DNA from: Pseudomonadota bacterium
GTDB lineage: Bacteria; Pseudomonadota; Gammaproteobacteria; Acidithiobacillales; Acidithiobacillaceae
Length of the DNA stretch: 64,000 nt
Reading direction: 5' to 3'
Assembly (NCBI GenBank): GCA_021821885.1
Contig: JAKARO010000003.1
Coordinates: 62,001 to 126,000 of the forward strand
Shown: positions 1-64,000 of the stretch, piece by piece
Numbering within the stretch: the stretch's first letter is position 1
How the letters are laid out: each line of letters starts with the position of its first letter
Program-made: the position numbers and the translations under genes
The notes under the pieces: model-generated
Databases searched by the model: none
Told to the model about the DNA's origin: nothing
What the model saw: the letters and a program-made list of their open reading frames with translations, nothing else

Positions 1-18
1 TATGCCAGGGCATCGGCA

Positions 19-849
19 ATGGTAAGGCGGGGGTGCCAAGCGGTGCGTTACCGGTTCGCTGGGGCAGTGCGGGGGTTCTTCCAGGATGGGTGTGTTGATC
101 GGGCTTCGCTGCTGGCCTATACGACCCTGTTGGCCCTGGTGCCAGTAGTGGCGCTGATGTTCAGCCTCTGGAATGCCATTGGCTTCGGGGAAGACCGCCG
201 GGCCCTTCTGGACCATTACATTCTCCAGAGCTTTGTCCCGAGGGTTGGCAGCACCGTTCTGCAGTACATTAGTGTGCTAGGTTCCCGTGGAGACGAGCTC
301 GGACTTTTCGGGGCCTGTGGCTTGGTATTTACGGAGATCCTTCTGATCCATGAGGTTGAGCGACATTTCAATGCCATATGGGGAGAGAAGATCCGGTGCC
401 AGCTGTGCAGGCCGGTGAGATACCTTTTTCTGATGGTGGCGGGCCCTGCAGGCATGGCATTGCTCATGCTGCTTCTGCTAGACCCGGTCCAGTGGGCATT
501 CGCCCATCTGGCAAGACTGCCGAGGCTTCCCGGCTATCTTGACCTTGTGCTGGCCTTCTTTACCCAAACCGCCATGCTTGTGCTGCTGTACCAGATTTTG
601 CCGGCAGCCAGGGTGCGCCTCGTGGATGCGTTTACCGGGGCGGTCACGGCTGCAGTACTGCTGAGCCTGAGCAGGGCTGTACTTGCCATCTATCTCCACT
701 ATTCTTTTACGGCGGTCCTCTATGGAACCTTGGGAATGGTCCCGGTTTTTCTGATATGGCTTTACCTGGTCTGGCTTTCCGTACTCTTTGGGGCGGAGAT
801 GGCAGCTGCCGGGAGAGAAACCCCTCCGGCCGTAGACCGGAGGGGTTAA
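19..849 (+). CDS. yihY: YihY/BrkB-family inner membrane protein
   Basis: The 276-residue product is a polytopic membrane protein of the YihY/BrkB family, historically called RNase BN; its molecular role is not firmly known. An early SLLAYTTLLALVP-type segment (about residues 30-45), a W-G after an N-A-I stretch near residue 118, and a C-terminal hydrophobic block ending in LYLVWLSVLFGAEMAA match the family pattern. About five to six hydrophobic segments are visible. The reading frame is open up to base 1, so the true start could lie upstream of the window; the ATG at 19 is only the first one seen. Another frame has a stop at 23-25, possibly the tail of an upstream gene overlapping this start. 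The stop codon sits inside a strong inverted repeat. Confidence 0.8.
   Translation: MVRRGCQAVRYRFAGAVRGFFQDGCVDRASLLAYTTLLALVPVVALMFSLWNAIGFGEDRRALLDHYILQSFVPRVGSTVLQYISVLGSRGDELGLFGACGLVFTEILLIHEVERHFNAIWGEKIRCQLCRPVRYLFLMVAGPAGMALLMLLLLDPVQWAFAHLARLPRLPGYLDLVLAFFTQTAMLVLLYQILPAARVRLVDAFTGAVTAAVLLSLSRAVLAIYLHYSFTAVLYGTLGMVPVFLIWLYLVWLSVLFGAEMAAAGRETPPAVDRRG
819..847. terminator. Perfect 11-bp inverted repeat over the yihY stop
   Basis: AACCCCTCCGG (819-829) pairs perfectly with CCGGAGGGGTT (837-847) around a 7-base loop. The right arm runs into the TAA stop of the yihY-like gene. No long T tract follows, only GGGTTTGG a few bases on, so it is either a weak intrinsic terminator or an mRNA 3'-end stabilising hairpin. 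Confidence 0.6.
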
Positions 850-907
850 GAGGGGGTTTGGAAGCACTCTTTACTTGCATTCCCTCTCCCGATAATATGC
901 CGCCCTT

Positions 908-1393
908 ATGTTTTCGCCAGATGCCCTTACCCTGCTGATTTCCCGGGTCTCTGCCGCCGGGGAGATCTTGCGCGGGGAGGCCGGATCAGGTGGCTGGCAG
1001 CGGATCCGGGATGCGGGATGCCATCTGGACGGGGCACACGTTGATCTGGTGCTGCAGCGCATCGGTGAGGTGGTGGTGGCGGATGGAATCATTGTTGTCC
1101 ACGGGAAAGTGCGGTGCGACCGCTGTCTGGACCCCACGCCCTGGACCGCCCGGATTGGGGTGCGGATCGGGGTGGCCGAATCGGAAGAAGCGGTAGAAAA
1201 AGTTGATCCTGACCGTGATCCTGTCCTCTCACATAATGGGGTGCTGGATCTGCAGGAATGGTTGGAGGAAGAGGTCTTGCTGTCCCTGCCAATGGCGCCG
1301 CGCTGTGTGGAGTGGGAAGCAGGATGTTGCCCGGTTTCCGGGGTTGAGGTACCTGCATGCGATGCGGTACCACAGAGTGAAGAACGGAGATAG
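908..1393 (+). CDS. yceD: YceD/DUF177 family protein (23S rRNA accumulation)
   Basis: This 161-residue protein belongs to the YceD (DUF177) family, implicated in accumulation of 23S rRNA and almost always encoded directly before rpmF. The diagnostic cysteine motif C-D-R-C-L-D-P lies near residues 70-76. It is followed by an acidic middle and the late block LDLQEWLEEEVLLSLP (about 118-133) with a further cysteine pair near residue 150. It ends 3 bp before rpmF, so the two are certainly co-transcribed. I assign the family with confidence; the biochemical activity is not known. Confidence 0.9.
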   Translation: MFSPDALTLLISRVSAAGEILRGEAGSGGWQRIRDAGCHLDGAHVDLVLQRIGEVVVADGIIVVHGKVRCDRCLDPTPWTARIGVRIGVAESEEAVEKVDPDRDPVLSHNGVLDLQEWLEEEVLLSLPMAPRCVEWEAGCCPVSGVEVPACDAVPQSEERR

Positions 1394-1396
1394 AAA

Positions 1397-1582
1397 ATGG
1401 CTGTTCCACAGAGTAAAACGTCCAAGTCTAAACGGGATATGCGCCGGGCCCATGATTTCCTTGAGGTGACCAGCCGTTCCAGCTGTGCAAATTGCGGAGC
1501 GGTCAAACTTTCCCACCACGTCTGCCCGGAGTGTGGTTTCTACCGGGGACGCGAGATGGTCAGGAAGGCTGCTGAAGCCTGA
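1397..1582 (+). CDS. rpmF: 50S ribosomal protein L32
   Basis: The 61-residue product begins [20 protein letters not shown], the classic L32 N-terminus, and carries two CxxC pairs (CANC about residues 31-34, CPEC about 44-47) forming the zinc ribbon. It is a structural protein of the large ribosomal subunit. It follows yceD by 3 bp and precedes plsX, the standard arrangement linking ribosome and lipid synthesis in proteobacteria. Confidence 0.97.
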
Positions 1583-1619
1583 GTGGGTTTTTGGGCGCTT
1601 CTGCCATATAGGAAACACC

Positions 1620-2645
1620 TTGCCACAGATCGCGGTGGATGCCATGAGTGGCGACTCCGGTCCCAGGACCGTGGTCCGTGCCCTTGGGAGCCTGGTCAAG
1701 AGCTATCCGGATGTCCAGTTTCATCTGGTGGGCGATGAGGCCGTCCTCGGCCCTGAGCTGTCGCGTTCACGGCTAAAAGAATCCCCTCAAATTGTCGTCC
1801 GGCATGCCAGCCAGGTAATCGGCATGGAGGATGCCCCCTCTCAAGCCCTCAGGGGGAAGCGCGATTCTTCCATGCATGTGGCTGTAGGGCTGCTGCGTGA
1901 CGGGCAGGCAGATGCCGTAGTGAGCGCGGGCAATACTGGTGCGCTGATGGCCATGGGGAAGGTTTTTCTCCGTACCATTCCAGGCATTGACCGTCCAGCC
2001 ATAGCGGCTTTTCTTCCTACGGTTTCCGGGCGGGTGCTGGTTCTGGATCTGGGGGCCAATGTAGACTGCCATCCTGAACACCTGCTGCAGTTTGCCGTTA
2101 TGGGATCTATTCTTTTCCAGCAGGTTACCGGCGAGGCGAAACCACGGGTCGGCCTGCTGAACATCGGGTCGGAAGAAATCAAGGGCAACGAGCAGGTCAA
2201 GGCGGCGGGAGCCCTGCTGCGCCAGAGCCACCTGAATTTTGTGGGCAATGTGGAAGGTTCCCGGATCTACCAGGGGGTTTGTGACGTTCTGGTCTGTGAC
2301 GGTTTTGTCGGGAATGTCTTTCTTAAAACTTCGGAAGGCCTGGCAGCCATGGTCCGTCAGGAACTGCGGGCCAGCTATGCCCGCGGGCTCTATGGCCGTC
2401 TGGCATATCTGGTCAATCGTCCGATTCTGCAGCGCCTGCGTCGCCGCCTGGATTCAAGGCAATATAATGGAGCCACCTTGGTGGGTCTGAATGGTATTAT
2501 CATCAAAAGTCACGGAAATGCGGATCGGTTTGCCTTTGCCTGTGCCGTTGAAGTGGCAATTGCCGAAGCCCGGCACCGGCTGACGCTCGAAATTGCCAAG
2601 GTAGTTCAGGAGGGGTTGGCGCAGGCCGTCCCTGACAGCGCGTGA
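1620..2645 (+). CDS. plsX: Phosphate acyltransferase PlsX
   Basis: PlsX converts acyl-ACP to acyl-phosphate, the first step of phosphatidic acid synthesis by the PlsX/PlsY route. The signature [12 protein letters not shown] sits at the N-terminus, followed by [22 protein letters not shown] and [16 protein letters not shown] place the start at TTG 1620, because AGGA at 1610-1613 lies 6 bases upstream and this gives the family-typical 341 residues beginning right before the first beta strand. The same frame is open further upstream into rpmF, but that part has no family similarity. The stop overlaps the fabH start (GTGA). Confidence 0.95.
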
Positions 2646-3586
2646 ACCCTATATACAGCAGACTGGTTTCAACCGGTTCCTACCTCCCGGAACGCATCCT
2701 GGACAATGCCCAGCTGAGCAGGATGGTCGATACCAGCGATGAATGGATCATGGCCCGTACAGGCATACGTGCCCGCCATATTGCGGCACCAGGGGAAAGT
2801 TCCGTGGATATGGCCACGGCCGCTGCTCTGCGAGCTCTGGGAGACTCCGGCCTGGATATCCAGGAAATTGATCTTGTCATTGTGGCTACGACCACGCCTG
2901 ACCAGATATTTCCGAGTACCGCCTGCATTCTGCAGTCCCGGCTTGGCAATCGGGGCGCCGCAGCTTTTGACGTGCAGGCCGTCTGTACCGGTTTTATCTA
3001 TGCCCTGGCTACTGCCGACCGCTTTATCCGTAGTGGTGGTGCGCGGCATGCCCTGGTGGTTGGTGTGGAAACCATGTCCAGGATAGTCGACTGGACGGAC
3101 CGTTCCACCTGCATCCTGTTTGGGGATGGTGCGGGTGCTGTGGTGCTCAGCGCAAGCAGTGAACCAGGGATTCTTTCAACCCATCTCCATGCGGATGGGA
3201 GCTATGCAGGGCTTCTTCAGGTCCCTGAGGGAGAAAAATATCTTGCCATGCAAGGAAATGCCGTATTCCGCATGGCAGTGCGTACGCTTGGTGAAATCGT
3301 GCAGGAGACCCTCGCCGCCAATGGAATGCAGGCCAGCGATATCGACTGGCTGGTACCGCACCAGGCTAATGTACGCATTATCCAGGCAACAGCAGAAAAA
3401 CTGGGAATGCCCATGGAGCGGGTGGTTGTGACAGTTGCCCACCATGGCAATGTCTCAGCCGCTTCAGTCCCTCTGGCACTGGATGATGCAGCCCGCCGGG
3501 GCTGTTTTCTACCAGGCCAGACCCTGCTGCTGGAGGCCTTTGGTGGCGGTTTTACCTGGGGATCTGCCCTGTTGCGCTGGGGCTGA
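2642..3586 (+). CDS. fabH: 3-oxoacyl-ACP synthase III (KAS III)
   Basis: FabH condenses acetyl-CoA (or another starter acyl-CoA) with malonyl-ACP to initiate fatty-acid synthesis. The 314-residue product shows the catalytic triad regions: Cys in [12 protein letters not shown] (about residue 113), His in [11 protein letters not shown] (about 241) and Asn in [14 protein letters not shown] (about 271). The start is GTG 2642, overlapping the plsX stop by four bases. Its position between plsX and fabD is the standard fab cluster order. Confidence 0.96.
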
Positions 3587-3625
3587 CCCTACAGCTGGTT
3601 TCGACTGAATTCGAAGGAGGTTCAT

Positions 3626-4561
3626 TTGCTTGGTTCCATCGCCTTTGTTTTTCCGGGCCAGGGCTCCCAGTCCCAGGGGATGCTGGCCGATCTGGGCGCG
3701 ACACATCCCATTCTGCGGGAAGTTTTTGCAGAAGCCTCGGATATCCTTCATTCCGATCTTTGGGAGCTGGCCCAGAACGGTCCGGAAGAGCAGATAAACC
3801 AGACCCGATGGACCCAGCCCCTCATGCTGGCGGCGGGTTATGGGGTGTTCCGTACCTGGGAGGAAGAAGGGGGCACTCCTCCGGACTTTCTTGCCGGCCA
3901 TTCCCTTGGCGAATACACCGCGCTGGTGGTGGCCGGCAGTCTGGACTTTGCCGATGCGGTACGGCTGGTGGCCAGACGTGGTGAGCTCATGCAGGATGCG
4001 GTACCTGCCGGGATGGGAGGAATGGCCGCTGTCATTGGTCTTTCGGATGAGGAAGTCCGCAATCTCTGCCAGCAGGAGGCCCATGGTGAGGTGCTGGAAG
4101 CTGCCAATCTCAATGCGCCCGGCCAGGTGGTCGTGGCAGGGGTGCAGATGGCCGTCCAGCGGTTGGGTGAGGCAGCGAAGGCCGCAGGCGCCAGACGTGT
4201 TGTCGTCCTGCCGGTCAGCGTGCCCAGCCACTGCAGTCTGATGCGGGATGCTGCGGAAGCCTATCGGTCCGAGCTGGAAGCGGTCTCCTGGCGGTCTCCT
4301 AAAACCATGGTGGTACACAATGCGGACGTCCAGAGTCACCAGAGTCCCATTGCACTGAAGGACGCACTGGTGCGCCAGCTCTATCTGCCAGTGCGCTGGA
4401 CAGAAACGGTGCGGCATCTCGCCCGGCAGGGGGCTACAACTTTTGTGGAAATGGGGCCAGGGCGTGTTCTTTCCGGTCTCGGAAAACGGATTGAATCTGG
4501 TCTGACCATGCTGCATGTGGAAGATGGCAAAAGTCTGCGGGCCACCCTGGAGACCATTTGA
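3626..4561 (+). CDS. fabD: Malonyl-CoA:ACP transacylase
   Basis: FabD loads malonate onto ACP. The product (311 residues) has FPGQGSQSQGM near the N-terminus, the nucleophile serine in GHSLGEYTAL (about residue 92), and His in VPSHCSLM (about 201). The start is a TTG at 3626, supported by a strong AAGGAGG at 3614-3620 with a 5-base spacer; no ATG exists at a sensible place. The stop codon overlaps the fabG ATG by one base (TGATG). Confidence 0.95.
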   Translation: MLGSIAFVFPGQGSQSQGMLADLGATHPILREVFAEASDILHSDLWELAQNGPEEQINQTRWTQPLMLAAGYGVFRTWEEEGGTPPDFLAGHSLGEYTALVVAGSLDFADAVRLVARRGELMQDAVPAGMGGMAAVIGLSDEEVRNLCQQEAHGEVLEAANLNAPGQVVVAGVQMAVQRLGEAAKAAGARRVVVLPVSVPSHCSLMRDAAEAYRSELEAVSWRSPKTMVVHNADVQSHQSPIALKDALVRQLYLPVRWTETVRHLARQGATTFVEMGPGRVLSGLGKRIESGLTMLHVEDGKSLRATLETI

Positions 4562-5301
4562 TGGAAAAAATCCTGGAAGGACAGGTGGCTTTGGTTACTG
4601 GTGGCAGCCGGGGCATTGGAGCAGCCATCGTGGAACGTCTTGTAGCCATGGGGGCCCGCGTGGCTGCAACGGCCACCACAGCGGATGGTGCCGCGCATTT
4701 GGGCAGTCGCCTGGGAGATGCGGGCCGTGGCTACTGTCTGGATGTCTGCAACGATGAAGCCATGGATGCGGTCCTGAAGCAGATCCGCCAGGACCTTGGA
4801 TCTCCGTCGGTGCTGGTCAACAATGCAGGAATCACCCGGGATCAGCTTCTTCTTCGGATGAAGGACGAGGACTGGGATATGGTAATCCAGACCAATCTGC
4901 GTGCCGTATACCGCCTGAGCCGTCTTTGCGTTCGGGACATGCTGAAGGCGCAGTATGGCCGCATTGTAAGTATCACTTCTGTGGTTGGTATGATGGGAAA
5001 TGCCGGACAGAGCAATTATGCCGCCGCCAAGGCTGGCGTGGCCGGCTTCTCCCGCGCACTGGCAAGGGAGGTGGCTTCCCGCAGGGTGACAGTCAACTGT
5101 GTGGCACCTGGATTTATTGAAACAGACATGACAGCGGGTCTTTCGCAGGAACATCGTGAAACCCTGCTGCAGCAGGTTCCTGCTGCCCGCCTGGGATCTC
5201 CCGCAGATGTGGCGGCAGCCGTTGCCTACCTTGTATCCCCGGAAGCGGGGTATGTAACCGGTGAAACCCTCCAGGTCAATGGCGGACTCTGGATGGGTTA
5301 G
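4561..5301 (+). CDS. fabG: 3-oxoacyl-ACP reductase
   Basis: FabG is the NADPH-dependent short-chain dehydrogenase that reduces 3-oxoacyl-ACP. The Rossmann motif TGGSRGIGAA is at about residues 14-23, the NNAG motif near 87-90, and the catalytic Ser and YxxxK in SITSVVGMMGNAGQSNYAAAK-type context near 137-154. The length of 246 residues is standard. A TTG directly precedes the ATG and could also serve as a start, but ATG 4561 gives the usual one-base overlap with fabD. Confidence 0.96.
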   Translation: MEKILEGQVALVTGGSRGIGAAIVERLVAMGARVAATATTADGAAHLGSRLGDAGRGYCLDVCNDEAMDAVLKQIRQDLGSPSVLVNNAGITRDQLLLRMKDEDWDMVIQTNLRAVYRLSRLCVRDMLKAQYGRIVSITSVVGMMGNAGQSNYAAAKAGVAGFSRALAREVASRRVTVNCVAPGFIETDMTAGLSQEHRETLLQQVPAARLGSPADVAAAVAYLVSPEAGYVTGETLQVNGGLWMG

Positions 5302-5382
5302 GCTTCTTCTGCCTTTACAGGACCTCGCCAGCTGTGGTCCAATCTCGCGAAAATAACTTTTACCTATAGAGGAGTTTCTCCC

Positions 5383-5631
5383 ATGGATGATGTAGCAGCG
5401 CGCGTAAAGAAAGTGGTTGTCGAGCAGCTGGGTGTCAACGAAGATGAAGTGACCAATGAGGCCTCATTCGCCGATGATCTTGGTGCCGACTCCCTGGATA
5501 ATGTGGAGCTGGTTATGGCCCTCGAGGAGGAGTTTGACTGTGAAATTCCTGATGAGGAAGCAGAAAAAATCTCCACTGTACAGCAGGCAATCGATTATAT
5601 CAGCGCTCACCTGCCCAAACAGGATGCCTGA
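5383..5631 (+). CDS. acpP: Acyl carrier protein
   Basis: The 82-residue acidic protein contains the phosphopantetheine attachment motif [10 protein letters not shown], with the modified serine near residue 37. It carries growing acyl chains for the fab enzymes on either side of it. AGGAG at 5371-5375 precedes the ATG. The 81-bp gap from fabG is larger than others in the cluster and may hold a separate promoter, as is common for this very abundant protein, but I see no convincing hexamers. Confidence 0.97.
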
Positions 5632-5667
5632 ATTCCTCCCGTAAACAGGACGTCTGGAGCATTGGCA

Positions 5668-6909
5668 TTGAAACGACGTGTGGTAGTTACCGGGCTGGGA
5701 ATCGTATCTCCTGTCGGTATAGGTGTCGCAGCGGCCTGGGATAGCATCATCAATGGCCGCAGTGGCATTTCCAGGGTGACCCGACTGGATCCGGAGCCCT
5801 ATGCCTCCCAGATTGCTGGAGAAGTCAGGGGATTCGATGTGGGCCAGTACTTGCCAGTAAAAGAGGCAAGGAAGATGGAGCTGTTTATCCATTATGGACT
5901 GGCGGCGGCCATGGAAGCCATTGCGGATGCACGTCTGCAGATCAGTCCGGAAATTGCTGACCGTGTGGGAGTTTCCATCGGAAGCGGCATTGGTGGCCTG
6001 CCGGGAATTGAGGCAGAGCATGGGGTGGTCATGGAAAATGGCCCCCGCCGCATTTCTCCCTTTTTTATTCCCCGCTGCATTGTCAACATGGTTTCTGGCC
6101 ATGTGTCCATCATGTACGGCGCCAAGGGTCCTAACATTGCCATGGCCACCGCCTGTTCTACCGGGACACATTCCATTGGGGATGCTGCCCGGCTGATTGA
6201 ATATGGTGATGCGGATGTGATGATTGCTGGTGGGGCGGAGGCGGCAATCAGCCCTCTGGGGCTGGGAGGATTTGCTGCTGCCCGCGCCCTGTCCACCCGT
6301 AACGACGCTCCGGAAAAAGCCAGCCGGCCATGGGATGCGGACCGGGATGGTTTTGTCCTTGGAGAAGGTGCGGGAATTCTGGTTCTGGAAGAACGCGAGT
6401 TTGCTCTCCGCCGGGGAGCAAAAATTTATGCCGAACTCTCCGGCTATGGCATGAGCGCGGATGCCTTCCACATGACCCAGCCAGCATCGGGTGGGGAAGG
6501 GGCCGCCCGATGCATGAAGGCAGCGCTGCGTAACGCTGGTCTGCAGCCAGACGATGTGGACTATATCAATGCACATGGTACGTCCACCCCACTGGGAGAC
6601 CTTTCGGAAACGGAAGCCGTGCATGCGGTTTTCGGACCACATGCCAGCCAGGTTGCAGTCAGTTCGACGAAATCCATGACCGGACATCTGCTCGGTGCCG
6701 CCGGGGGCATTGAGGCCATTTTTACCGCTCTTGCCATTCACGGAGGCATTCTGCCCCCGACGATCAACCTCGACCGGCCTGGGGAAGGCTGTGACCTGGA
6801 TTATGTTCCCCATGTTGCCCGTAAGGCACGGGTTCGCGCCGCCCTCAGCAATTCTTTTGGTTTTGGTGGTACCAACAGCACTCTGGTTTTCCAGCATCAC
6901 CAGGACTAG
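5668..6909 (+). CDS. fabF: 3-oxoacyl-ACP synthase II (KAS II)
   Basis: FabF elongates acyl chains by condensing acyl-ACP with malonyl-ACP. The active-site Cys lies in TACSTGTHSIGDAA (about residue 165), the first His in NAHGTSTPLGD (about 305) and the second in STKSMTGHLLGAAGG (about 342). The start is uncertain between TTG 5662 and TTG 5668. GGAG at 5656-5659 is spaced best (8 bases) for 5668, which gives the typical N-terminus MKRRVVVTGLG, so I chose that. Length is about 413 residues. Confidence 0.95.
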   Translation: MKRRVVVTGLGIVSPVGIGVAAAWDSIINGRSGISRVTRLDPEPYASQIAGEVRGFDVGQYLPVKEARKMELFIHYGLAAAMEAIADARLQISPEIADRVGVSIGSGIGGLPGIEAEHGVVMENGPRRISPFFIPRCIVNMVSGHVSIMYGAKGPNIAMATACSTGTHSIGDAARLIEYGDADVMIAGGAEAAISPLGLGGFAAARALSTRNDAPEKASRPWDADRDGFVLGEGAGILVLEEREFALRRGAKIYAELSGYGMSADAFHMTQPASGGEGAARCMKAALRNAGLQPDDVDYINAHGTSTPLGDLSETEAVHAVFGPHASQVAVSSTKSMTGHLLGAAGGIEAIFTALAIHGGILPPTINLDRPGEGCDLDYVPHVARKARVRAALSNSFGFGGTNSTLVFQHHQD

Positions 6910-6920
6910 CGGAGCGGCAG

Positions 6921-7778
6921 GTGAGAGTCCTGCTGCTCAGCCAAAATGGCACTCTGGTACCCCCCGAAAGGGTACAGGCGTTTACCAGCAGAGCCTTTCT
7001 CTATGGCGATGGGCTGTTCGAAACGGTAGCTGTCATCCGGGGAACGCCGCTTTTCTGGAAGGAGCATCTGCTCCGGCTCCGGAACGGCGGTGTCCTCCTG
7101 GGCATCGAGAGCCCGGAGAACTCTCTCTGGGAATCCTGGTGGAGCGCGCTCTGGTCGGCCCTGCCGGATTCGTGCCGACAGGATCGTATGGTCCTGAAAC
7201 TGGTGGTTTCCCGGATGGATGGTTCGGGATATGCCACCCCGGAGCGCAGTCCTGTCCACGCTTTTCTGTTTCTGCAGGACTGGCCAGACCGGCCTTCAAC
7301 GTACTGGAACCACGGTATTACCGCCGGTCTCTGCCCCGTCCCCCTGCAGTGCGGTTCTCCCTATCTGGCTGTAAAGTCGCTGAACCGTCTTAACCAGATC
7401 ATGGCAAGACGGATGACGCCGGCAGAGTGGCAGGAAGCGGTGCTTCTGGACCGGGAGGGCTGTATCCGGGAGGGTATCCAGACCAATATCCTGTGGCGTC
7501 GCGGAGAAACCATTGAGAGCCCGGATCTCCGGGATGGCGGGGTGCCAGGTATCCAGCGCGATGCCATCCTGTCCTATCTGGGGGGCATTGGCTACAGGAT
7601 CCGGTGGGTCAGCGAGCCCTATTCCACACTTTATGATGTCGATGAAATCCTTTTTTCCAACAGCCTGATCGGGACCTGGGCGGTGAGCCGGCTGGAAGAA
7701 CGGCCGTTTCCGGGCCGGGAAGGCCACCTTGCCAGTGTTCTGTCCGAATGGCAGAAAAATCTGGGGCTGGGGGCCTGA
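6921..7778 (+). CDS. pabC: Aminodeoxychorismate lyase
   Basis: PabC is a fold-type IV PLP enzyme that splits 4-amino-4-deoxychorismate into p-aminobenzoate and pyruvate for folate synthesis. SRAFLYGDGLFETV near residues 27-40 is the family signature, the PLP lysine is in AVKSLNRLNQI (about residue 153), and EGCIREGIQTNILW (about 176-189) is the conserved cofactor phosphate/substrate loop. The start is GTG 6921. Branched-chain aminotransferases share the fold, but the position between fabF and mltG is typical of pabC. Confidence 0.9.
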   Translation: MRVLLLSQNGTLVPPERVQAFTSRAFLYGDGLFETVAVIRGTPLFWKEHLLRLRNGGVLLGIESPENSLWESWWSALWSALPDSCRQDRMVLKLVVSRMDGSGYATPERSPVHAFLFLQDWPDRPSTYWNHGITAGLCPVPLQCGSPYLAVKSLNRLNQIMARRMTPAEWQEAVLLDREGCIREGIQTNILWRRGETIESPDLRDGGVPGIQRDAILSYLGGIGYRIRWVSEPYSTLYDVDEILFSNSLIGTWAVSRLEERPFPGREGHLASVLSEWQKNLGLGA

Positions 7779-7784
7779 GCCGGG

Positions 7785-8798
7785 ATGGGGCAGCACCGGC
7801 TCCGGATGGCTGTTCTGGCTTTCTTGTTGCCAGTCCTGGTGGTGGCTGGCCTCTTTACCCTGGCACTTTTCTGGCCGGAGTCACTCCCACCAGGTGGAAT
7901 ACGCGTCGCCGTCTATCAAGGCAGCAGCGCAGACCGGGTCATCCAGCAGCTGGACCAGGCCGGGCTTGTGCCTGTTCCTGCAGTTTTCCATCTGGCGTGG
8001 CTTCTGGAAGGGCGTCCTGTCCTGCACGCCGGGCTATATGTTTTTCATGGCACTCTGGACATGAAGCAGGTCCTGTCTATCCTCCGGCACGGCAGATCAG
8101 TGCCCCTCACCATAGTGATTATTCCTGGTACAACCGTGAGGCAGGTTTATTCCCTTCTCCAGAAAAGCCCTTATCTTGATACGCATTCCCTGCCTCCGGA
8201 AACCCGTCTTGCGCATTTTCTGGGGCCGCTTGGCCGGGCTGCCCCCAATGCAGAAGGCCTTCTTCTTCCCCAGAGCTTTCGTTATGTACCAGGCGATCCG
8301 GCCCTTGGCCTGCTGCGCCAGTCGGCCGCCATGATGGATAAGGAGCTTCACCATTGCTGGGTTCACCGTGCGCATGGGTTGCCGCTTCAGGATCCATACC
8401 AGGCGCTGGTCCTGGCCTCAATTGTGCAGAAGGAGGGCGCTCCTGCCGGAGAACAGAAGCGCATAGCCTCCGTTTTTCTGAACCGGCTACGCCAGGGGAT
8501 GCCGCTTCAGTCGGATCCCACCGTAATTTATGCACTGGGACGGCACTACCATGGCCGGCTCACTCCTGGCGACATGGGTATGCCCAGTCCCTACAATACC
8601 TACATCCATAAAGGACTGCCCCCAACGCCCATAGCGATGCCCGGGCTCCAGGCGATCCTGGCGGTTCTGCACCCGGCCATGAATCATGATCTGTATTTCA
8701 TAGCAAATGGACAGACTTACCATTATTCCCGCAACTATGCCCGGCATGTGCGGCAGATCCGGAAGTACCTGCAGGTCCCATCAGGAGGTCGGCCGTGA
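7785..8798 (+). CDS. mltG: Endolytic murein transglycosylase MltG
   Basis: MltG (YceG) is an inner-membrane enzyme that cuts nascent glycan strands and may terminate peptidoglycan polymerisation. The 337-residue product has one N-terminal membrane segment (about residues 8-29) followed by a periplasmic LysM-like region and the YceG domain. The latter contains ASIVQKEGAPAGE, SVFLNRLRQGMPLQSDPTVIYALG, and PYNTYIHKGLPPTPI, all family hallmarks including the catalytic Glu region. It lies 6 bp after pabC and its stop overlaps the tmk GTG start. Confidence 0.94.
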   Translation: MGQHRLRMAVLAFLLPVLVVAGLFTLALFWPESLPPGGIRVAVYQGSSADRVIQQLDQAGLVPVPAVFHLAWLLEGRPVLHAGLYVFHGTLDMKQVLSILRHGRSVPLTIVIIPGTTVRQVYSLLQKSPYLDTHSLPPETRLAHFLGPLGRAAPNAEGLLLPQSFRYVPGDPALGLLRQSAAMMDKELHHCWVHRAHGLPLQDPYQALVLASIVQKEGAPAGEQKRIASVFLNRLRQGMPLQSDPTVIYALGRHYHGRLTPGDMGMPSPYNTYIHKGLPPTPIAMPGLQAILAVLHPAMNHDLYFIANGQTYHYSRNYARHVRQIRKYLQVPSGGRP

Positions 8799-9439
8799 GC
8801 GATTGCAGCAAGGAAGCCCAGGGTTTTTTCATTACCCTGGAAGGGATTGAGGGTGCAGGGAAAAGTACGGCCGTGCCGGTCCTCGCAGAAACGGCCCGCC
8901 AACTGGGCTATGAAGTAGAGGTGACCAGGGAGCCCGGAGGGGGGGAACTGGGTGAGCGCCTGCGCAAAATTTTTCTGGATCCAGGGCTCATGCTGGATGC
9001 CGATGAAGAACTGCTGTTGTTGTATGCGGGCCGGCTGGACCATATCCGGAAGCGCATTCTGCCTGCCCTGGTGGCAGGCAAGGTGTTAATCTGCGACCGT
9101 TTTGAGGATTCCACATTTGCCTACCAGGGAGGCGGACGCCATGTTTCACTGGACCGTATTGATGCCCTGTCCAGATGGGCAGGTGTAAAGTGCAGGCCTG
9201 ATCTTACTTTCTGGCTGGATGTCTCGCCGGAAGTGGGCGCCTACCGTATCGGTTTCAGGGATCCAGACCGTCTTGAGCGGGAAAGCCCGGATTTTTTCCG
9301 GAGGGCGAGGGAAGTATTTGGGCAGCGCATGAATGCTGATCCAGGGCGTTTCTGCCGGATTGATGCCGAGGCTCCGCTGGAAGAAATCAGGGTACGCCTG
9401 CAGGTGGAACTCCAGAACCGGCTGCCAGGACGTACCTGA
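8795..9439 (+). CDS. tmk: Thymidylate kinase
   Basis: Tmk phosphorylates dTMP to dTDP. The P-loop GIEGAGKST is at about residues 18-26, the DR motif in CDRFEDSTFAYQG near 101-113, and a lid region with arginines (GFRDPDRLERE) near 150-160. The GTG start at 8795 has a perfect AGGAGG (8783-8788) 6 bases upstream and overlaps the mltG stop. The product is 214 residues, normal for the family. The gene is followed directly by holB, with a TGATG overlap. Confidence 0.95.
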   Translation: MSDCSKEAQGFFITLEGIEGAGKSTAVPVLAETARQLGYEVEVTREPGGGELGERLRKIFLDPGLMLDADEELLLLYAGRLDHIRKRILPALVAGKVLICDRFEDSTFAYQGGGRHVSLDRIDALSRWAGVKCRPDLTFWLDVSPEVGAYRIGFRDPDRLERESPDFFRRAREVFGQRMNADPGRFCRIDAEAPLEEIRVRLQVELQNRLPGRT

Positions 9440-10437
9440 TGTCCGTATTCGACCTGAATCTCGGGCTGGCGCCTATCTGGATGGAATGGGATCCGGGGTG
9501 CATTGGCCAGTCGCTGCTTCTGCGGGGAAGGGCAGACAGCCTGGCTGCCCAATGGGGAGAACGTCTTGTGGCACGTGTGCTCTGCCAGCAGGAAAATCCT
9601 GCGCTGCGGCCATGTGGGGACTGTTCTTCATGCCGTATTTTTACTGTAGGGCAGCATCCAGACTTTCTGCGCCTTGCGCCGGAATCCGGAAAGATGCTCA
9701 GCATAGAGCATGTCCGGCAGGGTATGGAGTTTCTGCTGTATACACCGCAATTCAGTGAACGCCGCTGGCTATTTCTCGACGCGGCAGACCGCATGACCCC
9801 CGCAGCTTCCAATGCTCTCCTGAAAGGGCTGGAGGAACCGCCACCGCGGGCGCACGTTCTCCTGCTTGCGGACCGCCCTTTCCGGGTGTTGCCGACCATC
9901 CGGTCACGCTGTCTGCGTCTCCCGGACCCACCCGCCGATCCATGTGCTTGCATGCAGTATCTGCGTTCCCGCGGTGTTCAGGAGGAACAGGCGGTAATCC
10001 TCTGCGGGCGGTATGCTGACCGGCCAGGATATGCATTCCGTCTCTGGGAGTCCGGATGGCCTTCCCAGAGGGCGGAAGCTGTAGCTTTTTTGCTGGACCC
10101 GGTCCCCCGATCCCAAAAGGATATCCTCGACCGGGCAGAAATGTGGAGTCGGGATACGGACCACCTCCTGCTATACCGGGAACTGATGTTGGAACTGTAT
10201 GCGGATCTTTTCAGGATTTCTGCCGGACAGGCGTATGCGATCCGCAATCTTGACCATCTTGAATTCCTGCAGCACAGGGCAGGATGGTGGCCACCACAGG
10301 ATATCTGGGAAGAGTTCCGGCAGTGGCTGGTACTGGAGGAAGGAATACGCCAGAATCTGCAGATCAGGATGATTCTGGAATCACTGCTTTGGCGCTGGTT
10401 TATAGTGAAAGGGGGAGCGGATGGAACAGCGGCCTGA
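9439..10437 (+). CDS. holB: DNA polymerase III delta' subunit
   Basis: The delta' subunit is the stator of the clamp-loader complex. The 332-residue product has the AAA+ clamp-loader fold with the four-cysteine zinc knuckle region CGDCSSC (about residues 57-63), a sensor-like NALLKGLEEPPPRAH block (about 122-136) and IRSRCLRL (about 154-161). The Walker A region reads LLLRGRADSLAAQW and lacks GKT, as expected for the non-ATP-binding delta' subunit. Its place after tmk is typical. It overlaps pilZ by 17 bp. Confidence 0.92.
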   Translation: MSVFDLNLGLAPIWMEWDPGCIGQSLLLRGRADSLAAQWGERLVARVLCQQENPALRPCGDCSSCRIFTVGQHPDFLRLAPESGKMLSIEHVRQGMEFLLYTPQFSERRWLFLDAADRMTPAASNALLKGLEEPPPRAHVLLLADRPFRVLPTIRSRCLRLPDPPADPCACMQYLRSRGVQEEQAVILCGRYADRPGYAFRLWESGWPSQRAEAVAFLLDPVPRSQKDILDRAEMWSRDTDHLLLYRELMLELYADLFRISAGQAYAIRNLDHLEFLQHRAGWWPPQDIWEEFRQWLVLEEGIRQNLQIRMILESLLWRWFIVKGGADGTAA

Positions 10438-10774
10438 TACGGGGGGAAAGGCACTTTCCGTGATATTGCGCGATGCAGAATCGGTGCAACGATATTTTAT
10501 GCCCCAGATCCGTGGGGGAGGGGTTGTGGTTGAAACGCCAAACCTGCTGCCTATGGGTACAGATGTCCTGCTGATGATTACGCTGCCGGACAGCGGGCAG
10601 CGAACTCCGGTGATGGGAAAAGTGGTTTGGATTATGCCGAAAGATAACCGTGATGGTTTCCCACCCGCCATTGGTGTCCGCTTTACCAGCGACCGGTCCG
10701 GTATTCTTGCGAGAATTCAGAGCATTCTTGGGGGGCTGCCGTCCGGAAGGAGCCGGGAAATCCGCGCCTTCTAG
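10421..10774 (+). CDS. pilZ: Type IV pilus PilZ-domain protein
   Basis: The 117-residue product is a single PilZ domain of the type IV pilus assembly class normally encoded right after holB. It contains a GGGVVVETPNLLPMG strand-turn region and VWIMPKDN followed by PAIGVRF. I do not see the RxxxR plus [D/N]xSxxG pair needed for cyclic di-GMP binding. This agrees with the pilus-type PilZ proteins, which act by protein contacts in twitching motility. The ATG lies inside the 3' end of holB, so translation is probably coupled. Confidence 0.87.
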   Translation: MEQRPDTGGKALSVILRDAESVQRYFMPQIRGGGVVVETPNLLPMGTDVLLMITLPDSGQRTPVMGKVVWIMPKDNRDGFPPAIGVRFTSDRSGILARIQSILGGLPSGRSREIRAF

Positions 10775-10798
10775 CGGCCAGGAGCGGGAAGGTGTGCA

Positions 10799-10827
10799 TT
10801 GCTTGGCATAAAGGACTGGGATACACT
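10799..10827 (+). promoter_or_regulatory. Probable sigma70 promoter of tRNA-Ser(GGA)
   Basis: TTGCTT (10799-10804) and TACACT (10822-10827) are separated by 17 bp, and the mature tRNA begins 12 bases after the -10 box. The G/C-rich stretch GCGCGC just after the -10 resembles the stringent discriminators of stable RNA promoters. The same TACACTTGC string occurs at the same place before the second tRNA-Ser gene of this window. Confidence 0.5.
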
Positions 10828-10838
10828 TGCGCGCTTGA

Positions 10839-10929
<91 letters not shown>

Positions 10930-11321
10930 TGTATTCAGAAGTTCCTGATTTTCCATAATGGTGGCCGGACATTTGGCCCTGGATATGGCCAAGCGTAATG
11001 TCAGGAACCTAGGTATTTGCTTCGAAGAGGGAACTTTTTCCCGTTCCTGCAATTCCACCCGGTGCGTATGTGAAGAGATCTGGAACTGTCAGGTTCCCGG
11101 CTCTTGGGGCAGGGCGGGCGGATACCTGTGTTTTTCCCTCGGCACCGGCAATCAATGGGAAAATCGAGATCCTGATCCGCTTCTGGTTATGCCAGAGGAT
11201 GCGGGAGCCGCTACCTGATGGATTGTGCCCGACGGCTGTGGCAGGCCATTCTTGAGAATGGCCTGGGGTTCCTTTGTGGCCGTCAAACCTGTGTAGGAAA
11301 ACTGCCAGGAAAATAACCGAC
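10930..11321. other. Intergenic region without a recognisable gene
   Basis: This 392-bp stretch between tRNA-Ser(GGA) and yaiI holds only short, unconvincing reading frames. The one clear structure is a perfect 10-bp inverted repeat, AGGCCATTCT (11243-11252) and AGAATGGCCT (11255-11264), with almost no loop. In RNA it would form an 8-bp stem with a small loop. It is followed by GGGGTTCCTTT and could be a weak terminator for tRNA transcription. I see no other RNA or protein signal. Confidence 0.5.
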
Positions 11322-11783
11322 ATGAGAATTTGGGTCGACGCTGACGCGTGTCCTGCAGTAATCAAGGAAATCCTCTATCGGGCCGCGGCCCGCACCGGAA
11401 TCCCGCTCACGCTGGTTGCCAACAGGATGCTGCGGGTGCCTTTATCCCCCTGGATCAGGGCATTGCAGGTTCCCGGCGGCTTCGACGTTGCAGATCAGCA
11501 CATAGCGATGGAAGCGCGCGCTGGTGATCTGGTTATCACTGCCGATATTCCTCTTGCCGCCCAGGTCATCGCTAGGGGAGCGACCGTTATTGATCCCAGA
11601 GGTGAGCTTCTGACCGGGGCCAACATCATGGTACGCCTCACCATGAGAAATTTCATGGATGGCCTCCGCAGCAGTGGTGTGGAAACAGGTGGGCCGGCGG
11701 CTTTTTCCAAAGCAGACCGGCAGGCGTTCGCAAATCAGCTTGACACGATTTTGGCCAAACAGTGCAGTAGCCATCCTGGGTGA
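11322..11783 (+). CDS. yaiI: YaiI/YqxD family protein (UPF0178, DUF188)
   Basis: The 153-residue product begins [18 protein letters not shown], the invariant start of the YaiI/YqxD family. It also has [23 protein letters not shown] (start about residue 67) and [10 protein letters not shown]. The family has a PIN-like aspartate pattern and is suspected to bind or cut nucleic acid, but no activity is established. I chose ATG 11322 because the similarity starts exactly there; an ATG 48 bp upstream exists without conserved sequence. AGGA at 11307-11310 is a rather distant ribosome-binding site. Confidence 0.9.
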
Positions 11784-12013
11784 GAGACGGCACTGCAGGA
11801 AAGGAAACAGCGGTACGCCGTCCTCCCGGTCGATGATTTGACGTTCTGCAAGGGTGCCAGTATTCTCCCCCCGTCCGCTGGAGGAGAAGGCAGGAGATGT
11901 GCCCCTGTGGAGCATCCGTATTTTGGGGGAAATGATGCACGTCATGCTTTGTAACCCCGAATGTGCTACCTTGGCGGAGTATGCATTATCAAGAGGCAGA
12001 TTGCTTCCATCTA

Positions 12014-12134
12014 TGGCGACAAGAATCGGTCCCCTCGCAGTGGTAGGTGGTGAACCCCGTCAGGCCCGGAAGGGAGCAGCGGCAGCTACTGATCCAGGTG
12101 CCGGGGTGTGGCTGGTTGGCGTCGCCACCCTTTT
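12014..12134 (+). ncRNA. ffs: Signal recognition particle 4.5S RNA
   Basis: The conserved apical domain of bacterial SRP RNA is present: GTCAGGCCCGGAAGGGAGCA (12059-12078) carries the GGAA tetraloop and the Ffh-binding internal loop sequences, matched by the descending strand around 12095-12112. The two ends pair as TGGCGAC (12014-12020) with GTCGCCA (12121-12127), giving an RNA of about 115-120 nt, the size of E. coli 4.5S RNA. A short U tract (12131-12134) follows the closing stem and may terminate it. It lies directly before dnaX, a common arrangement. Confidence 0.93.
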
Positions 12135-12143
12135 CCCTGTCTG

Positions 12144-13754
12144 ATGGCCGGCGCATATCAGGCTCTTGCCAGACGCTGGCGTCCGCAGAAATTTTCCGAT
12201 TTTGTTGGTCAGGAAAGTATTGTCAGGGCGCTACGGCATTCCCTGGATTCCGGGCGTATACATCATGCTCTTCTCTTCACCGGTACCCGAGGGGTCGGAA
12301 AGACTACTCTGGCCCGGCTGGTAGCCAAATGCCTTAACTGCGAGCGTGGCGTAAGCAGCAGTCCCTGCGGGACCTGCAATGCCTGCCTCTCTATACCGGC
12401 GGGCAGCTTTATGGATCTGCTCGAAGTCGATGCCGCCAGCCGGACACGGGTAGATGAAACGCGCGAACTGCTGGACAATGTCCAATATGCCCCATCCTCG
12501 GGGCGTTACAAAATATACCTGATCGACGAAGTGCACATGCTGTCTGTACACAGTTTCAATGCCCTGCTGAAAACCCTGGAAGAACCGCCTGAGCATGTGA
12601 AATTTATCTTTGCGACTACGGATCCCCAAAAAATCCCGCCCACAATCCTTTCCCGCTGCCTGCAGTTCCAGTTGCGGAGGCTTGATCCTCCCCTGATTGA
12701 GGGACGGTTGCAGCAGATTCTGGAAGCCGAAGCTGTGCTGGCAGAGCCGGAAGCCTTGAAGCAGCTGTCAAAGGCAGCCGATGGTAGTCTGCGTGATGCC
12801 CTGAGCCTGGTAGATCAGGCGATTGTGCAGGGCGGGGGGGCGGTGACTCTTGAGGGGGTCCACCAGATGCTGGGAACTGGCGGAAGCGAGGCAGTCTGGA
12901 CTCTTGTGGATTCACTGGTCCGGATGGATGCAGAAAAACTGTTTGTGCTGCTGCACGAGCAGTTTGCTGTCGGGTGGGAGCCCGAGGCCATTCTGGACGC
13001 TGTTCTTGGGGCTGTGCATCAGGCTTCCCTTTCCCGCTGGGTCCCCCGGGATACCTTGGAGATGCCGGCTTTCGCCGACGATGGCCTACTCACCGTGGAT
13101 CTCCTGACCTTGCAGGCGTGGCATTATATCCTGCTATCGGCAAGGAGGGATTTTCACCTGTATCCTGATGCCCGCATGGCTGCTGAAATGGCATTTCTTC
13201 GCGTTCTTGCCTTCCAGAGCCCGGATGGACCAGCCGGGGCGGGGGACAGGCAGCAGGAGGAGTTGTCTCGGCATTCCCGGGCTCCGCAAACCCCGCCGGC
13301 TGCAAAGCCGGGACCTTCCGGGCGGGCGCCTGTAGAATCGCCTCCTTCCTGGGAGGACCTGTTGGCGGTTCTGGATCTTCCTCCTACGCTCCGGGAGGTG
13401 CTGCGCCATACCCGGGCAGGTCGCTGTGACGCCGAAAGTCTGGAGTTGGGTGTGGAGGAAAATTACCGGCCCTATCTGGAGGATCCGAGGGCCCAGCGAA
13501 GCCTTCTGGCCGCCCTTGAGCGCCACTGGGGGCAGAAGCCGGCTATGGATCTTCAAACCCTGATCGATGGGGAAGGCCCAGGCAGCCTGGCTGCCGAGGA
13601 GATCCGTGCGAAGCGGCTGCTCCAGCAACAGGCGGAGCTTGCGGTGAAGGGCGATGGGCGGGTACTGGAATATATGGAACAGTTCGGCGCCCGGATTCTC
13701 GGGATAGAGATGGAAAAGCGGGAGACTGGTGGGTCTGGTGAATCCAGGGGATAG
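12144..13754 (+). CDS. dnaX: DNA polymerase III tau/gamma subunit
   Basis: DnaX is the motor subunit of the clamp loader. The 536-residue product begins MAGAYQALARRWRPQKFSDF and shows Walker A GTRGVGKTTLAR (about residues 46-57), zinc-binding cysteines (CLNCERG and CGTCNAC, about 63-83), Walker B LIDEVHML (about 127-134) and TTDPQKIPPTILSRC (about 161-175). The C-terminal third is variable, as expected for tau. I chose ATG 12144; the frame extends upstream into the SRP RNA but without similarity. I see no A-AAA-AAG slippery site in the linker, so a gamma form by frameshifting is not apparent. Confidence 0.95.
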   Translation: MAGAYQALARRWRPQKFSDFVGQESIVRALRHSLDSGRIHHALLFTGTRGVGKTTLARLVAKCLNCERGVSSSPCGTCNACLSIPAGSFMDLLEVDAASRTRVDETRELLDNVQYAPSSGRYKIYLIDEVHMLSVHSFNALLKTLEEPPEHVKFIFATTDPQKIPPTILSRCLQFQLRRLDPPLIEGRLQQILEAEAVLAEPEALKQLSKAADGSLRDALSLVDQAIVQGGGAVTLEGVHQMLGTGGSEAVWTLVDSLVRMDAEKLFVLLHEQFAVGWEPEAILDAVLGAVHQASLSRWVPRDTLEMPAFADDGLLTVDLLTLQAWHYILLSARRDFHLYPDARMAAEMAFLRVLAFQSPDGPAGAGDRQQEELSRHSRAPQTPPAAKPGPSGRAPVESPPSWEDLLAVLDLPPTLREVLRHTRAGRCDAESLELGVEENYRPYLEDPRAQRSLLAALERHWGQKPAMDLQTLIDGEGPGSLAAEEIRAKRLLQQQAELAVKGDGRVLEYMEQFGARILGIEMEKRETGGSGESRG

Positions 13755-13790
13755 ATGCCGTAAGAATGCTTATATGAAGGAGAAAAGTAC

Positions 13791-14114
13791 ATGAAAAGCG
13801 GTTTGGGAAACATCATGAAACAGGCCCAGCAGCTGCAGGAACGCCTGCAGAAAACCCAGGAGGAACTGGCCTATGTGGAAGTGCAGGGGCGAGCGGGCGG
13901 AAATTTGGTAGAAGTGACCATGACCTGCCGCAATGACGTACGGCGGGTACACATCGATCCTTCCCTTCTGGTGGATGCTGACCGTGAAATGCTAGAAGAC
14001 CTGGTGGCTGCGGCAGTAAATGACGCCCTGCGCAACGCAGAGAAAACCAGTACCGAACGACTCTCTGCTATTACTGGCGGAATGAATATTCCGGGGCTAG
14101 GCCTGCCATTCTGA
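13791..14114 (+). CDS. ybaB: YbaB/EbfC nucleoid-associated protein
   Basis: The 107-residue protein is a YbaB/EbfC family DNA-binding dimer, typically found between dnaX and recR. It begins with a basic, glutamine-rich helix ([20 protein letters not shown]). It continues with the beta region ([13 protein letters not shown]) and ends with the glycine- and leucine-rich tail [11 protein letters not shown] seen in the family. GAAGGAG precedes the ATG. Confidence 0.94.
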
Positions 14115-14118
14115 ACCC

Positions 14119-14718
14119 ATGTCAGCGACTCCCAGTCTAGACCGGCTTGCAGCCCTTCTGCGCAGGCTTCCAGGTATTGGTCCCCGTTCCGCACAGAGGA
14201 TCGCGTTTGATCTTCTACTCCGGAAACGTGACCTCATGTCCCAGCTGGCTTTGGCCCTGGCTACTGCCTGTGAACAGGTGGGCCACTGTAAGCGCTGCAA
14301 CAATCTCTGTGAGCAGGAGTTCTGCAGCATTTGTGGCGCCGGTAACCGAGATCGGGCCCTGCTCTGCATCGTCGAGTCGCCAGCCGATGTAGCAGCGATC
14401 GAGGATTCCGGTGTGTATGGCGGGGACTATTTTGTACTGATGGGACACCTGTCTCCCCTGGATGGGGTGGGTCCTGAGGCCCTCCATCTGGACCTGCTGG
14501 AAGAGCGCCTGCAGGAACCGGGGCTGAGGGAAGTCATTTTTGCTACCAACTCCACCCTGGAAGGCGAGGCGACCGCCCAGTTTCTCACATCCGTAATTCC
14601 CGCTGGCATTGGTATCAGCCGCATTGCGCGCGGCATACCTGTAGGTGGCGAACTGGAGTATGTGGATCGGGGTACTGTGGGGCGGGCGCTCCTTGGGCGC
14701 CGGTCCATAGAAGACTAG
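14119..14718 (+). CDS. recR: Recombination mediator RecR
   Basis: RecR works with RecO (and RecF) to load RecA on gapped DNA. The 199-residue product has the N-terminal helix-hairpin-helix region (RRLPGIGPRSAQRIAF), a four-cysteine zinc finger (CKRCNNLC...CSIC, about residues 57-75), and the Toprim domain beginning LLCIVESPADVAAIEDSG (about 83). The length and position 5 bp after ybaB are typical. Confidence 0.96.
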   Translation: MSATPSLDRLAALLRRLPGIGPRSAQRIAFDLLLRKRDLMSQLALALATACEQVGHCKRCNNLCEQEFCSICGAGNRDRALLCIVESPADVAAIEDSGVYGGDYFVLMGHLSPLDGVGPEALHLDLLEERLQEPGLREVIFATNSTLEGEATAQFLTSVIPAGIGISRIARGIPVGGELEYVDRGTVGRALLGRRSIED

Positions 14719-14748
14719 TCATACATTTTTCTGTATTGGGAGTCATGC

Positions 14749-15969
14749 ATGAGCGTCACGGCAGCTGCACCCACACCAGGAGGAAATGTCTTCTTCCTGC
14801 TGATAGGTGCCATCCTGGTTTTTTCCATGCACGGGGGTTTTGCGTTTCTTGAACTGGGTACCGTGCGCCGGCGGAGCCAGGTCAATGCACTGGTAAAGAT
14901 CCTGAGCGATTTTGGTATTTCTACCATCGTCTATTTCTTCGTTGGTTATCATCTTGCCTATGGCATTAGTTTCTGGGGGAATGTGCATAGCCTGACAGCC
15001 CAGGATCATGGTTTTGCCATGGTGCGTTTTTTCTTTCTTCTCACCTTTGCTGCCGCTGTACCCGCGATCATCTCCGGTGGAATTGCGGAGCGTGCCCGTT
15101 TTGTGCCTCAACTGATTGCAACGGCCTTTCTTGTAGGGCTGGTCTACCCCTTTTACGAGGGGATAGTCTGGAACGGGAATTATGGCATCCAGGCCTGGCT
15201 TTCCGAACATTATGGCGCGCCTTTCCATGATTTTGCCGGGTCTGTGGTTGTGCATGCGGTAGGGGGGTGGATGGCGCTCGTGGCCGTAACTCTCCTCGGA
15301 CCACGCCGGGGCCGGTATGGCCGGGATGGAAGCATTCATCCGATGCCACCTTCCAATATTCCCTTTCTTGCGTTGGGATCTTGGATACTCATTATTGGCT
15401 GGTTCGGTTTCAACGTAATGAGTGCCCAACGTCTTGAAGCAGTTCAGGGTCTGGTAGCCCTGAATTCTCTAATGGCACTGGTGGGCGGCCTACTGGCGGC
15501 CCTGGCCCTTGGGAAAGGGGACCCGGGGTTCGCCCATAACGGTGCGCTCGCCGGACTGGTGGCAATCTGTGCCGGGTCCGACGTTGTCCAGCCTGTCAGT
15601 GCGCTTTTTATTGGTGCCATCTCTGGAGCCATTTTTGTCTACCTGTTTACCTTCGTGCAGCACCGGTTGCGACTGGATGATGTGCTGGGTGTGTGGCCTC
15701 TTCATGGAATCTGCGGAACTTGGGGGGGGATTGCGGTTGGCATTTTTGGATGCCGGGCGCTCGGCGGGGCAGGAGGGGTAAGCATGGTATCGCAGGTCGC
15801 TGGTACGGCTCTGGGCGTTGCCATAGCCGTTCTGGGCAGCGGGCTTGTCTATGGTTTGCTGCGGCAGCTTATAGGGATCCGTCTGGATGAGGAGGCTGAG
15901 TATCTGGGCCCAGATCTTGCCATCCATCATGTTAGTGCCTATCCCGAGGAAGAGATCCAGAAGATCTGA
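14749..15969 (+). CDS. amt: Ammonium transporter (Amt/MEP family)
   Basis: The 406-residue integral membrane protein shows about eleven hydrophobic segments. It has the Amt pore signature DFAGSVVVHAVGG with the first pore histidine (about residue 168) and the second in WPLHGICGTWGG (about 311). It conducts ammonium across the inner membrane. No glnK (PII) gene is adjacent, unlike the common glnK-amtB pair, so regulation by PII must come from elsewhere. The region between recR and amt is only 30 bp, so amt may be read through from the dnaX-ybaB-recR operon. Confidence 0.92.
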   Translation: MSVTAAAPTPGGNVFFLLIGAILVFSMHGGFAFLELGTVRRRSQVNALVKILSDFGISTIVYFFVGYHLAYGISFWGNVHSLTAQDHGFAMVRFFFLLTFAAAVPAIISGGIAERARFVPQLIATAFLVGLVYPFYEGIVWNGNYGIQAWLSEHYGAPFHDFAGSVVVHAVGGWMALVAVTLLGPRRGRYGRDGSIHPMPPSNIPFLALGSWILIIGWFGFNVMSAQRLEAVQGLVALNSLMALVGGLLAALALGKGDPGFAHNGALAGLVAICAGSDVVQPVSALFIGAISGAIFVYLFTFVQHRLRLDDVLGVWPLHGICGTWGGIAVGIFGCRALGGAGGVSMVSQVAGTALGVAIAVLGSGLVYGLLRQLIGIRLDEEAEYLGPDLAIHHVSAYPEEEIQKI

Positions 15970-15973
15970 GTGT

Positions 15974-16825
15974 ATGCGTAACCGTGAATGTATGACGTTC
16001 GAGTGGCCCAGCCTTCCGGCTCTGCCGGCCAGGCCGCGCAATGCCCACAAGGGCTGTTTTGGCCATGTGCATGTGGTAGGCGGGGGGCCCCAGATGGGGG
16101 GTGCCCTTGTACTTGCCAGTATGGCTGCCTATGCCGCAGGAGCGGGTCTCGTGACGGCGGTCGGGCATCCGGATGCCAGAATCTACCTGGCAGCCACTCT
16201 TCCGGAGGCGATCTGGTGGGATTGGCCCGCGCGTTTTTCTGGCCGTCTGCCGGCAGGTTCTGTTCTTGCCATAGGCCCGGGACTTGGACAGGGACTTGCA
16301 GCACATGACATGGTGCAGGAAATCGGACAGCTCCCATTTACCCAGGTGTGGGATGCCGATGCCCTCAATATTCTGGCCAGATTGGGTCCCGGCATCCTTC
16401 AGGAACCGGCCGTGAGGGTTTTTACCCCCCATCCGGGAGAGGCGGGAAGGCTGCTTGGTGTCCACGCCTCCGTGATCCAGGAGGACCGGGCAGGAGCCAT
16501 ACAGACTCTGTGGGAGCGTTATGGGGGCGTGTGGGTCCTGAAGGGAGAGGGTACTTTGGTGTTAGGTGACACTCTCTTTGGCCGGTGTCCTTCGGGTAAT
16601 CCTGGAATGGCGAAAGGGGGTACAGGTGATGTGCTTACTGGTCTCCTGGCCGGTCTCCTGGCCTTGGGACTGGAGGCCGGCGCCGCCGCCGCCATTGGAG
16701 TGTGCTGCCATGCCCGCGCCGGGGATCTGGCCGGCCAGGAACGGGGAGTGAATAGCCTGCTTGCAGGAGATATTCTGGACAGGCTCCCCAAAATTCTGCA
16801 GGAGAAATCACAGCATTGCCAGTGA
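15974..16825 (+). CDS. nnrD: ADP-dependent NAD(P)H-hydrate dehydratase
   Basis: This enzyme repairs damaged NAD(P)H hydrates. The product contains only the C-terminal YjeF (ribokinase-like) domain: GHVHVVGGGPQMGGALVLAS near the start, VFTPHPGEAGRLLG in the middle and the nucleotide motif GMAKGGTGDVLTG near residues 213-225. The N-terminal epimerase domain (NnrE) found fused in E. coli is absent here. ATG 15974 and ATG 15992 are both possible starts; neither has a good ribosome-binding site. The 3' end overlaps bioA. Confidence 0.88.
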   Translation: MRNRECMTFEWPSLPALPARPRNAHKGCFGHVHVVGGGPQMGGALVLASMAAYAAGAGLVTAVGHPDARIYLAATLPEAIWWDWPARFSGRLPAGSVLAIGPGLGQGLAAHDMVQEIGQLPFTQVWDADALNILARLGPGILQEPAVRVFTPHPGEAGRLLGVHASVIQEDRAGAIQTLWERYGGVWVLKGEGTLVLGDTLFGRCPSGNPGMAKGGTGDVLTGLLAGLLALGLEAGAAAAIGVCCHARAGDLAGQERGVNSLLAGDILDRLPKILQEKSQHCQ

Positions 16826-18174
16826 ATCAAGAAGCTTCCGTGCTGCAGGAGTGGGATCGCCGCCATTTCTGGCATCCTTTTACCCAGATGGCCTGCTGGG
16901 GGGATGACGATCCCTGGATTATCAGCCATGCCGAAGGCCACTATCTCTATGATATCCGTGGACGTAGGGCGTTGGATGCCATTGCAAGCCTCTGGTGCAA
17001 TGTCCATGGCCATCGCCATCCCCGGCTTGATGCCGCCCTCCAAGAGCAGCTGGCCAGAGTTGCGCACACTACGGTGCTGGGCGCAAGCCACCCACCGGGG
17101 ATCCTGCTGGCCAGGGCACTGTCCAGACGGACGCCGGAATGCCTGCAGCACGTGTTTTTTTCCGAGGATGGTGCTGAGGCGGTAGAGATTGCCATCAAAA
17201 TGGCCGTCCAGTACTGGTACAATCAGGGACAGCCGGAAAAATGCCTTTTCCTGACCTTGGAGGATGCCTATCACGGGGATACAGTCGGTGCGACATCTGT
17301 TGGGGGATTCCCGCTGTTTCATGGAGTCTATGGCCGTCTGCATTTTGCGGCCAAGCATCTCCCGAGCCCCTGGAAACTGTACCAGGAGGCAGCGGAAGAT
17401 GGATCCGCAGCTGTGTCCCGGTGGATGGATTTTCTGGAATCGGCGCTCCGCAGTGAAGGACACCGTTGTGCCGCGCTGATTCTTGAAGGGGGCGTCCAGG
17501 GCGCGGCTGGTATCCTTCCCTATCCGCCTGGAATTCTGGCCGGTGCCGCGGAGCTTTGCCGTCACCACGGGGTTCTGCTGATTGTGGATGAGGTGGCTAG
17601 CGGGTTCGGGCGCAGCGGACGGCTTTTTGCCTGCGAGGAAGAAAACGTACAGCCGGACCTCATGGCCCTGGGAAAGGGAATTACTGGTGGATACCTTCCA
17701 CTCGCAGCTACTCTGGCCAGCGAAGAAATCTTCCAGGCCTTCCTGGCCCCATTTGGTGAGGCCAGACAGTTCTATTACGGTCATACCTACACGGCGAACC
17801 CCCTTGCCTGCGCCGTAGCCCTGGAAAATCTTGCGATTTTTGACAGTACGGAGCTTCTGGATATCCTCCCTGGAAAAATCCGGCACTTTCATGAGCGGCT
17901 GCTGCAGTTCTCCAGTCTGCCTTTTTCTTCCCGCCCGAGATTTTTTGGGTTAATGGCAGCCGTACCGCTGCGGGATCCCCATACAGGAGCAGCCTATCCA
18001 TATGGGGAGCGCAAGGAGTACCAGGTGTGCCGCCGTGCCAGGGACGCTGGAGTCTATCTGCGTCCTCTCGGGGATTCCATTGTGATTGTTCCTCCGCTGT
18101 CGGTGACAGTCTGCGAGATAGACCTTATTCTGGAAGTTCTCCGAAGTGCCATGGCAGAGGAAACTCAAAGATGA
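16816..18174 (+). CDS. bioA: Adenosylmethionine-8-amino-7-oxononanoate aminotransferase
   Basis: BioA uses S-adenosylmethionine as amino donor to make 7,8-diaminopelargonate in biotin synthesis. It is a fold-type I PLP enzyme: WHPFTQM at about residues 20-26, SLWCNVHGHRHP (53-64), the DEVASGFGRSG block (about 257-267), the PLP lysine in ALGKGITGGYLPLAAT (about 288) and GHTYTANPLACA (about 322-333). TTG 16816 is preferred because AGGAG at 16800-16804 is 11 bases upstream; a GTG 6 bases later is an alternative. No other bio gene is in this window. Confidence 0.9.
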   Translation: MPVNQEASVLQEWDRRHFWHPFTQMACWGDDDPWIISHAEGHYLYDIRGRRALDAIASLWCNVHGHRHPRLDAALQEQLARVAHTTVLGASHPPGILLARALSRRTPECLQHVFFSEDGAEAVEIAIKMAVQYWYNQGQPEKCLFLTLEDAYHGDTVGATSVGGFPLFHGVYGRLHFAAKHLPSPWKLYQEAAEDGSAAVSRWMDFLESALRSEGHRCAALILEGGVQGAAGILPYPPGILAGAAELCRHHGVLLIVDEVASGFGRSGRLFACEEENVQPDLMALGKGITGGYLPLAATLASEEIFQAFLAPFGEARQFYYGHTYTANPLACAVALENLAIFDSTELLDILPGKIRHFHERLLQFSSLPFSSRPRFFGLMAAVPLRDPHTGAAYPYGERKEYQVCRRARDAGVYLRPLGDSIVIVPPLSVTVCEIDLILEVLRSAMAEETQR

Positions 18175-18629
18175 AAACCGCAGTAGATCTGATGACCCGG
18201 GAAGTGACCAGCGTACATGAGGACGATTCGGTCCGTGATGTCGGGCAGCGTTTTCTCGAATCCGGGCATCATGGGTTGCCAGTGCTGGATGCCAGCGGAC
18301 GGGTTACCGGAATGGTCACGGAGCGTGATCTCATTGACGCCCACCGTCAGGTTCATCTTCCAACGGTAATCGCTCTCCTGGATAGCATCATCCCGGTTTC
18401 TGGCCTGCACGAATACCAGGAAGAACTCCGCAAGGCAACTGCGGTAACAGCCGGGCAGTTGGCATCCCATGATCTGGTTCTGGCTTCCCCGGAAGACAGC
18501 CTGGACGCGGTGGCAGACAAAATGTTCCAGCATGGTTTCCATGTGTTGCCCGTGGCGGATGGAGCAGGCAGACTGGTTGGAATCATTAGCCGGTCCGATA
18601 TTCTGAGGGAGCTTGTCCGGACCACATGA
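18171..18629 (+). CDS. CBS-domain pair protein
   Basis: The 152-residue protein consists of two CBS motifs forming one Bateman module. The first starts with AVDLMTREVTSVHEDDSVRD and ends GMVTERDLI. The second runs from SHDLVLASPEDSLDAVADKM to VGIISRSDILREL. Such free-standing modules bind adenine nucleotides and regulate partners, but the partner is not evident. The start ATG overlaps the bioA stop (ATGA) and its own stop overlaps tsaE. Confidence 0.88.
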   Translation: MKTAVDLMTREVTSVHEDDSVRDVGQRFLESGHHGLPVLDASGRVTGMVTERDLIDAHRQVHLPTVIALLDSIIPVSGLHEYQEELRKATAVTAGQLASHDLVLASPEDSLDAVADKMFQHGFHVLPVADGAGRLVGIISRSDILRELVRTT

Positions 18630-19114
18630 GATCCTGGCGCCTTGCCTGCCTGGAAGCTACGCAGGAATGGGCCTCTGCCCTGGCCGCCGTGGTATCCCCT
18701 CCCGCCGTCCTTTTTCTGGAAGGGAACCTTGGAGCGGGAAAAACAGCCCTCGCCAGGGCATTCATTCAGGCTTGTGGCTACACCAGCCATGTCAGGAGCC
18801 CCACCTATACCCTTGTTGAACCCTACGATACGGTGGCCGGGAGAATACTCCATATGGATCTGTACCGGCTGGCGGAAGCGGAGGAACTGGAATACCTGGG
18901 GATCCGCGACTACCTTGCGGTCCCTGCGGTCTGGCTTGTGGAATGGCCAGAACGGGCCTCGCCGCATCTGCCGGCCCCAGACCTGCGTATCCGGATGGAA
19001 CTGGAGCCGGATGCCAGCCACCGGGCGGATGTGTCTGCGTGTAGCGTCCTGGGAGAAAAAATCCTGTTCCGGCTGATGGAATCACCGGATGGGGCAGAGG
19101 TGCCCGGGGAATGA
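18626..19114 (+). CDS. tsaE: tRNA threonylcarbamoyladenosine biosynthesis ATPase TsaE
   Basis: TsaE is the ATPase of the TsaBCDE system that makes t6A37 in ANN-decoding tRNAs. The 162-residue product has the P-loop LEGNLGAGKTALARAF (about residues 31-46), SPTYTLVEPYD (about 58-68) and the HMDLYRL motif (about 75-81), all family markers. It sits directly before mutL with an ATGA overlap; in E. coli the same neighbours (tsaE, amiB, mutL, miaA, hfq) occur, here without amiB. Confidence 0.93.
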   Translation: MRSWRLACLEATQEWASALAAVVSPPAVLFLEGNLGAGKTALARAFIQACGYTSHVRSPTYTLVEPYDTVAGRILHMDLYRLAEAEELEYLGIRDYLAVPAVWLVEWPERASPHLPAPDLRIRMELEPDASHRADVSACSVLGEKILFRLMESPDGAEVPGE

Positions 19115-20931
19115 CCGTGCAGCGGCGGGTCCGGATACTGGATAGCCATCTGGCAGACCAGATTGCGGCAGGAGAAGTGGTCGAACGTCCAGCATCGGTT
19201 CTGAAGGAACTGGTGGAAAACTGTCTGGATGCAGGGGCGGGTAGGATCCATGTAGGTCTGGAAGACGGAGGAACAAGCCTGCTTTCTGTGGAAGATGACG
19301 GACAGGGAATCATCGCAGAAGATCTGCCACTTGCCCTGGCGCGCCATGCAACGAGCAAAATTCAGAGCCTCTCCGAGCTGGATGCCATCCGGAGTTTCGG
19401 GTTCCGCGGGGAGGCCCTGCCGGCAATTGCTTCGGTCTCCAGGCTCGAGATTATAAGCCGTGCTGCCGAATCGGCGACGGGTACCGTCCTCCGGGTGGAT
19501 GGAGGGAGACTGCTGAGGCATCAGCCCGCAGCCCGCGCGCCGGGTACGACTGTCACGGTGCAAGACCTGTTTTTCAATGTTCCTGCGCGGCGCAAATTCC
19601 TGAAGTCCCAGGGGGTAGAACTGGGACGCGTCCAGAAGGCCTGGAGGCAGATCGCGCTGTCGCAGTTTGCGGTGACCCTTCGTCTGTCTCATGGTGGACG
19701 TCTGCTGTCCCATTATCCCTCAGTCCATACCCCCGACGGACGGGATTCCCGTGTGGCCGCCATTCTGGGGGAAGAATTTCTCCGTAACTCTCTTTTTTTT
19801 GATCAGGAACATCTGGGAATGCATCTCTGGGGCTGGATGGCGCTGCCAGCCTACAGCCGCGCAAGGGCCGACGACCAGTATTTCTTTGTCAATGGCCGGC
19901 CAGTCCGGGATGCCAGTCTTTCCCATGCCCTGCGCAGTGCCTATGGAGACGTTCTCTATCACGGACGCCACCCTGTAGGCATCTGCTATCTGGAGCTTCC
20001 GCCCGAATCAGTAGACGTGAATGTACATCCTGCCAAAAGTGAGGTCCGTTTCCGCGACGGGAAGCTGGTGTACGATTTTATCCGCCACAACCTTGCGCGT
20101 GTGCTGGCAGAGGAGGCGCGGCCTCTGGTTCCTGCGGTTTTCCCGCTTGCAGGAAGGAATGGCCACCCCGGTCTGGTCCGTGAACATCTTCCCCCGGAGC
20201 GGGATGCCGCGCAGATTTCCTTGCGGGCGGCACAGCCGGTGGATTCTCCAGGTGGTGCCAGCTCCGGGGCCGCACCCCTGGAGATCCGGGGGCGCAACGC
20301 CGTCCTCCGTCTCCCGGAGAAGGTCGAGGACGAAAAATCGGATGCGACTGATTCGGGGCCGGTCACGGATTTTCCGCTGGGCTATGCCATTGGTCAGGTC
20401 CACCATCGGTTTATTGTGGCCCAGAATGCCCGGGGACTGGTGCTGGTGGACCAGCACGCGGCCCATGAGCGCATTATTTATGAACGTCTGAAGCACAGAA
20501 AATCCGGTATGAGCCGGCAGCATCTTCTGGTACCGGTAACGGTGAGCCTGAGTCCAGCCCAGATGGAAAGGCTTGATGGGCGTGCCATGCTTCTTTCCGA
20601 GGCAGGGCTGGACTGGAGCAGGAGTGGCCCGGGTACCGTCAGCCTCCATGCGGGCCCCGCAGATATTGCTCCGCAGCAGTATGGGCAGCTGCTGGAAGAC
20701 TGTCTGGATGAGGACTTCCCATGGGAGCCGGGGAATGAAGACGCCCGGCTGGCAGCAATAGCCTGCCGGGCAGCTGTCAAGGACCACCATGTGCTGACCT
20801 TGGAAGATATGAACGCGCTGCTGCGTCAGCTCGAACAGACGCCCAGGTACAGCCAGTGCAACCATGGACGGCCGACCGTTGTCCAGATGGATTTCAGGGA
20901 TCTGGACCGTCTTTTTCTCCGTGGCCGATGA
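19111..20931 (+). CDS. mutL: DNA mismatch repair protein MutL
   Basis: MutL couples mismatch recognition by MutS to strand removal. The N-terminal GHKL ATPase is complete: ELVENCLDAGA (about residues 32-42), DDGQGI (62-67), and GFRGEALPAIAS (about 94-105). The C-terminal domain has the metal-binding nuclease motif DQHA-x2-E-x4-E (residues 447-458), plus ACRAAVK and CNHGRPT elements. This is the endonuclease-active type of MutL that serves organisms without MutH. Length is 606 residues. Its stop overlaps miaA. Confidence 0.95.
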   Translation: MTVQRRVRILDSHLADQIAAGEVVERPASVLKELVENCLDAGAGRIHVGLEDGGTSLLSVEDDGQGIIAEDLPLALARHATSKIQSLSELDAIRSFGFRGEALPAIASVSRLEIISRAAESATGTVLRVDGGRLLRHQPAARAPGTTVTVQDLFFNVPARRKFLKSQGVELGRVQKAWRQIALSQFAVTLRLSHGGRLLSHYPSVHTPDGRDSRVAAILGEEFLRNSLFFDQEHLGMHLWGWMALPAYSRARADDQYFFVNGRPVRDASLSHALRSAYGDVLYHGRHPVGICYLELPPESVDVNVHPAKSEVRFRDGKLVYDFIRHNLARVLAEEARPLVPAVFPLAGRNGHPGLVREHLPPERDAAQISLRAAQPVDSPGGASSGAAPLEIRGRNAVLRLPEKVEDEKSDATDSGPVTDFPLGYAIGQVHHRFIVAQNARGLVLVDQHAAHERIIYERLKHRKSGMSRQHLLVPVTVSLSPAQMERLDGRAMLLSEAGLDWSRSGPGTVSLHAGPADIAPQQYGQLLEDCLDEDFPWEPGNEDARLAAIACRAAVKDHHVLTLEDMNALLRQLEQTPRYSQCNHGRPTVVQMDFRDLDRLFLRGR

Positions 20932-21869
20932 TCCCGGCCATTTTTCTTATGGGGCCAACAGCCAGCGGAAAAACCGATCTGGCTCTCCGACTGGCAGAAC
21001 GGCTTCCAGTGTCTCTTGTCAGCGTCGATTCCCTGCTTGTCTATCGGCGTTTCGATATAGGCAGTGCAAAACCCTCTCCAGAGGTCCTCTTCCGGCATCC
21101 CCATGCACTGATTGATATTCGGGAGCCTGAGGAGCCCTATTCGGCGGGAAATTTCCAGAAGGACGCCCGTGCACTGGTGGATGCGGCCCGTGCTGCAGGC
21201 AAAATCCCTCTGCTGGTAGGGGGAACCGGATTATATTTTCGGGCCCTGGAGCGGGGAATCGCCGAACTCCCGCCTGCGGCAGGGGAGTTGCGGCTCCGGA
21301 TCACGCAGGAAGGGGAAAGTCTTGGGTGGCCGGCGCTGCATGCGCGTCTATGTGCCCTGGATCCTGGGCAGGCTACCGGGATCCATCCCCAGGACCGCCA
21401 GCGGATTTTGAGGGCCCTGGAGCTGAATGGGCTGGGAGTACTGCCGGCAGAAAAGCGCTGGCATGAGGATTTTCCTGGGCCCGTATGGAAAATCGCCATC
21501 TGCCTTCCCCGGAAGCGGCTGCATGCCCGTATAGCCCATCGGCTGGGGCAGATGGCTGTAGAGGGGTTCCCAGACGAGGTGCAGGCATTATATGCCCGGT
21601 ATGGAGAAGCCGATTTCCCTGCCATGCGTTCGGTAGGCTACCGTCAGCTTTTTGCATGGGCGCGTGGAGACACCGGCCTGGCCCAGGCTTGGGAGCAAGC
21701 CTTGGCTGCCACGCGGCAATTGGCAAAACGGCAGGAGACCTGGCTTCGTGCGGAAACCATGGATTGGCGTCTTGATCCAGAAGCACCGGGGGCTTTCCCG
21801 GCATTATGGGCCTGGCTGCAGGCGCGGCTGCAGGAAACCTGTCCAGAAATTGCTGCAGGACCTGCGTGA
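20928..21869 (+). CDS. miaA: tRNA dimethylallyltransferase
   Basis: MiaA transfers a dimethylallyl group to A37 of tRNAs reading UNN codons, which include both serine tRNAs of this window. The P-loop MGPTASGKTDLA is at about residues 8-19, followed by VDSLLVYRRFDIGSAKP (about 35-51), VGGTGLYFRAL (about 103-113) and the RQLAKRQETWLR block near 275. ATG 20928 overlaps the mutL stop. The product is 313 residues. hfq, often the next gene, is located 18 kb away instead. Confidence 0.95.
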   Translation: MIPAIFLMGPTASGKTDLALRLAERLPVSLVSVDSLLVYRRFDIGSAKPSPEVLFRHPHALIDIREPEEPYSAGNFQKDARALVDAARAAGKIPLLVGGTGLYFRALERGIAELPPAAGELRLRITQEGESLGWPALHARLCALDPGQATGIHPQDRQRILRALELNGLGVLPAEKRWHEDFPGPVWKIAICLPRKRLHARIAHRLGQMAVEGFPDEVQALYARYGEADFPAMRSVGYRQLFAWARGDTGLAQAWEQALAATRQLAKRQETWLRAETMDWRLDPEAPGAFPALWAWLQARLQETCPEIAAGPA

Positions 21870-21914
21870 TGGTAGGCTATGAACATTTGTTTCTGACTTT
21901 CATTCGAGGAATTT

Positions 21915-22343
21915 ATGGCCGTTGAGCGCACCCTTTCGATCATCAAGCCGGACGCCGTACGGAAAAATGCCGTCGGTGCCATCCTGTCCCGTTTTGAGAT
22001 GGCAGGATTGCGGATTGTGGCTGCCCGGATGATGCATCTGGGTGCCGAGGATGCGGGAGGCTTTTATGCGGTACACAGGGCCCGCCCGTTTTACGGCGAA
22101 CTTTGTGCATTCATGAGTAGTGGACCGGTCTTGGTCAGTGTGCTGGAAGGGGAAAATGCCATTACCAGAAATCGGGAGCTGATGGGTGCCACAAATCCCA
22201 GAGAGGCAGCGCCGGGGACCATCCGTGCCGATTTTGCCGAGAGCATAGATGCCAATGCGGTCCATGGTTCTGACAGTCCGGAAACGGCGGCATGGGAAAT
22301 TTCCTATTTCTTCTCCCAGAGGGAGCTTTGTCCGCGCCAATGA
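21915..22343 (+). CDS. ndk: Nucleoside diphosphate kinase
   Basis: Ndk equilibrates nucleoside di- and triphosphates through a phosphohistidine. The 142-residue product begins [14 protein letters not shown] and carries the active-site histidine in [10 protein letters not shown] (about residue 117). ATTCGAGGA precedes the ATG. Its stop overlaps the rlmN start, so the two are one transcript. Confidence 0.97.
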
Positions 22344-23434
22344 CCACGGGAGCGGGCGCCGATTCTCCGGCGGATGACCACCTTCCGCATCTCCTGGGGC
22401 TGGACCGGGCTGGCCTGGAATCCCTGCTGGATGGCTGGGGAGAGTCCCGTTTCCGTGCAGCGCAGATCCTCCAGTGGATACATGCCCGCCAGGTAGTGGA
22501 CCCCGCGGAAATGACCAACATCGGTAAGGGACTGCGTGCCCGGCTGCTGGCAGAGACTTCCTTGCAGGAGCCTGAAATTGTTGCCGACCATCTGGCCGGG
22601 GACGGTACCCGGAAATGGGTGCTTGGGCTGCCGGACGGAAATGCCATCGAAACGGTTTTTATTCCGGAGGAGGACAGGGGGACCCTCTGTGTTTCTTCCC
22701 AGGTGGGCTGTTCTCTGGCCTGCAGTTTTTGTGCTACTGGTGCCCAGGGACTGAGCCGCAATCTTGAAACCCATGAAATCGTTTCGCAGATCCGGATTGC
22801 CCGCAGGCACCTCGGTCTTGACGCCATCAGCAATGTGGTGTTCATGGGAATGGGAGAGCCTCTGCTCAATCTCCGTCAGGTGCTCCCTGCCATCCGCCTG
22901 CTTCTGGATGATTTTGCGTATGGACTGAGTGCACGGAGGGTGACGGTAAGCACTGCTGGCGTTCTCCCGGGTCTGGCCCAGCTTGGCCGGGAAACGCCAG
23001 TAAATCTGGCTATAAGCCTCCATGCGACCCGTGACGAAATCCGCAACGAACTGGTGCCGGTCAATCGTCACTATCCCATCGCCGAGCTTCTGGCAGCCTG
23101 CCGGGCCTATCCTCTGCCGCCGCGGCGGCGCATCACCTTTGAATACGTCATGCTGGACGGCATAAACGATGCGGATGTGCATGCCCGGGAACTGGTACGG
23201 ATTCTTCAGGGCATCCCCGCCCTGGTAAACCTGATTCCGTTCAATCCGTTCCAGGGCGCGGGCTATCGTCGCTCGTCACCCGTGAGAATTGATGCTTTCA
23301 GGAACATCGTCCTCGGCTCAGGAATGATGACTGTTACCCGAAAGACGCGGGGTGAGGATATCGCGGCCGCGTGTGGCCAGCTGGCCGGGCAGGTCCAGAA
23401 CGGACGGCGGAGCCTTCCGCTCCGGCCGGCATGA
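22340..23434 (+). CDS. rlmN: Dual-specificity 23S rRNA/tRNA methyltransferase RlmN
   Basis: RlmN is a radical SAM enzyme that methylates C2 of A2503 in 23S rRNA and A37 in some tRNAs. The CxxxCxxC cluster motif is at residues 124-131 (CSLACSFC), GMGEPLLN follows, and the substrate-relay cysteine lies near residue 345 in AAACGQL. The start is ATG 22340, overlapping ndk by four bases; the frame is open farther upstream inside ndk but without similarity. Length is 364 residues. Confidence 0.95.
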
Positions 23435-24330
23435 TCCAGGGGCCGAGGAGTATGGAGAACCTGGATATCCTGCTGCGGTATGGCCTTCCGCGTTTTTTTT
23501 CGTTCTTTTTTTTTCTGGCCATGGTGGTTCTTGGTGGTGGTTGCGGTCTGTTCCAGGGGGGAGCTTCCAGCCTTACGCCCGCCCAGCAGGCAGCGATGGT
23601 TGCGCGCCGGAATGGCGGCGAGCCTGACAGATATGGTCTGCACTCCAGTCCTGTCGATAAGGTCGGGATCTACACGGCACTCGCGACTGCCTACCTGCAG
23701 GGTGGACATCCTAGGCAGTGCATCCGGGAACTGAGGATTGCCCTGCGCCAGCATGGCAATCGTGCCCCCGCCTATAATGTTTTGGGACTGGCCTACGAAT
23801 CTCTGGCTAAGCAGGGGCTGGCGGAGTCTGCTTTCAGGCATGCCCTTGCCGATAATCCCGGGAATCCCCAGATCCGGAACAATTATGGGGCCTTTCTGCT
23901 TCAGCAGAAGAACTATCCTGCGGCAGTCCGGGAACTGCGGAAGGCAACGGCCGATCCCCTTTATGCAACTCCGCAGTTTGCCTGGACCAATCTGGCACTG
24001 GCGTACCGCGGGATGAAAAAAGAAGAGGAGGCGTTGGGTGCCCTGCAGCGTGCTCTTTATTTCCAGCCCGGCTACCCTCCGGCCCTCATCCTGTGGGCGG
24101 AAATGGAATACCGGCACGGCGATCTGGCATCTGCGCATGGCCATCTCCAGGAAGCACTGGCACAGGAGCCTGGTGATCCCCAAGCGCTGCTGCTGGCCGG
24201 AAAAGTGGCCTTTGGGCTTGGGAAGCACCATGAAGCAAAAGCCTACTGGCAACGCTGTGTCATGGCTGCTCCCTATTCGCAGTCCGGGAAGGCCGCGCAG
24301 AAGCTGCTTCTGGAACATGGAGGCACATGA
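23431..24330 (+). CDS. pilW: Type IV pilus assembly lipoprotein PilW/PilF (TPR)
   Basis: PilW/PilF is an outer-membrane pilotin that helps the PilQ secretin assemble. The product has a strongly hydrophobic, phenylalanine-rich N-terminal segment ending in LGGGC, a somewhat non-canonical lipobox. This is followed by about five TPR-like repeats (IYTALATAYLQGG, APAYNVLGLAYESL, PQIRNNYGAFLLQQ, FAWTNLALAYRGM, ALLLAGKVAFGLG). ATG 23431 overlaps the rlmN stop; ATG 23452, closer to the signal sequence, is an alternative. The order rlmN-pilW-rodZ-ispG is standard in gammaproteobacteria. Confidence 0.87.
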   Translation: MIQGPRSMENLDILLRYGLPRFFSFFFFLAMVVLGGGCGLFQGGASSLTPAQQAAMVARRNGGEPDRYGLHSSPVDKVGIYTALATAYLQGGHPRQCIRELRIALRQHGNRAPAYNVLGLAYESLAKQGLAESAFRHALADNPGNPQIRNNYGAFLLQQKNYPAAVRELRKATADPLYATPQFAWTNLALAYRGMKKEEEALGALQRALYFQPGYPPALILWAEMEYRHGDLASAHGHLQEALAQEPGDPQALLLAGKVAFGLGKHHEAKAYWQRCVMAAPYSQSGKAAQKLLLEHGGT

Positions 24331-25403
24331 TGGATTCCGGTTCCTTTCACGAGCAAGAGGGCATGGTACCAGGAGAATTGCGTGCCGGACGCGAAGGCCG
24401 GGGCTGGACTGTCGCTGAGGCGGCCGAACGGTTGCGGATTTCCCCTGCCCAGCTGCGGGCCTTGGAGGAGGGGCGCTATACCGATCTCCCGGGGCCTACT
24501 TTCGTGCGCGGCTACCTGAAAAACTATGCCAGGCTTCTTGGAATGGATCCGGAGCTGGTTCTGCAGGCCTATGCCCGGATGGGTGGCGATGGTGGCAGGC
24601 AGCCGACCCAGCCGGTTCTGCCTCCGACGGAAGGCCCGCTTCTGGATTACAGTCGCAGGATACTGTTTATTTCTGCGGTGGTGGTCCTGCTGCTCATTGC
24701 GCTTGCGTGGTGGCTTTGGGGCGGTTCACGGGAGGGTACTTCTGGTACCGGAAACGTGTCCCATTCCACTGCTACTGCTGCGGCCGGGTCTGTCCCGCGG
24801 CCAGTAGCCCTCTCTGCACCAGTAATATCGGTGCCGGAATCTGCGGCCAGGGTGGTTCTGGTCCATCCGCATGCTGCTCTCCGGTCATCAGGCACTGCAA
24901 TGGCTGTATCTGCAATGACGGTATCCGCACGGCAGTTGTCCGGGCTGGAATTCCGCTTTTCAGGAAAGTGCTGGGTTCAGGTGCGGGATGCGACTGGCAG
25001 GATACTTCTCTCCGGGCTCGGAAAAGCAGGGGAAGAAATGCAGGCAGGCCAAGGAACCCCTCCGTACCAGGTCCTTGTGGGAAAGGCCAGTGCCGTACAC
25101 ATCTATTATGAGGGGCAGGCTGTCAGCCTGCCCGGAAATCCACTTGGAGTGGCGCGCCTGGAACTGGGTTCTCCGGTCTCCGGGGCGGCACCTGGCATGA
25201 CTTCGAAAAACGGCGCGGGACCAGTGGAGCTGACAGCGTCCGGACTCTCCATACAGCACCGCAGCCAGGGTTCTCCCGTGACCCCCACACTATCCTCCCC
25301 ATTTTCCGGGCATGGCCCAGAGACCCCAGTTCCTGCCGGGACTGCCGCAAGTCCGGGGCTGATATCTACTCCTACAGCCAGTGAGGTTTCCCATGAACCA
25401 TGA
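24327..25403 (+). CDS. rodZ: Cytoskeletal membrane protein RodZ
   Basis: RodZ anchors MreB to the membrane and helps set rod shape. The cytoplasmic helix-turn-helix (Xre-like, [18 protein letters not shown] and [16 protein letters not shown]) covers about residues 15-85. A single membrane helix lies near 112-132 ([20 protein letters not shown]). The periplasmic part has a low-complexity linker and a DUF4115-like domain ([18 protein letters not shown] to [19 protein letters not shown]-type end). A further serine/proline-rich tail of about 70 residues follows. Length is 358 residues. Confidence 0.88.
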
Positions 25404-26493
25404 ATCGCCCATTCACCGCCGCAGGAGCCGGCAGATCCATGTTGGCAAAGTTGCTATCGGTGGTGATGCACCAATCAGCGTCCAGAGTATGACCAATACG
25501 GAAACCAGGGATGTTGCCGCAACTGTGTCGCAAATTTCTCGGCTTGAGGCTGTGGGAGCGGACATCGTCCGGGTATCCGTGCCCAGTATGGAAGCAGCAG
25601 AAGCGTTCAAGGCCATCCGGCAGCAGGTCGAAGTCCCATTGGTTGCCGATATCCATTTTGATCACCGTATTGCCCTCCAGGTGATGCGTGACGGGGTGGA
25701 TGGGCTGCGTATCAATCCGGGTAACATTGGTTCTATCGGAAAAACCCGACTGGTCGTGGAAATGGCGAAAGACCGTGGGATCCCGATCCGCATTGGCGTC
25801 AATGCCGGTTCCCTGGAAAAGGATATCCAGGAAAAATATGGTGAGCCCACGCCCGAGGCACTGGTGGAATCGGCACTGCGCCATGCGGCCATTCTTGATG
25901 AACTCAATTTTCACGACGTAAAGATCAGCGTTAAGGCCTCAGACGTTTTTCTGGCTGTGGAAGCCTACCGTCTTCTGGCGCAGAAAGTGGACTACCCACT
26001 GCACCTCGGCATTACTGAAGCCGGGGGCCTGCGCTCGGGTACGGTCAAATCGGCCATTGGTCTCGGCCTTCTGCTGAACGAGGGTATTGGCGATACCATC
26101 CGGGTTTCCCTTGCGGCGGATCCGGTGGAAGAAATCCGTGTGGGTTTTGATATTCTGAAAAGCCTGCACCTGCGCCAGAAGGGCATTAACCTGATTGCCT
26201 GCCCGTCCTGTTCCCGACAGGAATTTGATGTGATTAGTACCATAAATGCCCTCGAGTCGAGGCTGGAAGACATCCTGGAACCCATGGATGTGTCGGTCAT
26301 TGGATGTGTGGTGAACGGCATTGGTGAAGCGAAAGAGGCAGATATCGGGCTTGCTGGTGGGGACAGGCGCAGCATCCTGTATTACCGTGGCAAGCAGGTA
26401 GAGCGCGTAGAAAACCAGAATATAGTGGATGTGATAGAAAAACGCGTTCGGACCGAGCTGGCAGAGCGTCTTGCCTCGCGTAAGCCCCTCTAG
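25393..26493 (+). CDS. ispG: 4-hydroxy-3-methylbut-2-enyl diphosphate synthase
   Basis: IspG converts MEcPP to HMBPP in the MEP isoprenoid pathway using a [4Fe-4S] cluster. The cluster ligands are CPSC (about residues 270-273) and the cysteine of [12 protein letters not shown] (about 305). The N-terminal TIM-barrel motifs [21 protein letters not shown] and RINPGNIG are present. I chose ATG 25393, which has GAGG at 25383-25386 and overlaps the end of rodZ by 11 bases. Length is 366 residues. Confidence 0.95.
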
Positions 26494-26507
26494 GGCGGAG
26501 ATTGGCT

Positions 26508-27782
26508 TTGGCAAAACCGTTTTTGCAGGCAGTCCGGGGAATGAACGATCTTTTCCCCGAAGATACGGTTTCCTGGCAGGTGCAGGAACAGCACTTCAGG
26601 GAAATACTCGCACGCTACGATGTTGGCGAGGTCCGTGTGCCGATTGTCGAACACACGGAACTCTTTGCCCGGGCCATAGGTGATGTGACGGATATCGTCC
26701 AGAAGGAAATGTATACCTTTCCGGACCGGAATGGCGAATCCCTGACACTGCGTCCTGAAGGAACGGCAGGGGTGGTCCGCGCCCTTGTAGAGCATGGTGG
26801 CCTGCGAGGAAAAACACCCAGGGTCTATTATATGGGCCCCATGTTCCGTCACGAACGGCCGCAGAAGGGGCGTTACCGCCAGTTTCACCAGCTGGGTGTG
26901 GAATATCTGGGAATGGAAAGTGCTGCTGCGGATGCGGAAATCATTGCCCTGTCCGCGCGGCTGCTCAAGAGCGCATCCGTTTCGGCCGAGCTGCAGATCA
27001 ACTCGCTGGGAACTCCGGCATCTAGGGCCCGCTACCGGGAGATCCTCCTTGCCTACCTGCGCCCGCTGGCAGAAGGGCTCTGTGCTGACTGCCAGTCACG
27101 TCTGGAGAGAAATCCTCTCCGCGTACTCGACTGCAAGGTGGAAAACTGCCAGAAAATTGCCGTTGGCGCACCACGGCTGTTTGACCATCTCGATCCAGAG
27201 TCGGAAAGGCATTTTCTGCAGCTTCGGCGTCTTCTGGACGTTCTGGAGATTCCGTATACCGTTAACCCGGCACTGGTGCGTGGGCTTGACTACTATCACC
27301 GGACCGTCTTTGAGTGGGTCACTGCTGCCTTGGGATCCCAGGGGACGGTTCTAGCCGGTGGCCGGTACGACGGGCTTGTGGCGCAGCTTGGGGGGCCGGA
27401 TACCCCGGCCATTGGCTTTGCCGTGGGTATGGAGCGCCTCCTTGCCCTTCAGGCTCTGCAGAATGGTCAGGTTCCCCTGCCAGTTCCGGATCTCTTTATG
27501 GGCGCGATGGACGAAGAATCCGTAGCTCCCCTCCTGCAGATGGCGGAAAATCTCCGTAACCGGGGAGTGTCTGCCATTACTGCAGGGCCGACAGGATTCC
27601 GGGCCTTGCTCCGGCAGGCTGAACGGTCTGCATCCCGATATCAGGTCCTGCTAGGCGTGTCGCAGCTGCAGGGAGGCACTGTGCTGCTGAAAGAGCAGCT
27701 GGGAGATCGGCACTGGGAGGGCTCCTGGCAGGATCTGCCTTTTGGCCTCGCGGCCCTCGGCGTTGATTTCCCTGACGCCTGA
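26508..27782 (+). CDS. hisS: Histidyl-tRNA synthetase
   Basis: This class II synthetase charges tRNA-His. It has AVRGMNDLFPEDT at the N-terminus, LRPEGTAGVVRA (motif 2 region precursor), YYMGPMFRHERPQKGRYRQFHQ (motif 2), LVRGLDYYHRTVFEW and AIGFAVGMERL (motif 3). Two TTG codons are possible starts; GGAG at 26497-26500 is ideally spaced (7 bases) only for TTG 26508. Length is 424 residues. A second HisS paralogue, hisZ, occurs 15 kb downstream. Confidence 0.95.
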   Translation: MAKPFLQAVRGMNDLFPEDTVSWQVQEQHFREILARYDVGEVRVPIVEHTELFARAIGDVTDIVQKEMYTFPDRNGESLTLRPEGTAGVVRALVEHGGLRGKTPRVYYMGPMFRHERPQKGRYRQFHQLGVEYLGMESAAADAEIIALSARLLKSASVSAELQINSLGTPASRARYREILLAYLRPLAEGLCADCQSRLERNPLRVLDCKVENCQKIAVGAPRLFDHLDPESERHFLQLRRLLDVLEIPYTVNPALVRGLDYYHRTVFEWVTAALGSQGTVLAGGRYDGLVAQLGGPDTPAIGFAVGMERLLALQALQNGQVPLPVPDLFMGAMDEESVAPLLQMAENLRNRGVSAITAGPTGFRALLRQAERSASRYQVLLGVSQLQGGTVLLKEQLGDRHWEGSWQDLPFGLAALGVDFPDA

Positions 27783-27809
27783 CCCCATACTGGGCGGCAT
27801 TTCCCGGAT

Positions 27810-28436
27810 ATGCAGATCCCAATCGTGACAGGTTCACAGTCCCTAGATTTCTTGCAGCGCAACAGGAGAAAGGCCGCTGCCATGGCAGCCGTCGTTCTCT
27901 TGGGCTTTCTCGCTTTTTTTGGTTATGGGAAATACCAGCAGCATCTGATGCACCGGGCCGCCGTAGTATACAGCGAGCTGGGAAGCAGCATGGCGTCTGG
28001 AGCGCACAGCGAAGCCCGGGCCAGTGCAGAAACGCTTGTACACCATTATGGTTCTACGCCCTATGCGAGTCTTGCGCGGTTTTTTCTGGCCAGAATGGAT
28101 CTGGAAGATCACCAGACCGCGGCTGCCCGGTCGCAGCTTTCCAGACTGGCCCGTTCCAAAGCGCTACCGGCAGGCATGCGTCCTATCGCGCGAATAGCAC
28201 TAGGGCAGATGGATCTGGAAGAGGGAAAACCGGAAGAGGTTTTAACGCTTCTCCATGGACAGAACCACGCCTATGCGGCGCTTGAATGGGAGCTGCTCGG
28301 AGATGCCGAGGCCGCGCTGCGTCAACCTGAGAAGGCGCGGAATGACTATGAGCGCGCACAGGCGGTTTTACCTGCAGCAGATCCTTACCGGGCCTACCTG
28401 CAGCTAAAACTTGCCAATATCGGAGTGGGTCCATGA
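27810..28436 (+). CDS. yfgM: YfgM-family tetratricopeptide membrane protein
   Basis: The 208-residue product has an N-terminal cytoplasmic piece, one membrane segment (about residues 25-42) and a periplasmic TPR domain, matching YfgM. In E. coli YfgM associates with the SecYEG translocon and PpiD. A conserved family feature is the N-terminal LDFLQRNRRK-type region before the helix. It overlaps bamB by four bases and follows hisS, the order seen in E. coli (hisS-yfgM-bamB-der). Confidence 0.85.
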   Translation: MQIPIVTGSQSLDFLQRNRRKAAAMAAVVLLGFLAFFGYGKYQQHLMHRAAVVYSELGSSMASGAHSEARASAETLVHHYGSTPYASLARFFLARMDLEDHQTAAARSQLSRLARSKALPAGMRPIARIALGQMDLEEGKPEEVLTLLHGQNHAYAALEWELLGDAEAALRQPEKARNDYERAQAVLPAADPYRAYLQLKLANIGVGP

Positions 28437-29623
28437 GCTGCAGGTCACAGATTTTCCTTTCCCTTTCCCGTGCCGCTATCCTGGGTATGGCGGTAGTGGC
28501 GCTCGCAGGGTGTGGCATAACCGGATGGTTTTCCCGGGGGTCAGAACCGCTGGCTGTCCCACCACTGGCAAAGGGAGAAAAACAGGTTTCCATTGAGAAG
28601 GGCTGGCAGGCACGGCTTTATGGGGACTGGCGCCTGGATCCGTACAACATGACGCAGATCCAGGCGACCGCCCACGGTCTCGTCCTGTCGGACAATGGAG
28701 ATCGGCTTATCAGCCTGGGGGAGGCAGGGCGCCAGCGATGGATACGGAGACTGGATGGCAAATCTGCGCGTGGACCTGCCGTATCCGGAGGAATTGTTTA
28801 CATCGGTACCGACGCGGGAAAGATGTATGCCCTTAAGGCTGCAAACGGCCAGATACTCTGGAAACAGCAGCTGGATTCCGAGATTTTGAGTGTCCCCGTG
28901 GTGGCGGGAGGCCACGTGCTGGTCCAGCTGGCCAATGGCCACCTGCTGTCCATAGACGCAGGAACCGGCATGGTGCAATGGACTTTTTCCATGACCCAGC
29001 CTTCCCTGATTCTCCGCACTGCGGCGGCCCCTCTGGTAAAAAACGGCATTGTCTATGCCGGTTTTGCGGATGGAAGTGTGGTCGCGCTTGGACTGCAAAA
29101 TGGGGCTGAACTGTGGCGGGCGACAGTCGCCATTCCGCATGGAAACAATGAGCTGGCCCGGATGGTGGATGTGGCGGCGACGCCAGTCGCCTACCATGAC
29201 AGTGTTATTGCCGCTTCCTATCAGGGCAGTCTGGTCGCGTTTGGGCTGCAGGGTGGCGCCCAGCGGTGGTCTGTCCCGATGTCGGTTGTGCTCACACCCC
29301 TGCTGGTAAATGGGCGCCTGTATGTGGCAGAAGCGGATGGCCGTATCGCAGCCGTGGATCCCCGTTCTGGTGTGGTCCTGTGGCAGAATGACCGGCTCAG
29401 AGGAAGGAATCTCGGTGGTTTTGCCTACTGTGCCGGTGATCTGGTGGCTACGGATACGGCTGGCTATGTTTATGTTCTAGATCCTAAAAGTGGACACCGG
29501 ATCGGCCAGAGGCAAATTTCGTCCAGCGGGATAGAAAGCCAGCCAGCCTGCACGAATGGCCAACACATCGTGGTCATGGATGCCGCAGGTACCCTGTACC
29601 AGCTGCACCTGCACCGGCACTGA
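28433..29623 (+). CDS. bamB: Outer membrane assembly lipoprotein BamB
   Basis: BamB is the beta-propeller lipoprotein of the BAM complex that folds outer-membrane proteins. The lipobox VALAGC is near residue 27. The remainder consists of PQQ-like repeats with characteristic segments such as GIVYIGTDAGKMYALKAANG, GHVLVQLANGHLLSIDAGTG, and GRLYVAEADGRIAAVDPRSG, giving an eight-bladed propeller. Length is 396 residues. Confidence 0.93.
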   Translation: MSCRSQIFLSLSRAAILGMAVVALAGCGITGWFSRGSEPLAVPPLAKGEKQVSIEKGWQARLYGDWRLDPYNMTQIQATAHGLVLSDNGDRLISLGEAGRQRWIRRLDGKSARGPAVSGGIVYIGTDAGKMYALKAANGQILWKQQLDSEILSVPVVAGGHVLVQLANGHLLSIDAGTGMVQWTFSMTQPSLILRTAAAPLVKNGIVYAGFADGSVVALGLQNGAELWRATVAIPHGNNELARMVDVAATPVAYHDSVIAASYQGSLVAFGLQGGAQRWSVPMSVVLTPLLVNGRLYVAEADGRIAAVDPRSGVVLWQNDRLRGRNLGGFAYCAGDLVATDTAGYVYVLDPKSGHRIGQRQISSSGIESQPACTNGQHIVVMDAAGTLYQLHLHRH

Positions 29624-29629
29624 CCTGGC

Positions 29630-30967
29630 ATGACGGCTGTCATCGCCCTGGTGGGCCGACCCAATGTAGGCAAATCAACGCTTTTTAACCGCCTCACGCG
29701 TACCCGAGAGGCTCTGGTGGCAGATTTCCCTGGGCTGACCAGGGACCGCCATTATGGAATGGCCAGCGTGGGAGGCCGGGATTTTCTTGTGGTAGATACC
29801 GGCGGCTTTGAGCCGGAAGAGCGGGAAGGGCTGGTGGCTGCCATGGCAGGCCAGACCCGCCAGGCCATAGCCGAATCCGATGCCGTCCTTTTTCTCGTCG
29901 ATGCAAAATCCGGCCTTTCAGCACAGGATGAAGAGATTGCTGCAGAACTGCGTCGCAGCGGCAAGCCCGTCTATCTGGTAATTAATAAAATGGATGTGCG
30001 TCATGCTGTGGCGGAGCTTCCGGAATTTCACCGTCTGGGAATGGGGCACCCCTACACGGTTTCTGCGGCACATGGCCATGGCGTAGAGTCCCTGCTTGAT
30101 GCTCTGGTTTCCAGTTTGTCGGAAGAGGAACCTGCGCCAGAACCATCCGGGAAAGAGAAGGCTCCACGCATCGCCGTCTTGGGGCGGCCTAATGTGGGAA
30201 AGTCTACCCTGGTCAACGCCATGCTTGGCGAGAAGCGGGTAATCGTATTTGATGCGCCTGGCACGACCCGGGACAGTATCCGGATTCCCTATGAACGCCA
30301 GGGTAAATCCTATGTGATGATCGATACGGCGGGGGTCCGGAAGCGTGCCAGAATTGGTGAGGGTCTTGAAAAGCTTGGGGTCCTGAAGACACTGGCGGCC
30401 CTGCGCGAAGCTGATGTGGTGCTCATGGTCATGGATGCACGGGATGGGGTTTCGGACCAGGATGCCCATCTGGTCGGCGTGGCAGCCGATCTGGGCCGTC
30501 CCATTATCCTGGTGGTGAACAAGTGGGATGGCCTGGATGCGCGCCAGAAAAAAGCAGTCCGTGAGGCTTTGGAGAGGCGTCTGGCATTTATTGCCCATGC
30601 CCCGGTTTACACCATCTCCGCACTGCATGGGACGGGAGTGGGAGATCTCTACAAAAGTATCGACCGTCTGTGGCGTGATAGCCACCGCCATTTCTCCACC
30701 GGAGAATTGAACCGGCTGCTGCAGGAAATTACGGCAGCCCACCAGCCGCCGCTAGTCGCTGGCCGGCGCATCAAGCTGCGTTACTGCCATCAGGGCGGAG
30801 AGAATCCCCTTACGCTCGTTTTCCACGGCAACCAGCTCGACCGGTTGCCCGGCAGCTATAAGCGCTATCTTGAATCTGCCTTTCGGAAGGGAATGGGGCT
30901 GGAATCTGTGCCCCTGCGCCTTCTGTTCCGCCAGGGGGAAAATCCTTACGATCCAGGGAGAAACTGA
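29630..30967 (+). CDS. der: Ribosome-assembly GTPase Der (EngA)
   Basis: Der is a tandem GTPase required for 50S subunit maturation. The first G domain has GRPNVGKSTLFN (about residues 8-19), DTGGFEP and NKMD. The second has GRPNVGKSTLVN (about 184-195), DTAGV and NKWD. The last 100 residues form the KH-like domain containing RIKLRYCHQGG. Length is 445 residues, standard for the family. The next ORF begins on the base after the stop. Confidence 0.97.
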   Translation: MTAVIALVGRPNVGKSTLFNRLTRTREALVADFPGLTRDRHYGMASVGGRDFLVVDTGGFEPEEREGLVAAMAGQTRQAIAESDAVLFLVDAKSGLSAQDEEIAAELRRSGKPVYLVINKMDVRHAVAELPEFHRLGMGHPYTVSAAHGHGVESLLDALVSSLSEEEPAPEPSGKEKAPRIAVLGRPNVGKSTLVNAMLGEKRVIVFDAPGTTRDSIRIPYERQGKSYVMIDTAGVRKRARIGEGLEKLGVLKTLAALREADVVLMVMDARDGVSDQDAHLVGVAADLGRPIILVVNKWDGLDARQKKAVREALERRLAFIAHAPVYTISALHGTGVGDLYKSIDRLWRDSHRHFSTGELNRLLQEITAAHQPPLVAGRRIKLRYCHQGGENPLTLVFHGNQLDRLPGSYKRYLESAFRKGMGLESVPLRLLFRQGENPYDPGRN

Positions 30968-31396
30968 ATGGCCCGGCCAACCCGTTCCTCCCGCTGGCTC
31001 TGGGTAACCGTGTGCGGGATTCTGTTCGGCCTTATCCTGTGGCTTAACCATTTTCTGTCCCCAGCCCAGTTTCATGCCTACCAGTGGCTGCTGGCCGCGG
31101 AATATGGGGTGTGGGCAGTGACAGCCCTTGGAGCCGCTGCCCGCCTCTGGCCAGCGGGAAATCCTTACTACTGGCGGCCTGTGACTATTTTTCTGGGTGC
31201 CATTCTTTCTGCAGCCGAATTTTTTTCGGGGGTTGGGCCTGCTCCGCAGGCGCGGATTGATGCGTGGATGACAGCACTGATCGGTATTGCGGCTGTGACT
31301 ATCATCGCCCGTATTGTGCCCCATTCTGTGACCCGTTTCTGGTATGGGCAGGAAACCGACAATGGAAATCGTACTGGTCCGTCACGCAGAAGCTGA
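30968..31396 (+). CDS. Small integral membrane protein of unknown function
   Basis: I do not recognise this 142-residue protein. It has four hydrophobic stretches (about residues 10-29, 41-58, 72-88 and 98-115), a short basic N-terminus and a charged C-terminal tail. Little lies outside the membrane. The ATG directly abuts the der stop and its last 35 bases overlap sixA, so it appears to be translated as part of a der-orf-sixA transcript. The long frame with coupled starts argues that it is real. Confidence 0.7.
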   Translation: MARPTRSSRWLWVTVCGILFGLILWLNHFLSPAQFHAYQWLLAAEYGVWAVTALGAAARLWPAGNPYYWRPVTIFLGAILSAAEFFSGVGPAPQARIDAWMTALIGIAAVTIIARIVPHSVTRFWYGQETDNGNRTGPSRRS

Positions 31397-31862
31397 AGAT
31401 CCGGTTCAGGGAAGGGGAGACTTTGATCGCCCCCTGACCAGACAGGGTCAGGCGGATGCTCTGGCCCTATCCCGCCTGCTTCCCAACCTTCTCCAGAAAC
31501 CCCTGGCGATCTGGTTCAGCCCACTGCTGCGCACACGCCAGACTGCAGAATTTCTTGCTCCCTCGCTGCACCCCTCGGAAACCCGGTCCTGTGATGCCAT
31601 AGCAGAAGGAGATCTGGAGAGACTCCAGCAGGAGTGGAAATTCCTTGCTGCTGAAACCTTGGTCCTGGTAGGGCACCAGCCATATCTGGGGCGATGGATC
31701 CGCGAGCTGTCCAGTATTGACCTGCCCATATCCAAAGCCAGTACCACTATCCTTCGGGAACGCAAGGGAACGGGAAAGTACCAGCTCCTCTGGCATGCAC
31801 GGCCAGAAATGTTAGCCAGAATCGCAGAAGCGGAAAAATGCTCCCGTTCAGGGAAATTCTGA
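31362..31862 (+). CDS. sixA: SixA-type phosphohistidine phosphatase
   Basis: The 166-residue product is a small histidine phosphatase. It has LVRHAEAEDP at the N-terminus (catalytic His about residue 8, in the RHA form typical of SixA), SPLLRTRQTAEFL (about 53-65) and the second histidine in VLVGHQPYLG (about 102). SixA dephosphorylates phosphohistidine on Hpt or PTS proteins. I chose ATG 31362, where the conserved sequence begins and AGGA at 31350-31353 is 8 bases upstream. Confidence 0.87.
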   Translation: MEIVLVRHAEAEDPVQGRGDFDRPLTRQGQADALALSRLLPNLLQKPLAIWFSPLLRTRQTAEFLAPSLHPSETRSCDAIAEGDLERLQQEWKFLAAETLVLVGHQPYLGRWIRELSSIDLPISKASTTILRERKGTGKYQLLWHARPEMLARIAEAEKCSRSGKF

Positions 31863-31867
31863 TGCTG

Positions 31868-31876
31868 TGCTATAAT
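31868..31876 (+). promoter_or_regulatory. Extended -10 promoter before the DsrE-like gene
   Basis: TGCTATAAT (31868-31876) is an exact extended -10 element (TGn plus a consensus TATAAT). The best -35 candidate, TTCAGG at 31847-31852, is weak. A transcript would start near 31883, leaving a leader of about 50 bases before the ATG at 31934. Confidence 0.65.
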
Positions 31877-31933
31877 CTGCACGTCAGATGGTTACGTTCT
31901 GCATAACGCGTAAACCCAACAGAGGATTTATCC

Positions 31934-32311
31934 ATGCCTGAAAACCAAGTTCCCGATCTGGTCATTATTCTTATCACCGGCCCTGAGAACCCCAAGCGTC
32001 TGCCTTCTGCCTTTTTTCTTTCGGCAACGGCAGCGGCCAGCGAACAGAACGTTGTAATGTATTTTACGGGACCAGCAACCGAACTTCTGGGAAAAGGGAC
32101 GGCGGAAACCATTTTTCCCATGGCGGGGGGAAAAAGCGTGGCCGATTTCATGAAACTTGCCGAAGACAATGGGGTGCAGTTTATTGGCTGTCTGCAGTCT
32201 CTGGAGCTCAATGGAATGACCCGTGACGATCTCGCCAAGGATATACCCCTGCTGAATCCGAGCGCAGCCCTCCCCACTCTCGGCGCTGCTGGCCGTGTAT
32301 TGACCTGGTGA
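31934..32311 (+). CDS. DsrE/DsrF-like sulfur-relay family protein
   Basis: The 125-residue soluble protein has the DsrE-like fold pattern. A first strand VIILITGPENPKRL leads into an alanine-rich helix, then VVMYFTGPATELL. A loop places a single cysteine in FIGCLQSLELNGM (about residue 84), the position used for persulfide transfer in DsrE/TusD proteins. Such proteins bind sulfane sulfur in sulfur-oxidising bacteria. It has its own promoter and is followed by a strong hairpin, so it is probably monocistronic. The exact substrate cannot be read from the sequence. Confidence 0.75.
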   Translation: MPENQVPDLVIILITGPENPKRLPSAFFLSATAAASEQNVVMYFTGPATELLGKGTAETIFPMAGGKSVADFMKLAEDNGVQFIGCLQSLELNGMTRDDLAKDIPLLNPSAALPTLGAAGRVLTW

Positions 32312-32319
32312 TTTTCTGC

Positions 32320-32346
32320 CCCGCCATGGCAGATGTTCATGGCGGG
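32320..32346 (+). terminator. Terminator-like hairpin after the DsrE-like gene
   Basis: CCCGCCATG (32320-32328) and CATGGCGGG (32338-32346) form a perfect 9-bp stem with a 9-base loop. No T run follows directly. A second small inverted repeat around AAAATC-CCG-GATTTT (about 32359-32374) ends in TTTT. Together they probably end the DsrE-like transcript before the pst promoter. Confidence 0.6.
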
Positions 32347-32404
32347 AGCCAGTCTGACCGGAAAATCCCGGATTTTCTGCTCCTCCAGGAACCTCCCAAA
32401 CATC

Positions 32405-32460
32405 CTGTCATAAAAGTGTCATAAAAATTTCATGATACCGTCACGAATTTCTGGTAGGTT
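32405..32460 (+). promoter_or_regulatory. PHO box array and promoter of pstS
   Basis: Four direct repeats lie exactly 11 bp apart: CTGTCAT (32405-32411), GTGTCAT (32416-32422), ATTTCAT (32427-32433) and CCGTCAC (32438-32444). The A/T spacers are AAAA, AAAA and GATA. This matches two tandem PhoB boxes of the E. coli type. Ten bases after the last repeat lies TAGGTT (32455-32460), a weak -10 in the position expected for PhoB-activated promoters, where the box replaces the -35. Phosphate starvation should induce pstSCA. Confidence 0.85.
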
Positions 32461-32551
32461 TCTGCCCTGAGGTAGAGGTGCATGGGGCTGGACTCTCCCC
32501 AGGCTATCTCAAAGACAGAGTTATCCTGCATTGGCCATCTTCGGAGGTTTT

Positions 32552-33640
32552 ATGTTGCTTCATTCCAAGAAAGCTTTTTCCCATGCGTTGAAGGGAGCTG
32601 TCCTTGCTTCCCTCCTGGGGATGGGAACTGCTATTTCCATGCCTGCTTCCGCTGCCCCTGCGGTCAGTCTGCTTGAGACGGGTTCAACCCTCCTGTACCC
32701 CCTGTTCAATTTATGGGTACCGGTCTATACCAAGCAGCATCCCAATGTAAGAATCACAACCCAGGGAACCGGTAGTGGCACCGGAATTGCCCAGGCCATT
32801 TCCGGTGTGGCCCAGATTGGTGCCTCCGATGCCTATATGGCCAATGCCCAGGTCAAGATGCATCCTGACATATTGAACATTCCCCTGGCCATTTCCATAC
32901 AGATGATCAACTATAATCTTCCTGGCCTGAATAACCGGCACCTCAAACTGTCCGGTTCCGTTCTTGCCGGAATCTACTCTGGCAAAATCACCAACTGGAA
33001 TGATCCCCAGATTGCCCGGCTGAATCCGGGTGTCAAACTCCCCAATCACAAAATTATCCCGGTGCATCGTACGGATGGCTCCGGTGATACTTTCATCTTT
33101 ACCACCTATCTCTCCGATACGACCCCGGAATGGGCCAAGAATATAGGCTACAGCACAACAGTGAGCTGGCCGAATGTCCAGGGTGGAATTGGCGCTGTTG
33201 GGAATCCTGGAATGGTTCAGGCCCTGAAATCCACTCCCTACGGAGTGGCATATATTGGGATCAGCTGGAAAAAACCGGTTCAGAAGGCCGGTCTTGGTAC
33301 CGCCCTGTTGCAGAACCGGGCCGGGAAATTTGTCCTGCCCACGGTGGAAACGGCGAAGGCCGCTGCCGGAGAGATGGTTTCCAAGACCCCTGCGGACGAG
33401 CGGATCAGCCTGGTTTATGCACCTGGCGCCAATTCATACCCCATCATCAACTATGAATATGCTATTGTGAAAAAGGACCAGCCCAACGCCCAGACAGCCG
33501 CTGCCATGCGGGAGTTTCTGAACTGGGCCCTGGCTGCCAAGGGCGGGAATGCTCCCCATTTCATGAAGGCCGTGAATTTTGTCCCGCTGCCAGAAAATGC
33601 CGTGGCACTGTCCAGAAAACAGATCGCAATGATCAAGTAA
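32552..33640 (+). CDS. pstS: Phosphate ABC transporter substrate-binding protein PstS
   Basis: PstS binds phosphate in the periplasm and feeds PstCAB. The 362-residue precursor has a signal peptide ending around MPASAAPA (about residue 35). The mature phosphate-binding loops include LLETGSTLLYPLF, GTGSGTGIAQAI, and HRTDGSGDTFIF. The start is ATG 32552, with GGAGG at 32543-32547. A strong stem-loop follows before pstC. Confidence 0.94.
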   Translation: MLLHSKKAFSHALKGAVLASLLGMGTAISMPASAAPAVSLLETGSTLLYPLFNLWVPVYTKQHPNVRITTQGTGSGTGIAQAISGVAQIGASDAYMANAQVKMHPDILNIPLAISIQMINYNLPGLNNRHLKLSGSVLAGIYSGKITNWNDPQIARLNPGVKLPNHKIIPVHRTDGSGDTFIFTTYLSDTTPEWAKNIGYSTTVSWPNVQGGIGAVGNPGMVQALKSTPYGVAYIGISWKKPVQKAGLGTALLQNRAGKFVLPTVETAKAAAGEMVSKTPADERISLVYAPGANSYPIINYEYAIVKKDQPNAQTAAAMREFLNWALAAKGGNAPHFMKAVNFVPLPENAVALSRKQIAMIK

Positions 33641-33653
33641 GGAACGCAGTACT

Positions 33654-33685
33654 GGGGGAGAAGATGGCCATCTGGACCATCCCCC
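33654..33685 (+). other. Intercistronic stem-loop between pstS and pstC
   Basis: GGGG(G) (33654-33658) and GATGG (33663-33667) pair with CCATC (33677-33681) and CCCC (33682-33685), leaving an AGAA bulge on one side and a 9-base loop. No T run follows, so it is more likely a processing or stability element that lets the abundant binding protein be made in excess of PstC than a full terminator. Confidence 0.5.
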
Positions 33686-33772
33686 TGCCAGAGGCTGAAA
33701 ATGTCCGTGGGCCTTTCCTGTACTGGCCCGCGGATTTATCATTTGCGGAGCTGCAATCGGAAAGGACCCTGC

Positions 33773-34732
33773 ATGAAATTACCGCTATTCCGGATTGGTC
33801 TGGTAACCACCGCAAGTTTTCTCCCCCTTTCCCTTTTGCTCCTGATACTTTTTCTGGTGGTGTATTCCTGGCCTGCAATCCATTACAACGGGATCCACTT
33901 TCTCTGGACAAACAACTGGAATCTGGGAAATCTCTATGGAAACCCGGTCACGGTCCACGGGCAGGAGGTTATGCCTGGTGCCCGTTACGGTATCTGGTTT
34001 CTTGTGGTGGGTACCCTCGCAAGCGCACTGCTGTCGCTACTGTTTGCTCTCCCGACGGCGGTTGGAGCCGCCTATTTTCTGGCGGAATCGCTGCCCAAAT
34101 TTCTGTCCGGGCCCCTTGCGTTTCTTGTGGATCTTCTCGCTGCCATCCCCAGCGTGGTTTTTGGCCTGTGGGGGTATGCCCTTCTGATCCCTTTCCTGGG
34201 GACAGACATTTTCCCCTGGATGGCGAAGCATCTGGGCTTCATCCCTTTTCTGGGAGGTGATCCGGGAAGCGGATATGGTCTCCTGACGGCAGCGATTGTC
34301 CTTGCTTTCATGATTATTCCGCTGATTTCGGCAACCATGAGGGAGGCAATCAGCGCGACGGAATCAACACTCAAGGAAGCTGGTCTGGGCCTTGGCCTGA
34401 ACCGTCTGGAAGTGTTCTGGCATATTGTCCTTCCCAGACTGCGAACGACTGTCATTGGTGTTTCCATTCTTGCACTGGGTCGTGCCCTAGGAGAAACAAT
34501 GGCAGTGGTCATGGTGAGTGGAAATGCCCTCAACTATCTGCCCGGGAATATTTATACACCTATCTCTACCATGGCAGCTTTTATCGTGTCCCAGCTGGAA
34601 AGTGCCCTGCAGGATCCCACCAATATGGCGGTTGAAGCACTAGCCGAAATTGCGCTGGTACTCCTCCTGCTTTCGGTGGTGGTGAACCTGCTGGCAAGGA
34701 TAATTCTGTGGTTGGCGCAGGTGCGCACGTGA
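33773..34732 (+). CDS. pstC: Phosphate ABC transporter permease PstC
   Basis: PstC is one of the two permeases of the Pst system. The 319-residue product has about six membrane segments and the binding-protein-dependent transport signature EAGLGLGLNRLEVFWHIVLPRL, followed by LGRALGETMAVVMVSGN. I chose ATG 33773, with AAGGA at 33762-33766; the frame is open upstream but that part is not conserved. Its 3' end overlaps pstA. Confidence 0.93.
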   Translation: MKLPLFRIGLVTTASFLPLSLLLLILFLVVYSWPAIHYNGIHFLWTNNWNLGNLYGNPVTVHGQEVMPGARYGIWFLVVGTLASALLSLLFALPTAVGAAYFLAESLPKFLSGPLAFLVDLLAAIPSVVFGLWGYALLIPFLGTDIFPWMAKHLGFIPFLGGDPGSGYGLLTAAIVLAFMIIPLISATMREAISATESTLKEAGLGLGLNRLEVFWHIVLPRLRTTVIGVSILALGRALGETMAVVMVSGNALNYLPGNIYTPISTMAAFIVSQLESALQDPTNMAVEALAEIALVLLLLSVVVNLLARIILWLAQVRT

Positions 34733-35646
34733 GCAGCGTTCAGCCAGAAATGGTGGCAGTTCTTGAAAGTGGGTCTCTGCCAGTACGCCGACGGCGCCTC
34801 TCATTCAGGCGCCGGCTGTTCCGCGTGGCAGGCTCAATTTTTGTGGTGGCCAGCTTTTCTGTCGTCGCAATGGCTTTTCTGTCCATTGTCGGTGACGTGT
34901 TCTATAAGGCAATGCCTGGACTTAATGTACGGCTGCTAACGGAAAGCAGTACCGGCACGGCTGGGGGGCTGAAGAACGCCATCGAGGGTACGCTGGTTCT
35001 GTCACTGGGGTCCCTGCTGGTGGCCGCACCCATAGGAATTGCAGCCGGCATCTATCTTAATGAGTTTGGGAGTAATGCAGGTGGAAAGATCCTCCGTTTC
35101 CTCTCCGACATTCTTGTTGGGGTGCCGTCCATTGTGCTTGGTTATGTGGGCTACATCACCATGGTGGTGTATCTCGGCTGGCAGTTCTCGGTGGCGGCCG
35201 GCATCATCACGCTGAGCATGATGCTTCTGCCCTATATCGCACGGACTACGGAGTTGGCACTGGGAAATATCCCCCAGTCTGTACGGGAGGCCGGATTTGG
35301 AATCGGGGCCGGGGAAGGAACCGTTATCCTGCGTATCCTGCTGCCTGGCGCAATGCCCGCGGTCATGACGGGACTGTTCTATGCCCTAGCCCTTTCCATG
35401 GGAGAAACTGCCCCGCTGATCTATACGGCGGGATGGTCCAGCTACATGTGGAACGGCCATTTCACGAAGGAGCCCATAGGATACCTTACCTACGTGATCT
35501 GGACCTTCATCAACGAACCGTTCCGGGAGGCCCATATTCTGGCTTTCAGCGCCGCCTTCCTTATCACTCTGGTTATCTTGCTGCTGATTCTTGGGGGGCG
35601 GTGGATCATGGTACACCGCCTGCGGCGCATGGGATCATACCGGTGA
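34708..35646 (+). CDS. pstA: Phosphate ABC transporter permease PstA
   Basis: PstA is the second permease. The 312-residue product has about six membrane segments, the EAA-like loop REAGFGIGAGEGTVILRILLPGAMP and the late LALSMGETAPLIYTA segment. GTG 34708 is preferred as start because AAGGA (34696-34700) is 7 bases upstream; GTG 34729, giving a GTGA overlap with the pstC stop, is an alternative. No pstB or phoU follows, since the next genes are on the other strand. Confidence 0.92.
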   Translation: MVGAGAHVSSVQPEMVAVLESGSLPVRRRRLSFRRRLFRVAGSIFVVASFSVVAMAFLSIVGDVFYKAMPGLNVRLLTESSTGTAGGLKNAIEGTLVLSLGSLLVAAPIGIAAGIYLNEFGSNAGGKILRFLSDILVGVPSIVLGYVGYITMVVYLGWQFSVAAGIITLSMMLLPYIARTTELALGNIPQSVREAGFGIGAGEGTVILRILLPGAMPAVMTGLFYALALSMGETAPLIYTAGWSSYMWNGHFTKEPIGYLTYVIWTFINEPFREAHILAFSAAFLITLVILLLILGGRWIMVHRLRRMGSYR

Positions 35647-35661
35647 CGATGAACCCCTGCT

Positions 35662-35680
35662 CTCCCCGGTATCAGGGGAG
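35662..35680. terminator. Small hairpin between convergent pstA and maf
   Basis: CTCCCC (35662-35667) pairs with GGGGAG (35675-35680). It lies where the + strand pst transcript meets the - strand maf transcript and overlaps the last codons of maf. There is no T tract on either side, so its function as a bidirectional terminator is only a guess. Confidence 0.3.
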
Positions 35681-36250
35681 GGCCAGCCCCGCGTGCCCAA
35701 GCATTTCCGTCAGGGCAATCAGCGGGAGTCCCATCAGGGCCGTTGGATCCTCTCCTTCCATGCCGCTTGTGAGAGTGATTCCCAAACCTTCAGACCGGAA
35801 GCTTCCAGCGCAGTCAAGGGGATGGTCACGCTCAATGTAGCGCGTGACCTGCTCCAGTGTCAGGGGACGCAGATGGATACGGAAACGGACGCACCGGCAT
35901 TCTTCGAACCCTGGGGCCCGCAGGACCAGTCCGTTTAGAAAATCGACCGGCTTCCCCTGCATCCGGAGCAGCTGCGCAACTGCCCTTTCCGGTTCCCCCG
36001 GCTTGCCCAGAATAGCCTTTTCGCAGACGGCAACTTGATCAGCGGCAATAATCCATGCATCAGGATGGTCCTGCGCTATGGCTGCCGCTTTTTCTCCCGC
36101 GAGCCGGCGGGCCAGGGTCTCCGGAGCTTCGCCGTCGTGCCGGATTTCATCTATGCCAGGAGATATCACCTCAAACGGAATCTGGAGCCGGGTGAGCAGC
36201 TCCCTGCGATAGGGGCTGGAAGAAGCCAGGACCAGCCTTGGATAAGGCAT
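35672..36250 (-). CDS. Maf-family nucleotide pyrophosphatase (YceF-like)
   Basis: The 192-residue product begins with LVLASSSPYRRELLTRL, the Maf signature. It has IIAADQV (about residue 66), the basic loop LGKPGEPERA, and the C-terminal block CAGSFRSEGLGITL followed by DPTALMGLPLIAL. Maf proteins hydrolyse non-canonical or modified nucleoside triphosphates. This sequence resembles the YceF (7-methyl-GTP) branch more than the dTTP/UTP branch, in my reading. It follows ppc by 5 bp on the - strand. Confidence 0.87.
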   Translation of the reverse strand: MPYPRLVLASSSPYRRELLTRLQIPFEVISPGIDEIRHDGEAPETLARRLAGEKAAAIAQDHPDAWIIAADQVAVCEKAILGKPGEPERAVAQLLRMQGKPVDFLNGLVLRAPGFEECRCVRFRIHLRPLTLEQVTRYIERDHPLDCAGSFRSEGLGITLTSGMEGEDPTALMGLPLIALTEMLGHAGLALP

Positions 36251-36255
36251 ATGTT

Positions 36256-39114
36256 CTATCCGGTGTTCCGTTGGCCGGCAGCAATGGCGTTAATGCTGCG
36301 CAGAAGGGGATCTAGCCAGGTCTCCCGGAATTCTGGAGGAGTGTCCTCGCTCCTGTAGCGGCGCAGCAGTGCCAGCTGGATGTGGTTCAGGGGCTCCATG
36401 TAGACATTGCGCCTCTGCAGTGAAAAAGCGAGTCCCGGATTTTCGGCGAGGAGCTCCGGGTTTTCCAGTATGGTCAGGATTTCTCCCAGACTGCGTCCGT
36501 ATTCGTCGCGGATTTTTGCGAAGATCTGCTGCGCACATTCCTGGTCTGCAGGAAGGCCCGCATATTCTGCCGCAAGGGTCATATCGGTTTTGGCCATTGC
36601 CATGGAGACGTTTCCGAGCAGGGCGCGGAAAAAAGGCCAGTTCTGGCTCATTTCACGGAGAATCTGCAGCCTCGCGGGGCTGTTTCCCCGCCACTGTTCC
36701 AGCGCGGATCCCAGACCATACCAAGCAGGCAGGACATGGCGGGACTGGGCCCAGGCAAATACCCATGGGATGGCCCGGATGGACGACATCGACCGGTCTC
36801 CACGCTGGCGGTGGGAGGGCCTGGATCCAATGTTCATCTGGGCAATTTCATCCAGAGGGGTAGCTTCATAAAAATAGTCCATGAATCCGGGAGTGCGTTC
36901 CGTGAGATCACGGTAGACCGATTCCCCAAGCCGGGTCAGGTCCGTCATGACCTGGAGGTATTCGGCCCTCTCTGGCGGAACAGGCTGGACGAGACCGATG
37001 CTGGCACGGATCAGGCCGGCAATGCCGACTGTCATTTCATAGACAGCTGTTTCGAGATTGGCATATTTGAAGGACAGCACCTCCCCCTGTTCTGTGACCT
37101 TGATTTGGCCACGAACCGTATCCGGAGGCTGGGCAAGGATGGCCTCATAAGTGGGCCCGCCACCCCGTCCGACGCTGCCCCCCCGCCCGTGAAAGATCCG
37201 GATGTCGATCCGCCGCCGGTCTGCAAGGGCGGCCAGCCGCAGCTGGGCCTGGTATAGTGACCAGCTGGAAGAGAGGATGCCTCCATCTTTGCATGAATCG
37301 GAATATCCCAGCATGACCTCCTGCAGGTTATCCTGGCAACGGAGAATTTCTGTATACACCGGTTCATCAAGAAGACGGCTCATCACCGTATCCATGCGTT
37401 CCAGGTCATGGATGGTTTCAAACAGGGGGGTGACCGGAATTTCGCTGTACAGTCCCTGGCGTGACCATCCTGCCAGCCCGAATTCCTTTGCCAGGACCAG
37501 CACTTCAAGAATATGGCTGGCTTCATGGGTCATGGAAATGACATAACTGCCAAAACTTTTCGGACTGATTTCCTGGCGCAGCTGTGCCATGCAGCGAAAC
37601 ATGGCGCAGGTTTCGCTGGCGAGGGGCGAGAGTGGAGGGGGCTCCTGCAGGAGTGGTCCCGGACGCCTCAGTGTCTCGGAAAGCAGAAGAATCTTCTGTT
37701 CTTCGGGCATGTCCAGATATCCGCAAAATTCTGGGAGGCTGGCGTAGAGCTCCGAGATCGTCCGGGTATGGACCGTGGATTCCTGCCGGATATCCAGGGA
37801 AGCCAAGTGGAATCCGAAGGTTTCCACCAGCCAGACAAGATCCTGTACTTCATGCTCGGCAATATAGCTGTCCCCATGCCCCCGCAGGGAATCCCGGACG
37901 AGGAGCAGGTCGGCGAGAAAATACTCGTCGCTTCCGTAGGCGGGGCTGTCCGTCTGGTCCGGACTGAGCGCCTGACCGTTTTCGAGCTGCCGGAGGCGCA
38001 GGTCTAGCCGGGTGATCATATAGCGCAGCTTGCGCCGGTAAGGCTCGCTGGGGAAGCGCTGGTCTACCCATTCTGCCAGTTCAGGAAAATCGTCCGCATC
38101 TTTCTCAAGGGACGCCAGCAGCAGAGGAGATATGGCGCAGAAGCGGCTGGAATGTCCCAGAAGCTGGTAGAGGTCTGCCAGACGCCGCTGGTATTCCCGC
38201 AGGACTTCCATGCTCTGGGTACGCAGGGTCCAACCGGTAATGGCAGCGGTCACATTGGGATTGCCATCCCGGTCCCCCCCGATCCAGGAACCAAAGCGGA
38301 CGAAACCCGGGATGTCCACCTTGGCCGCTCCATAGACCCGCCTTGCGGCGCGCCTGGCTGCATGGTAGGTCATGGGTATGGCGCTGAACAGGCTGTCACG
38401 GAAGTAGAAAAGGCCGTTCTCCACTTCATCCTGTACTTGGGGCCGGTTGGCACGGACCTCCTCGGTTTCCCAGAGAATCTGGATCTGCGCCTTAAGGTGC
38501 TGAAGCGCATCATTTTCTTCTTCCCATGTCAGGGAAGAATCGTCGAGGGCCTTGCTGGTAAGGAAAATCCGCCGCAGGGCGTGGAGTACAGTCCGCCGCT
38601 TCGATTCAGTGGGGTGGGCGGTAAAGACGGGTACATACCGGATCTGTGAAAGCAGAAACTGCAGCTGTCCGGAATTGATGCCCTGATTCTGTAGACCCCG
38701 GAAGGTTTCCTCAAAAGAACCGGTCCAGAGGGCCTCGCTGCGCTGGAGCAGCCGGCGCCGCTGAACATGCTGGAATTCTTCCTCGGCAATATTGACAAGA
38801 CTGAAATAGGTATTGAACGCACGGATGACCATAACCAGATCATCCTGTGGCAGTGCGTCAATAAACCGGGCAAGTTTCTGGCGCAGTCGGGGGTCCTCCC
38901 GGCGGTGCAGCCGGATATAGCCCTGCCGGAGCTGCTCCACGGCATTAAATACACGTGGACCCGCCTGTTCTTTCAGGACTTCGCCAAGCAGGTTTCCCAA
39001 CCGTTTGACGCGAGCGCGCAGCGCCCTGTCGCTGGAAATTTTTTTGATGTCCACGCGTTGGATGTCTCCCAAAATGGTGTCTTGCCCGATGGGGCCTTTA
39101 TCTGTCCTGGGCAT
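36256..39114 (-). CDS. ppc: Phosphoenolpyruvate carboxylase
   Basis: Ppc carboxylates PEP to oxaloacetate, an anaplerotic step important in autotrophs and for glutamate synthesis. The 952-residue product has VFTAHPTESKRRT (about residues 163-175) with the catalytic His. It also has GSWIGGDRDGNPNVT (about 275-289), FHGRGGSVGRGGGPTYEAI (about 640-658) and ends in QRNTG, the usual C-terminus. It is somewhat longer than the E. coli enzyme. It is divergent from hfq, with a 166-bp intergenic region holding promoters for both. Confidence 0.96.
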   Translation of the reverse strand: MPRTDKGPIGQDTILGDIQRVDIKKISSDRALRARVKRLGNLLGEVLKEQAGPRVFNAVEQLRQGYIRLHRREDPRLRQKLARFIDALPQDDLVMVIRAFNTYFSLVNIAEEEFQHVQRRRLLQRSEALWTGSFEETFRGLQNQGINSGQLQFLLSQIRYVPVFTAHPTESKRRTVLHALRRIFLTSKALDDSSLTWEEENDALQHLKAQIQILWETEEVRANRPQVQDEVENGLFYFRDSLFSAIPMTYHAARRAARRVYGAAKVDIPGFVRFGSWIGGDRDGNPNVTAAITGWTLRTQSMEVLREYQRRLADLYQLLGHSSRFCAISPLLLASLEKDADDFPELAEWVDQRFPSEPYRRKLRYMITRLDLRLRQLENGQALSPDQTDSPAYGSDEYFLADLLLVRDSLRGHGDSYIAEHEVQDLVWLVETFGFHLASLDIRQESTVHTRTISELYASLPEFCGYLDMPEEQKILLLSETLRRPGPLLQEPPPLSPLASETCAMFRCMAQLRQEISPKSFGSYVISMTHEASHILEVLVLAKEFGLAGWSRQGLYSEIPVTPLFETIHDLERMDTVMSRLLDEPVYTEILRCQDNLQEVMLGYSDSCKDGGILSSSWSLYQAQLRLAALADRRRIDIRIFHGRGGSVGRGGGPTYEAILAQPPDTVRGQIKVTEQGEVLSFKYANLETAVYEMTVGIAGLIRASIGLVQPVPPERAEYLQVMTDLTRLGESVYRDLTERTPGFMDYFYEATPLDEIAQMNIGSRPSHRQRGDRSMSSIRAIPWVFAWAQSRHVLPAWYGLGSALEQWRGNSPARLQILREMSQNWPFFRALLGNVSMAMAKTDMTLAAEYAGLPADQECAQQIFAKIRDEYGRSLGEILTILENPELLAENPGLAFSLQRRNVYMEPLNHIQLALLRRYRSEDTPPEFRETWLDPLLRSINAIAAGQRNTG

Positions 39115-39131
39115 ACGCAGAATGGTGTTAA

Positions 39132-39158
39132 ACTATAGGGAACGGCGGCAAAGGTCAA
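39132..39158 (-). promoter_or_regulatory. Candidate promoter of ppc
   Basis: Read on the - strand, TTGACC (complement of 39153-39158) and TATAGT (complement of 39132-39137) are separated by 15 bp, slightly short of the optimum. The -10 lies about 18 bases from the start codon, so the leader would be very short. Confidence 0.4.
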
Positions 39159-39250
39159 AAATCTGTTACCGGGCCGGTCCTTCTGCCGGTGCCATCCGCT
39201 TCCAATGGTATCGGGGCGCTTTTTCGGGTAGTCTCAACACCATTAACAAG

Positions 39251-39259
39251 TGCCATAAT
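39251..39259 (+). promoter_or_regulatory. Extended -10 promoter of hfq
   Basis: TGCCATAAT (39251-39259) is an extended -10 element (TGn plus CATAAT). No good -35 is visible. The start site would be near 39266, giving a leader of only about 15 bases that contains the AGAAGGAG ribosome-binding site. Confidence 0.5.
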
Positions 39260-39280
39260 GCAAGATAGAAGGAGATAATA

Positions 39281-39550
39281 ATGGCCGGTCAGCAAAAAGG
39301 ACAGATTCTGCAGGATCCTTTCCTCAACCTCCTGCGAAAAGAGCACGTTCCGGTAGCAATTTATCTCGTGAACGGGATCAAGCTGCAGGGTTTTATTGAA
39401 TCATTTGACCAGTTTGTTGTCCTGCTGAGAAACAATGTGAGCCAGATGATCTACAAGCATGCCATATCTACCGTGGTTCCCAGCCGGGATGTGCGGCTGC
39501 CACTGCCCGAGGTGGAAGAAGGGGGAGTGGCCGAAGGGGGCGCGGACTGA
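39281..39550 (+). CDS. hfq: RNA chaperone Hfq
   Basis: Hfq is the hexameric Sm-like chaperone for small RNAs. The 89-residue product has [22 protein letters not shown] (Sm1, with the proximal-face residues), the rim region, and [12 protein letters not shown] (Sm2, with the conserved Y-K-H). The acidic C-terminal tail is short. AGAAGGAG precedes the ATG. The presence of hfq is relevant to the candidate sRNAs near 62.4 kb. Confidence 0.97.
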
Positions 39551-40860
39551 GCCTGGATAGCGCAGAACCGAAATCTCACAGGGACCGTGTTCTTCTCCTG
39601 CACGTCCTCGTGGATGGGGAAGCAGATCCGGATGCCGGTGCGGAGTTCCGGCATCTGGCCGAGGATGCCGGTGCGGAGATTGCCGGTTTTTTGACCGTTC
39701 GCCGCCAGCGCCTTGATCCAGCCACCTGTATCGGCCGGGGAAAGGTGGCGGAAATTGCAGAACGGATCGCCGGGGAAGACATCGGGCTTGTCCTTTTTGA
39801 CCGGATGCTCGGGCCGGTCCAGGAACGGAATCTCGAAAAGGCCTGGTCTGCCCGGGTGGTGGACCGGGTAGGCCTTATTCTCGATATTTTCGCCCGGCGT
39901 GCCCGTACCCATGAAGGAAAACTCCAGGTCGAACTCGCACAGCTTACCCGTCTGCGGACACGTCTGGTGCGCGGATGGACGCACCTTGAGCGCCAGCGGG
40001 GAGGCATTGGACTGCGGGGGCCCGGAGAAACCCAGCTTGAGACAGACCGTCGCCTGATTGGGGAGCGAATCCGGGTTCTGCGTGCACGCCTGGTCCGTGT
40101 GGCTGCCCAGCGTGCGACCCAGAGGCGCGCCCGGCAGCGTGCCCCCGTGCCGACGGTAGCGCTGGTTGGCTACACCAATGCCGGAAAATCTTCGCTGTTC
40201 AATGCCCTGACAGATACCGGCCAGTACGCCGCAGACCGCCTGTTTGCAACCCTGGACCCTTCGGTGCGCCGGCTTTCCGGAGGGGAGGGCTCAGGCATCC
40301 TCCTTGCGGATACCGTAGGTTTCCTGAGGGATCTCCCTACGGAACTGATTGCTGCCTTCCGGGCAACCCTCGAGGAAGTGAACCAGGCACAGCTTCTGCT
40401 GCATGTGATTGATGGAAGCTCGCCAGAACAGGAGGCGCAGGCCGCTGCGGTTGAGGAGGTTTTGCGTGAAATTGGTGCCGGAGACCTTCCGCGGCTGCTG
40501 GTGATCAACAAGATTGACCGTACAGGCGAGGAACCCCTGGTATTCTATGATCCGGGTGGTCTGCCCAGGGGGGTTCGGGTGAGTGCCAGGACCGGACAGG
40601 GTCTGGATCTTCTGCGGGCCCTGCTGCCACAGTGCCTTGGAAAACAGCGCCTTCTCCTGCGCTGCAGCCTCGGGCCTGCCGAGGGTGCCCTGAGATCCCA
40701 TCTGCACCGGTCCGGGAAAGTCCTGGAAGAATGCTTTGATGCCAATGGTACCGGGCATCTCCTGGTGGAGATTGATGCCGAGAAATGGAGGCGCCTGCAG
40801 TCCGCCTATTCTACGGAGAGTTGTCAGCGGAGCGATCTGCCCCATACAATGGGCGCATAA
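39547..40860 (+). CDS. hflX: Ribosome-associated GTPase HflX
   Basis: HflX splits stalled or heat-damaged ribosomes. The product has the N-terminal domain with [13 protein letters not shown], the [14 protein letters not shown] and [18 protein letters not shown] segments, and the G domain with [22 protein letters not shown] and NKID. The first normal start codon is GTG 39610. However, the conserved first strand (RVLLLHVLV, which aligns with E. coli AVLVHIYF) lies upstream of it. The only in-frame candidates upstream are CTG 39547, which overlaps the hfq stop and has a GGGGG tract 6 bases before it, and CTG 39553. I give CTG 39547 with reserve. Confidence 0.88.
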
Positions 40861-40880
40861 TTCTGGGCAAGGAGAGCGGC

Positions 40881-42110
40881 ATGCCATGGAGTGATCCGGG
40901 CGGAAGCGGCAATCAGAACGGTAATCAGAACCCTTGGGGGCAGCGATCCAAAGCCTCTGGAACTTCCTGGAACATAGACAAGATCACGCAGGAATTGCGC
41001 AAGCTGGGTGGCCGCATGGGGAATGGACGGAGGAGAGGTCTTCCCCGTCCGCAAAAACAGTGGTTCCGCTGGCTCCCGGGCGTAGCCATTGCGGCTGTGG
41101 TCCTTGTATGGCTATTTTCGGGTTTTTACATGGTTGGAGCCGGGCAGGAAGGAGTCGTCCTCCAGTTTGGGCGTGTTACCGGTGTGACTTCTCCTGGATC
41201 CCACTACCATTTTCCATATCCTTTCCAGACGGTTCTGCTGGTCGATGTTGGCCAGTCCCGGCGGCTGGTTCTGGGTTACGGAGGAACGGACGTATCCCCC
41301 AATCCCGGACGGATGCTTACGGCGGACGGGAAAACAGTAGATGTCCGCTATGCCGCCCAGTACCGTATTGCCAATGTCCAGGAATACCTGTTTTCCACAG
41401 TTAATCCCCAGCAGATCCTGGCAGACATGCTGGCTTCTGCCATGCGGCAGACGGTTGCAAGACAGGATTTCGGCGCACTGCTCACGGCTTCCAAAGCCCC
41501 TCTGGCGCATTCGGTCCTTGTACAGGCTGATGCGTTTCTGGCCGGCATCCACAGCGGTCTGAAGCTCGAATCCCTGCAGATTCTCGAAATTTCTCCTCCG
41601 CATGCCTTGCAGCCAGATTTTGCGTCGGTCCGGAAAGCCGGACAAACTGCAGGGCAGGAGCAGGGGGCTGCCAGGGCAGTAGCCGAAAAACTTCAGGCTC
41701 AGGCAAAAGAACAGGCAGCGGAGCGGGTCACGGCTGCAAGGGCGGAGGCTGCGCGTCTCGTTACCCGGGCCCGGGGAGACGCGGAAAGGTTTGATGATGT
41801 ACTCAAGGTATATGAGAAAAATCCGAAGGTCGTTGCAGAACAGATGTATCTCGAAACAATGCAGAGCATTCTGGCCCACGCCCGGAAAATCGTGGTTAGC
41901 GGAAAAAATGGCGCGACAACGGTAGAGCTTGGGCTCCCACCTTCTGCTGCGACAGATTCCCTTCCGGCCGGGGCGCCACCAGGTAGTGCTACGGTTTTGG
42001 CCCCCTCTCCCGGGAAGGCGCAGAATGGCAAGAGTACTTCCGTCCAGCCTGGCCGGGGTCTTCCCGGAACACTTCAGGGGCTCCACGGGACCAAAGGAGG
42101 TACAGCATGA
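40881..42110 (+). CDS. hflK: HflK band-7 membrane protein
   Basis: HflK forms with HflC the large SPFH complex around the FtsH protease. The 409-residue product has a glycine/asparagine-rich cytoplasmic N-terminus, one membrane segment (about residues 70-90), and the SPFH/band-7 domain (VGAGQEGVVLQFGRV onward). A coiled, alanine/glutamate-rich region lies at about 260-310, and the tail is proline/serine-rich. ATG 40881 has AAGGAG (40869-40874) at ideal distance. It overlaps hflC by four bases. Confidence 0.93.
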   Translation: MPWSDPGGSGNQNGNQNPWGQRSKASGTSWNIDKITQELRKLGGRMGNGRRRGLPRPQKQWFRWLPGVAIAAVVLVWLFSGFYMVGAGQEGVVLQFGRVTGVTSPGSHYHFPYPFQTVLLVDVGQSRRLVLGYGGTDVSPNPGRMLTADGKTVDVRYAAQYRIANVQEYLFSTVNPQQILADMLASAMRQTVARQDFGALLTASKAPLAHSVLVQADAFLAGIHSGLKLESLQILEISPPHALQPDFASVRKAGQTAGQEQGAARAVAEKLQAQAKEQAAERVTAARAEAARLVTRARGDAERFDDVLKVYEKNPKVVAEQMYLETMQSILAHARKIVVSGKNGATTVELGLPPSAATDSLPAGAPPGSATVLAPSPGKAQNGKSTSVQPGRGLPGTLQGLHGTKGGTA

Positions 42111-42988
42111 AAGCCAGCCGCTGGGGGGCGGTCATTCTGGGGGCGGCCCTGCTGCTTTTCGTTCTCTCTTCCAGCTTCAGCATTCTGCTGCCCGGTGAGA
42201 ACGGGCTCCTGATTGGTTTTGGTGGCCATGTGGTTTCCGTGGATCGCCAGCCAGGACTGTATTTCCACTGGCCCATGTTCGAGCAGGTCCGGATTGTGGA
42301 TACCAGACTGAGAAGCCAGAATACGGGTCCTGTGACGGTCCGTGGTCCCGGGGGAGCGGACATGATGGCCAATGCCTTTGTCCAGTGGCAGATAGCGGAC
42401 CCCCGACAGTTTTTCCGGCAGGGCCTCAGCATCCCGCTTGCAGAAAGCCGCGTGAGCAGTGCGGCCGGGGATGTCCTGGGCAGCCTTGCGGACCAGCTTG
42501 TCGCAGGACCGGTGGGGCGTGGGCACCCTAGGGCGTACTGGGAAGGACAGTTCCTGGAAAGGGTATCTGCTGCGCTGGCTCCGGACGGTATCCATGTGGT
42601 GGCTGTGCATGTCCTGGAAACCGGCCTGACACAGGCGGCGCAGAAAGCGGCATTCCAGGAAGAGCGCCGCCAGCTTGCAGGGAAGGCGAAGAAGCTTCTT
42701 GCAGAGGGTGGGGCCATGGCCGCCCAGATCCATGCAGAAGGAGAGAAGAATCGTGTGCAGATTCTTGCGGATGCTTACAGGCAGTCCCAGGCAATTATCG
42801 GCAAAGGACAGGCGCAAGCCGCCAGAATCTATGCAGCCGCCTATGGCGGAAATATTCGTTTCTACAGTTTCTACCGCAGCCTGGAAGCCTACCGCAAGGG
42901 CCTAAAGCATGGGGCCGTGGTGGTTCTTGGTGCAGGATCCCCTTTTCTCCGCTATTTTCATGAGGGCCTGGAGCCGTACCATCAATGA
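42107..42988 (+). CDS. hflC: HflC band-7 membrane protein
   Basis: HflC is the partner of HflK. The 293-residue product has an N-terminal membrane segment (about residues 7-26) and the band-7 domain beginning LLPGENGLLIGFGG. Later segments include ERRQLAGKAKKLLAEGGAMAAQIHAEGEK and a C-terminal FYRSLEAYRKGL, typical of the family. It overlaps both hflK and hisZ by four bases, so the five genes from hfq to hisZ form one tight unit. Confidence 0.93.
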   Translation: MKASRWGAVILGAALLLFVLSSSFSILLPGENGLLIGFGGHVVSVDRQPGLYFHWPMFEQVRIVDTRLRSQNTGPVTVRGPGGADMMANAFVQWQIADPRQFFRQGLSIPLAESRVSSAAGDVLGSLADQLVAGPVGRGHPRAYWEGQFLERVSAALAPDGIHVVAVHVLETGLTQAAQKAAFQEERRQLAGKAKKLLAEGGAMAAQIHAEGEKNRVQILADAYRQSQAIIGKGQAQAARIYAAAYGGNIRFYSFYRSLEAYRKGLKHGAVVVLGAGSPFLRYFHEGLEPYHQ

Positions 42989-44211
42989 TATCCAGTGACG
43001 CATCCCCCGCCTGGCTGCTCCCCGCCGGCTTTGAGGACTTGGGCCCCTGCCAGGCAAGCGCCCTTGAACACCTCCGTCGTGAATTGCTGGATCTGTACGT
43101 AGTCTGGGGGTACAGGCAGGTTATCCCGCCCATGCTTGAGCATCTGGAAAGCCTGCTGACCGGAAGCGCCGCCGATCTGGATCTGCAGACCTGGAAAGTG
43201 CTGGACCAGGCCAGTGGGCGGCTGCTGGGGTTCCGTTCTGACATGACACCCCAGATGGCGCGAATGGATGCGCAGATGTCCCGCGACCATGAACTCCGCC
43301 GTCTCTGCTATGCCGGAACGGTGCTTCGTGCCCAGCCCGACGCTTTGGGAGGGAGCCGGGCCCCCTTCCAGGTGGGGGCCGAGCTTTTTGGCGTCGCGGG
43401 GCCGGAAGGGGATCTGGAAATCCTCAGTCTTATGGCGGAAACCCTGATGCGCTGCCAGGACGCCCCGCTTCTGCTGGATCTGGGCCATGTGGCCATTTCA
43501 TTGGCCCTGGTCGAAGCGACGGGACTTGCAGGGAGCCGTCGCGCGGCACTTTTGCGTCATCTGGAGCGGAAAGCCTGGGCGGATGTCCGCCAGCTTCTCC
43601 TGGAGGCCGGGGTGGCTGCCGGGATTCGCGATGATTTTGCCCTTCTTGCCCATCTCCGGGGGGAACGGCAGATTTTGGATGTGGCGCGGAAAGGCCTTGG
43701 CCAATATCCTGCAATCCGGAAAGCGACCGATACCCTTGAAGCGGTGTGGGAGGCGTTCTCTGGGCGATATCCACAGATTGATGTGGCCTGCGATCTGGCC
43801 GAACTGCAGGGACACCGTTATCATACCGGGCTGCTGTTTGCCATTTATGGACCCCAGAGGGGAAACGCCCTGGCCCAAGGCGGGCGCTACGATGGCATTG
43901 GAGAGGTTTTTGGGCAATCCCGCCCAGCTACAGGTTTCAGTATTGATCTTCGTCCCTTGCTGAAGGAAACCGGCGGGAACCATCCGGATTTTCGGGTCTG
44001 GGCACCCCCGGGCCAAGATGCCGAGCTCTGGAAAAGCATCTGTGACCTTCGCACCAGGGGGTACACCGTCGTCCAGGAGCTGCGCAGTGAACTGCGGGAC
44101 CAGCCCGACCAAAGCCTGCCAACCGGATATGATGCGGCACTGCAGCACGATGGTGGAGGCTGGAAGTTATGGAAGCCTGATCCTGACGGCACCTCCTTTC
44201 CCTCCCTTTGA
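42985..44211 (+). CDS. hisZ: ATP phosphoribosyltransferase regulatory subunit HisZ
   Basis: HisZ is a HisRS paralogue without charging activity that activates the short form of HisG in histidine synthesis. The 408-residue product begins WLLPAGFEDLGPCQA and has FRSDMTPQMARMDAQ, APFQVGAELFGV and GGRYDGIGEVFGQSRPATGFSIDL. These parallel HisRS motifs 2 and 3 but lack the full catalytic set. Placement between hflC and purA is the usual one in beta- and some gammaproteobacteria. It implies that hisG elsewhere in the genome is of the short type. Confidence 0.92.
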   Translation: MISSDASPAWLLPAGFEDLGPCQASALEHLRRELLDLYVVWGYRQVIPPMLEHLESLLTGSAADLDLQTWKVLDQASGRLLGFRSDMTPQMARMDAQMSRDHELRRLCYAGTVLRAQPDALGGSRAPFQVGAELFGVAGPEGDLEILSLMAETLMRCQDAPLLLDLGHVAISLALVEATGLAGSRRAALLRHLERKAWADVRQLLLEAGVAAGIRDDFALLAHLRGERQILDVARKGLGQYPAIRKATDTLEAVWEAFSGRYPQIDVACDLAELQGHRYHTGLLFAIYGPQRGNALAQGGRYDGIGEVFGQSRPATGFSIDLRPLLKETGGNHPDFRVWAPPGQDAELWKSICDLRTRGYTVVQELRSELRDQPDQSLPTGYDAALQHDGGGWKLWKPDPDGTSFPSL

Positions 44212-45528
<1,317 letters not shown>

Positions 45529-45598
45529 GGCGGTTTTGGATTTCCCCATAAACTTTGCGTATCATTGAAGGCATGAAAACATGCACACTGCAGTCAAA

Positions 45599-45643
45599 TC
45601 TTCATGAAACTGTCGCACCTTTTTCACATTTCCGGGTCATACT
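45599..45643 (+). promoter_or_regulatory. PHO-box-like array before the ornithine-lipid operon
   Basis: Three repeats lie 11 bp apart: TCTTCAT (45599-45605), CTGTCGC (45610-45616) and TTTTCAC (45621-45627), with spacers GAAA and ACCT. Exactly 10 bases later lies CATACT (45638-45643), a four-of-six match to a -10 box. The geometry is the same as at pstS in this window. The middle repeat is close to the PhoB consensus half-site; the outer two are weaker. Confidence 0.6.
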
Positions 45644-45679
45644 GTTAGCCAGTTTGTCCTGAAACAGGGAGAGCCCTAG

Positions 45680-46456
45680 ATGCTCAATGCCCAGCCCCAT
45701 GGTGATGTGGAAAATCAGACCCGCAAAGGTGAGAGGTCCCTGCGCCTCTATCTGGCCCGGCACCAGGACGAGATAGAGGCCGCCCAGAGGCTTCGTTACC
45801 GTGTATTCAGTTCCGAGTACGGAGCCCAGCTTAGCGGAGCACCGGGCCTCGACCAGGATGAATACGATCCTTTCTGTGAACATCTGATTGTCGAGGATGA
45901 AACCCGGCAGGAAGTAGTAGGAACGTACCGCCTTTTTCTCCCGGAGCAGGTCCATCGGGTTGGCCGGTACTACGCGGAGACAGAGTTTGATCTCTCGCGG
46001 CTGCTGGCTCTGCGCTCCCGGATCCTGGAACTTGGCCGCTCCTGTGTTCATCCGGATTACCGGCAGGGTGCCGTCATCGTCCTGCTATGGTCCGGACTGG
46101 CGGAAGCGATGGCCATGTGGGAAATTGACTATCTGATGGGCTGCGCCAGCGTCCACAGTACGGAAGGGCCTGCCTTGGGTGCGCTGTACCGGAATCTGCA
46201 GGACCATCTCACGCCGCCGGAACAGAGGGTATTTCCGCTCCGTCCGGTTCCAGGCTTTAACCCCCAGGCAGAGGTGGAAGCTGCTGTGTTGCCCTCCCTT
46301 CTGAAAGGCTATTTGAGGGCCGGAGTACGTATAGGTGGGGAACCCTACTGGGATCCACAGTTTCATTGCGCCGATTTCTTTGTCTGGTGCGAATCCCGCC
46401 TGATTACACCCCGGTATCAGCAGCGTTTCCTGGATCCTGTAGAAGCGGCCAGATGA
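45680..46456 (+). CDS. olsB: Ornithine-ACP N-acyltransferase (OlsB-like GNAT)
   Basis: The 258-residue product belongs to the OlsB/putative hemolysin acyltransferase family. It has LRYRVFSSEYGA near residue 38, DEYDPFCEHLIVED, VVGTYRLFLP, YYAETEFDLSRL, LELGRSCVHPDYR (about 119-131) and YLMGCASVH. OlsB adds a 3-hydroxyacyl chain to the alpha-amino group of ornithine, making lyso-ornithine lipid. The stop overlaps a PlsC-type acyltransferase that would add the second chain. The start ATG 45680 has GGGAG about 8 bases upstream. A PHO-box-like array precedes it. Confidence 0.82.
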   Translation: MLNAQPHGDVENQTRKGERSLRLYLARHQDEIEAAQRLRYRVFSSEYGAQLSGAPGLDQDEYDPFCEHLIVEDETRQEVVGTYRLFLPEQVHRVGRYYAETEFDLSRLLALRSRILELGRSCVHPDYRQGAVIVLLWSGLAEAMAMWEIDYLMGCASVHSTEGPALGALYRNLQDHLTPPEQRVFPLRPVPGFNPQAEVEAAVLPSLLKGYLRAGVRIGGEPYWDPQFHCADFFVWCESRLITPRYQQRFLDPVEAAR

Positions 46457-47361
46457 AACAGGACCGGCGCCGGACGGATGCGTTCCGGCTGATTCCCTAT
46501 CCGGGGCGTTTCCAGTACCGGAGTGGCCCACGTTTTTACCGCAGGATTTGGCGCCTACCTATGCTGGCAGGCCACCTCCTGCTGGCATTTCCACTGGCCT
46601 GGTGGACTTATGCCCGCAGAAAAAAAATCGACGCAGGCAGCCTGCGCGCGTTCCGCTGGTGGAGCGACGTTGCCATGGCTATTCTGGGGATCCGGCTAAA
46701 GGTCGAAGGCACTCCACCAGAGGAAGCGGTCCTGGTGGCGGCCAACCATGTTTCCTATCTGGATATTCTGGCTTTGGCCAGCCTTGGACCAGGCCAGTTC
46801 ATTGCCAAGAAGGAAATGCAGTCCTGGCCATTTTTCGGTCTCCTCGCCGATTGGCTGGGTAGCCTGTTTATTGACCGGCAGGACGCGCGCGCCAGCCAGC
46901 GCATCCTGCGGCAGGCGGCGGATGTCCTGCGCGAGGGCCGGATTGTGGTGGTATTTCCGGAGGGCACGACCAGTGATGGCAACAGCGTCGGCGAGTTTTA
47001 CGCGGCCCCTTTTGAAGCGGCCGTGTCGTCGGGGGTGCCTGTCCTGCCGGTTGCACTGCGCTATGAAGACCTCCTGCATCCTGGGGAAGCCGACCGTACC
47101 TGCCCCTTTATTGGGGAAGATAGCCTGGCGGGACATCTCTGGCGTTTGATGGCGGCTGCTCCCCTGACCCTACGGGTCCATTTCCTCCCGCTACTGTCCC
47201 CGGAGGCCGGACGGCGGCAGCTGGCTTGTGATTCGCACCGCCTGGTTGAAGATGCCCTGCGAAAAATGGAGCAGGGCGCATCGGTTACCTATCTGAAGGA
47301 AAAACACCATCCCCTCCGGGATGCGTGGGTATCCTGGCGTCGGCGCCACCACGGGTCCTGA
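46453..47361 (+). CDS. olsA: PlsC-family acyltransferase, probably lyso-ornithine lipid O-acyltransferase
   Basis: The product of about 302 residues has a membrane-associated N-terminus (LLLAFPLAWWTYA) and the glycerophospholipid acyltransferase motifs: NHVSYLD (HX4D, about residues 98-104), GSLFIDRQDARAS (about 139-151) and VVFPEGTTSDG (about 167-177). PlsC-type enzymes acylate lyso-lipids from acyl-ACP. Translational coupling with the olsB-like gene (ATGA overlap) points to OlsA, which completes ornithine lipid, rather than the general 1-acylglycerol-3-phosphate enzyme, but this is inference. ATG 46453 is chosen over the longer open frame. Confidence 0.8.
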   Translation: MKQDRRRTDAFRLIPYPGRFQYRSGPRFYRRIWRLPMLAGHLLLAFPLAWWTYARRKKIDAGSLRAFRWWSDVAMAILGIRLKVEGTPPEEAVLVAANHVSYLDILALASLGPGQFIAKKEMQSWPFFGLLADWLGSLFIDRQDARASQRILRQAADVLREGRIVVVFPEGTTSDGNSVGEFYAAPFEAAVSSGVPVLPVALRYEDLLHPGEADRTCPFIGEDSLAGHLWRLMAAAPLTLRVHFLPLLSPEAGRRQLACDSHRLVEDALRKMEQGASVTYLKEKHHPLRDAWVSWRRRHHGS

Positions 47362-47507
47362 TTATACTATTGCGGCGGCCTTCTGTGGCCAGACACGGCT
47401 GGTTTCAGGAGAGCAGTGATGGGCATTATAGAAACCCCGAACCATATGGCCAGGTGCCGATCAGCCCTTGGCCAAAGCCAGGAGGCTTGCGCAGCGCATC
47501 CGGTCAG

Positions 47508-48572
47508 TCATCCTGGCCAGGAATGAACGGTATCAACCAGAAGCGCAACATGTTCAATGGGCGTCTGGGGCGTAATTCCATGCCCGAGATTAAAAATGTG
47601 GCCTGCCCGGCTGCCATGGCTCTCCAGAATCCGGAGCGCCTCCTGTTCTATCTGTTCCGGGGCACCATAGAGTGCCATCGGATCCATGTTCCCCTGGAGA
47701 GCGACTCCGGATCCAACACGTGAACGGGCAGCACCGAGATCTATGGTCCAGTCAAGGCCAAGTACGTCTGCGCCACTGACGGCCATCTCTTCCAGCCAGT
47801 TTGCCCCACCCTTGGTAAACAGGATTATGGGAAGATCCCGGCTTTCGGGGCAGGATCGGAGATGGGCAATAACCTTCTTCATGGGCTCAAGGGAAAAGCG
47901 GAAATAGGCGGGCGTACTGAGGCTTCCTCCCCATGTATCGAACAGCATTAGTGCCTGTGCTCCGGCGGCAGCCTGGGCCTGCAGATACTGTGCAACCGAG
48001 TCCACCAGCAGGTTGATCATCCCCTGGAGAGTGCTGGCGTCAGAATAGAGCCATGCCTTGATGTGCTGGAAATCGCGGCTGCCCCGTCCCTCAACCATAT
48101 AGCAGGCAAGGGTCCATGGGCTACCGGAAAAGCCGATCAGCGGAACACGCCCATGGAGTTCGTGACGGATGAGGCGCACGGCATCCAGGACATAGCGGAG
48201 TTCGGTTTCTGGATCGGGAACTGCCAGCCGGGACAAATCCCGTGGGTGGCGGACCGGGCGGGCGAACACTGGTCCTTCTCCTTCCTGGAAACTCAGCCCG
48301 AGCCCCATGGCATGGGGAATGGTAAGAATGTCTGAAAAGAGGATTGCCGCGTCCAGGGGGAAGCGCGCAAGTGGCTGCAGTGTTACCTCGCAGGCGAGTT
48401 CGGGTGTGGTGCAGAGTGTGAGAAAATCTCCCGCTTTCTTCCGTGTTTCCTGGTACTCTGGAAGATAGCGTCCGGCCTGCCGCATCAGCCATATGGGAGT
48501 TGTGTCTACGGTCTGGCGGAGGCACGCACGAAGAAACCGGTCATTCTGTAGTCCAGATGGTGTATGTATCAA
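47508..48572 (-). CDS. hemE: Uroporphyrinogen decarboxylase
   Basis: HemE removes the four acetate carboxyls of uroporphyrinogen III in heme synthesis. The 354-residue product has PIWLMRQAGRYLPEYQ (about residues 26-41) with the substrate-binding arginines, the catalytic aspartate in FSDILTIPHAMG (about 79-90), and GFSGSPWTLACYMVEG (about 148-163). It starts 3 bp after the gltD stop on the - strand; this gltB-gltD-hemE order is common in proteobacteria. Confidence 0.96.
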   Translation of the reverse strand: MIHTPSGLQNDRFLRACLRQTVDTTPIWLMRQAGRYLPEYQETRKKAGDFLTLCTTPELACEVTLQPLARFPLDAAILFSDILTIPHAMGLGLSFQEGEGPVFARPVRHPRDLSRLAVPDPETELRYVLDAVRLIRHELHGRVPLIGFSGSPWTLACYMVEGRGSRDFQHIKAWLYSDASTLQGMINLLVDSVAQYLQAQAAAGAQALMLFDTWGGSLSTPAYFRFSLEPMKKVIAHLRSCPESRDLPIILFTKGGANWLEEMAVSGADVLGLDWTIDLGAARSRVGSGVALQGNMDPMALYGAPEQIEQEALRILESHGSRAGHIFNLGHGITPQTPIEHVALLVDTVHSWPG

Positions 48573-48575
48573 AGT

Positions 48576-50000
<1,425 letters not shown>

Positions 50001-53000
50001 TCAGCTGGCTTCTTCCAGAAGTACATCCAGTTTTGCGGCTTTGGGTACCACCAGCCAGATCTTTTGCACAAAACGCGCCCAGTCCAGGAGCAGGCCCCTG
50101 GCATATATGCTGCCTGTCAGTTGTACATGCCGTTCCACATGGCGGCGAAGCAGGGCTTCGTAGCCCCGCATGGACTCGGTATCAATACGGTGGCTATTGA
50201 CCAGTTCACCATTGACCCGGTTTGGAAACTGGTTTTCCCTGTCGTGGACAAATGCCAGGCCACCGGTCATGCCGGCGCCAAAATTGACTCCTACAGACCC
50301 AAGAACAATTACCTGCCCGCCCGTCATATACTCGCATGCGTGATCACCGGCACCCTCGATGACGGCTATGGCCCCGGAATTGCGGACAGCAAAACGTTCG
50401 CCCGCCCGGCCGGCGGCATAGAGCTGTCCTCCGGTAGCGCCGTAGAGGCAGGTATTGCCAATGATTGCAGACTCCTCGCTGGCATAGGGGACTCCGGTTG
50501 GCGGTGCAATAATAATGCTCCCGCCATTCATGGCCTTGCCAACGTAATCATTGGCATCGCCCCGGAGATTCAGGGTCATTCCCTGGACACAGAAAGCGCC
50601 AAGGGACTGGCCCGCTGTCCCTTGCAGGTCAATGTGGATACAGTCTTCTGCCAGGCCACCGTTTCCGTAGCGTCGGGCAATTTCGCCTGCCAGGCGCGCA
50701 CCGATAGAGCGCTGGGTATTGCGGACCGGATAGTGCAGGCGTGTGGAGATCTGGCGTTCCAGGGCGGGTGCAGCATCCTGCACCATGGATTCCGCGAGCT
50801 CGCCGCGGTCAAACGGCGGATTGCGGTCCTGGGTATGGATGTTGCTGTCCGCTTCGATGAGGTCCACGTTGGCCAGGAGTGGGCGGAGGTCCAGCGCCTC
50901 CTGTTTGGGCGTATGGCCTTTTCCGGTTTCCAGCCAGCTGCTGGCGCCTACCAGCTCATCAAAGCGGCGGATCCCTAGCTGTGCCATGATTTCCCGCACC
51001 TCTTGGGCTACGAACCGGAAATAGTGAATGACCATTTCCGGGAGACCTGTGAAATGCTGGCGCAGCTGGTCGTCCTGGGTTGCCACTCCGGTAGCGCAGT
51101 TGTTCAGATGGCAGATACGCAGATATTTGCAGCCGAGAACGATCATTGGTGCAGTCCCGAATCCGAAGCTTTCAGCCCCCAGGAGCGCTCCCTTGACGAC
51201 ATCCAGACCTGTTTTGAAGCCGCCGTCTGCCTGCAGGCGTACGCGGTGCCGGAGAAAATTGCGGCGCAGGGTTATCTGCGTTTCCGCAAGACCAAGTTCC
51301 CAGGGGGACCCGGCATATTTCACCGAGGTAAGGGGGCTTGCACCCGTCCCGCCATCATAGCCAGCAATGGTGATCCGGTCAGCGTAGGCTTTTGCTACTC
51401 CGGCTGCGATTGTACCCACTCCGGCTTCCGAGACCAGTTTTACCGAGACATAGGCAGCGGGATTGATCTGCTTGAGGTCGAAAATCAGCTGGGCCAGGTC
51501 TTCTATGGAATAGATGTCATGGTGCGGGGGCGGGCTGATCAGCGCCACGCCTTCCTTGGCGTAACGCAGGCGGGCAATAATCCCGGTGACCTTGTGTCCG
51601 GGCAGCTGTCCGCCTTCCCCGGGCTTGGCCCCCTGGGCGATCTTGATCTGCAGTTCCTCGGCATTGACGGCATATTCGGGTGTAACACCAAAGCGCCCCG
51701 AGGCGATCTGCTTGATCCGGCTTACCCGGGTGGTACGGTAGCGGGCCGGGTCTTCCCCTCCCTCACCTGAATTGGACCGTCCGCCAATAGTGTTCATGGC
51801 AATAGCCAGGGCTTCGTGTGCCTCGGGTGAAAGCGCGCCAAGGGACATGGCGGCTGTGTCGAAGCGCGGCGTAATGGCTTCTACAGGTTCCACCTCCCCG
51901 ATCGGGATGGCATTGCCTTCGCGAAGAACAAGCAGGTCACGAAGGTTGGTCACGGGCCGGCCGTTGACCAGATCCGCAAAAGCACGGTAGTCCTCATAGC
52001 GCCCGGAGCGGGTGGCAGTCTGGAGAGTGCGAACGACGTCGGGATGGTACGCATGGTATTCACCGCCATGCACAAACTTCAGCAGTCCACCCGCGGGCAA
52101 GGGCCTGTGCGGACGGAAAGCATCCTTCACCAGCTGCTTTATGTCGCTTTCCAGGTGGGTGAAAGAGGCACCAGCGATCCTGCTGACGGTCCCGTGGAAA
52201 CAGAGGTCTACTACATCCCGGTCAAGACCAAGAGCTTCGAAAAGCTGGCTGCTGCGGTAGGATGCGAGGGTCGAGATGCCCATTTTGGAGAGAATCTTGT
52301 ACAGCCCCTTGTCAATTCCTTTGCGGTAATTCGCCAGAGCCTTCGTCTCCGTTACCGGCTGGGAAAAGGCATGCCTTGTGGCAAGACTGCGGACAATGGC
52401 GTAGGCAAGGTAGGGATAGACAGCCGTTGCGCCATAACCGATCAGGGTTGCGAAATGATGGGGGTCCCGTGCGTGGGCCGTGGCTACCAGAAGATTGCAT
52501 TTCGTGCGGAGGCCCGCACTGATCAGGGCGTGATGGACCGCACCTACGGCCATGAGGGCGGGAATATACAGATGTCCTTTGCGTAGCCCACTGTCTGAAA
52601 GGACCAGAATGACGGCGCCTTCATTGACTGCCTGCAGGGCTTTTCCGCAGAGATCCCGTATGGCGGATTCCAGACCTGCCGGCTTGTCGGTATCGTAGGT
52701 GATGTCAAGTTCCCGGGAGAGGAAATGGGGCTCGGTCCGGCTGGTCAGGGCCAGGAACGCCGCATCGGACAGGACGGGGGAATGGACCTCTATGCGCCGC
52801 GCATACTCCGGTTTTTCGGCAAAGAGGTTGCTCTCGGCCCCAATCACCGTGTTGAGGGACATGACCAGCGATTCGCGGAGAGGGTCAACCGGCGGGTTGG
52901 TGACTTGCGCAAACTGCTGGCGAAAATAGTCGGCGATGTGGCGGGGCTGGCTGGACAGGACGGCGATAGGGGTATCGTCTCCCATGGATCCCACCGCTTC

Positions 53001-54428
53001 CTGGCCGCCTTCGGCAAGAACCCGAAGGATCTGGTCCTCTTCTTCGAAGGTTACCCCAAAGGCCTTTTCGTAGACGGAAAGATTTTCGATGCTGCGCGCC
53101 AAGACCGCACTGTCGTCGTCCACTTCCAGATGCTGCGCATGTTCGGACAGCCATTTGCCATAGGGATGGCTGCCCTGGATCTCCCGGTCGATGGCGGCAT
53201 TGTCCAGAAAGTTCCCTGCTTCGAGATCGACCGCCACGATTTGCCCGGGTCCTACCCGGCCCTGAACCAGAATATCCTGGTGGCTGTAGTCAAACACGCC
53301 TACCTCTGAGGCGATGTTGATCATACGGTCCCGGGTAATGACGTAGCGGGCTGGCCGCAATCCGTTGCGGTCCAGGGCGCAGACGGCGAGACGGCCTGTG
53401 TTCAGGACGAGGCCTGCCGGTCCATCCCATGGTTCCATGCGCATGGAATGGTATTCGTAAAATGCACGCAGCTCCGGGGCCATATTGGGGACATTGTGCC
53501 AGGCCGGGGGGACCAGAAGCCGAAGAGCCTTGAAAAAATCCATGCCTCCCTGGACAAGCAGTTCCAGCATGTTGTCCAGACTGTAGGAATCACTCCCGGA
53601 CCCTACGGCGGGCAGAACCTCCTCCATGGGCAGAAGATCCGACTCCAGAAGTGGCTCCCTCGCACGGGCCCAGTTCCTGTTCCCCTGGATGGTGTTTAGT
53701 TCACCATTGTGGGCAAGTATTCGAAAAGGCTGGCAGAGCCGCCATTCTGGCCAGGTGTTGGTGGAAAAGCGCTGGTGGTATGTGACCAAGGCCGAGCTAA
53801 ACCGGCCGTCGCGCAGGTCAGGGTAGAAATCGGGAAGATGTTCCGGCATGACCAGCCCCTTGTATCCGATCACCTGGCTGGAACAGGTAACCGCGAAAAA
53901 ATCTGGGTCGTCCCGGAACTGTTTTTCAATGATGCGGCGCAAGCGGTATAAAAGGCGTTCTCCGTCACCAGTCAGGCTATCTGGGGGGAGATTGATGAAT
54001 CCCTGCCAGACGGAGGGGAGGGTTTTTAGCGCTTCGGCCCCGCATGCGGATGGGTCTGTCCGGACCTCGCGCCAGCCACAGAGCTCAAGGCCAATCTTTC
54101 CCGCAGTCTCTTCGGCAGCCTCGCGGATCGCGCGTGCACGCCCTGCATCGCGTGGCAGGAAAAACTGGGCGATACCAAAATGTTCGGAGAGGGGGATCCG
54201 CAGATCGGCAGCAACTGCCTGGAAAAAACCTCTTGGCATCTGTACCAGCAGGCCGCAGCCGTCCCCACTTTTCCCGTCGGCTGCCACGGCGCCACGATGG
54301 GTGAGACGTGCCAGGGAAGAAATGGCGGTGGCTACCAGGTCATGGCTGGCCTGGTTGTCCATCTGGGCAATCAGCCCAAAACCGCAGGAATCTCTTTCGA
54401 AGTCTGGGGAGTAGAGGTTTTCCGTCAT
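50001..54428 (-). CDS. gltB: Glutamate synthase large subunit (GltB)
   Basis: GltB makes two glutamates from glutamine and 2-oxoglutarate. The precursor of about 1475 residues starts at ATG 54426-54428 (MTENLYSPDF...) and has a short propeptide before the catalytic cysteine in DSCGFGLIAQ, the N-terminal nucleophile after processing. Later features are THRGAVAADGKSGDGCGL, the FMN/2-oxoglutarate domain with GEGGEDPARYRT, and the [3Fe-4S] ligands CKYLRICHLNNCATGVATQ. The GXGXG-rich C-terminal beta helix follows. The open frame runs 117 bp further upstream without conserved sequence. With amt and ppc it supports ammonium assimilation. Confidence 0.96.
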   Translation of the reverse strand: MTENLYSPDFERDSCGFGLIAQMDNQASHDLVATAISSLARLTHRGAVAADGKSGDGCGLLVQMPRGFFQAVAADLRIPLSEHFGIAQFFLPRDAGRARAIREAAEETAGKIGLELCGWREVRTDPSACGAEALKTLPSVWQGFINLPPDSLTGDGERLLYRLRRIIEKQFRDDPDFFAVTCSSQVIGYKGLVMPEHLPDFYPDLRDGRFSSALVTYHQRFSTNTWPEWRLCQPFRILAHNGELNTIQGNRNWARAREPLLESDLLPMEEVLPAVGSGSDSYSLDNMLELLVQGGMDFFKALRLLVPPAWHNVPNMAPELRAFYEYHSMRMEPWDGPAGLVLNTGRLAVCALDRNGLRPARYVITRDRMINIASEVGVFDYSHQDILVQGRVGPGQIVAVDLEAGNFLDNAAIDREIQGSHPYGKWLSEHAQHLEVDDDSAVLARSIENLSVYEKAFGVTFEEEDQILRVLAEGGQEAVGSMGDDTPIAVLSSQPRHIADYFRQQFAQVTNPPVDPLRESLVMSLNTVIGAESNLFAEKPEYARRIEVHSPVLSDAAFLALTSRTEPHFLSRELDITYDTDKPAGLESAIRDLCGKALQAVNEGAVILVLSDSGLRKGHLYIPALMAVGAVHHALISAGLRTKCNLLVATAHARDPHHFATLIGYGATAVYPYLAYAIVRSLATRHAFSQPVTETKALANYRKGIDKGLYKILSKMGISTLASYRSSQLFEALGLDRDVVDLCFHGTVSRIAGASFTHLESDIKQLVKDAFRPHRPLPAGGLLKFVHGGEYHAYHPDVVRTLQTATRSGRYEDYRAFADLVNGRPVTNLRDLLVLREGNAIPIGEVEPVEAITPRFDTAAMSLGALSPEAHEALAIAMNTIGGRSNSGEGGEDPARYRTTRVSRIKQIASGRFGVTPEYAVNAEELQIKIAQGAKPGEGGQLPGHKVTGIIARLRYAKEGVALISPPPHHDIYSIEDLAQLIFDLKQINPAAYVSVKLVSEAGVGTIAAGVAKAYADRITIAGYDGGTGASPLTSVKYAGSPWELGLAETQITLRRNFLRHRVRLQADGGFKTGLDVVKGALLGAESFGFGTAPMIVLGCKYLRICHLNNCATGVATQDDQLRQHFTGLPEMVIHYFRFVAQEVREIMAQLGIRRFDELVGASSWLETGKGHTPKQEALDLRPLLANVDLIEADSNIHTQDRNPPFDRGELAESMVQDAAPALERQISTRLHYPVRNTQRSIGARLAGEIARRYGNGGLAEDCIHIDLQGTAGQSLGAFCVQGMTLNLRGDANDYVGKAMNGGSIIIAPPTGVPYASEESAIIGNTCLYGATGGQLYAAGRAGERFAVRNSGAIAVIEGAGDHACEYMTGGQVIVLGSVGVNFGAGMTGGLAFVHDRENQFPNRVNGELVNSHRIDTESMRGYEALLRRHVERHVQLTGSIYARGLLLDWARFVQKIWLVVPKAAKLDVLLEEAS

Positions 54429-54602
54429 TTCATCACCTGGCACGCACGAATCCCCGCGCCCCATGACGCAGGGCTGGACAGTATATCCTGCTGGTGGGTG
54501 GAGTCCAAGGTCCATGCAGGCCCAGACCAATACCGCTCCAGGCACGGCAGGGGTGGGAGAGAGGGCTGTCCCGGACCGGTTTTCCGGCGCGGGGTTTTGT
54601 CT

Positions 54603-54608
54603 TACACT
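54603..54608 (+). promoter_or_regulatory. Putative -10 box of the split tRNA-Ser gene
   Basis: TACACT lies 11 bases before the tRNA 5' end and is part of TACACTTGC, the same nine bases found before tRNA-Ser(GGA). The -35 candidate TTTTCC (54580-54585, 17-bp spacing) is weak. Confidence 0.4.
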
Positions 54609-54618
54609 TGCAGACCGT

Positions 54619-54924
54619 GGAGGCGTGGCAGAGTGGTTGATTGCACCGGTCTTGATCTATCGGGCCCGCACCGGGAAACCGGAGCGGTGGAAGGAATCAA
54701 ATTCGGCGAAGCCCCTGACCCAGTCGAGGTAACGCCGGGCCAAGCCGGAGAAGTCCGGAAGGTGTAGAGATCAGACGGTTCCCACCTAAGGCTGCCTGTT
54801 TGTAGCTAAGGTGAAGGCATGATCCAGACCCCAAATGCAGACGCAGTGGCGAAAGCCATGGAGGGTAAGGAAAACCGGCAGGGGTTCACGCCCCTCGTGA
54901 GTTCGAATCTCACCGCCTCCGCCA
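54619..54924 (+). tRNA. serT: tRNA-Ser (anticodon UGA), interrupted by an intron
   Basis: Exon 1 is 54619-54653 and exon 2 is 54870-54924. Joined, they give a complete class II serine tRNA. The acceptor arms are GGAGGCG (54619-54625) and CGCCTCC (54914-54920) with encoded CCA. The D stem is GCA/TGC and the anticodon stem CCGGT/ACCGG closes a loop CTTGAAA with anticodon UGA. A long variable arm and T arm GTGAG-TTCGAAT-CTCAC follow. It is needed to read UCA. The interruption lies after U34, between the first two bases of the anticodon. Confidence 0.95.
54654..54869 (+). ncRNA. Group I (IC3-like) self-splicing intron in tRNA-Ser(UGA)
   Basis: This 216-nt ORF-less insert carries the expected group I elements. 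The exon ends in U and the intron ends in G (54869). P1: exon CUU with guide GGG (54662-54664). P2: CCGC/GCGG then CCGG-GAAA-CCGG (54666-54687). P3: GGAATC (54693-54698) with GGTTCC (54777-54782). P4: CGGCG (54704-54708) with CGCCG (54733-54737). P5 and P6 are pairable. P7: GATCA (54769-54773) with TGATC (54820-54824). P8: CACCT...AGGTG. P9: TGGC-GAAA-GCCA (54847-54858). Segments such as CAAATTCGGCGAA and GAAGGTGTAGAGA recall the Azoarcus tRNA-Ile intron. Confidence 0.93.
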
Positions 54925-54932
54925 TTTTTGTG

Positions 54933-54966
54933 AGCAGAGCCCCAGGCATATTGGGGCTCTGCTTTT
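54933..54966 (+). terminator. Rho-independent terminator after tRNA-Ser(UGA)
   Basis: AGCAGAGCCCC (54933-54943) and GGGGCTCTGCT (54953-54963) form a perfect 11-bp stem with a 9-base loop, followed by TTT. It lies 9 bases after the encoded CCA and fits a terminator of the tRNA transcript. Confidence 0.85.
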
Positions 54967-55043
54967 GTGACTGGGTACCAGTGTGTGTCTGCCTGGGATA
55001 TTCCACCGGCAGCGACAGCCATAGAGAAAAAGGAGGACAGATC

Positions 55044-55379
55044 ATGAAAAAAATTCTGGTGGCGGTCACGGCTGCTACAGTCCTGGTTTCCGCTCCCGCC
55101 GCTTCCTATGCCTTTGGGGCTGTCAGCGGAGCAGTCGCGGGCGGAATTGCCGGGCACTACATGGGAGATCATCCCATTCTTGGCGCCATCGCCGGTGGGG
55201 TAGTCGGCCATGAAATTGCCAAGCATGAGGCCATGAAACGCAATTATTATGACCACAGCGACTATTATCGCCACCGCGACTATTATCGCCACCGCGACTA
55301 CCAGCACCGCGATTACCAGCGCCGCGACTACCAGCACCGCGACTATCCGGATTACAGGTACTACCACCGCGACCACTAG
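55044..55379 (+). CDS. Exported glycine-zipper protein with Arg-Asp-Tyr repeats
   Basis: I do not recognise a named family. The 111-residue product has a clear signal peptide (KKILVAVTAATVLVSAPAA, cleavage likely after SYA, about residue 23). A glycine-zipper segment follows (GAVSGAVAGGIAGHYMGDHP and GAIAGGVVGHEIAKHE, about 25-63). The C-terminal half is built of RDY-Y/Q-RH units rich in Tyr, His, Arg and Asp. Glycine zippers often insert in or lie against membranes, and the His/Asp repeats could bind metal or protons; both roles are guesses. AGGAGG at 55031-55036 is an excellent ribosome-binding site. Confidence 0.8.
   Translation: MKKILVAVTAATVLVSAPAASYAFGAVSGAVAGGIAGHYMGDHPILGAIAGGVVGHEIAKHEAMKRNYYDHSDYYRHRDYYRHRDYQHRDYQRRDYQHRDYPDYRYYHRDH
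55258..55338 (+). repeat. In-frame tandem repeats in the exported protein gene
   Basis: Two identical 18-bp units (55258-55275 and 55276-55293, GCGACTATTATCGCCACC) are followed by three near-identical 15-bp units (55294-55308, 55309-55323, 55324-55338, type GCGACTACCAGCACC). They encode RDYYRH twice and RDYQ[HR] three times. The lack of drift between the 18-bp units suggests recent slippage, so copy number may vary between strains. Confidence 0.9.
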
Positions 55380-55492
55380 GAATTATCGGTCCGCGTAACC
55401 AGGGCTATTCCGCCGCTGGATTCTGCTGAAAGGAGTTGCTGTGTGGGGAAAGTGGCGACTGGCCTTTCCCGGGCCAGATCCGGGTATCCAGC

Positions 55493-57013
55493 TCAGGAGT
55501 GCCCACTTCCCGGCCGGCGTACCCTCAGGGTCTGGAAACGCCGGTACAGCACCTGTCCGGGCCTGCCCTGCGGATGCCGGGAAAGATGCCGGACTTCAGT
55601 CCAGTCAACTTCTGCGGCCAGGGACTGGCAGGTGCTGTGCTGGAGTGCCAGTTGGGCAGCGGCAAGGAGAACCGAATCCGGTACAGGGGCCGATCCGCTG
55701 GGGCGGCGTACGATAACGTGGCTGCCCTGATGGTCCTGCACATGAAACCATAGATCCTGCGGGCTGGCCGTGCGGAAAGTCAGCCAGTCATTGGCCTTGG
55801 CGTTTCTGCCTAGAAGAACCTCGAATCCACCGATTTCCCTGTGTTCTATCCCGGAGCCCATTTTCCGGCCCTGTCCGGCACCCTGCCGTACCCGATCCGG
55901 TTTCACGGGGTTGGCAGGAGTACCCGACCGGAGATGCTGCAAGGCAGTTTCGGCCTGTTGCAGCTGTTCTGCAGCCTTCTTCCGCCCCCGTTCTGCCCTC
56001 CGGCCTTTTTTCAGGAGTTCCTGCGCGTGGGCATGTAAAAAATTTCCGGATGGAACGGAAATCGAGCGTTCTCCGATTCCGTCAATCCGGTAGTCTGCAG
56101 CCTTGACAAGACCGCCGTCATGGCGGCGGTCTGGCAGGGAAAACAGGGCGTGGGCGTCGCTGATACAGGTTTCCGGGACGCTTTCCCACCTGCGCAGGTC
56201 TGCCCTGAGGCGTTCTATCCGCCGCTCCATGCGGCGGATGGCTTCTGGTCCTGCTCCAGAAGATGCTGCGGACAACAGTGGAGGAATGTTTTCCTCCCAC
56301 TGCAGGAATTCTTCCACCGGGCAGACACCCTGACCTGGAAGGCCAGGGATGGGGATGGGATAGCAGATCATCCTGCGGTCCGTTCTGGCATGCCGGTACC
56401 ATGGGGCACAGGGATCCTGCAACCGTTCCCGCATCAGTCCTTCCAGGATGCAGGGGTCCGGAGGGAAAAAAAACTGCTGCAGATCCGGAGCGGGGAACTG
56501 AAGCCATGTGTCCCCACTGGAATTCATTTGTGCCGGTGAATCAGGTGGATGGTAGGTGGCTCCCGGGAGAATGCGCATCTGCCGGCTTTCCAGGCCGTCC
56601 CAGCGGGAGGACCAGCGAATCTGTTCCTGGCCATCCAAAAGCAGCAGGGCCCCATGTCCACCAAAACACTCGGCTATCAGGGTCCACTGGTGCATTTTTC
56701 TGTCCACGGCCTGGCGGCGGAAGTCCAGGCGGAGGATCCGGTCCGCCCATGGAACATTAAGACTGTCCAGATGGAAACCGCGCAGGTGCTGGGCAGCGAA
56801 AGCCGCCTGGCCCGAAGGGGCCGGGCTTCTGGTGCCAGGGCGGGCAGTCATCTGCCACAGGCCATGGGGCGCCTTCTGGAAGGCCAGAACCAGGGTTGCT
56901 GAGGGGAAAAACAGCAGACCCCTCCCGTTTTCTACGGAAAGTCCCTGCAGGATTTCTCCTGCGAGACGCTGCCTGAAACAGGCGGCAGCCGCGTACATCT
57001 GCAAAGCATCCAT
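55493..57013 (-). CDS. rqcH: NFACT-family ribosome quality control factor (RqcH-like)
   Basis: RqcH binds 50S subunits carrying stalled nascent chains and directs alanine tailing. The 506-residue product has an N-terminal FbpA/NFACT-N domain with the Asp-Arg pair in WADRILRLDF (residues 91-92), equivalent to the DR pair needed for tailing in Bacillus RqcH. A middle coiled-coil region follows (about 260-380), then a C-terminal NFACT-R (DUF814) domain with GFEVLLGRNAKANDWLT, ASPQDLWFHVQDHQGSHVIV and GRPGQVLYRRFQTL. The three-domain layout is complete. It sits 5 bp after sat-cysC on the - strand. Confidence 0.85.
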   Translation of the reverse strand: MDALQMYAAAACFRQRLAGEILQGLSVENGRGLLFFPSATLVLAFQKAPHGLWQMTARPGTRSPAPSGQAAFAAQHLRGFHLDSLNVPWADRILRLDFRRQAVDRKMHQWTLIAECFGGHGALLLLDGQEQIRWSSRWDGLESRQMRILPGATYHPPDSPAQMNSSGDTWLQFPAPDLQQFFFPPDPCILEGLMRERLQDPCAPWYRHARTDRRMICYPIPIPGLPGQGVCPVEEFLQWEENIPPLLSAASSGAGPEAIRRMERRIERLRADLRRWESVPETCISDAHALFSLPDRRHDGGLVKAADYRIDGIGERSISVPSGNFLHAHAQELLKKGRRAERGRKKAAEQLQQAETALQHLRSGTPANPVKPDRVRQGAGQGRKMGSGIEHREIGGFEVLLGRNAKANDWLTFRTASPQDLWFHVQDHQGSHVIVRRPSGSAPVPDSVLLAAAQLALQHSTCQSLAAEVDWTEVRHLSRHPQGRPGQVLYRRFQTLRVRRPGSGHS

Positions 57014-57018
57014 GGAAA

Positions 57019-58668
57019 TTACTGGTTTCCGCCCAGAACCCCAAGCCTGGTCAGTTCCGACAGCAGGACCTGCAGGGCTTCCGCACCGATCTGCGTGCTC
57101 GTGTCCAGGACAATTTCAGGAGTGTCTGGTGGTTCATACGGATCACTGACACCTGTGAAGTTTGTGATGTCGCCAGCAAGAGCACGGGCGTAAAGCCCCT
57201 TTGGATCCCGCTCTGCGCATATGGCGAGCGGAGTAGATACATACACCTCAATAAATGTTCCACTGGCTTCTGTCACCAGCCGGCGGGCCTCCCCCCGTGC
57301 GCCGGCATAGGGAGAAATGGCAGCTACCAGGGCGATTCCTCCATGCTGGGCTACCAGACTGGCGACAAAACCGATACGCCGGATATTTTCATCCCGGTCC
57401 TCGCGACTGAACCCCAGTCCTCTGGATAGAAAACGGCGTACGACATCCCCGTCCAGCAGCGTGATCGCACGGGTTTCATGACGCTCCAGTTCGCGGGCCA
57501 GCAGTCCCGCCAATGTACTTTTCCCGCTGGCAGACAGCCCGGTAAACCAGATGACAAGCCCTCTTTTTTCTGCTCCCCGATAGGCAAGGCGCAGGATGTG
57601 AATGACTTCGGGTGGGGAAAACCAGTCAGGGATTTCTTCATTCGCGGCCAGGCGTCGCCTGAGTTCTGTTCCCGAAAGTTCCTCCAGAGGTTCTCCATGG
57701 GCTTCAGAACTGGGCATATGGCACTGCCGGCTCGGTGAATAGGCATATTCTGGCATCAGGATGGGGACAATTCCCAGCTGCTGGCTATGCCGGGCAAGGA
57801 GTTCCTGGGCGGCATAGGGCGGATAGAAGGGCTGCGCAGGGATCTGGCTACCAGGATCTGCATGGGCTCTTCCGACAAGAAAATGTGTAGCCCCATAGTT
57901 GCGGCGGATAATTGCATGCCAGAGGGCTTCGCGGGGGCCGGCCATGCGCATGGCGAGAGGCAGGGGAGAAAGGATGGCACGCCCTGCAGGATAGTAGGGA
58001 AGTATCGCGCGGTAGGCACGCATTCGCCACGCGGCTTCGATGTCACCGGGCTTGGTGGGTCCGATGGCCGGATGCAGCAGAAGGCGTGCCTCCGGACCGA
58101 GGCGCTCCAGGGCAGCCCTGGTAATGGCGAGATGTGCATGGTGCATGGGATTTCTGGTCTGGAAGGCCAGCACAGGTCCCGTCCCAAGTGCCGGCCGGAG
58201 GTTTTCTGGTGTGCGGTATTCCGCCGGAAATTCCACGGAGGCGGCACGTTCCAGGACTTTCCCGTCCCACGGAAGCACCGGTCCTCCGACATTCCATGGC
58301 GGGGCCGATAGTACCTGGGCTACCCCCGGGTGCGCCGGGTCGGTGCTTCCATACACCGTGTAGGACTCAAACTGCCGGTCGGGAAGATAGACGCTAGTAA
58401 CCTTGAGGTGGGCCAGTGGGATTCCATCGCTGCGCTCCAGACGCAGCGTGTCGCCCAAGCCAAGTTTCCGGGCCAGGGTTTTCGGGATCTCCAGAGTGAT
58501 GGGAATGGGCCAGAGACTGCCGTCAGGCAGCCTCGCCTGTTCGCAGACGGACTCGAAGGTGTCTTGGTCCATAAAACCGGCAAGAGGGAAAAAGGCACCA
58601 CTGAGCAGCAGTTCCAGATCACAGCGCTGCCTTGGGGTAAGCACATGGACCAAGGATGGGCTGGACAT
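57019..58668 (-). CDS. Bifunctional ATP sulfurylase / APS kinase
   Basis: The 549-residue fusion combines an N-terminal sulfate adenylyltransferase (to about residue 365) with a C-terminal APS kinase. The sulfurylase has QTRNPMHHAH (170-179) but GRAHADPG (266-273) where most enzymes have GRDHAGPG, and YPPYAAQEL (282-290) where YGPYDAQ is usual. The kinase is intact: GLSASGKST P-loop (377-385), LDGDVVRRFLSRGLGFSREDRDENIRR, and AISPYAGAR. It may serve sulfate assimilation, or sulfate release in sulfur oxidation; the sulfurylase substitutions leave some doubt on that half. Confidence 0.9.
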   Translation of the reverse strand: MSSPSLVHVLTPRQRCDLELLLSGAFFPLAGFMDQDTFESVCEQARLPDGSLWPIPITLEIPKTLARKLGLGDTLRLERSDGIPLAHLKVTSVYLPDRQFESYTVYGSTDPAHPGVAQVLSAPPWNVGGPVLPWDGKVLERAASVEFPAEYRTPENLRPALGTGPVLAFQTRNPMHHAHLAITRAALERLGPEARLLLHPAIGPTKPGDIEAAWRMRAYRAILPYYPAGRAILSPLPLAMRMAGPREALWHAIIRRNYGATHFLVGRAHADPGSQIPAQPFYPPYAAQELLARHSQQLGIVPILMPEYAYSPSRQCHMPSSEAHGEPLEELSGTELRRRLAANEEIPDWFSPPEVIHILRLAYRGAEKRGLVIWFTGLSASGKSTLAGLLARELERHETRAITLLDGDVVRRFLSRGLGFSREDRDENIRRIGFVASLVAQHGGIALVAAISPYAGARGEARRLVTEASGTFIEVYVSTPLAICAERDPKGLYARALAGDITNFTGVSDPYEPPDTPEIVLDTSTQIGAEALQVLLSELTRLGVLGGNQ

Positions 58669-58693
58669 GTGTGTAGCAGGTTCCCGGTGGATC

Positions 58694-59260
58694 CTATAAG
58701 GAGAACAGCGGTAGGTGGGCTAGGGCAATGACATCACTGTGTCTTTCCGCATCTCCTTCCGTGCAGATGGCAGTTGCCGCGACAATCCGGGCTCCCGCGG
58801 CTGACATCAGTTCGCGCATTGCCGACAGGGTGGATCCAGTGCTGATGACGTCATCCACCAGGACCACTTTTTGCCCCTGCAGCAGCTGGCGGTCTTTCCC
58901 GTCCAGGTAGAGGGTCTGGGGAGCGCCTGTCGTAATGGACAGGGTTTTGGCGCTCAAGGGCTCTCCCATGTACGGTTTGTAGCTTTTGCGCAGCACGACG
59001 TAGGGTTTGCGGCTGCAGACAGACAGTGCATGTGCGAGCGGGATACTCTTGGTCTCTGCTGTCACCAGAGCAGCAAATTCCAAGTCTCCAAGCCGGAGGG
59101 ACAGTGCCTGTGCGGCGGCCTCTGTCAGTTCGGTATCGCCCAGAATGTTCAGTACGGCTATGGCCAGGTCCGGGCCGACAGAAAAGAGCGGCAGTTCCCG
59201 GTGAACGGGGCCGATGTTCAGGGAGTAGGTACGGTTCAGGGGGGAGAGTGACATTGCCAT
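58694..59260 (-). CDS. Purine phosphoribosyltransferase-family protein (APRT-like)
   Basis: The product has the PRPP-binding signature QKVVLVDDVISTGSTLSAM (about residues 122-140), with the preceding AALVTAETKSIPLAHALS and YVVLRKSYKPYMGE segments seen in adenine/xanthine phosphoribosyltransferase relatives. It likely attaches a base to ribose 5-phosphate in purine salvage, but the base cannot be assigned. I chose ATG 59260; a second ATG at 59254 and a longer frame to 59305 are possible. It lies 25 bp upstream of sat-cysC on the same strand. Confidence 0.75.
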   Translation of the reverse strand: MAMSLSPLNRTYSLNIGPVHRELPLFSVGPDLAIAVLNILGDTELTEAAAQALSLRLGDLEFAALVTAETKSIPLAHALSVCSRKPYVVLRKSYKPYMGEPLSAKTLSITTGAPQTLYLDGKDRQLLQGQKVVLVDDVISTGSTLSAMRELMSAAGARIVAATAICTEGDAERHSDVIALAHLPLFSL

Positions 59261-59414
59261 TTTCTCTGTCCGCGGTCTTCTGTGCCTGCCATATTGCCAT
59301 AGCATGGCGGGCTGTGCCCAGACAGGGAAAGGAAAAGCCGGAGATCTTTCTCAGGGGGGCCAAAAAGCAGAAAGCTGGAGGTCCGGAATTGCTGTTCTCC
59401 TGGCGGCCGGGCAT

Positions 59415-59438
59415 AAAAAACGGCCCCCGCAGGGGCCG
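59415..59438 (-). terminator. Rho-independent terminator of groESL
   Basis: On the - strand, CGGCCCC (complement of 59432-59438) and GGGGCCG (complement of 59421-59427) form a 7-bp GC stem with a 4-base loop, followed by six T (complement of 59415-59420). It lies 28 bases past the groEL stop. Confidence 0.92.
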
Positions 59439-59465
59439 CTGTCAGGCTGGGGAAACTTCCGGTTT

Positions 59466-61115
<1,650 letters not shown>

Positions 61116-61153
61116 TCATCAATTGGGAAAAGTTGTGAATGGCCGGTACCGGA

Positions 61154-61444
61154 TTACTTGTCAACAACCGCCATGATGTCGTCTTCGCGCATCACCAGCA
61201 GCTCTTCTCCCTCGACCTTGATCTCGGTTCCGGCGTACTTGGCAAACAGGACCCGGTCACCGGCCTTGAGGTCGAGGGGGCGGATTTTTCCATCTTCCAG
61301 GATCTTGCCGTTACCTACAGCCACGACTTCACCCTGCACGGGCTTTTCTTTGGCGGTGTCGGGAATGATGATGCCTCCGGCGGTCTTCTGTTCTTCCTCC
61401 AGACGGCGAATCACGACTCGGTCATGCAATGGACGCAGTTTCAT
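61154..61444 (-). CDS. groES: Co-chaperonin GroES
   Basis: The 96-residue product caps the GroEL ring. It begins [20 protein letters not shown] and carries the mobile loop [15 protein letters not shown] (about residues 20-34), then VGNGK and the C-terminal [13 protein letters not shown]. Its promoter and a perfect CIRCE lie just upstream. Confidence 0.98.
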
Positions 61445-61498
61445 AAAGCATTCCTCTTATGAGCTGATCAGAAAAGCAAACAATCGCTGGACGGGCTG

Positions 61499-61525
61499 TT
61501 AGCACTCACATCCATCGAGTGCTAA
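61499..61525 (-). promoter_or_regulatory. CIRCE operator (HrcA site)
   Basis: TTAGCACTC (61499-61507) and GAGTGCTAA (61517-61525) form the perfect CIRCE inverted repeat with the canonical 9-base spacer. It is the binding site of the heat-shock repressor HrcA, so groESL should be derepressed by heat or misfolded-protein load that sequesters GroE. Confidence 0.97.
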
Positions 61526-61552
61526 TCATAAGGATCATGAATAGACTGTCAA
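61525..61552 (-). promoter_or_regulatory. Sigma70 promoter of groESL
   Basis: On the - strand a consensus TTGACA (complement of 61547-61552) and TATGAT (complement of 61525-61530) are spaced by 16 bp. The -10 box touches the CIRCE element, so HrcA would block open-complex formation. Confidence 0.85.
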
Positions 61553-61580
61553 GGGCTGTGGTGGCCAGTCTGCCGCAGGA

Positions 61581-62342
61581 TCAGGGCGTCCAGGCTGGCC
61601 AAATGTGGTCCAATGCCCGGAGCAGGGCCGTTTCCCCCCCCCGCAGGCGGTGGTCAATACCGGGCAGAATGCGTACGCTAAGGGGCCTTGCCCGTGCTCT
61701 CGCTGCGAAAGCAAGGCTCCGGCCTACCGGAACGGCTTCATCTGCGCCGCCGTGGAGGATGTGTACCGGGATTTCAAGCTGCGGTGGCTGGTCAAGGAGG
61801 TCATACCGCAGGCTGTCCACTACGGCCGCGAATCCTATCCGGAAGGATGGACCGCTGCGGCCCGGCTGCCAGGTCCGTACCTCTTCCTTGTGCCAGCTGT
61901 CCTGTTCCCCCTCCGGCAATGCACGGAAATATTCTTGGATGAAATTATAGGCGGGGGCTATGAGAAGCAGGGAAAGAATCCGGTCTGGCCAGCGCTGTGC
62001 GGCTAGAGTGGCAATCCACCCACCCATGCTGGATCCGACCAGAACAACGGGTAGAGGAGCGATCATTGCCAGGACCAGCCCGAGATCTTCGAGATAGCGG
62101 GTGAGGGTGAGCTGGGCCATTTCGCCATCAGAAAGACCCACGCCGCGGTAATCGAAGCGCAGCCAGGACCTGCCACTGTGTTCCGCATGACCGGCCAGAA
62201 GACAGGACTTGGAACCCTGCAGGTCGGAGGCAAAACCGGGCAGAAAAATGCCGGCTGCAGAGGAACTTTTATCCTGGAAGTAGCCCCGAACAATCTCGCC
62301 GCTGGGGTGGGTCACGGAAAATGCGCGTTCCGATTCAAGCAT
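61581..62342 (-). CDS. Alpha/beta-hydrolase
   Basis: The 253-residue product is a single alpha/beta-hydrolase domain. It has an oxyanion region FLPGFASDL (about residues 33-41), FDYRGVGLSDG, the nucleophile elbow GSSMGG (about 103-108), an aspartate in LHGGADEAVP (about 200) and the histidine in PGIDHRLRGG (about 231). The substrate is unknown; the pattern is that of small esterases or serine aminopeptidase-like proteins. A strong terminator hairpin ends only 22 bases before its start codon, so its own transcript must start very close or read through. Confidence 0.82.
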   Translation of the reverse strand: MLESERAFSVTHPSGEIVRGYFQDKSSSAAGIFLPGFASDLQGSKSCLLAGHAEHSGRSWLRFDYRGVGLSDGEMAQLTLTRYLEDLGLVLAMIAPLPVVLVGSSMGGWIATLAAQRWPDRILSLLLIAPAYNFIQEYFRALPEGEQDSWHKEEVRTWQPGRSGPSFRIGFAAVVDSLRYDLLDQPPQLEIPVHILHGGADEAVPVGRSLAFAARARARPLSVRILPGIDHRLRGGETALLRALDHIWPAWTP

Positions 62343-62363
62343 TCCGCGTGCCCTTGCGGGTAT

Positions 62364-62387
62364 AAAAAAGGGGCGCAGAAACGCCCC
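62364..62387 (-). terminator. Rho-independent terminator of candidate sRNA A
   Basis: On the - strand GGGGCG (complement of 62382-62387) and CGCCCC (complement of 62370-62375) form a 6-bp GC stem with a 6-base loop, followed by six T (complement of 62364-62369). Confidence 0.85.
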
Positions 62388-62439
62388 GAAACCACAAAAG
62401 AGGAAAGAAACATGCGGTTACAGCCCTTGAAAAGCTGTA
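62364..62439 (-). ncRNA. Candidate small RNA A (anti-Shine-Dalgarno core)
   Basis: The predicted RNA is about 76 nt. It would start at or next to a 6-bp hairpin, TACAGC/GCTGTA (complement of 62419-62424 and 62434-62439). It continues through an unpaired pyrimidine-rich core (complement of 62388-62416) containing CAUGUUUCUUUCCUCUUUU, and ends in GGGGCG-TTTCTG-CGCCCC followed by six T. The core is the antisense of an SD plus AUG. A plausible promoter sits at the right distance. A homologous unit lies immediately upstream. Transcription has not been shown. Confidence 0.6.
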
Positions 62440-62444
62440 TAAGA

Positions 62445-62473
62445 ATATTAGCATAGTATTTTTCTCTGTGCAA
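62445..62473 (-). promoter_or_regulatory. Promoter of candidate sRNA A
   Basis: On the - strand TTGCAC (complement of 62468-62473) and TAATAT (complement of 62445-62450) are spaced by 17 bp, with TGC directly before the -10 as an extended -10 element. The predicted start falls at the 5' edge of the first hairpin of the RNA. Confidence 0.55.
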
Positions 62474-62491
62474 AAACATTCCGACTGGTCG

Positions 62492-62523
62492 AAAAAAAAA
62501 GGCGGATCCTCAGCGGATCCGCC
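62492..62523 (-). terminator. Rho-independent terminator of candidate sRNA B / phr
   Basis: On the - strand GGCGGATCC (complement of 62515-62523) and GGATCCGCC (complement of 62501-62509) form a perfect 9-bp stem with a 5-base loop, followed by nine T (complement of 62492-62500). It also serves as terminator for transcription coming from the photolyase gene. Confidence 0.93.
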
Positions 62524-62576
62524 CAAAACCACCAAAGGAGGAAGAAACATGCGCTCGCAACCATCACAGCTGCTTG
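62492..62576 (-). ncRNA. Candidate small RNA B (anti-Shine-Dalgarno core)
   Basis: The predicted RNA is about 85 nt. Its core (complement of 62525-62553) matches that of unit A at 24 of 29 positions and contains CAUGUUUCUUCCUCCUUU, the exact antisense of AAAGGAGG-AAGAAA-CAUG. It ends in a 9-bp perfect terminator with nine T. A -10-like TCTAAT (complement of 62583-62588) lies 7 bases before the assumed start; the -35 is poor. It could also be the 3' end of the photolyase mRNA. Confidence 0.55.
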
Positions 62577-62747
62577 CAAAGGATTAGAGACAGGGCGGCG
62601 CAAAAAGTTCCACGACCATCCGGCAGGGAGAATGTGAACAGGTGTGAATGGTCCTCTTCCGCAGCCGGGGAAGCACCCCTGGGCGGGGATTTTTCTCCTG
62701 CCCCAGGAAATGTTTTTTCCCGGGCAGCGGTAACAGGGAGCCCCATG

Positions 62748-64000
62748 CTAGCCTTCTTCTCCCCCGGGAATGGTGGAATTCCTGGACAGTTTCCTTCCCG
62801 TCCCGTTTCTGGGGGGCAGGGATTCAAAGGCAGACAGTGCTGCTTTTCTTGCTTCGCCATGGTCCGTGATCGGCCATGGATAGTCCAGGCCAAGCCGGAT
62901 ACCGGCGGCCTGGACGGCTTCTGGAGCAGTCCAGGGCTTGTGCAGCAGTGGGACCGGAAGTGCGGCAAGTTCCGGGAGCCAGCGGCGCACATACGTTCCA
63001 TCAGGGTCGAATTTTTCTGCCTGGGTCACCGGATTGAAAATCCGGAAATAGGGGGCCGCATCCGTACCACAGCCGGCTATCCACTGCCAGGATGCAGAAT
63101 TGCTGGCAGGATCGGCATCTACCAGGGTATCCAGAAACCAGGCGGCTCCCTGCTGCCAGGGGACAAGGAGATCCTTGACCAGAAAACTGGCCACAACCAT
63201 CCGTATGCGGTTATGAAGATAGCCGGTCTGCCAGAGTTCATGCATGCCTGCATCGACGATGGGATAGCCTGTTACGCCTTTCTGCCATTTGTGCAGCCCT
63301 TCCGGGTCCCTGGACCAGGGAAAATCCAGGAATTCCTTTCGCAGGGGGGTGTCCTGGAGATGGGGGAAATGGTAGAGAAGATGCCAGGAGAATTCGCGCC
63401 ACCCCAGTTCTCTCAGGAAACTGCCGGCTTGCTGCTCCAGGTGCGGATGGCGTTCCGTGAAGTCCAGCAGGCGCTGCCGTACCTGGCGTGGGCTGATTTC
63501 TCCGTGGGCCAGATGCGGGGAGAGCCGGGAGACACAGGGACGGCCGGGAAAATCGCGGCCATCGCTGTACGTGCAAAGCGCGCTCTCAAGGAATGTGTCG
63601 AGATTTTTGTGTGCACCAGATTCCCCCGGCTCCCAGAAAGACAGGAACTTGCCGGCCCAGTCAGGATGGTGGGGACACCACCCCCACAGGTCCGGGTTTT
63701 CACTTTCTGGTACCGTCGTAGGAGGAGACATCTGCGGCAGTGGAAGGGGTGTCCCGCTCCGTACCCGGTCCTGAAGTGCTTTCCAGAAAGGAGAAAATAC
63801 CTGGTAGGGCAGATCACCCTTCCGAAGCACTTCCCAAGGCTCAGCCAGGAGGTTTCCCGGAAAAGACTCTGCAGTAATACCCAGGGCGCGCAGCGCCATC
63901 TTGAGCGTCCGGTCCTGTTCCCTCGCCCGGAAAGCATAGCGACGGTTCCAGAATACCCCGGAGGCTCCCGTTTCCGCCAGCAGTTCCAGCACCGTCTGAA
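62748..64000 (-). CDS. phrB: Deoxyribodipyrimidine photolyase, 5' end outside the window
   Basis: The product is a cryptochrome/photolyase family DNA repair flavoprotein that reverses UV-induced pyrimidine dimers with light. The frame is open to the window edge, so roughly the first 70-80 residues (start of the antenna-binding Rossmann domain) are missing. The visible part starts in that domain (GVFWNRRY). It includes the FAD-binding C-terminal domain: LGWREFSWHLLYHFP, WQKGVTGYPIVDAGMHELWQTGYLHNRIRMVVASFLVKDLL, and DADPASNSASWQWIAGCGTDAAPYFRIFNP. A charged tail ends the protein. I call it class I CPD type by these motifs. Confidence 0.93.
   Translation of the reverse strand, partial: QTVLELLAETGASGVFWNRRYAFRAREQDRTLKMALRALGITAESFPGNLLAEPWEVLRKGDLPYQVFSPFWKALQDRVRSGTPLPLPQMSPPTTVPESENPDLWGWCPHHPDWAGKFLSFWEPGESGAHKNLDTFLESALCTYSDGRDFPGRPCVSRLSPHLAHGEISPRQVRQRLLDFTERHPHLEQQAGSFLRELGWREFSWHLLYHFPHLQDTPLRKEFLDFPWSRDPEGLHKWQKGVTGYPIVDAGMHELWQTGYLHNRIRMVVASFLVKDLLVPWQQGAAWFLDTLVDADPASNSASWQWIAGCGTDAAPYFRIFNPVTQAEKFDPDGTYVRRWLPELAALPVPLLHKPWTAPEAVQAAGIRLGLDYPWPITDHGEARKAALSAFESLPPRNGTGRKLSRNSTIPGGEEG

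Follow-up and report, generated by a model that had tools for sequence, protein, structure and literature searches.

In this acid-loving bacterium, the one tRNA-Ser(UGA) gene that was found is almost certainly interrupted, directly after the wobble base U34, by a group I intron of IC3-like type, which is small, lacks an ORF and is kin to the introns of tRNA-Leu genes. Within the window (the whole 64,000-nucleotide stretch analysed), the two halves of the tRNA lie on the + strand at 54619-54653 and 54870-54924, with 216 bases between them. The 5' exon (35 nt) ends in CCGGTCTT, its last bases being C32-U33-U34, and the 3' exon (55 nt), which encodes the CCA, begins with G35-A36-A37. Once joined, the exons make a clean 90-nt tRNA that ARAGORN identifies as tRNA-Ser(tga). 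On the unspliced DNA the program finds no tRNA in default mode, and in intron mode it returns tRNA-Ser(tga) with a 216-nt intron. The 3' exon is 100% identical to the intact tRNA-Ser(UGA) of four species of the same genus, and the 5' exon is about 95% identical to the matching stretch of intact tRNAs in same-genus species. The intron itself (54654-54869, + strand) begins with GATC and ends with TAAG. Since GA forms the first two bases of the insert and of the 3' exon alike, the boundary can be slid by one or two nucleotides on sequence alone; it was placed after U34 because this is the sole option that leaves a U at the end of the 5' exon and a G at the end of the intron. The terminal G of the intron (omega-G, 54869) was thus located by the empty sites of relatives, with the U/G rule settling the slide. 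Directly downstream of the gene, a perfect hairpin (54932-54966, + strand, -26.8 kcal/mol) followed by TTTT is a likely transcription terminator, so that the tRNA gene appears to be a separate unit. A simple scan did not pick up this hairpin and returned no promoter for the gene either.

The sequence-only reading that preceded this analysis had called for a survey of tRNA-Ser(UGA) genes in relatives, and such a survey confirms the junction. In a search of 57 genomes (this one plus its relatives), the insert occupies the identical site in 16, our own included, and across the matching part of tRNA and insert the 15 other family genomes that carry it are 79-96% identical to the window. Eleven genomes of the same family have an uninterrupted tRNA-Ser(UGA), against which the match breaks into query positions 1-37 and 252-306. 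This break coincides with the proposed junction once the shared GA, which accounts for the two extra bases, is allowed for. A twelfth genome, G006, also has an intact tRNA-Ser(UGA). In G002, a member of the same genus, the intact tRNA (L018) adjoins similarity to the downstream gene, which encodes an NFACT-like protein, and the conservation of this neighbour identifies the site as an orthologous empty one. With 15 other family genomes sharing the site and 11 carrying the joined tRNA at the junction, the insert is not a chance arrangement.

Comparative evidence supports the assignment of the insert to the group I introns, and more precisely to the small bacterial tRNA type (IC3-like by host, size and architecture). 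Helices P1, P2, P3, P4, P5, P6, P6a, P7, P8 and P9 were named on the window and scored on 27 introns aligned with the model (26 with a tRNA-Ser host, one with tRNA-Leu(CAA) as host). The rows of this alignment are related, so that the counts are not independent events. Over P1-P9, 95.7% of the cells are standard pairs, as against 29-44% when the partners are slid. Double compensatory changes occur in 30 of the 55 pairs, pairs of P3 and of the P7 pseudoknot among them, and none of 500 shuffles was as good on any of five measures. P1 and P7 were absent from the aligning model, and support for these two helices is therefore not built in. By contrast with this comparative signal, thermodynamic folding alone is uninformative: the folding energy of the insert (single-sequence folding, z = -1.2) is not unusually stable.

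All the elements lie on the + strand. P1 consists of C32-U33-U34 on the exon side (54651-54653), with a U34-G pair at the splice site, and of the internal guide GGG (54662-54664; GAG in nearly all relatives), and it is paired in 27 of 27 introns. The proposed P10 bases, U-C, sit just before the guide at 54660-54661. P2 (54666-54687) is closed by a GAAA tetraloop (54675-54678) and has double changes in seven of its eight pairs. P3 joins GGAAUC (54693-54698) to GGUUCC (54777-54782), with 100% of its cells paired and double changes in four of six pairs, and P4 joins UUCGGC (54702-54707) to GCCGGG (54734-54739), 95% paired. P5, in which 54711-54713 pairs with 54728-54730, carries a short cap, so that the element spans 54711-54730; it lacks the P5abc extension, and like both strands of P3, P4 and P7 it was part of the pair count on the 27 introns. 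P6 and the P6a hairpin follow at 54740-54762 (98-100% paired, double changes in all five P6a pairs). P7, GAUCA (54769-54773) with UGAUC (54820-54824), closes the pseudoknot with P3; it is 100% paired, with double changes in three of five pairs, and its sequence is GAUCA/UGAUC in the Acidithiobacillus family versus GACUU/AAGUC in the other Ser introns. The P8 hairpin (54783-54813) is 90% paired. Finally, the P9 domain (54828-54866, 92-100% paired) comprises an outer stem ACCC/GGGU, a small extra hairpin (54836-54845) and P9 proper (54846-54859) with its GAAA loop (54851-54854). The insert thus has the P3-P9 core with P7 pseudoknotted to P3, a P1 with the splice-site U-G, and the terminal G of a group I intron, together with the anticodon-loop tRNA host, small size, absence of P5abc and GNRA loops on P2 and P9 of the IC3 type. 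The sequence-only reading had described a perfect tRNA-Ser(UGA) split by 54654-54869 after U34, an exon ending in U, an intron ending in G, and helices P1 to P9 that could all be drawn, including P3 GGAAUC/GGUUCC and P7 GAUCA/UGAUC. Its coordinates and sequence are exact and agree with ARAGORN, its terminal bases are borne out by the boundary after U34, and its helices are present and backed by covariation.

From the gene halves, the junction, the covarying structure, the homology and the empty sites, we infer how transcription, catalysis and splicing in vivo would proceed. The pre-tRNA would be transcribed as its own short unit, and the intron would fold into the group I core. The guide, GGG in this intron and GAG in its relatives, would then pair with C32-U33-U34 to form P1, placing the U-G pair at the splice site. 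A guanosine bound in P7 would attack after U34, and the freed U34 would in turn attack after the terminal G, while the U-C before the guide would hold G35-A36 as P10. Joining of the exons would yield tRNA-Ser(UGA), the reader of UCA.

The bases around the guide show how the junction is tied to the anticodon. The guide GAG pairs with C32-U33-U34, and is replaced by GGG in the window and in the sister L077. The two bases 5' of the guide are UC in 25 of 25 sampled Ser introns, fitting G35-A36. In nearly all aligned introns whose tRNA-Leu 3' exon begins AAAATC they are instead UU, fitting A35-A36, the exception being L112, whose 5' end is misplaced in the model alignment. In one tRNA-Arg(UCU) intron (L119), UUAG precedes the guide and the 3' exon reads CUAA. 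This tracking of the host anticodon by UC or UU is the behaviour expected of P10. In the window, the GGG guide places two U-G pairs side by side in P1 and permits a competing P1 register of 5 bp, GGUCU/GGGCC, at -3.1 versus -0.3 kcal/mol (nearest-neighbour rules, outside the ribozyme context). The competing register puts U33 at the splice site, so that cutting would take place after U33 and the resulting tRNA would lack U34. In relatives with GAG, a C-A mismatch interrupts this register.

When 84,980 species genomes were scanned for the core plus the Ser exon, 30 contigs were returned, 29 of which hold real tRNA-Ser(UGA) introns: 11 in the Acidithiobacillus family and 18 elsewhere. Acidithiobacillus ferrivorans and A. 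ferriphilus are carriers that have been cultivated. The carriers elsewhere include Achromobacter aloeverae, Giesbergeria anulus, Allopusillimonas soli, Pusillimonas, Propionivibrio, Sulfuritalea, Methyloversatilis and a Steroidobacteraceae bin. The remaining contig, L069, was rejected, since its match lies next to a partial tRNA and is due to chance. The exons in two bins assigned to Acidobacteriaceae (L082) and Mycobacteriaceae (L083) look proteobacterial, and these sequences may have been binned wrongly. The phage collection contained no match to the intron, and the only match among plasmids was a 52-base core match in Mycetohabitans. A contig from a viral collection, IMGVR_UViG_3300048865_000014 (L220), has phage-like genes and carries at its end (8.3-8.8 kb) an intron-bearing tRNA-Ser(UGA) near a tRNA-Leu(UAA). 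This end is probably host DNA flanking a prophage.

In the intron tree, the Ser introns stay grouped, no more than two host-label changes being needed, tRNA-Leu introns are nearest (with weak deep support), and the intron subgroups follow the host groups. On the family's GroEL tree four state changes suffice, and G009, the deepest of the branches sampled, carries the intron. One genome, G025, gave two partial GroEL matches and looks like a mixed bin. A recent horizontal gain, in place of old vertical inheritance with losses, would alter only the history of the intron and does not conflict with the mechanism. Its absence from most species of the same genus and the minimum of four state changes on the GroEL tree speak for such a gain. 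We nevertheless regard it as unlikely, given that the deepest branch sampled has the intron and that subgroups track host groups. This distribution suits an ancient presence of the intron followed by precise losses.

Whether the cell depends on splicing hinges on other copies of the tRNA. Ser(UGA) is missing from the ARAGORN list for this genome (a 91%-complete assembly), in which the only serine anticodons are GCT, GGA and CGA. No intact UGA anticodon arm was seen in this genome, G022 or G013 among matches that differ from the expected arm at no more than two positions, and there is no intact Ser(UGA) among the class II tRNAs listed for the near-complete G022 and G013. By standard decoding rules, the UCA codon needs tRNA-Ser(UGA). 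Because no second copy was found, splicing is probably essential in this genome, as far as a 91%-complete assembly can indicate. A second intact tRNA-Ser(UGA) had been proposed beforehand as evidence against the splicing model; none turned up among the matches examined in these three genomes, but G019, a complete one-contig genome of the Acidithiobacillus family, has an extra intact Ser(UGA) alongside its intron-bearing gene. In that genome, the locus C1:1026500-1037000 (L148) packs 34 tRNA genes, the intact Ser(UGA) included, into 10 kb.

The copy in the G019 array bears on another explanation, namely that the insert is a decayed group I intron which no longer splices, stranded in a dead tRNA gene while UCA is read by another tRNA. 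Here and in L077 the guide has changed to GGG from the GAG of relatives; this opens the wrong P1 register and also points that way. Decay is nonetheless very improbable: every core helix is intact, the tRNA obtained by joining the exons is perfect, no second Ser(UGA) was found here, and the 96% identical sister L077 is in the same state, which is hence persistent. A functional intron that splices the tRNA remains by far the better reading.

At its curated cut-off, Rfam gave no group I match on the window, and RF00028 found none on 500 bases around the intron with E values up to 10. The absence of a covariance-model hit, which would have counted against a group I intron, is therefore literally the outcome for RF00028, but it is a false negative. 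The 15 Ser introns of the family alignment align well, and a search of 369 genomes of the class with the model built from them, R1, gave matches in 59. R1 finds tRNA-Leu(UAA) and tRNA-Arg introns with E values down to about 1e-45. The matches inspected, with exons read by eye, are mostly in tRNA-Leu(UAA), and also in tRNA-Leu(CAA), tRNA-Arg, tRNA-Ile(CAU) and tRNA-Lys(UUU). Several of these kin, of the Leu, Arg and Ile types, are recognised by RF00028 at or above its cut-off of 50 bits (L098, 51; L100, 50; L105, 69; L106, 55), whereas the homologous tRNA-Leu(CAA) intron reaches only 26 bits. RF00028 likewise misses or under-scores a series of small proteobacterial tRNA introns (window 54654-54869; L001, L003, L014, L028, L101 and L151), and surveys based on it consequently undercount them. 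An insert of another kind (a transposon remnant, a group II intron or an assembly error), for which this Rfam silence might be invoked, has a negligible probability in view of the identical site in 29 named genome records, the covarying group I core and the kinship with group I introns that Rfam recognises.

In the reviews and tool papers covered, the hosts named for such introns are tRNA-Leu, tRNA-fMet, tRNA-Ile and others in cyanobacteria (PMC4033280, PMC8450103, PMC5733544, PMC3984707). No bacterial tRNA-Ser group I intron was met in this full-text literature search, and tRNA-Ser(UGA) is provisionally regarded as an undescribed host. The suggestion of a new intron location thus holds for the literature searched, but the location is not unique, since 29 named records have it. 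tRNA-Ser(UGA) is apparently a new and recurrent host for a known intron class, and no fewer than 28 further bacterial genomes have the same insertion. The tRNA-Lys(UUU) gene is not named as a proteobacterial host in the reviews covered; like introns are seen near U36 of apparent tRNA-Lys(UUU) genes in L120 (1501-1771, - strand) and L159.

Among known systems, the tRNA-Leu introns are closest: as in the Ser intron, they follow U34, have the guide GAG on C32-U33-U34, share the core and are nearest in the tree. They differ in having UU before the guide for A35A36, while the Ser introns have UC for G35A36 and tRNA-Ser(UGA) as host. The tRNA-Ile(CAU) IC3 intron of Azoarcus, which we take to be small, free of ORF and P5abc, and capped by GNRA on P2 and P9, presumably has a very similar core. 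It differs from the window intron in host and guide, and probably in the base pairs of P3 and P7, presumably GGUGUC/GGCACC and GACUA/UAGUC in Azoarcus. The bacterial tRNA-Arg(CCU), tRNA-Ile(CAU) and tRNA-fMet introns are also group I introns of the anticodon loop, and R1 matches the Arg and Ile cases, but their hosts are different and, in the cases read, so are their positions (after U36 or after U33). Several variants of such introns stand out. The tRNA-Leu(CAA) intron (L099; L028 594-839, - strand) has a 5' exon apparently ending in C34, giving a C-G and not a U-G at the splice site. tRNA-Arg(UCU) introns lie after U34 in L119, L154, L156 and L164. In L157 and L160, two partial R1 matches a few hundred bases apart within one tRNA-Leu(UAA) gene suggest a large insertion inside the intron.

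On balance, we lean slightly towards a view in which tRNA-Ser(UGA) is an undescribed but widespread bacterial group I host that was reached from tRNA-Leu(UAA) by a guide-base switch, through the shared C-U-U target in the anticodon loop, which would have permitted insertion, and a single-base change of P10 from U-U to U-C, which would have adapted the intron to its new anticodon. A tRNA-Leu intron would then be the ancestor of the Ser introns. With this finding the bacterial hosts of self-splicing introns come to include a serine tRNA. It accounts for the failure of a standard tRNA caller to report tRNA-Ser(UGA) in carrier genomes. It also provides a natural series (with and without the intron, guide GAG or GGG, Ser versus Leu) for tests of how introns move between tRNAs, and of how cells cope when an essential tRNA relies on a ribozyme.

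Follow-up and report, generated by a model that had tools for sequence, protein, structure and literature searches.

A tandem pair of sibling small RNAs with a core complementary to ribosome-binding sites, probably trans-acting, in the Acidithiobacillaceae

The window, that is, the whole stretch of 64,000 nucleotides of DNA that was analyzed, comes from a genome of the family Acidithiobacillaceae (1.74 Mb, 91% complete). Two sibling units, unit B (62492..62576, ~85 nt, with its start placed by promoter distance) and unit A (62364..62439, ~76 nt, with a predicted start), lie in tandem on its minus strand, where they are matched by the covariance model R2 (see below) with 85 and 73 bits, respectively. 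On one side of the pair is a photolyase gene (62748-63992), which is its neighbor only in the window's own genus. On the other side is a conserved neighbor, an alpha/beta hydrolase gene (PF12146; 61581..62342, minus strand) that starts 21 nt past the U-run of unit A; this distance is ~2-21 nt in 20/20 genomes. In most genomes, those of the sister family included, the pair is found upstream of the hydrolase gene and then groES-groEL.

Each unit of ~75-85 nt has a short hairpin at the 5' end, then a core complementary to a ribosome-binding site (anti-RBS core), which appears largely single-stranded, and lastly a Rho-independent terminator. In unit B, the hairpin GCAGCU-GUGAU-GGUUGC (62557..62573, minus strand) belongs to the predicted fold and shows covariation across the copies of both units, the core (62524..62552, minus strand) is near-invariant in 21 genomes, and the terminator (62492..62524, minus strand) has a 10-bp stem (62524-62500) and T9. 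The corresponding parts of unit A, also on the minus strand, are a hairpin that covaries among species (62419..62439), a core identified by sequence comparison (62387..62415) and a terminator (62364..62387) with a 7-bp stem (62387-62370) and T6. The first-pass annotation of this DNA had described two minus-strand units with a common 29-nt core (24 identities) and different terminators with 6 or 9 T, and both descriptions agree with our re-reading of the sequence (24/29 identities in an ungapped comparison of the minus strand). Its claim that core B is the exact complement of an SD-AUG sequence, AAAGGAGGAAGAAACAUG, was also borne out by direct reading; on the plus strand, the sequence of core B is AAAGGAGGAAGAAACATG. 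Within the window, a 27-nt version of the core is found at cores A and B only, compared to 0 expected from dinucleotide shuffles. The core can be written as GCAUGUUUCUU(U)CCUCCUUUG(G)UGGUUUU, and the distance from the anti-SD (CCUCC) to the anti-AUG (CAU) is 7 nt in core B and 8 nt in core A, which is the spacing of real ribosome-binding sites. In both units the CU-rich anti-RBS stretch directly precedes the terminator. It should be noted that in the predicted fold of unit B the anti-SD bases are only partly unpaired, with weak CCUCC/GGUGG pairing.

The two units are preceded by promoters of different types. Upstream of unit B are a -35 element GGAACTT (62605..62611, minus strand) and, 16 nt from it, a -10 element TCTAAT (62583..62588, minus strand); GGAACTT, a spacer of exactly 16 nt and TC[TC]AA were found in 21/21 same-family genomes. 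Judged by these elements, this is a promoter of the sigmaE/AlgU (ECF) type, which was absent from the first-pass annotation. For unit A, a promoter with 17-nt spacing, an extended -10 element and a predicted start at the 5' hairpin (62439-62419) had already been proposed and was found as described. It comprises a -35 element TTGCAC (62468..62473, minus strand) and, 17 nt from it, TGC-TAATAT (62445..62453, minus strand). TTG, exactly 17 nt and TAATAT recur in 20/20 genomes, with TGC preceding in all but one, and the promoter is by its sequence of the extended -10 sigma70 type. The two different promoter types suggest that unit B is an envelope-stress RNA and unit A a housekeeping RNA. By eye, looser promoters of the GGAAC/GAACTT...TC type are seen at each of the two tandem units in the sister family.

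A search of the own genome with GGAACTT-N15-17-TCYAA returned three matches, vs. 0 for a reversed-pattern control. One site is that of unit B, one precedes a D-alanyl-D-alanine carboxypeptidase gene (PF00768) by 32 nt, and the third lies near or inside a porin-like gene. A sigmaE-type promoter is found 20-39 nt upstream of the start of the S11 D-Ala-D-Ala carboxypeptidase in seven genomes, i.e., the own genome and the six others tested. The sequence of this carboxypeptidase promoter is GGAACTT-N16-17-TCCAA (loci L145 [G000:C41:8599], L148, L149, L151, L154, L158 and L161), and it is the sole conserved sigmaE-type site that we found besides that of the sRNA. The own genome also encodes RpoE (TIGR02939 equivalog, 331 bits) and RseA, followed by a degP-like gene; no GGAACTT promoter was seen by eye in its rpoE region. 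In the relative YTS05 (G007), a GGAACTT-N17-TCTAA site lies just upstream of a tmRNA-like gene, ~6.5 kb from the sRNA pair (L165, G007:C1:1570042); this site, which overlaps with a TATAGT box, may be due to chance.

Just upstream of the -35 element of unit A, a putative operator, CGACCAGTCGG (62481..62491, minus strand), is a degenerate copy of the palindrome TCCGACCGGTCGG (TCCGACCGGTCGGA). The palindrome, TCCGACCGGTCRG, is present in 7/8 genomes searched, at this locus alone save for one extra site in G009. It lies between units B and A in most genomes (L003-L022 equivalents), and the own genome has the degenerate CGACCAGTCGG only.

The complete region was recovered by DNA searches from 21 genomes of the family, the own genome among them. 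The covariance model R2 was built on both units and has the 5' hairpin as its only structure, because the terminators were misaligned by MAFFT and were therefore missed by RNAalifold on the joint alignment. With this model, the pair was found in 27/31 genomes of the order and in 24/25 of the near-complete ones, nearly always in tandem. In the R2 search of the 31 genomes, neither unit was found in the near-complete genome G003. In A. ferrianus (L016/L179), unit B is kept, no match to the core of unit A was found and the stretch to the hydrolase gene is shorter and altered; unit A thus seems, from the sequence, to have been lost or to have decayed in this species.

The mean pairwise identity of the core is 0.97 among 21 copies of unit B, where the minimum of 0.70 is due to one copy with an extra T that was compared ungapped, and 0.99 among 20 copies of unit A. 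Unlike the core, the flanks and terminator loops vary freely. The terminator stems vary in sequence from species to species and from unit A to unit B with pairing maintained, which upholds the earlier observation that the core is kept while the stems change. In the 5' hairpin, 94.8% of cells are paired, compared to 23-54% with the partner slid; double changes are found in 4/6 pairs, and none of 500 shuffles equaled its covariation.

To assess pairing with targets, duplex energies were calculated for the start regions of SD-bearing genes, with shuffled cores that kept CCUCC as the control. For 188 genes in a 400-kb sample of the complete relative G019, core B had a duplex energy of -17.54 kcal/mol vs. 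-15.87+/-0.73 kcal/mol for the shuffled cores. Shuffles as good as the core numbered 1/60 for B and 0/60 for A in this sample, and 2/60 for B and 3/60 for A with the genes of the window. The cores therefore pair with real ribosome-binding sites better than the CCUCC-keeping shuffles do, a result that is supportive only, because the genes were called crudely. Near-full-length complementary sites were not in excess in the own genome (34 matches vs. 28 for the reversed pattern), which fits either many imperfect targets or a few undiscovered ones. Ribosome-binding sites that resemble the complement of the core were found at nifX, a phosphogluconate dehydrogenase gene and a gene for an unassigned, secreted-looking protein, all of which are candidates only. 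That the core acts on many mRNAs is plausible.

Core conservation, hairpin covariation, paired terminators and a plus strand that does not behave as codons together make a strong case for the proposal of the first-pass annotation that these are sRNAs with an anti-RBS core, and their reading as trans-acting RNAs of the Hfq type is well supported at the sequence level. We consider it quite probable that units A and B are tandem paralogous, trans-acting anti-RBS sRNAs that are assisted by Hfq, with unit B under the control of RpoE and unit A under that of the housekeeping sigma factor. A U-rich stretch before the terminator, the terminator and a U-tail are the usual layout for Hfq binding, and the sRNAs have both the U-rich stretch and the U-tail. 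Hfq itself is encoded in the window (39308..39483, plus strand, for the conserved part of the gene; TIGR02383 over its cut-off at G000:C28:101308-101481 and PF17209 with 1.5e-28) and is likely their chaperone. With Hfq, the core would base-pair with many mRNAs at their Shine-Dalgarno sequence and start codon and thereby block binding of the 30S subunit. The envelope-stress sigma factor, RpoE, would turn on unit B, which would then be functionally analogous to the noncoding arm found in the sigmaE response. Transcription of unit A would depend on the housekeeping sigma factor, and a regulator at the palindrome next to it may adjust this transcription. The same antisense activity would thus be supplied at a basal level by unit A and upon stress by unit B. 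What the two sRNAs bring about is then probably a shut-off of the translation of many mRNAs under envelope stress. No characterized base-pairing sRNA of Acidithiobacillus was found in the literature searched. If the proposal is true, the pair would represent an order-wide base-pairing sRNA of Acidithiobacillus, complete with promoter, chaperone and testable mechanism, and a noncoding arm for the sigmaE of these extreme acidophiles.

Other explanations of the locus were considered. That the conserved stretch is a ribosome-binding site and short ORF of the plus strand, encoding a peptide of the MRSQPSQLLAKD type, rather than a minus-strand RNA is hardly credible, even though AAAGGAGGAAGAAACATG with an ORF behind it looks like a textbook translation start and 'MRSQ(P)' is found repeatedly, as it must be with the core conserved. 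The frame ranges in length from 7 to 100 aa and is frameshifted between species, T-runs follow the hairpins on the minus strand only, the promoters, whose spacing is fixed, indicate the minus strand, and the hairpin covaries as an RNA. A core that was unconserved, or was conserved as plus-strand codons, had been named in advance as evidence against the sRNAs; the core proved conserved, and the plus-strand small ORF was rejected for its lack of codon conservation between species. An unlikely explanation, which draws on the gene downstream, is that unit A, and perhaps unit B, acts in cis as a leader or attenuator: transcription from the unit A promoter would mostly end at the unit A terminator and would yield the hydrolase mRNA by read-through. 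The start codon close behind the U-run of unit A in all 20 genomes and the presence of the hydrolase gene downstream of the RNAs throughout the order speak for it. Unit B, with its own promoter and a complete terminator, is not simply a leader of the hydrolase gene, and what is invariant in the RNAs is the anti-RBS core, which is neither an aptamer nor an antiterminator able to pair with the terminator; we saw no alternative pairing. The third copies that lie unlinked to the pair in two genomes of the sister family and the relatives in other surroundings elsewhere in the class (both described below) also argue against it. The two roles may be combined in unit A: given that the hydrolase gene starts within ~21 nt of its U-run, the hydrolase mRNA is probably a read-through product from the unit A promoter, by which the gene would also be fed, and unit A may be both an sRNA and a hydrolase leader.

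The RNAs could also imitate the 3' tail of 16S rRNA and serve mainly to titrate mRNAs, Hfq or another sRNA. The resemblance of the core to the anti-SD tail (CCUCCUUU), the search that gave no long specific targets and the slow growth caused by over-expressed members of the Rfam family RF02278 (PMC5688073, PMC7011215) would be in line with such a sponge or decoy. We regard it as improbable, given that conservation extends well past the anti-SD, through CAUGUUUCUU on one side and GGUGGUUU on the other, and that the anti-AUG sits at the natural spacing of 7-8 nt.

Several known sRNAs resemble the pair in one respect or another. MicA, RybB and MicL are sigmaE-dependent sRNAs of the Hfq type in enterobacteria and, like unit B, are small RNAs behind a sigmaE promoter; the promoter sequence expected of such sRNAs, GGAACTT-N15-17-TCnnA at the right distance, is found at unit B in 21/21 genomes. 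They differ in that they repress particular outer-membrane mRNAs, whereas the core found here is a near-consensus anti-RBS (their sequences were compared via Rfam only). SorY, a stress-response RNA of Rhodobacter, and mmgR are alphaproteobacterial sRNAs that likewise have a 5' hairpin, a CU-rich center and a terminator. In the comparison with Rfam, no family reached its threshold for unit A or B; SorY, RF02278 and NmsRb came nearest. The scores relative to the cut-offs were 26.9/111 bits for SorY and 21.6/41 bits for mmgR, below the cut-offs and therefore those of non-members, 25.8/52 bits for NmsRb and, for unit B, 26.2/50 bits for RF02278; no match of RF02278 to unit A was reported. Searches of the literature with words of the core sequence found nothing relevant. 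By these sequence comparisons, the family is new, being absent from Rfam, its functional kind is known, and its siblings are split between predicted sigmaE and sigma70 control.

The closest likenesses are to RNAs that act on ribosome-binding sites, among them ncS27/RF02278 (PMC5688073) and S17 (PMC11722255). RF02278, the Betaproteobacteria toxic small RNA, includes ncS27/bdhR1 from Burkholderia cenocepacia and is related to S17 of Bordetella. Like units A and B, it is a short RNA with a CU-rich anti-RBS core directly before the terminator, and it shares with them a near-100% conserved core, several siblings per genome and predicted pairing with ribosome-binding sites. In contrast, the CU-rich region of the RF02278 consensus contains a hairpin, while the core here is largely unpaired with a separate 5' hairpin upstream; the double-hairpin fold of RF02278, with the core in the first hairpin, was not found in the fold predicted here. 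Control also differs, with a sigmaE-type promoter here and responses of the Burkholderia siblings to starvation, glucose and biofilm growth (PMC5688073, PMC11722255). NmsRA and NmsRB of Neisseria (RcoF, NgncR_162/163) are likewise tandem sibling sRNAs with single-stranded anti-SD motifs and block the translation of several mRNAs by acting on their ribosome-binding sites (PMC5362039). They differ from units A and B in neighbors, sequence and control, the NmsRs being under RelA.

Members from Herbaspirillum were described as confined to beta-proteobacteria (PMC7011215). R2 also gave weak matches elsewhere in the class. These turned out to be RNAs whose core is CUCCUCCAUCCUCCUUUGGUGGUUU and whose terminator covaries, and they score up to 48.5 on RF02278. 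From these RF02278-like relatives alone, with the Acidithiobacillales left out, we built a further model, R3. In their correct structure, 91.7% of cells are paired, with double changes in 7/8 pairs. R3 works mainly as a sequence profile, and as such it matches 126/369 sampled class genomes at E<=0.001; taken in the same way, its match to unit B has 36.8 bits and a whole-genome E-value of 8.4e-7 in the own genome. Unit A scores 17.5 bits in the window and up to 30 bits in relatives. These matches make it likely that unit B and the RF02278-like RNAs share descent. Because the shared stretch is short, their likeness may instead be a convergence on the anti-SD. The Rfam family RF02278 seems to be drawn too narrowly, and the model search suggests that the 'Betaproteobacteria toxic sRNAs' are part of a much wider family. 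Such a family bears on why many bacteria retain an RNA that mimics the anti-Shine-Dalgarno sequence. We tentatively raise the possibility, speculative as it is, that the pair is the Acidithiobacillales branch of a class-wide superfamily of anti-RBS RNAs, RF02278 included, that imitate the 16S anti-SD tail, here placed under RpoE, such that stress would apply a broad brake to translation initiation rather than act on a few outer-membrane protein mRNAs.

Unlinked third copies are present in the sister family and have an intermediate core, GCTTGTTCCTTCCTCCTTTGGTGGTTT, with cytochrome-peroxidase-like and ABC-transporter-like genes as neighbors. In two sister-family genomes (L177:1490-1583 and L178:1533-1625), a promoter-like ATAAGAATATTA lies upstream of the third copy. 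An RNA with the core CTCCTCCATCCTCCTTTGGTGGTTT, mostly in a single copy, occurs in many families of the class (L058-L082, e.g., L062:1519-1572 and L066:1544-1602), often with a TTGACA-type promoter and with a covarying terminator, and scores just under the RF02278 threshold. The RF02278-like RNAs seem to have been duplicated repeatedly in the class. Two- or three-member tandem arrays of them are found at G307:C3:141781-142056, G201:C27:1131-1336, G170:C83:5201-5388, G326:C286 and G326:C107.
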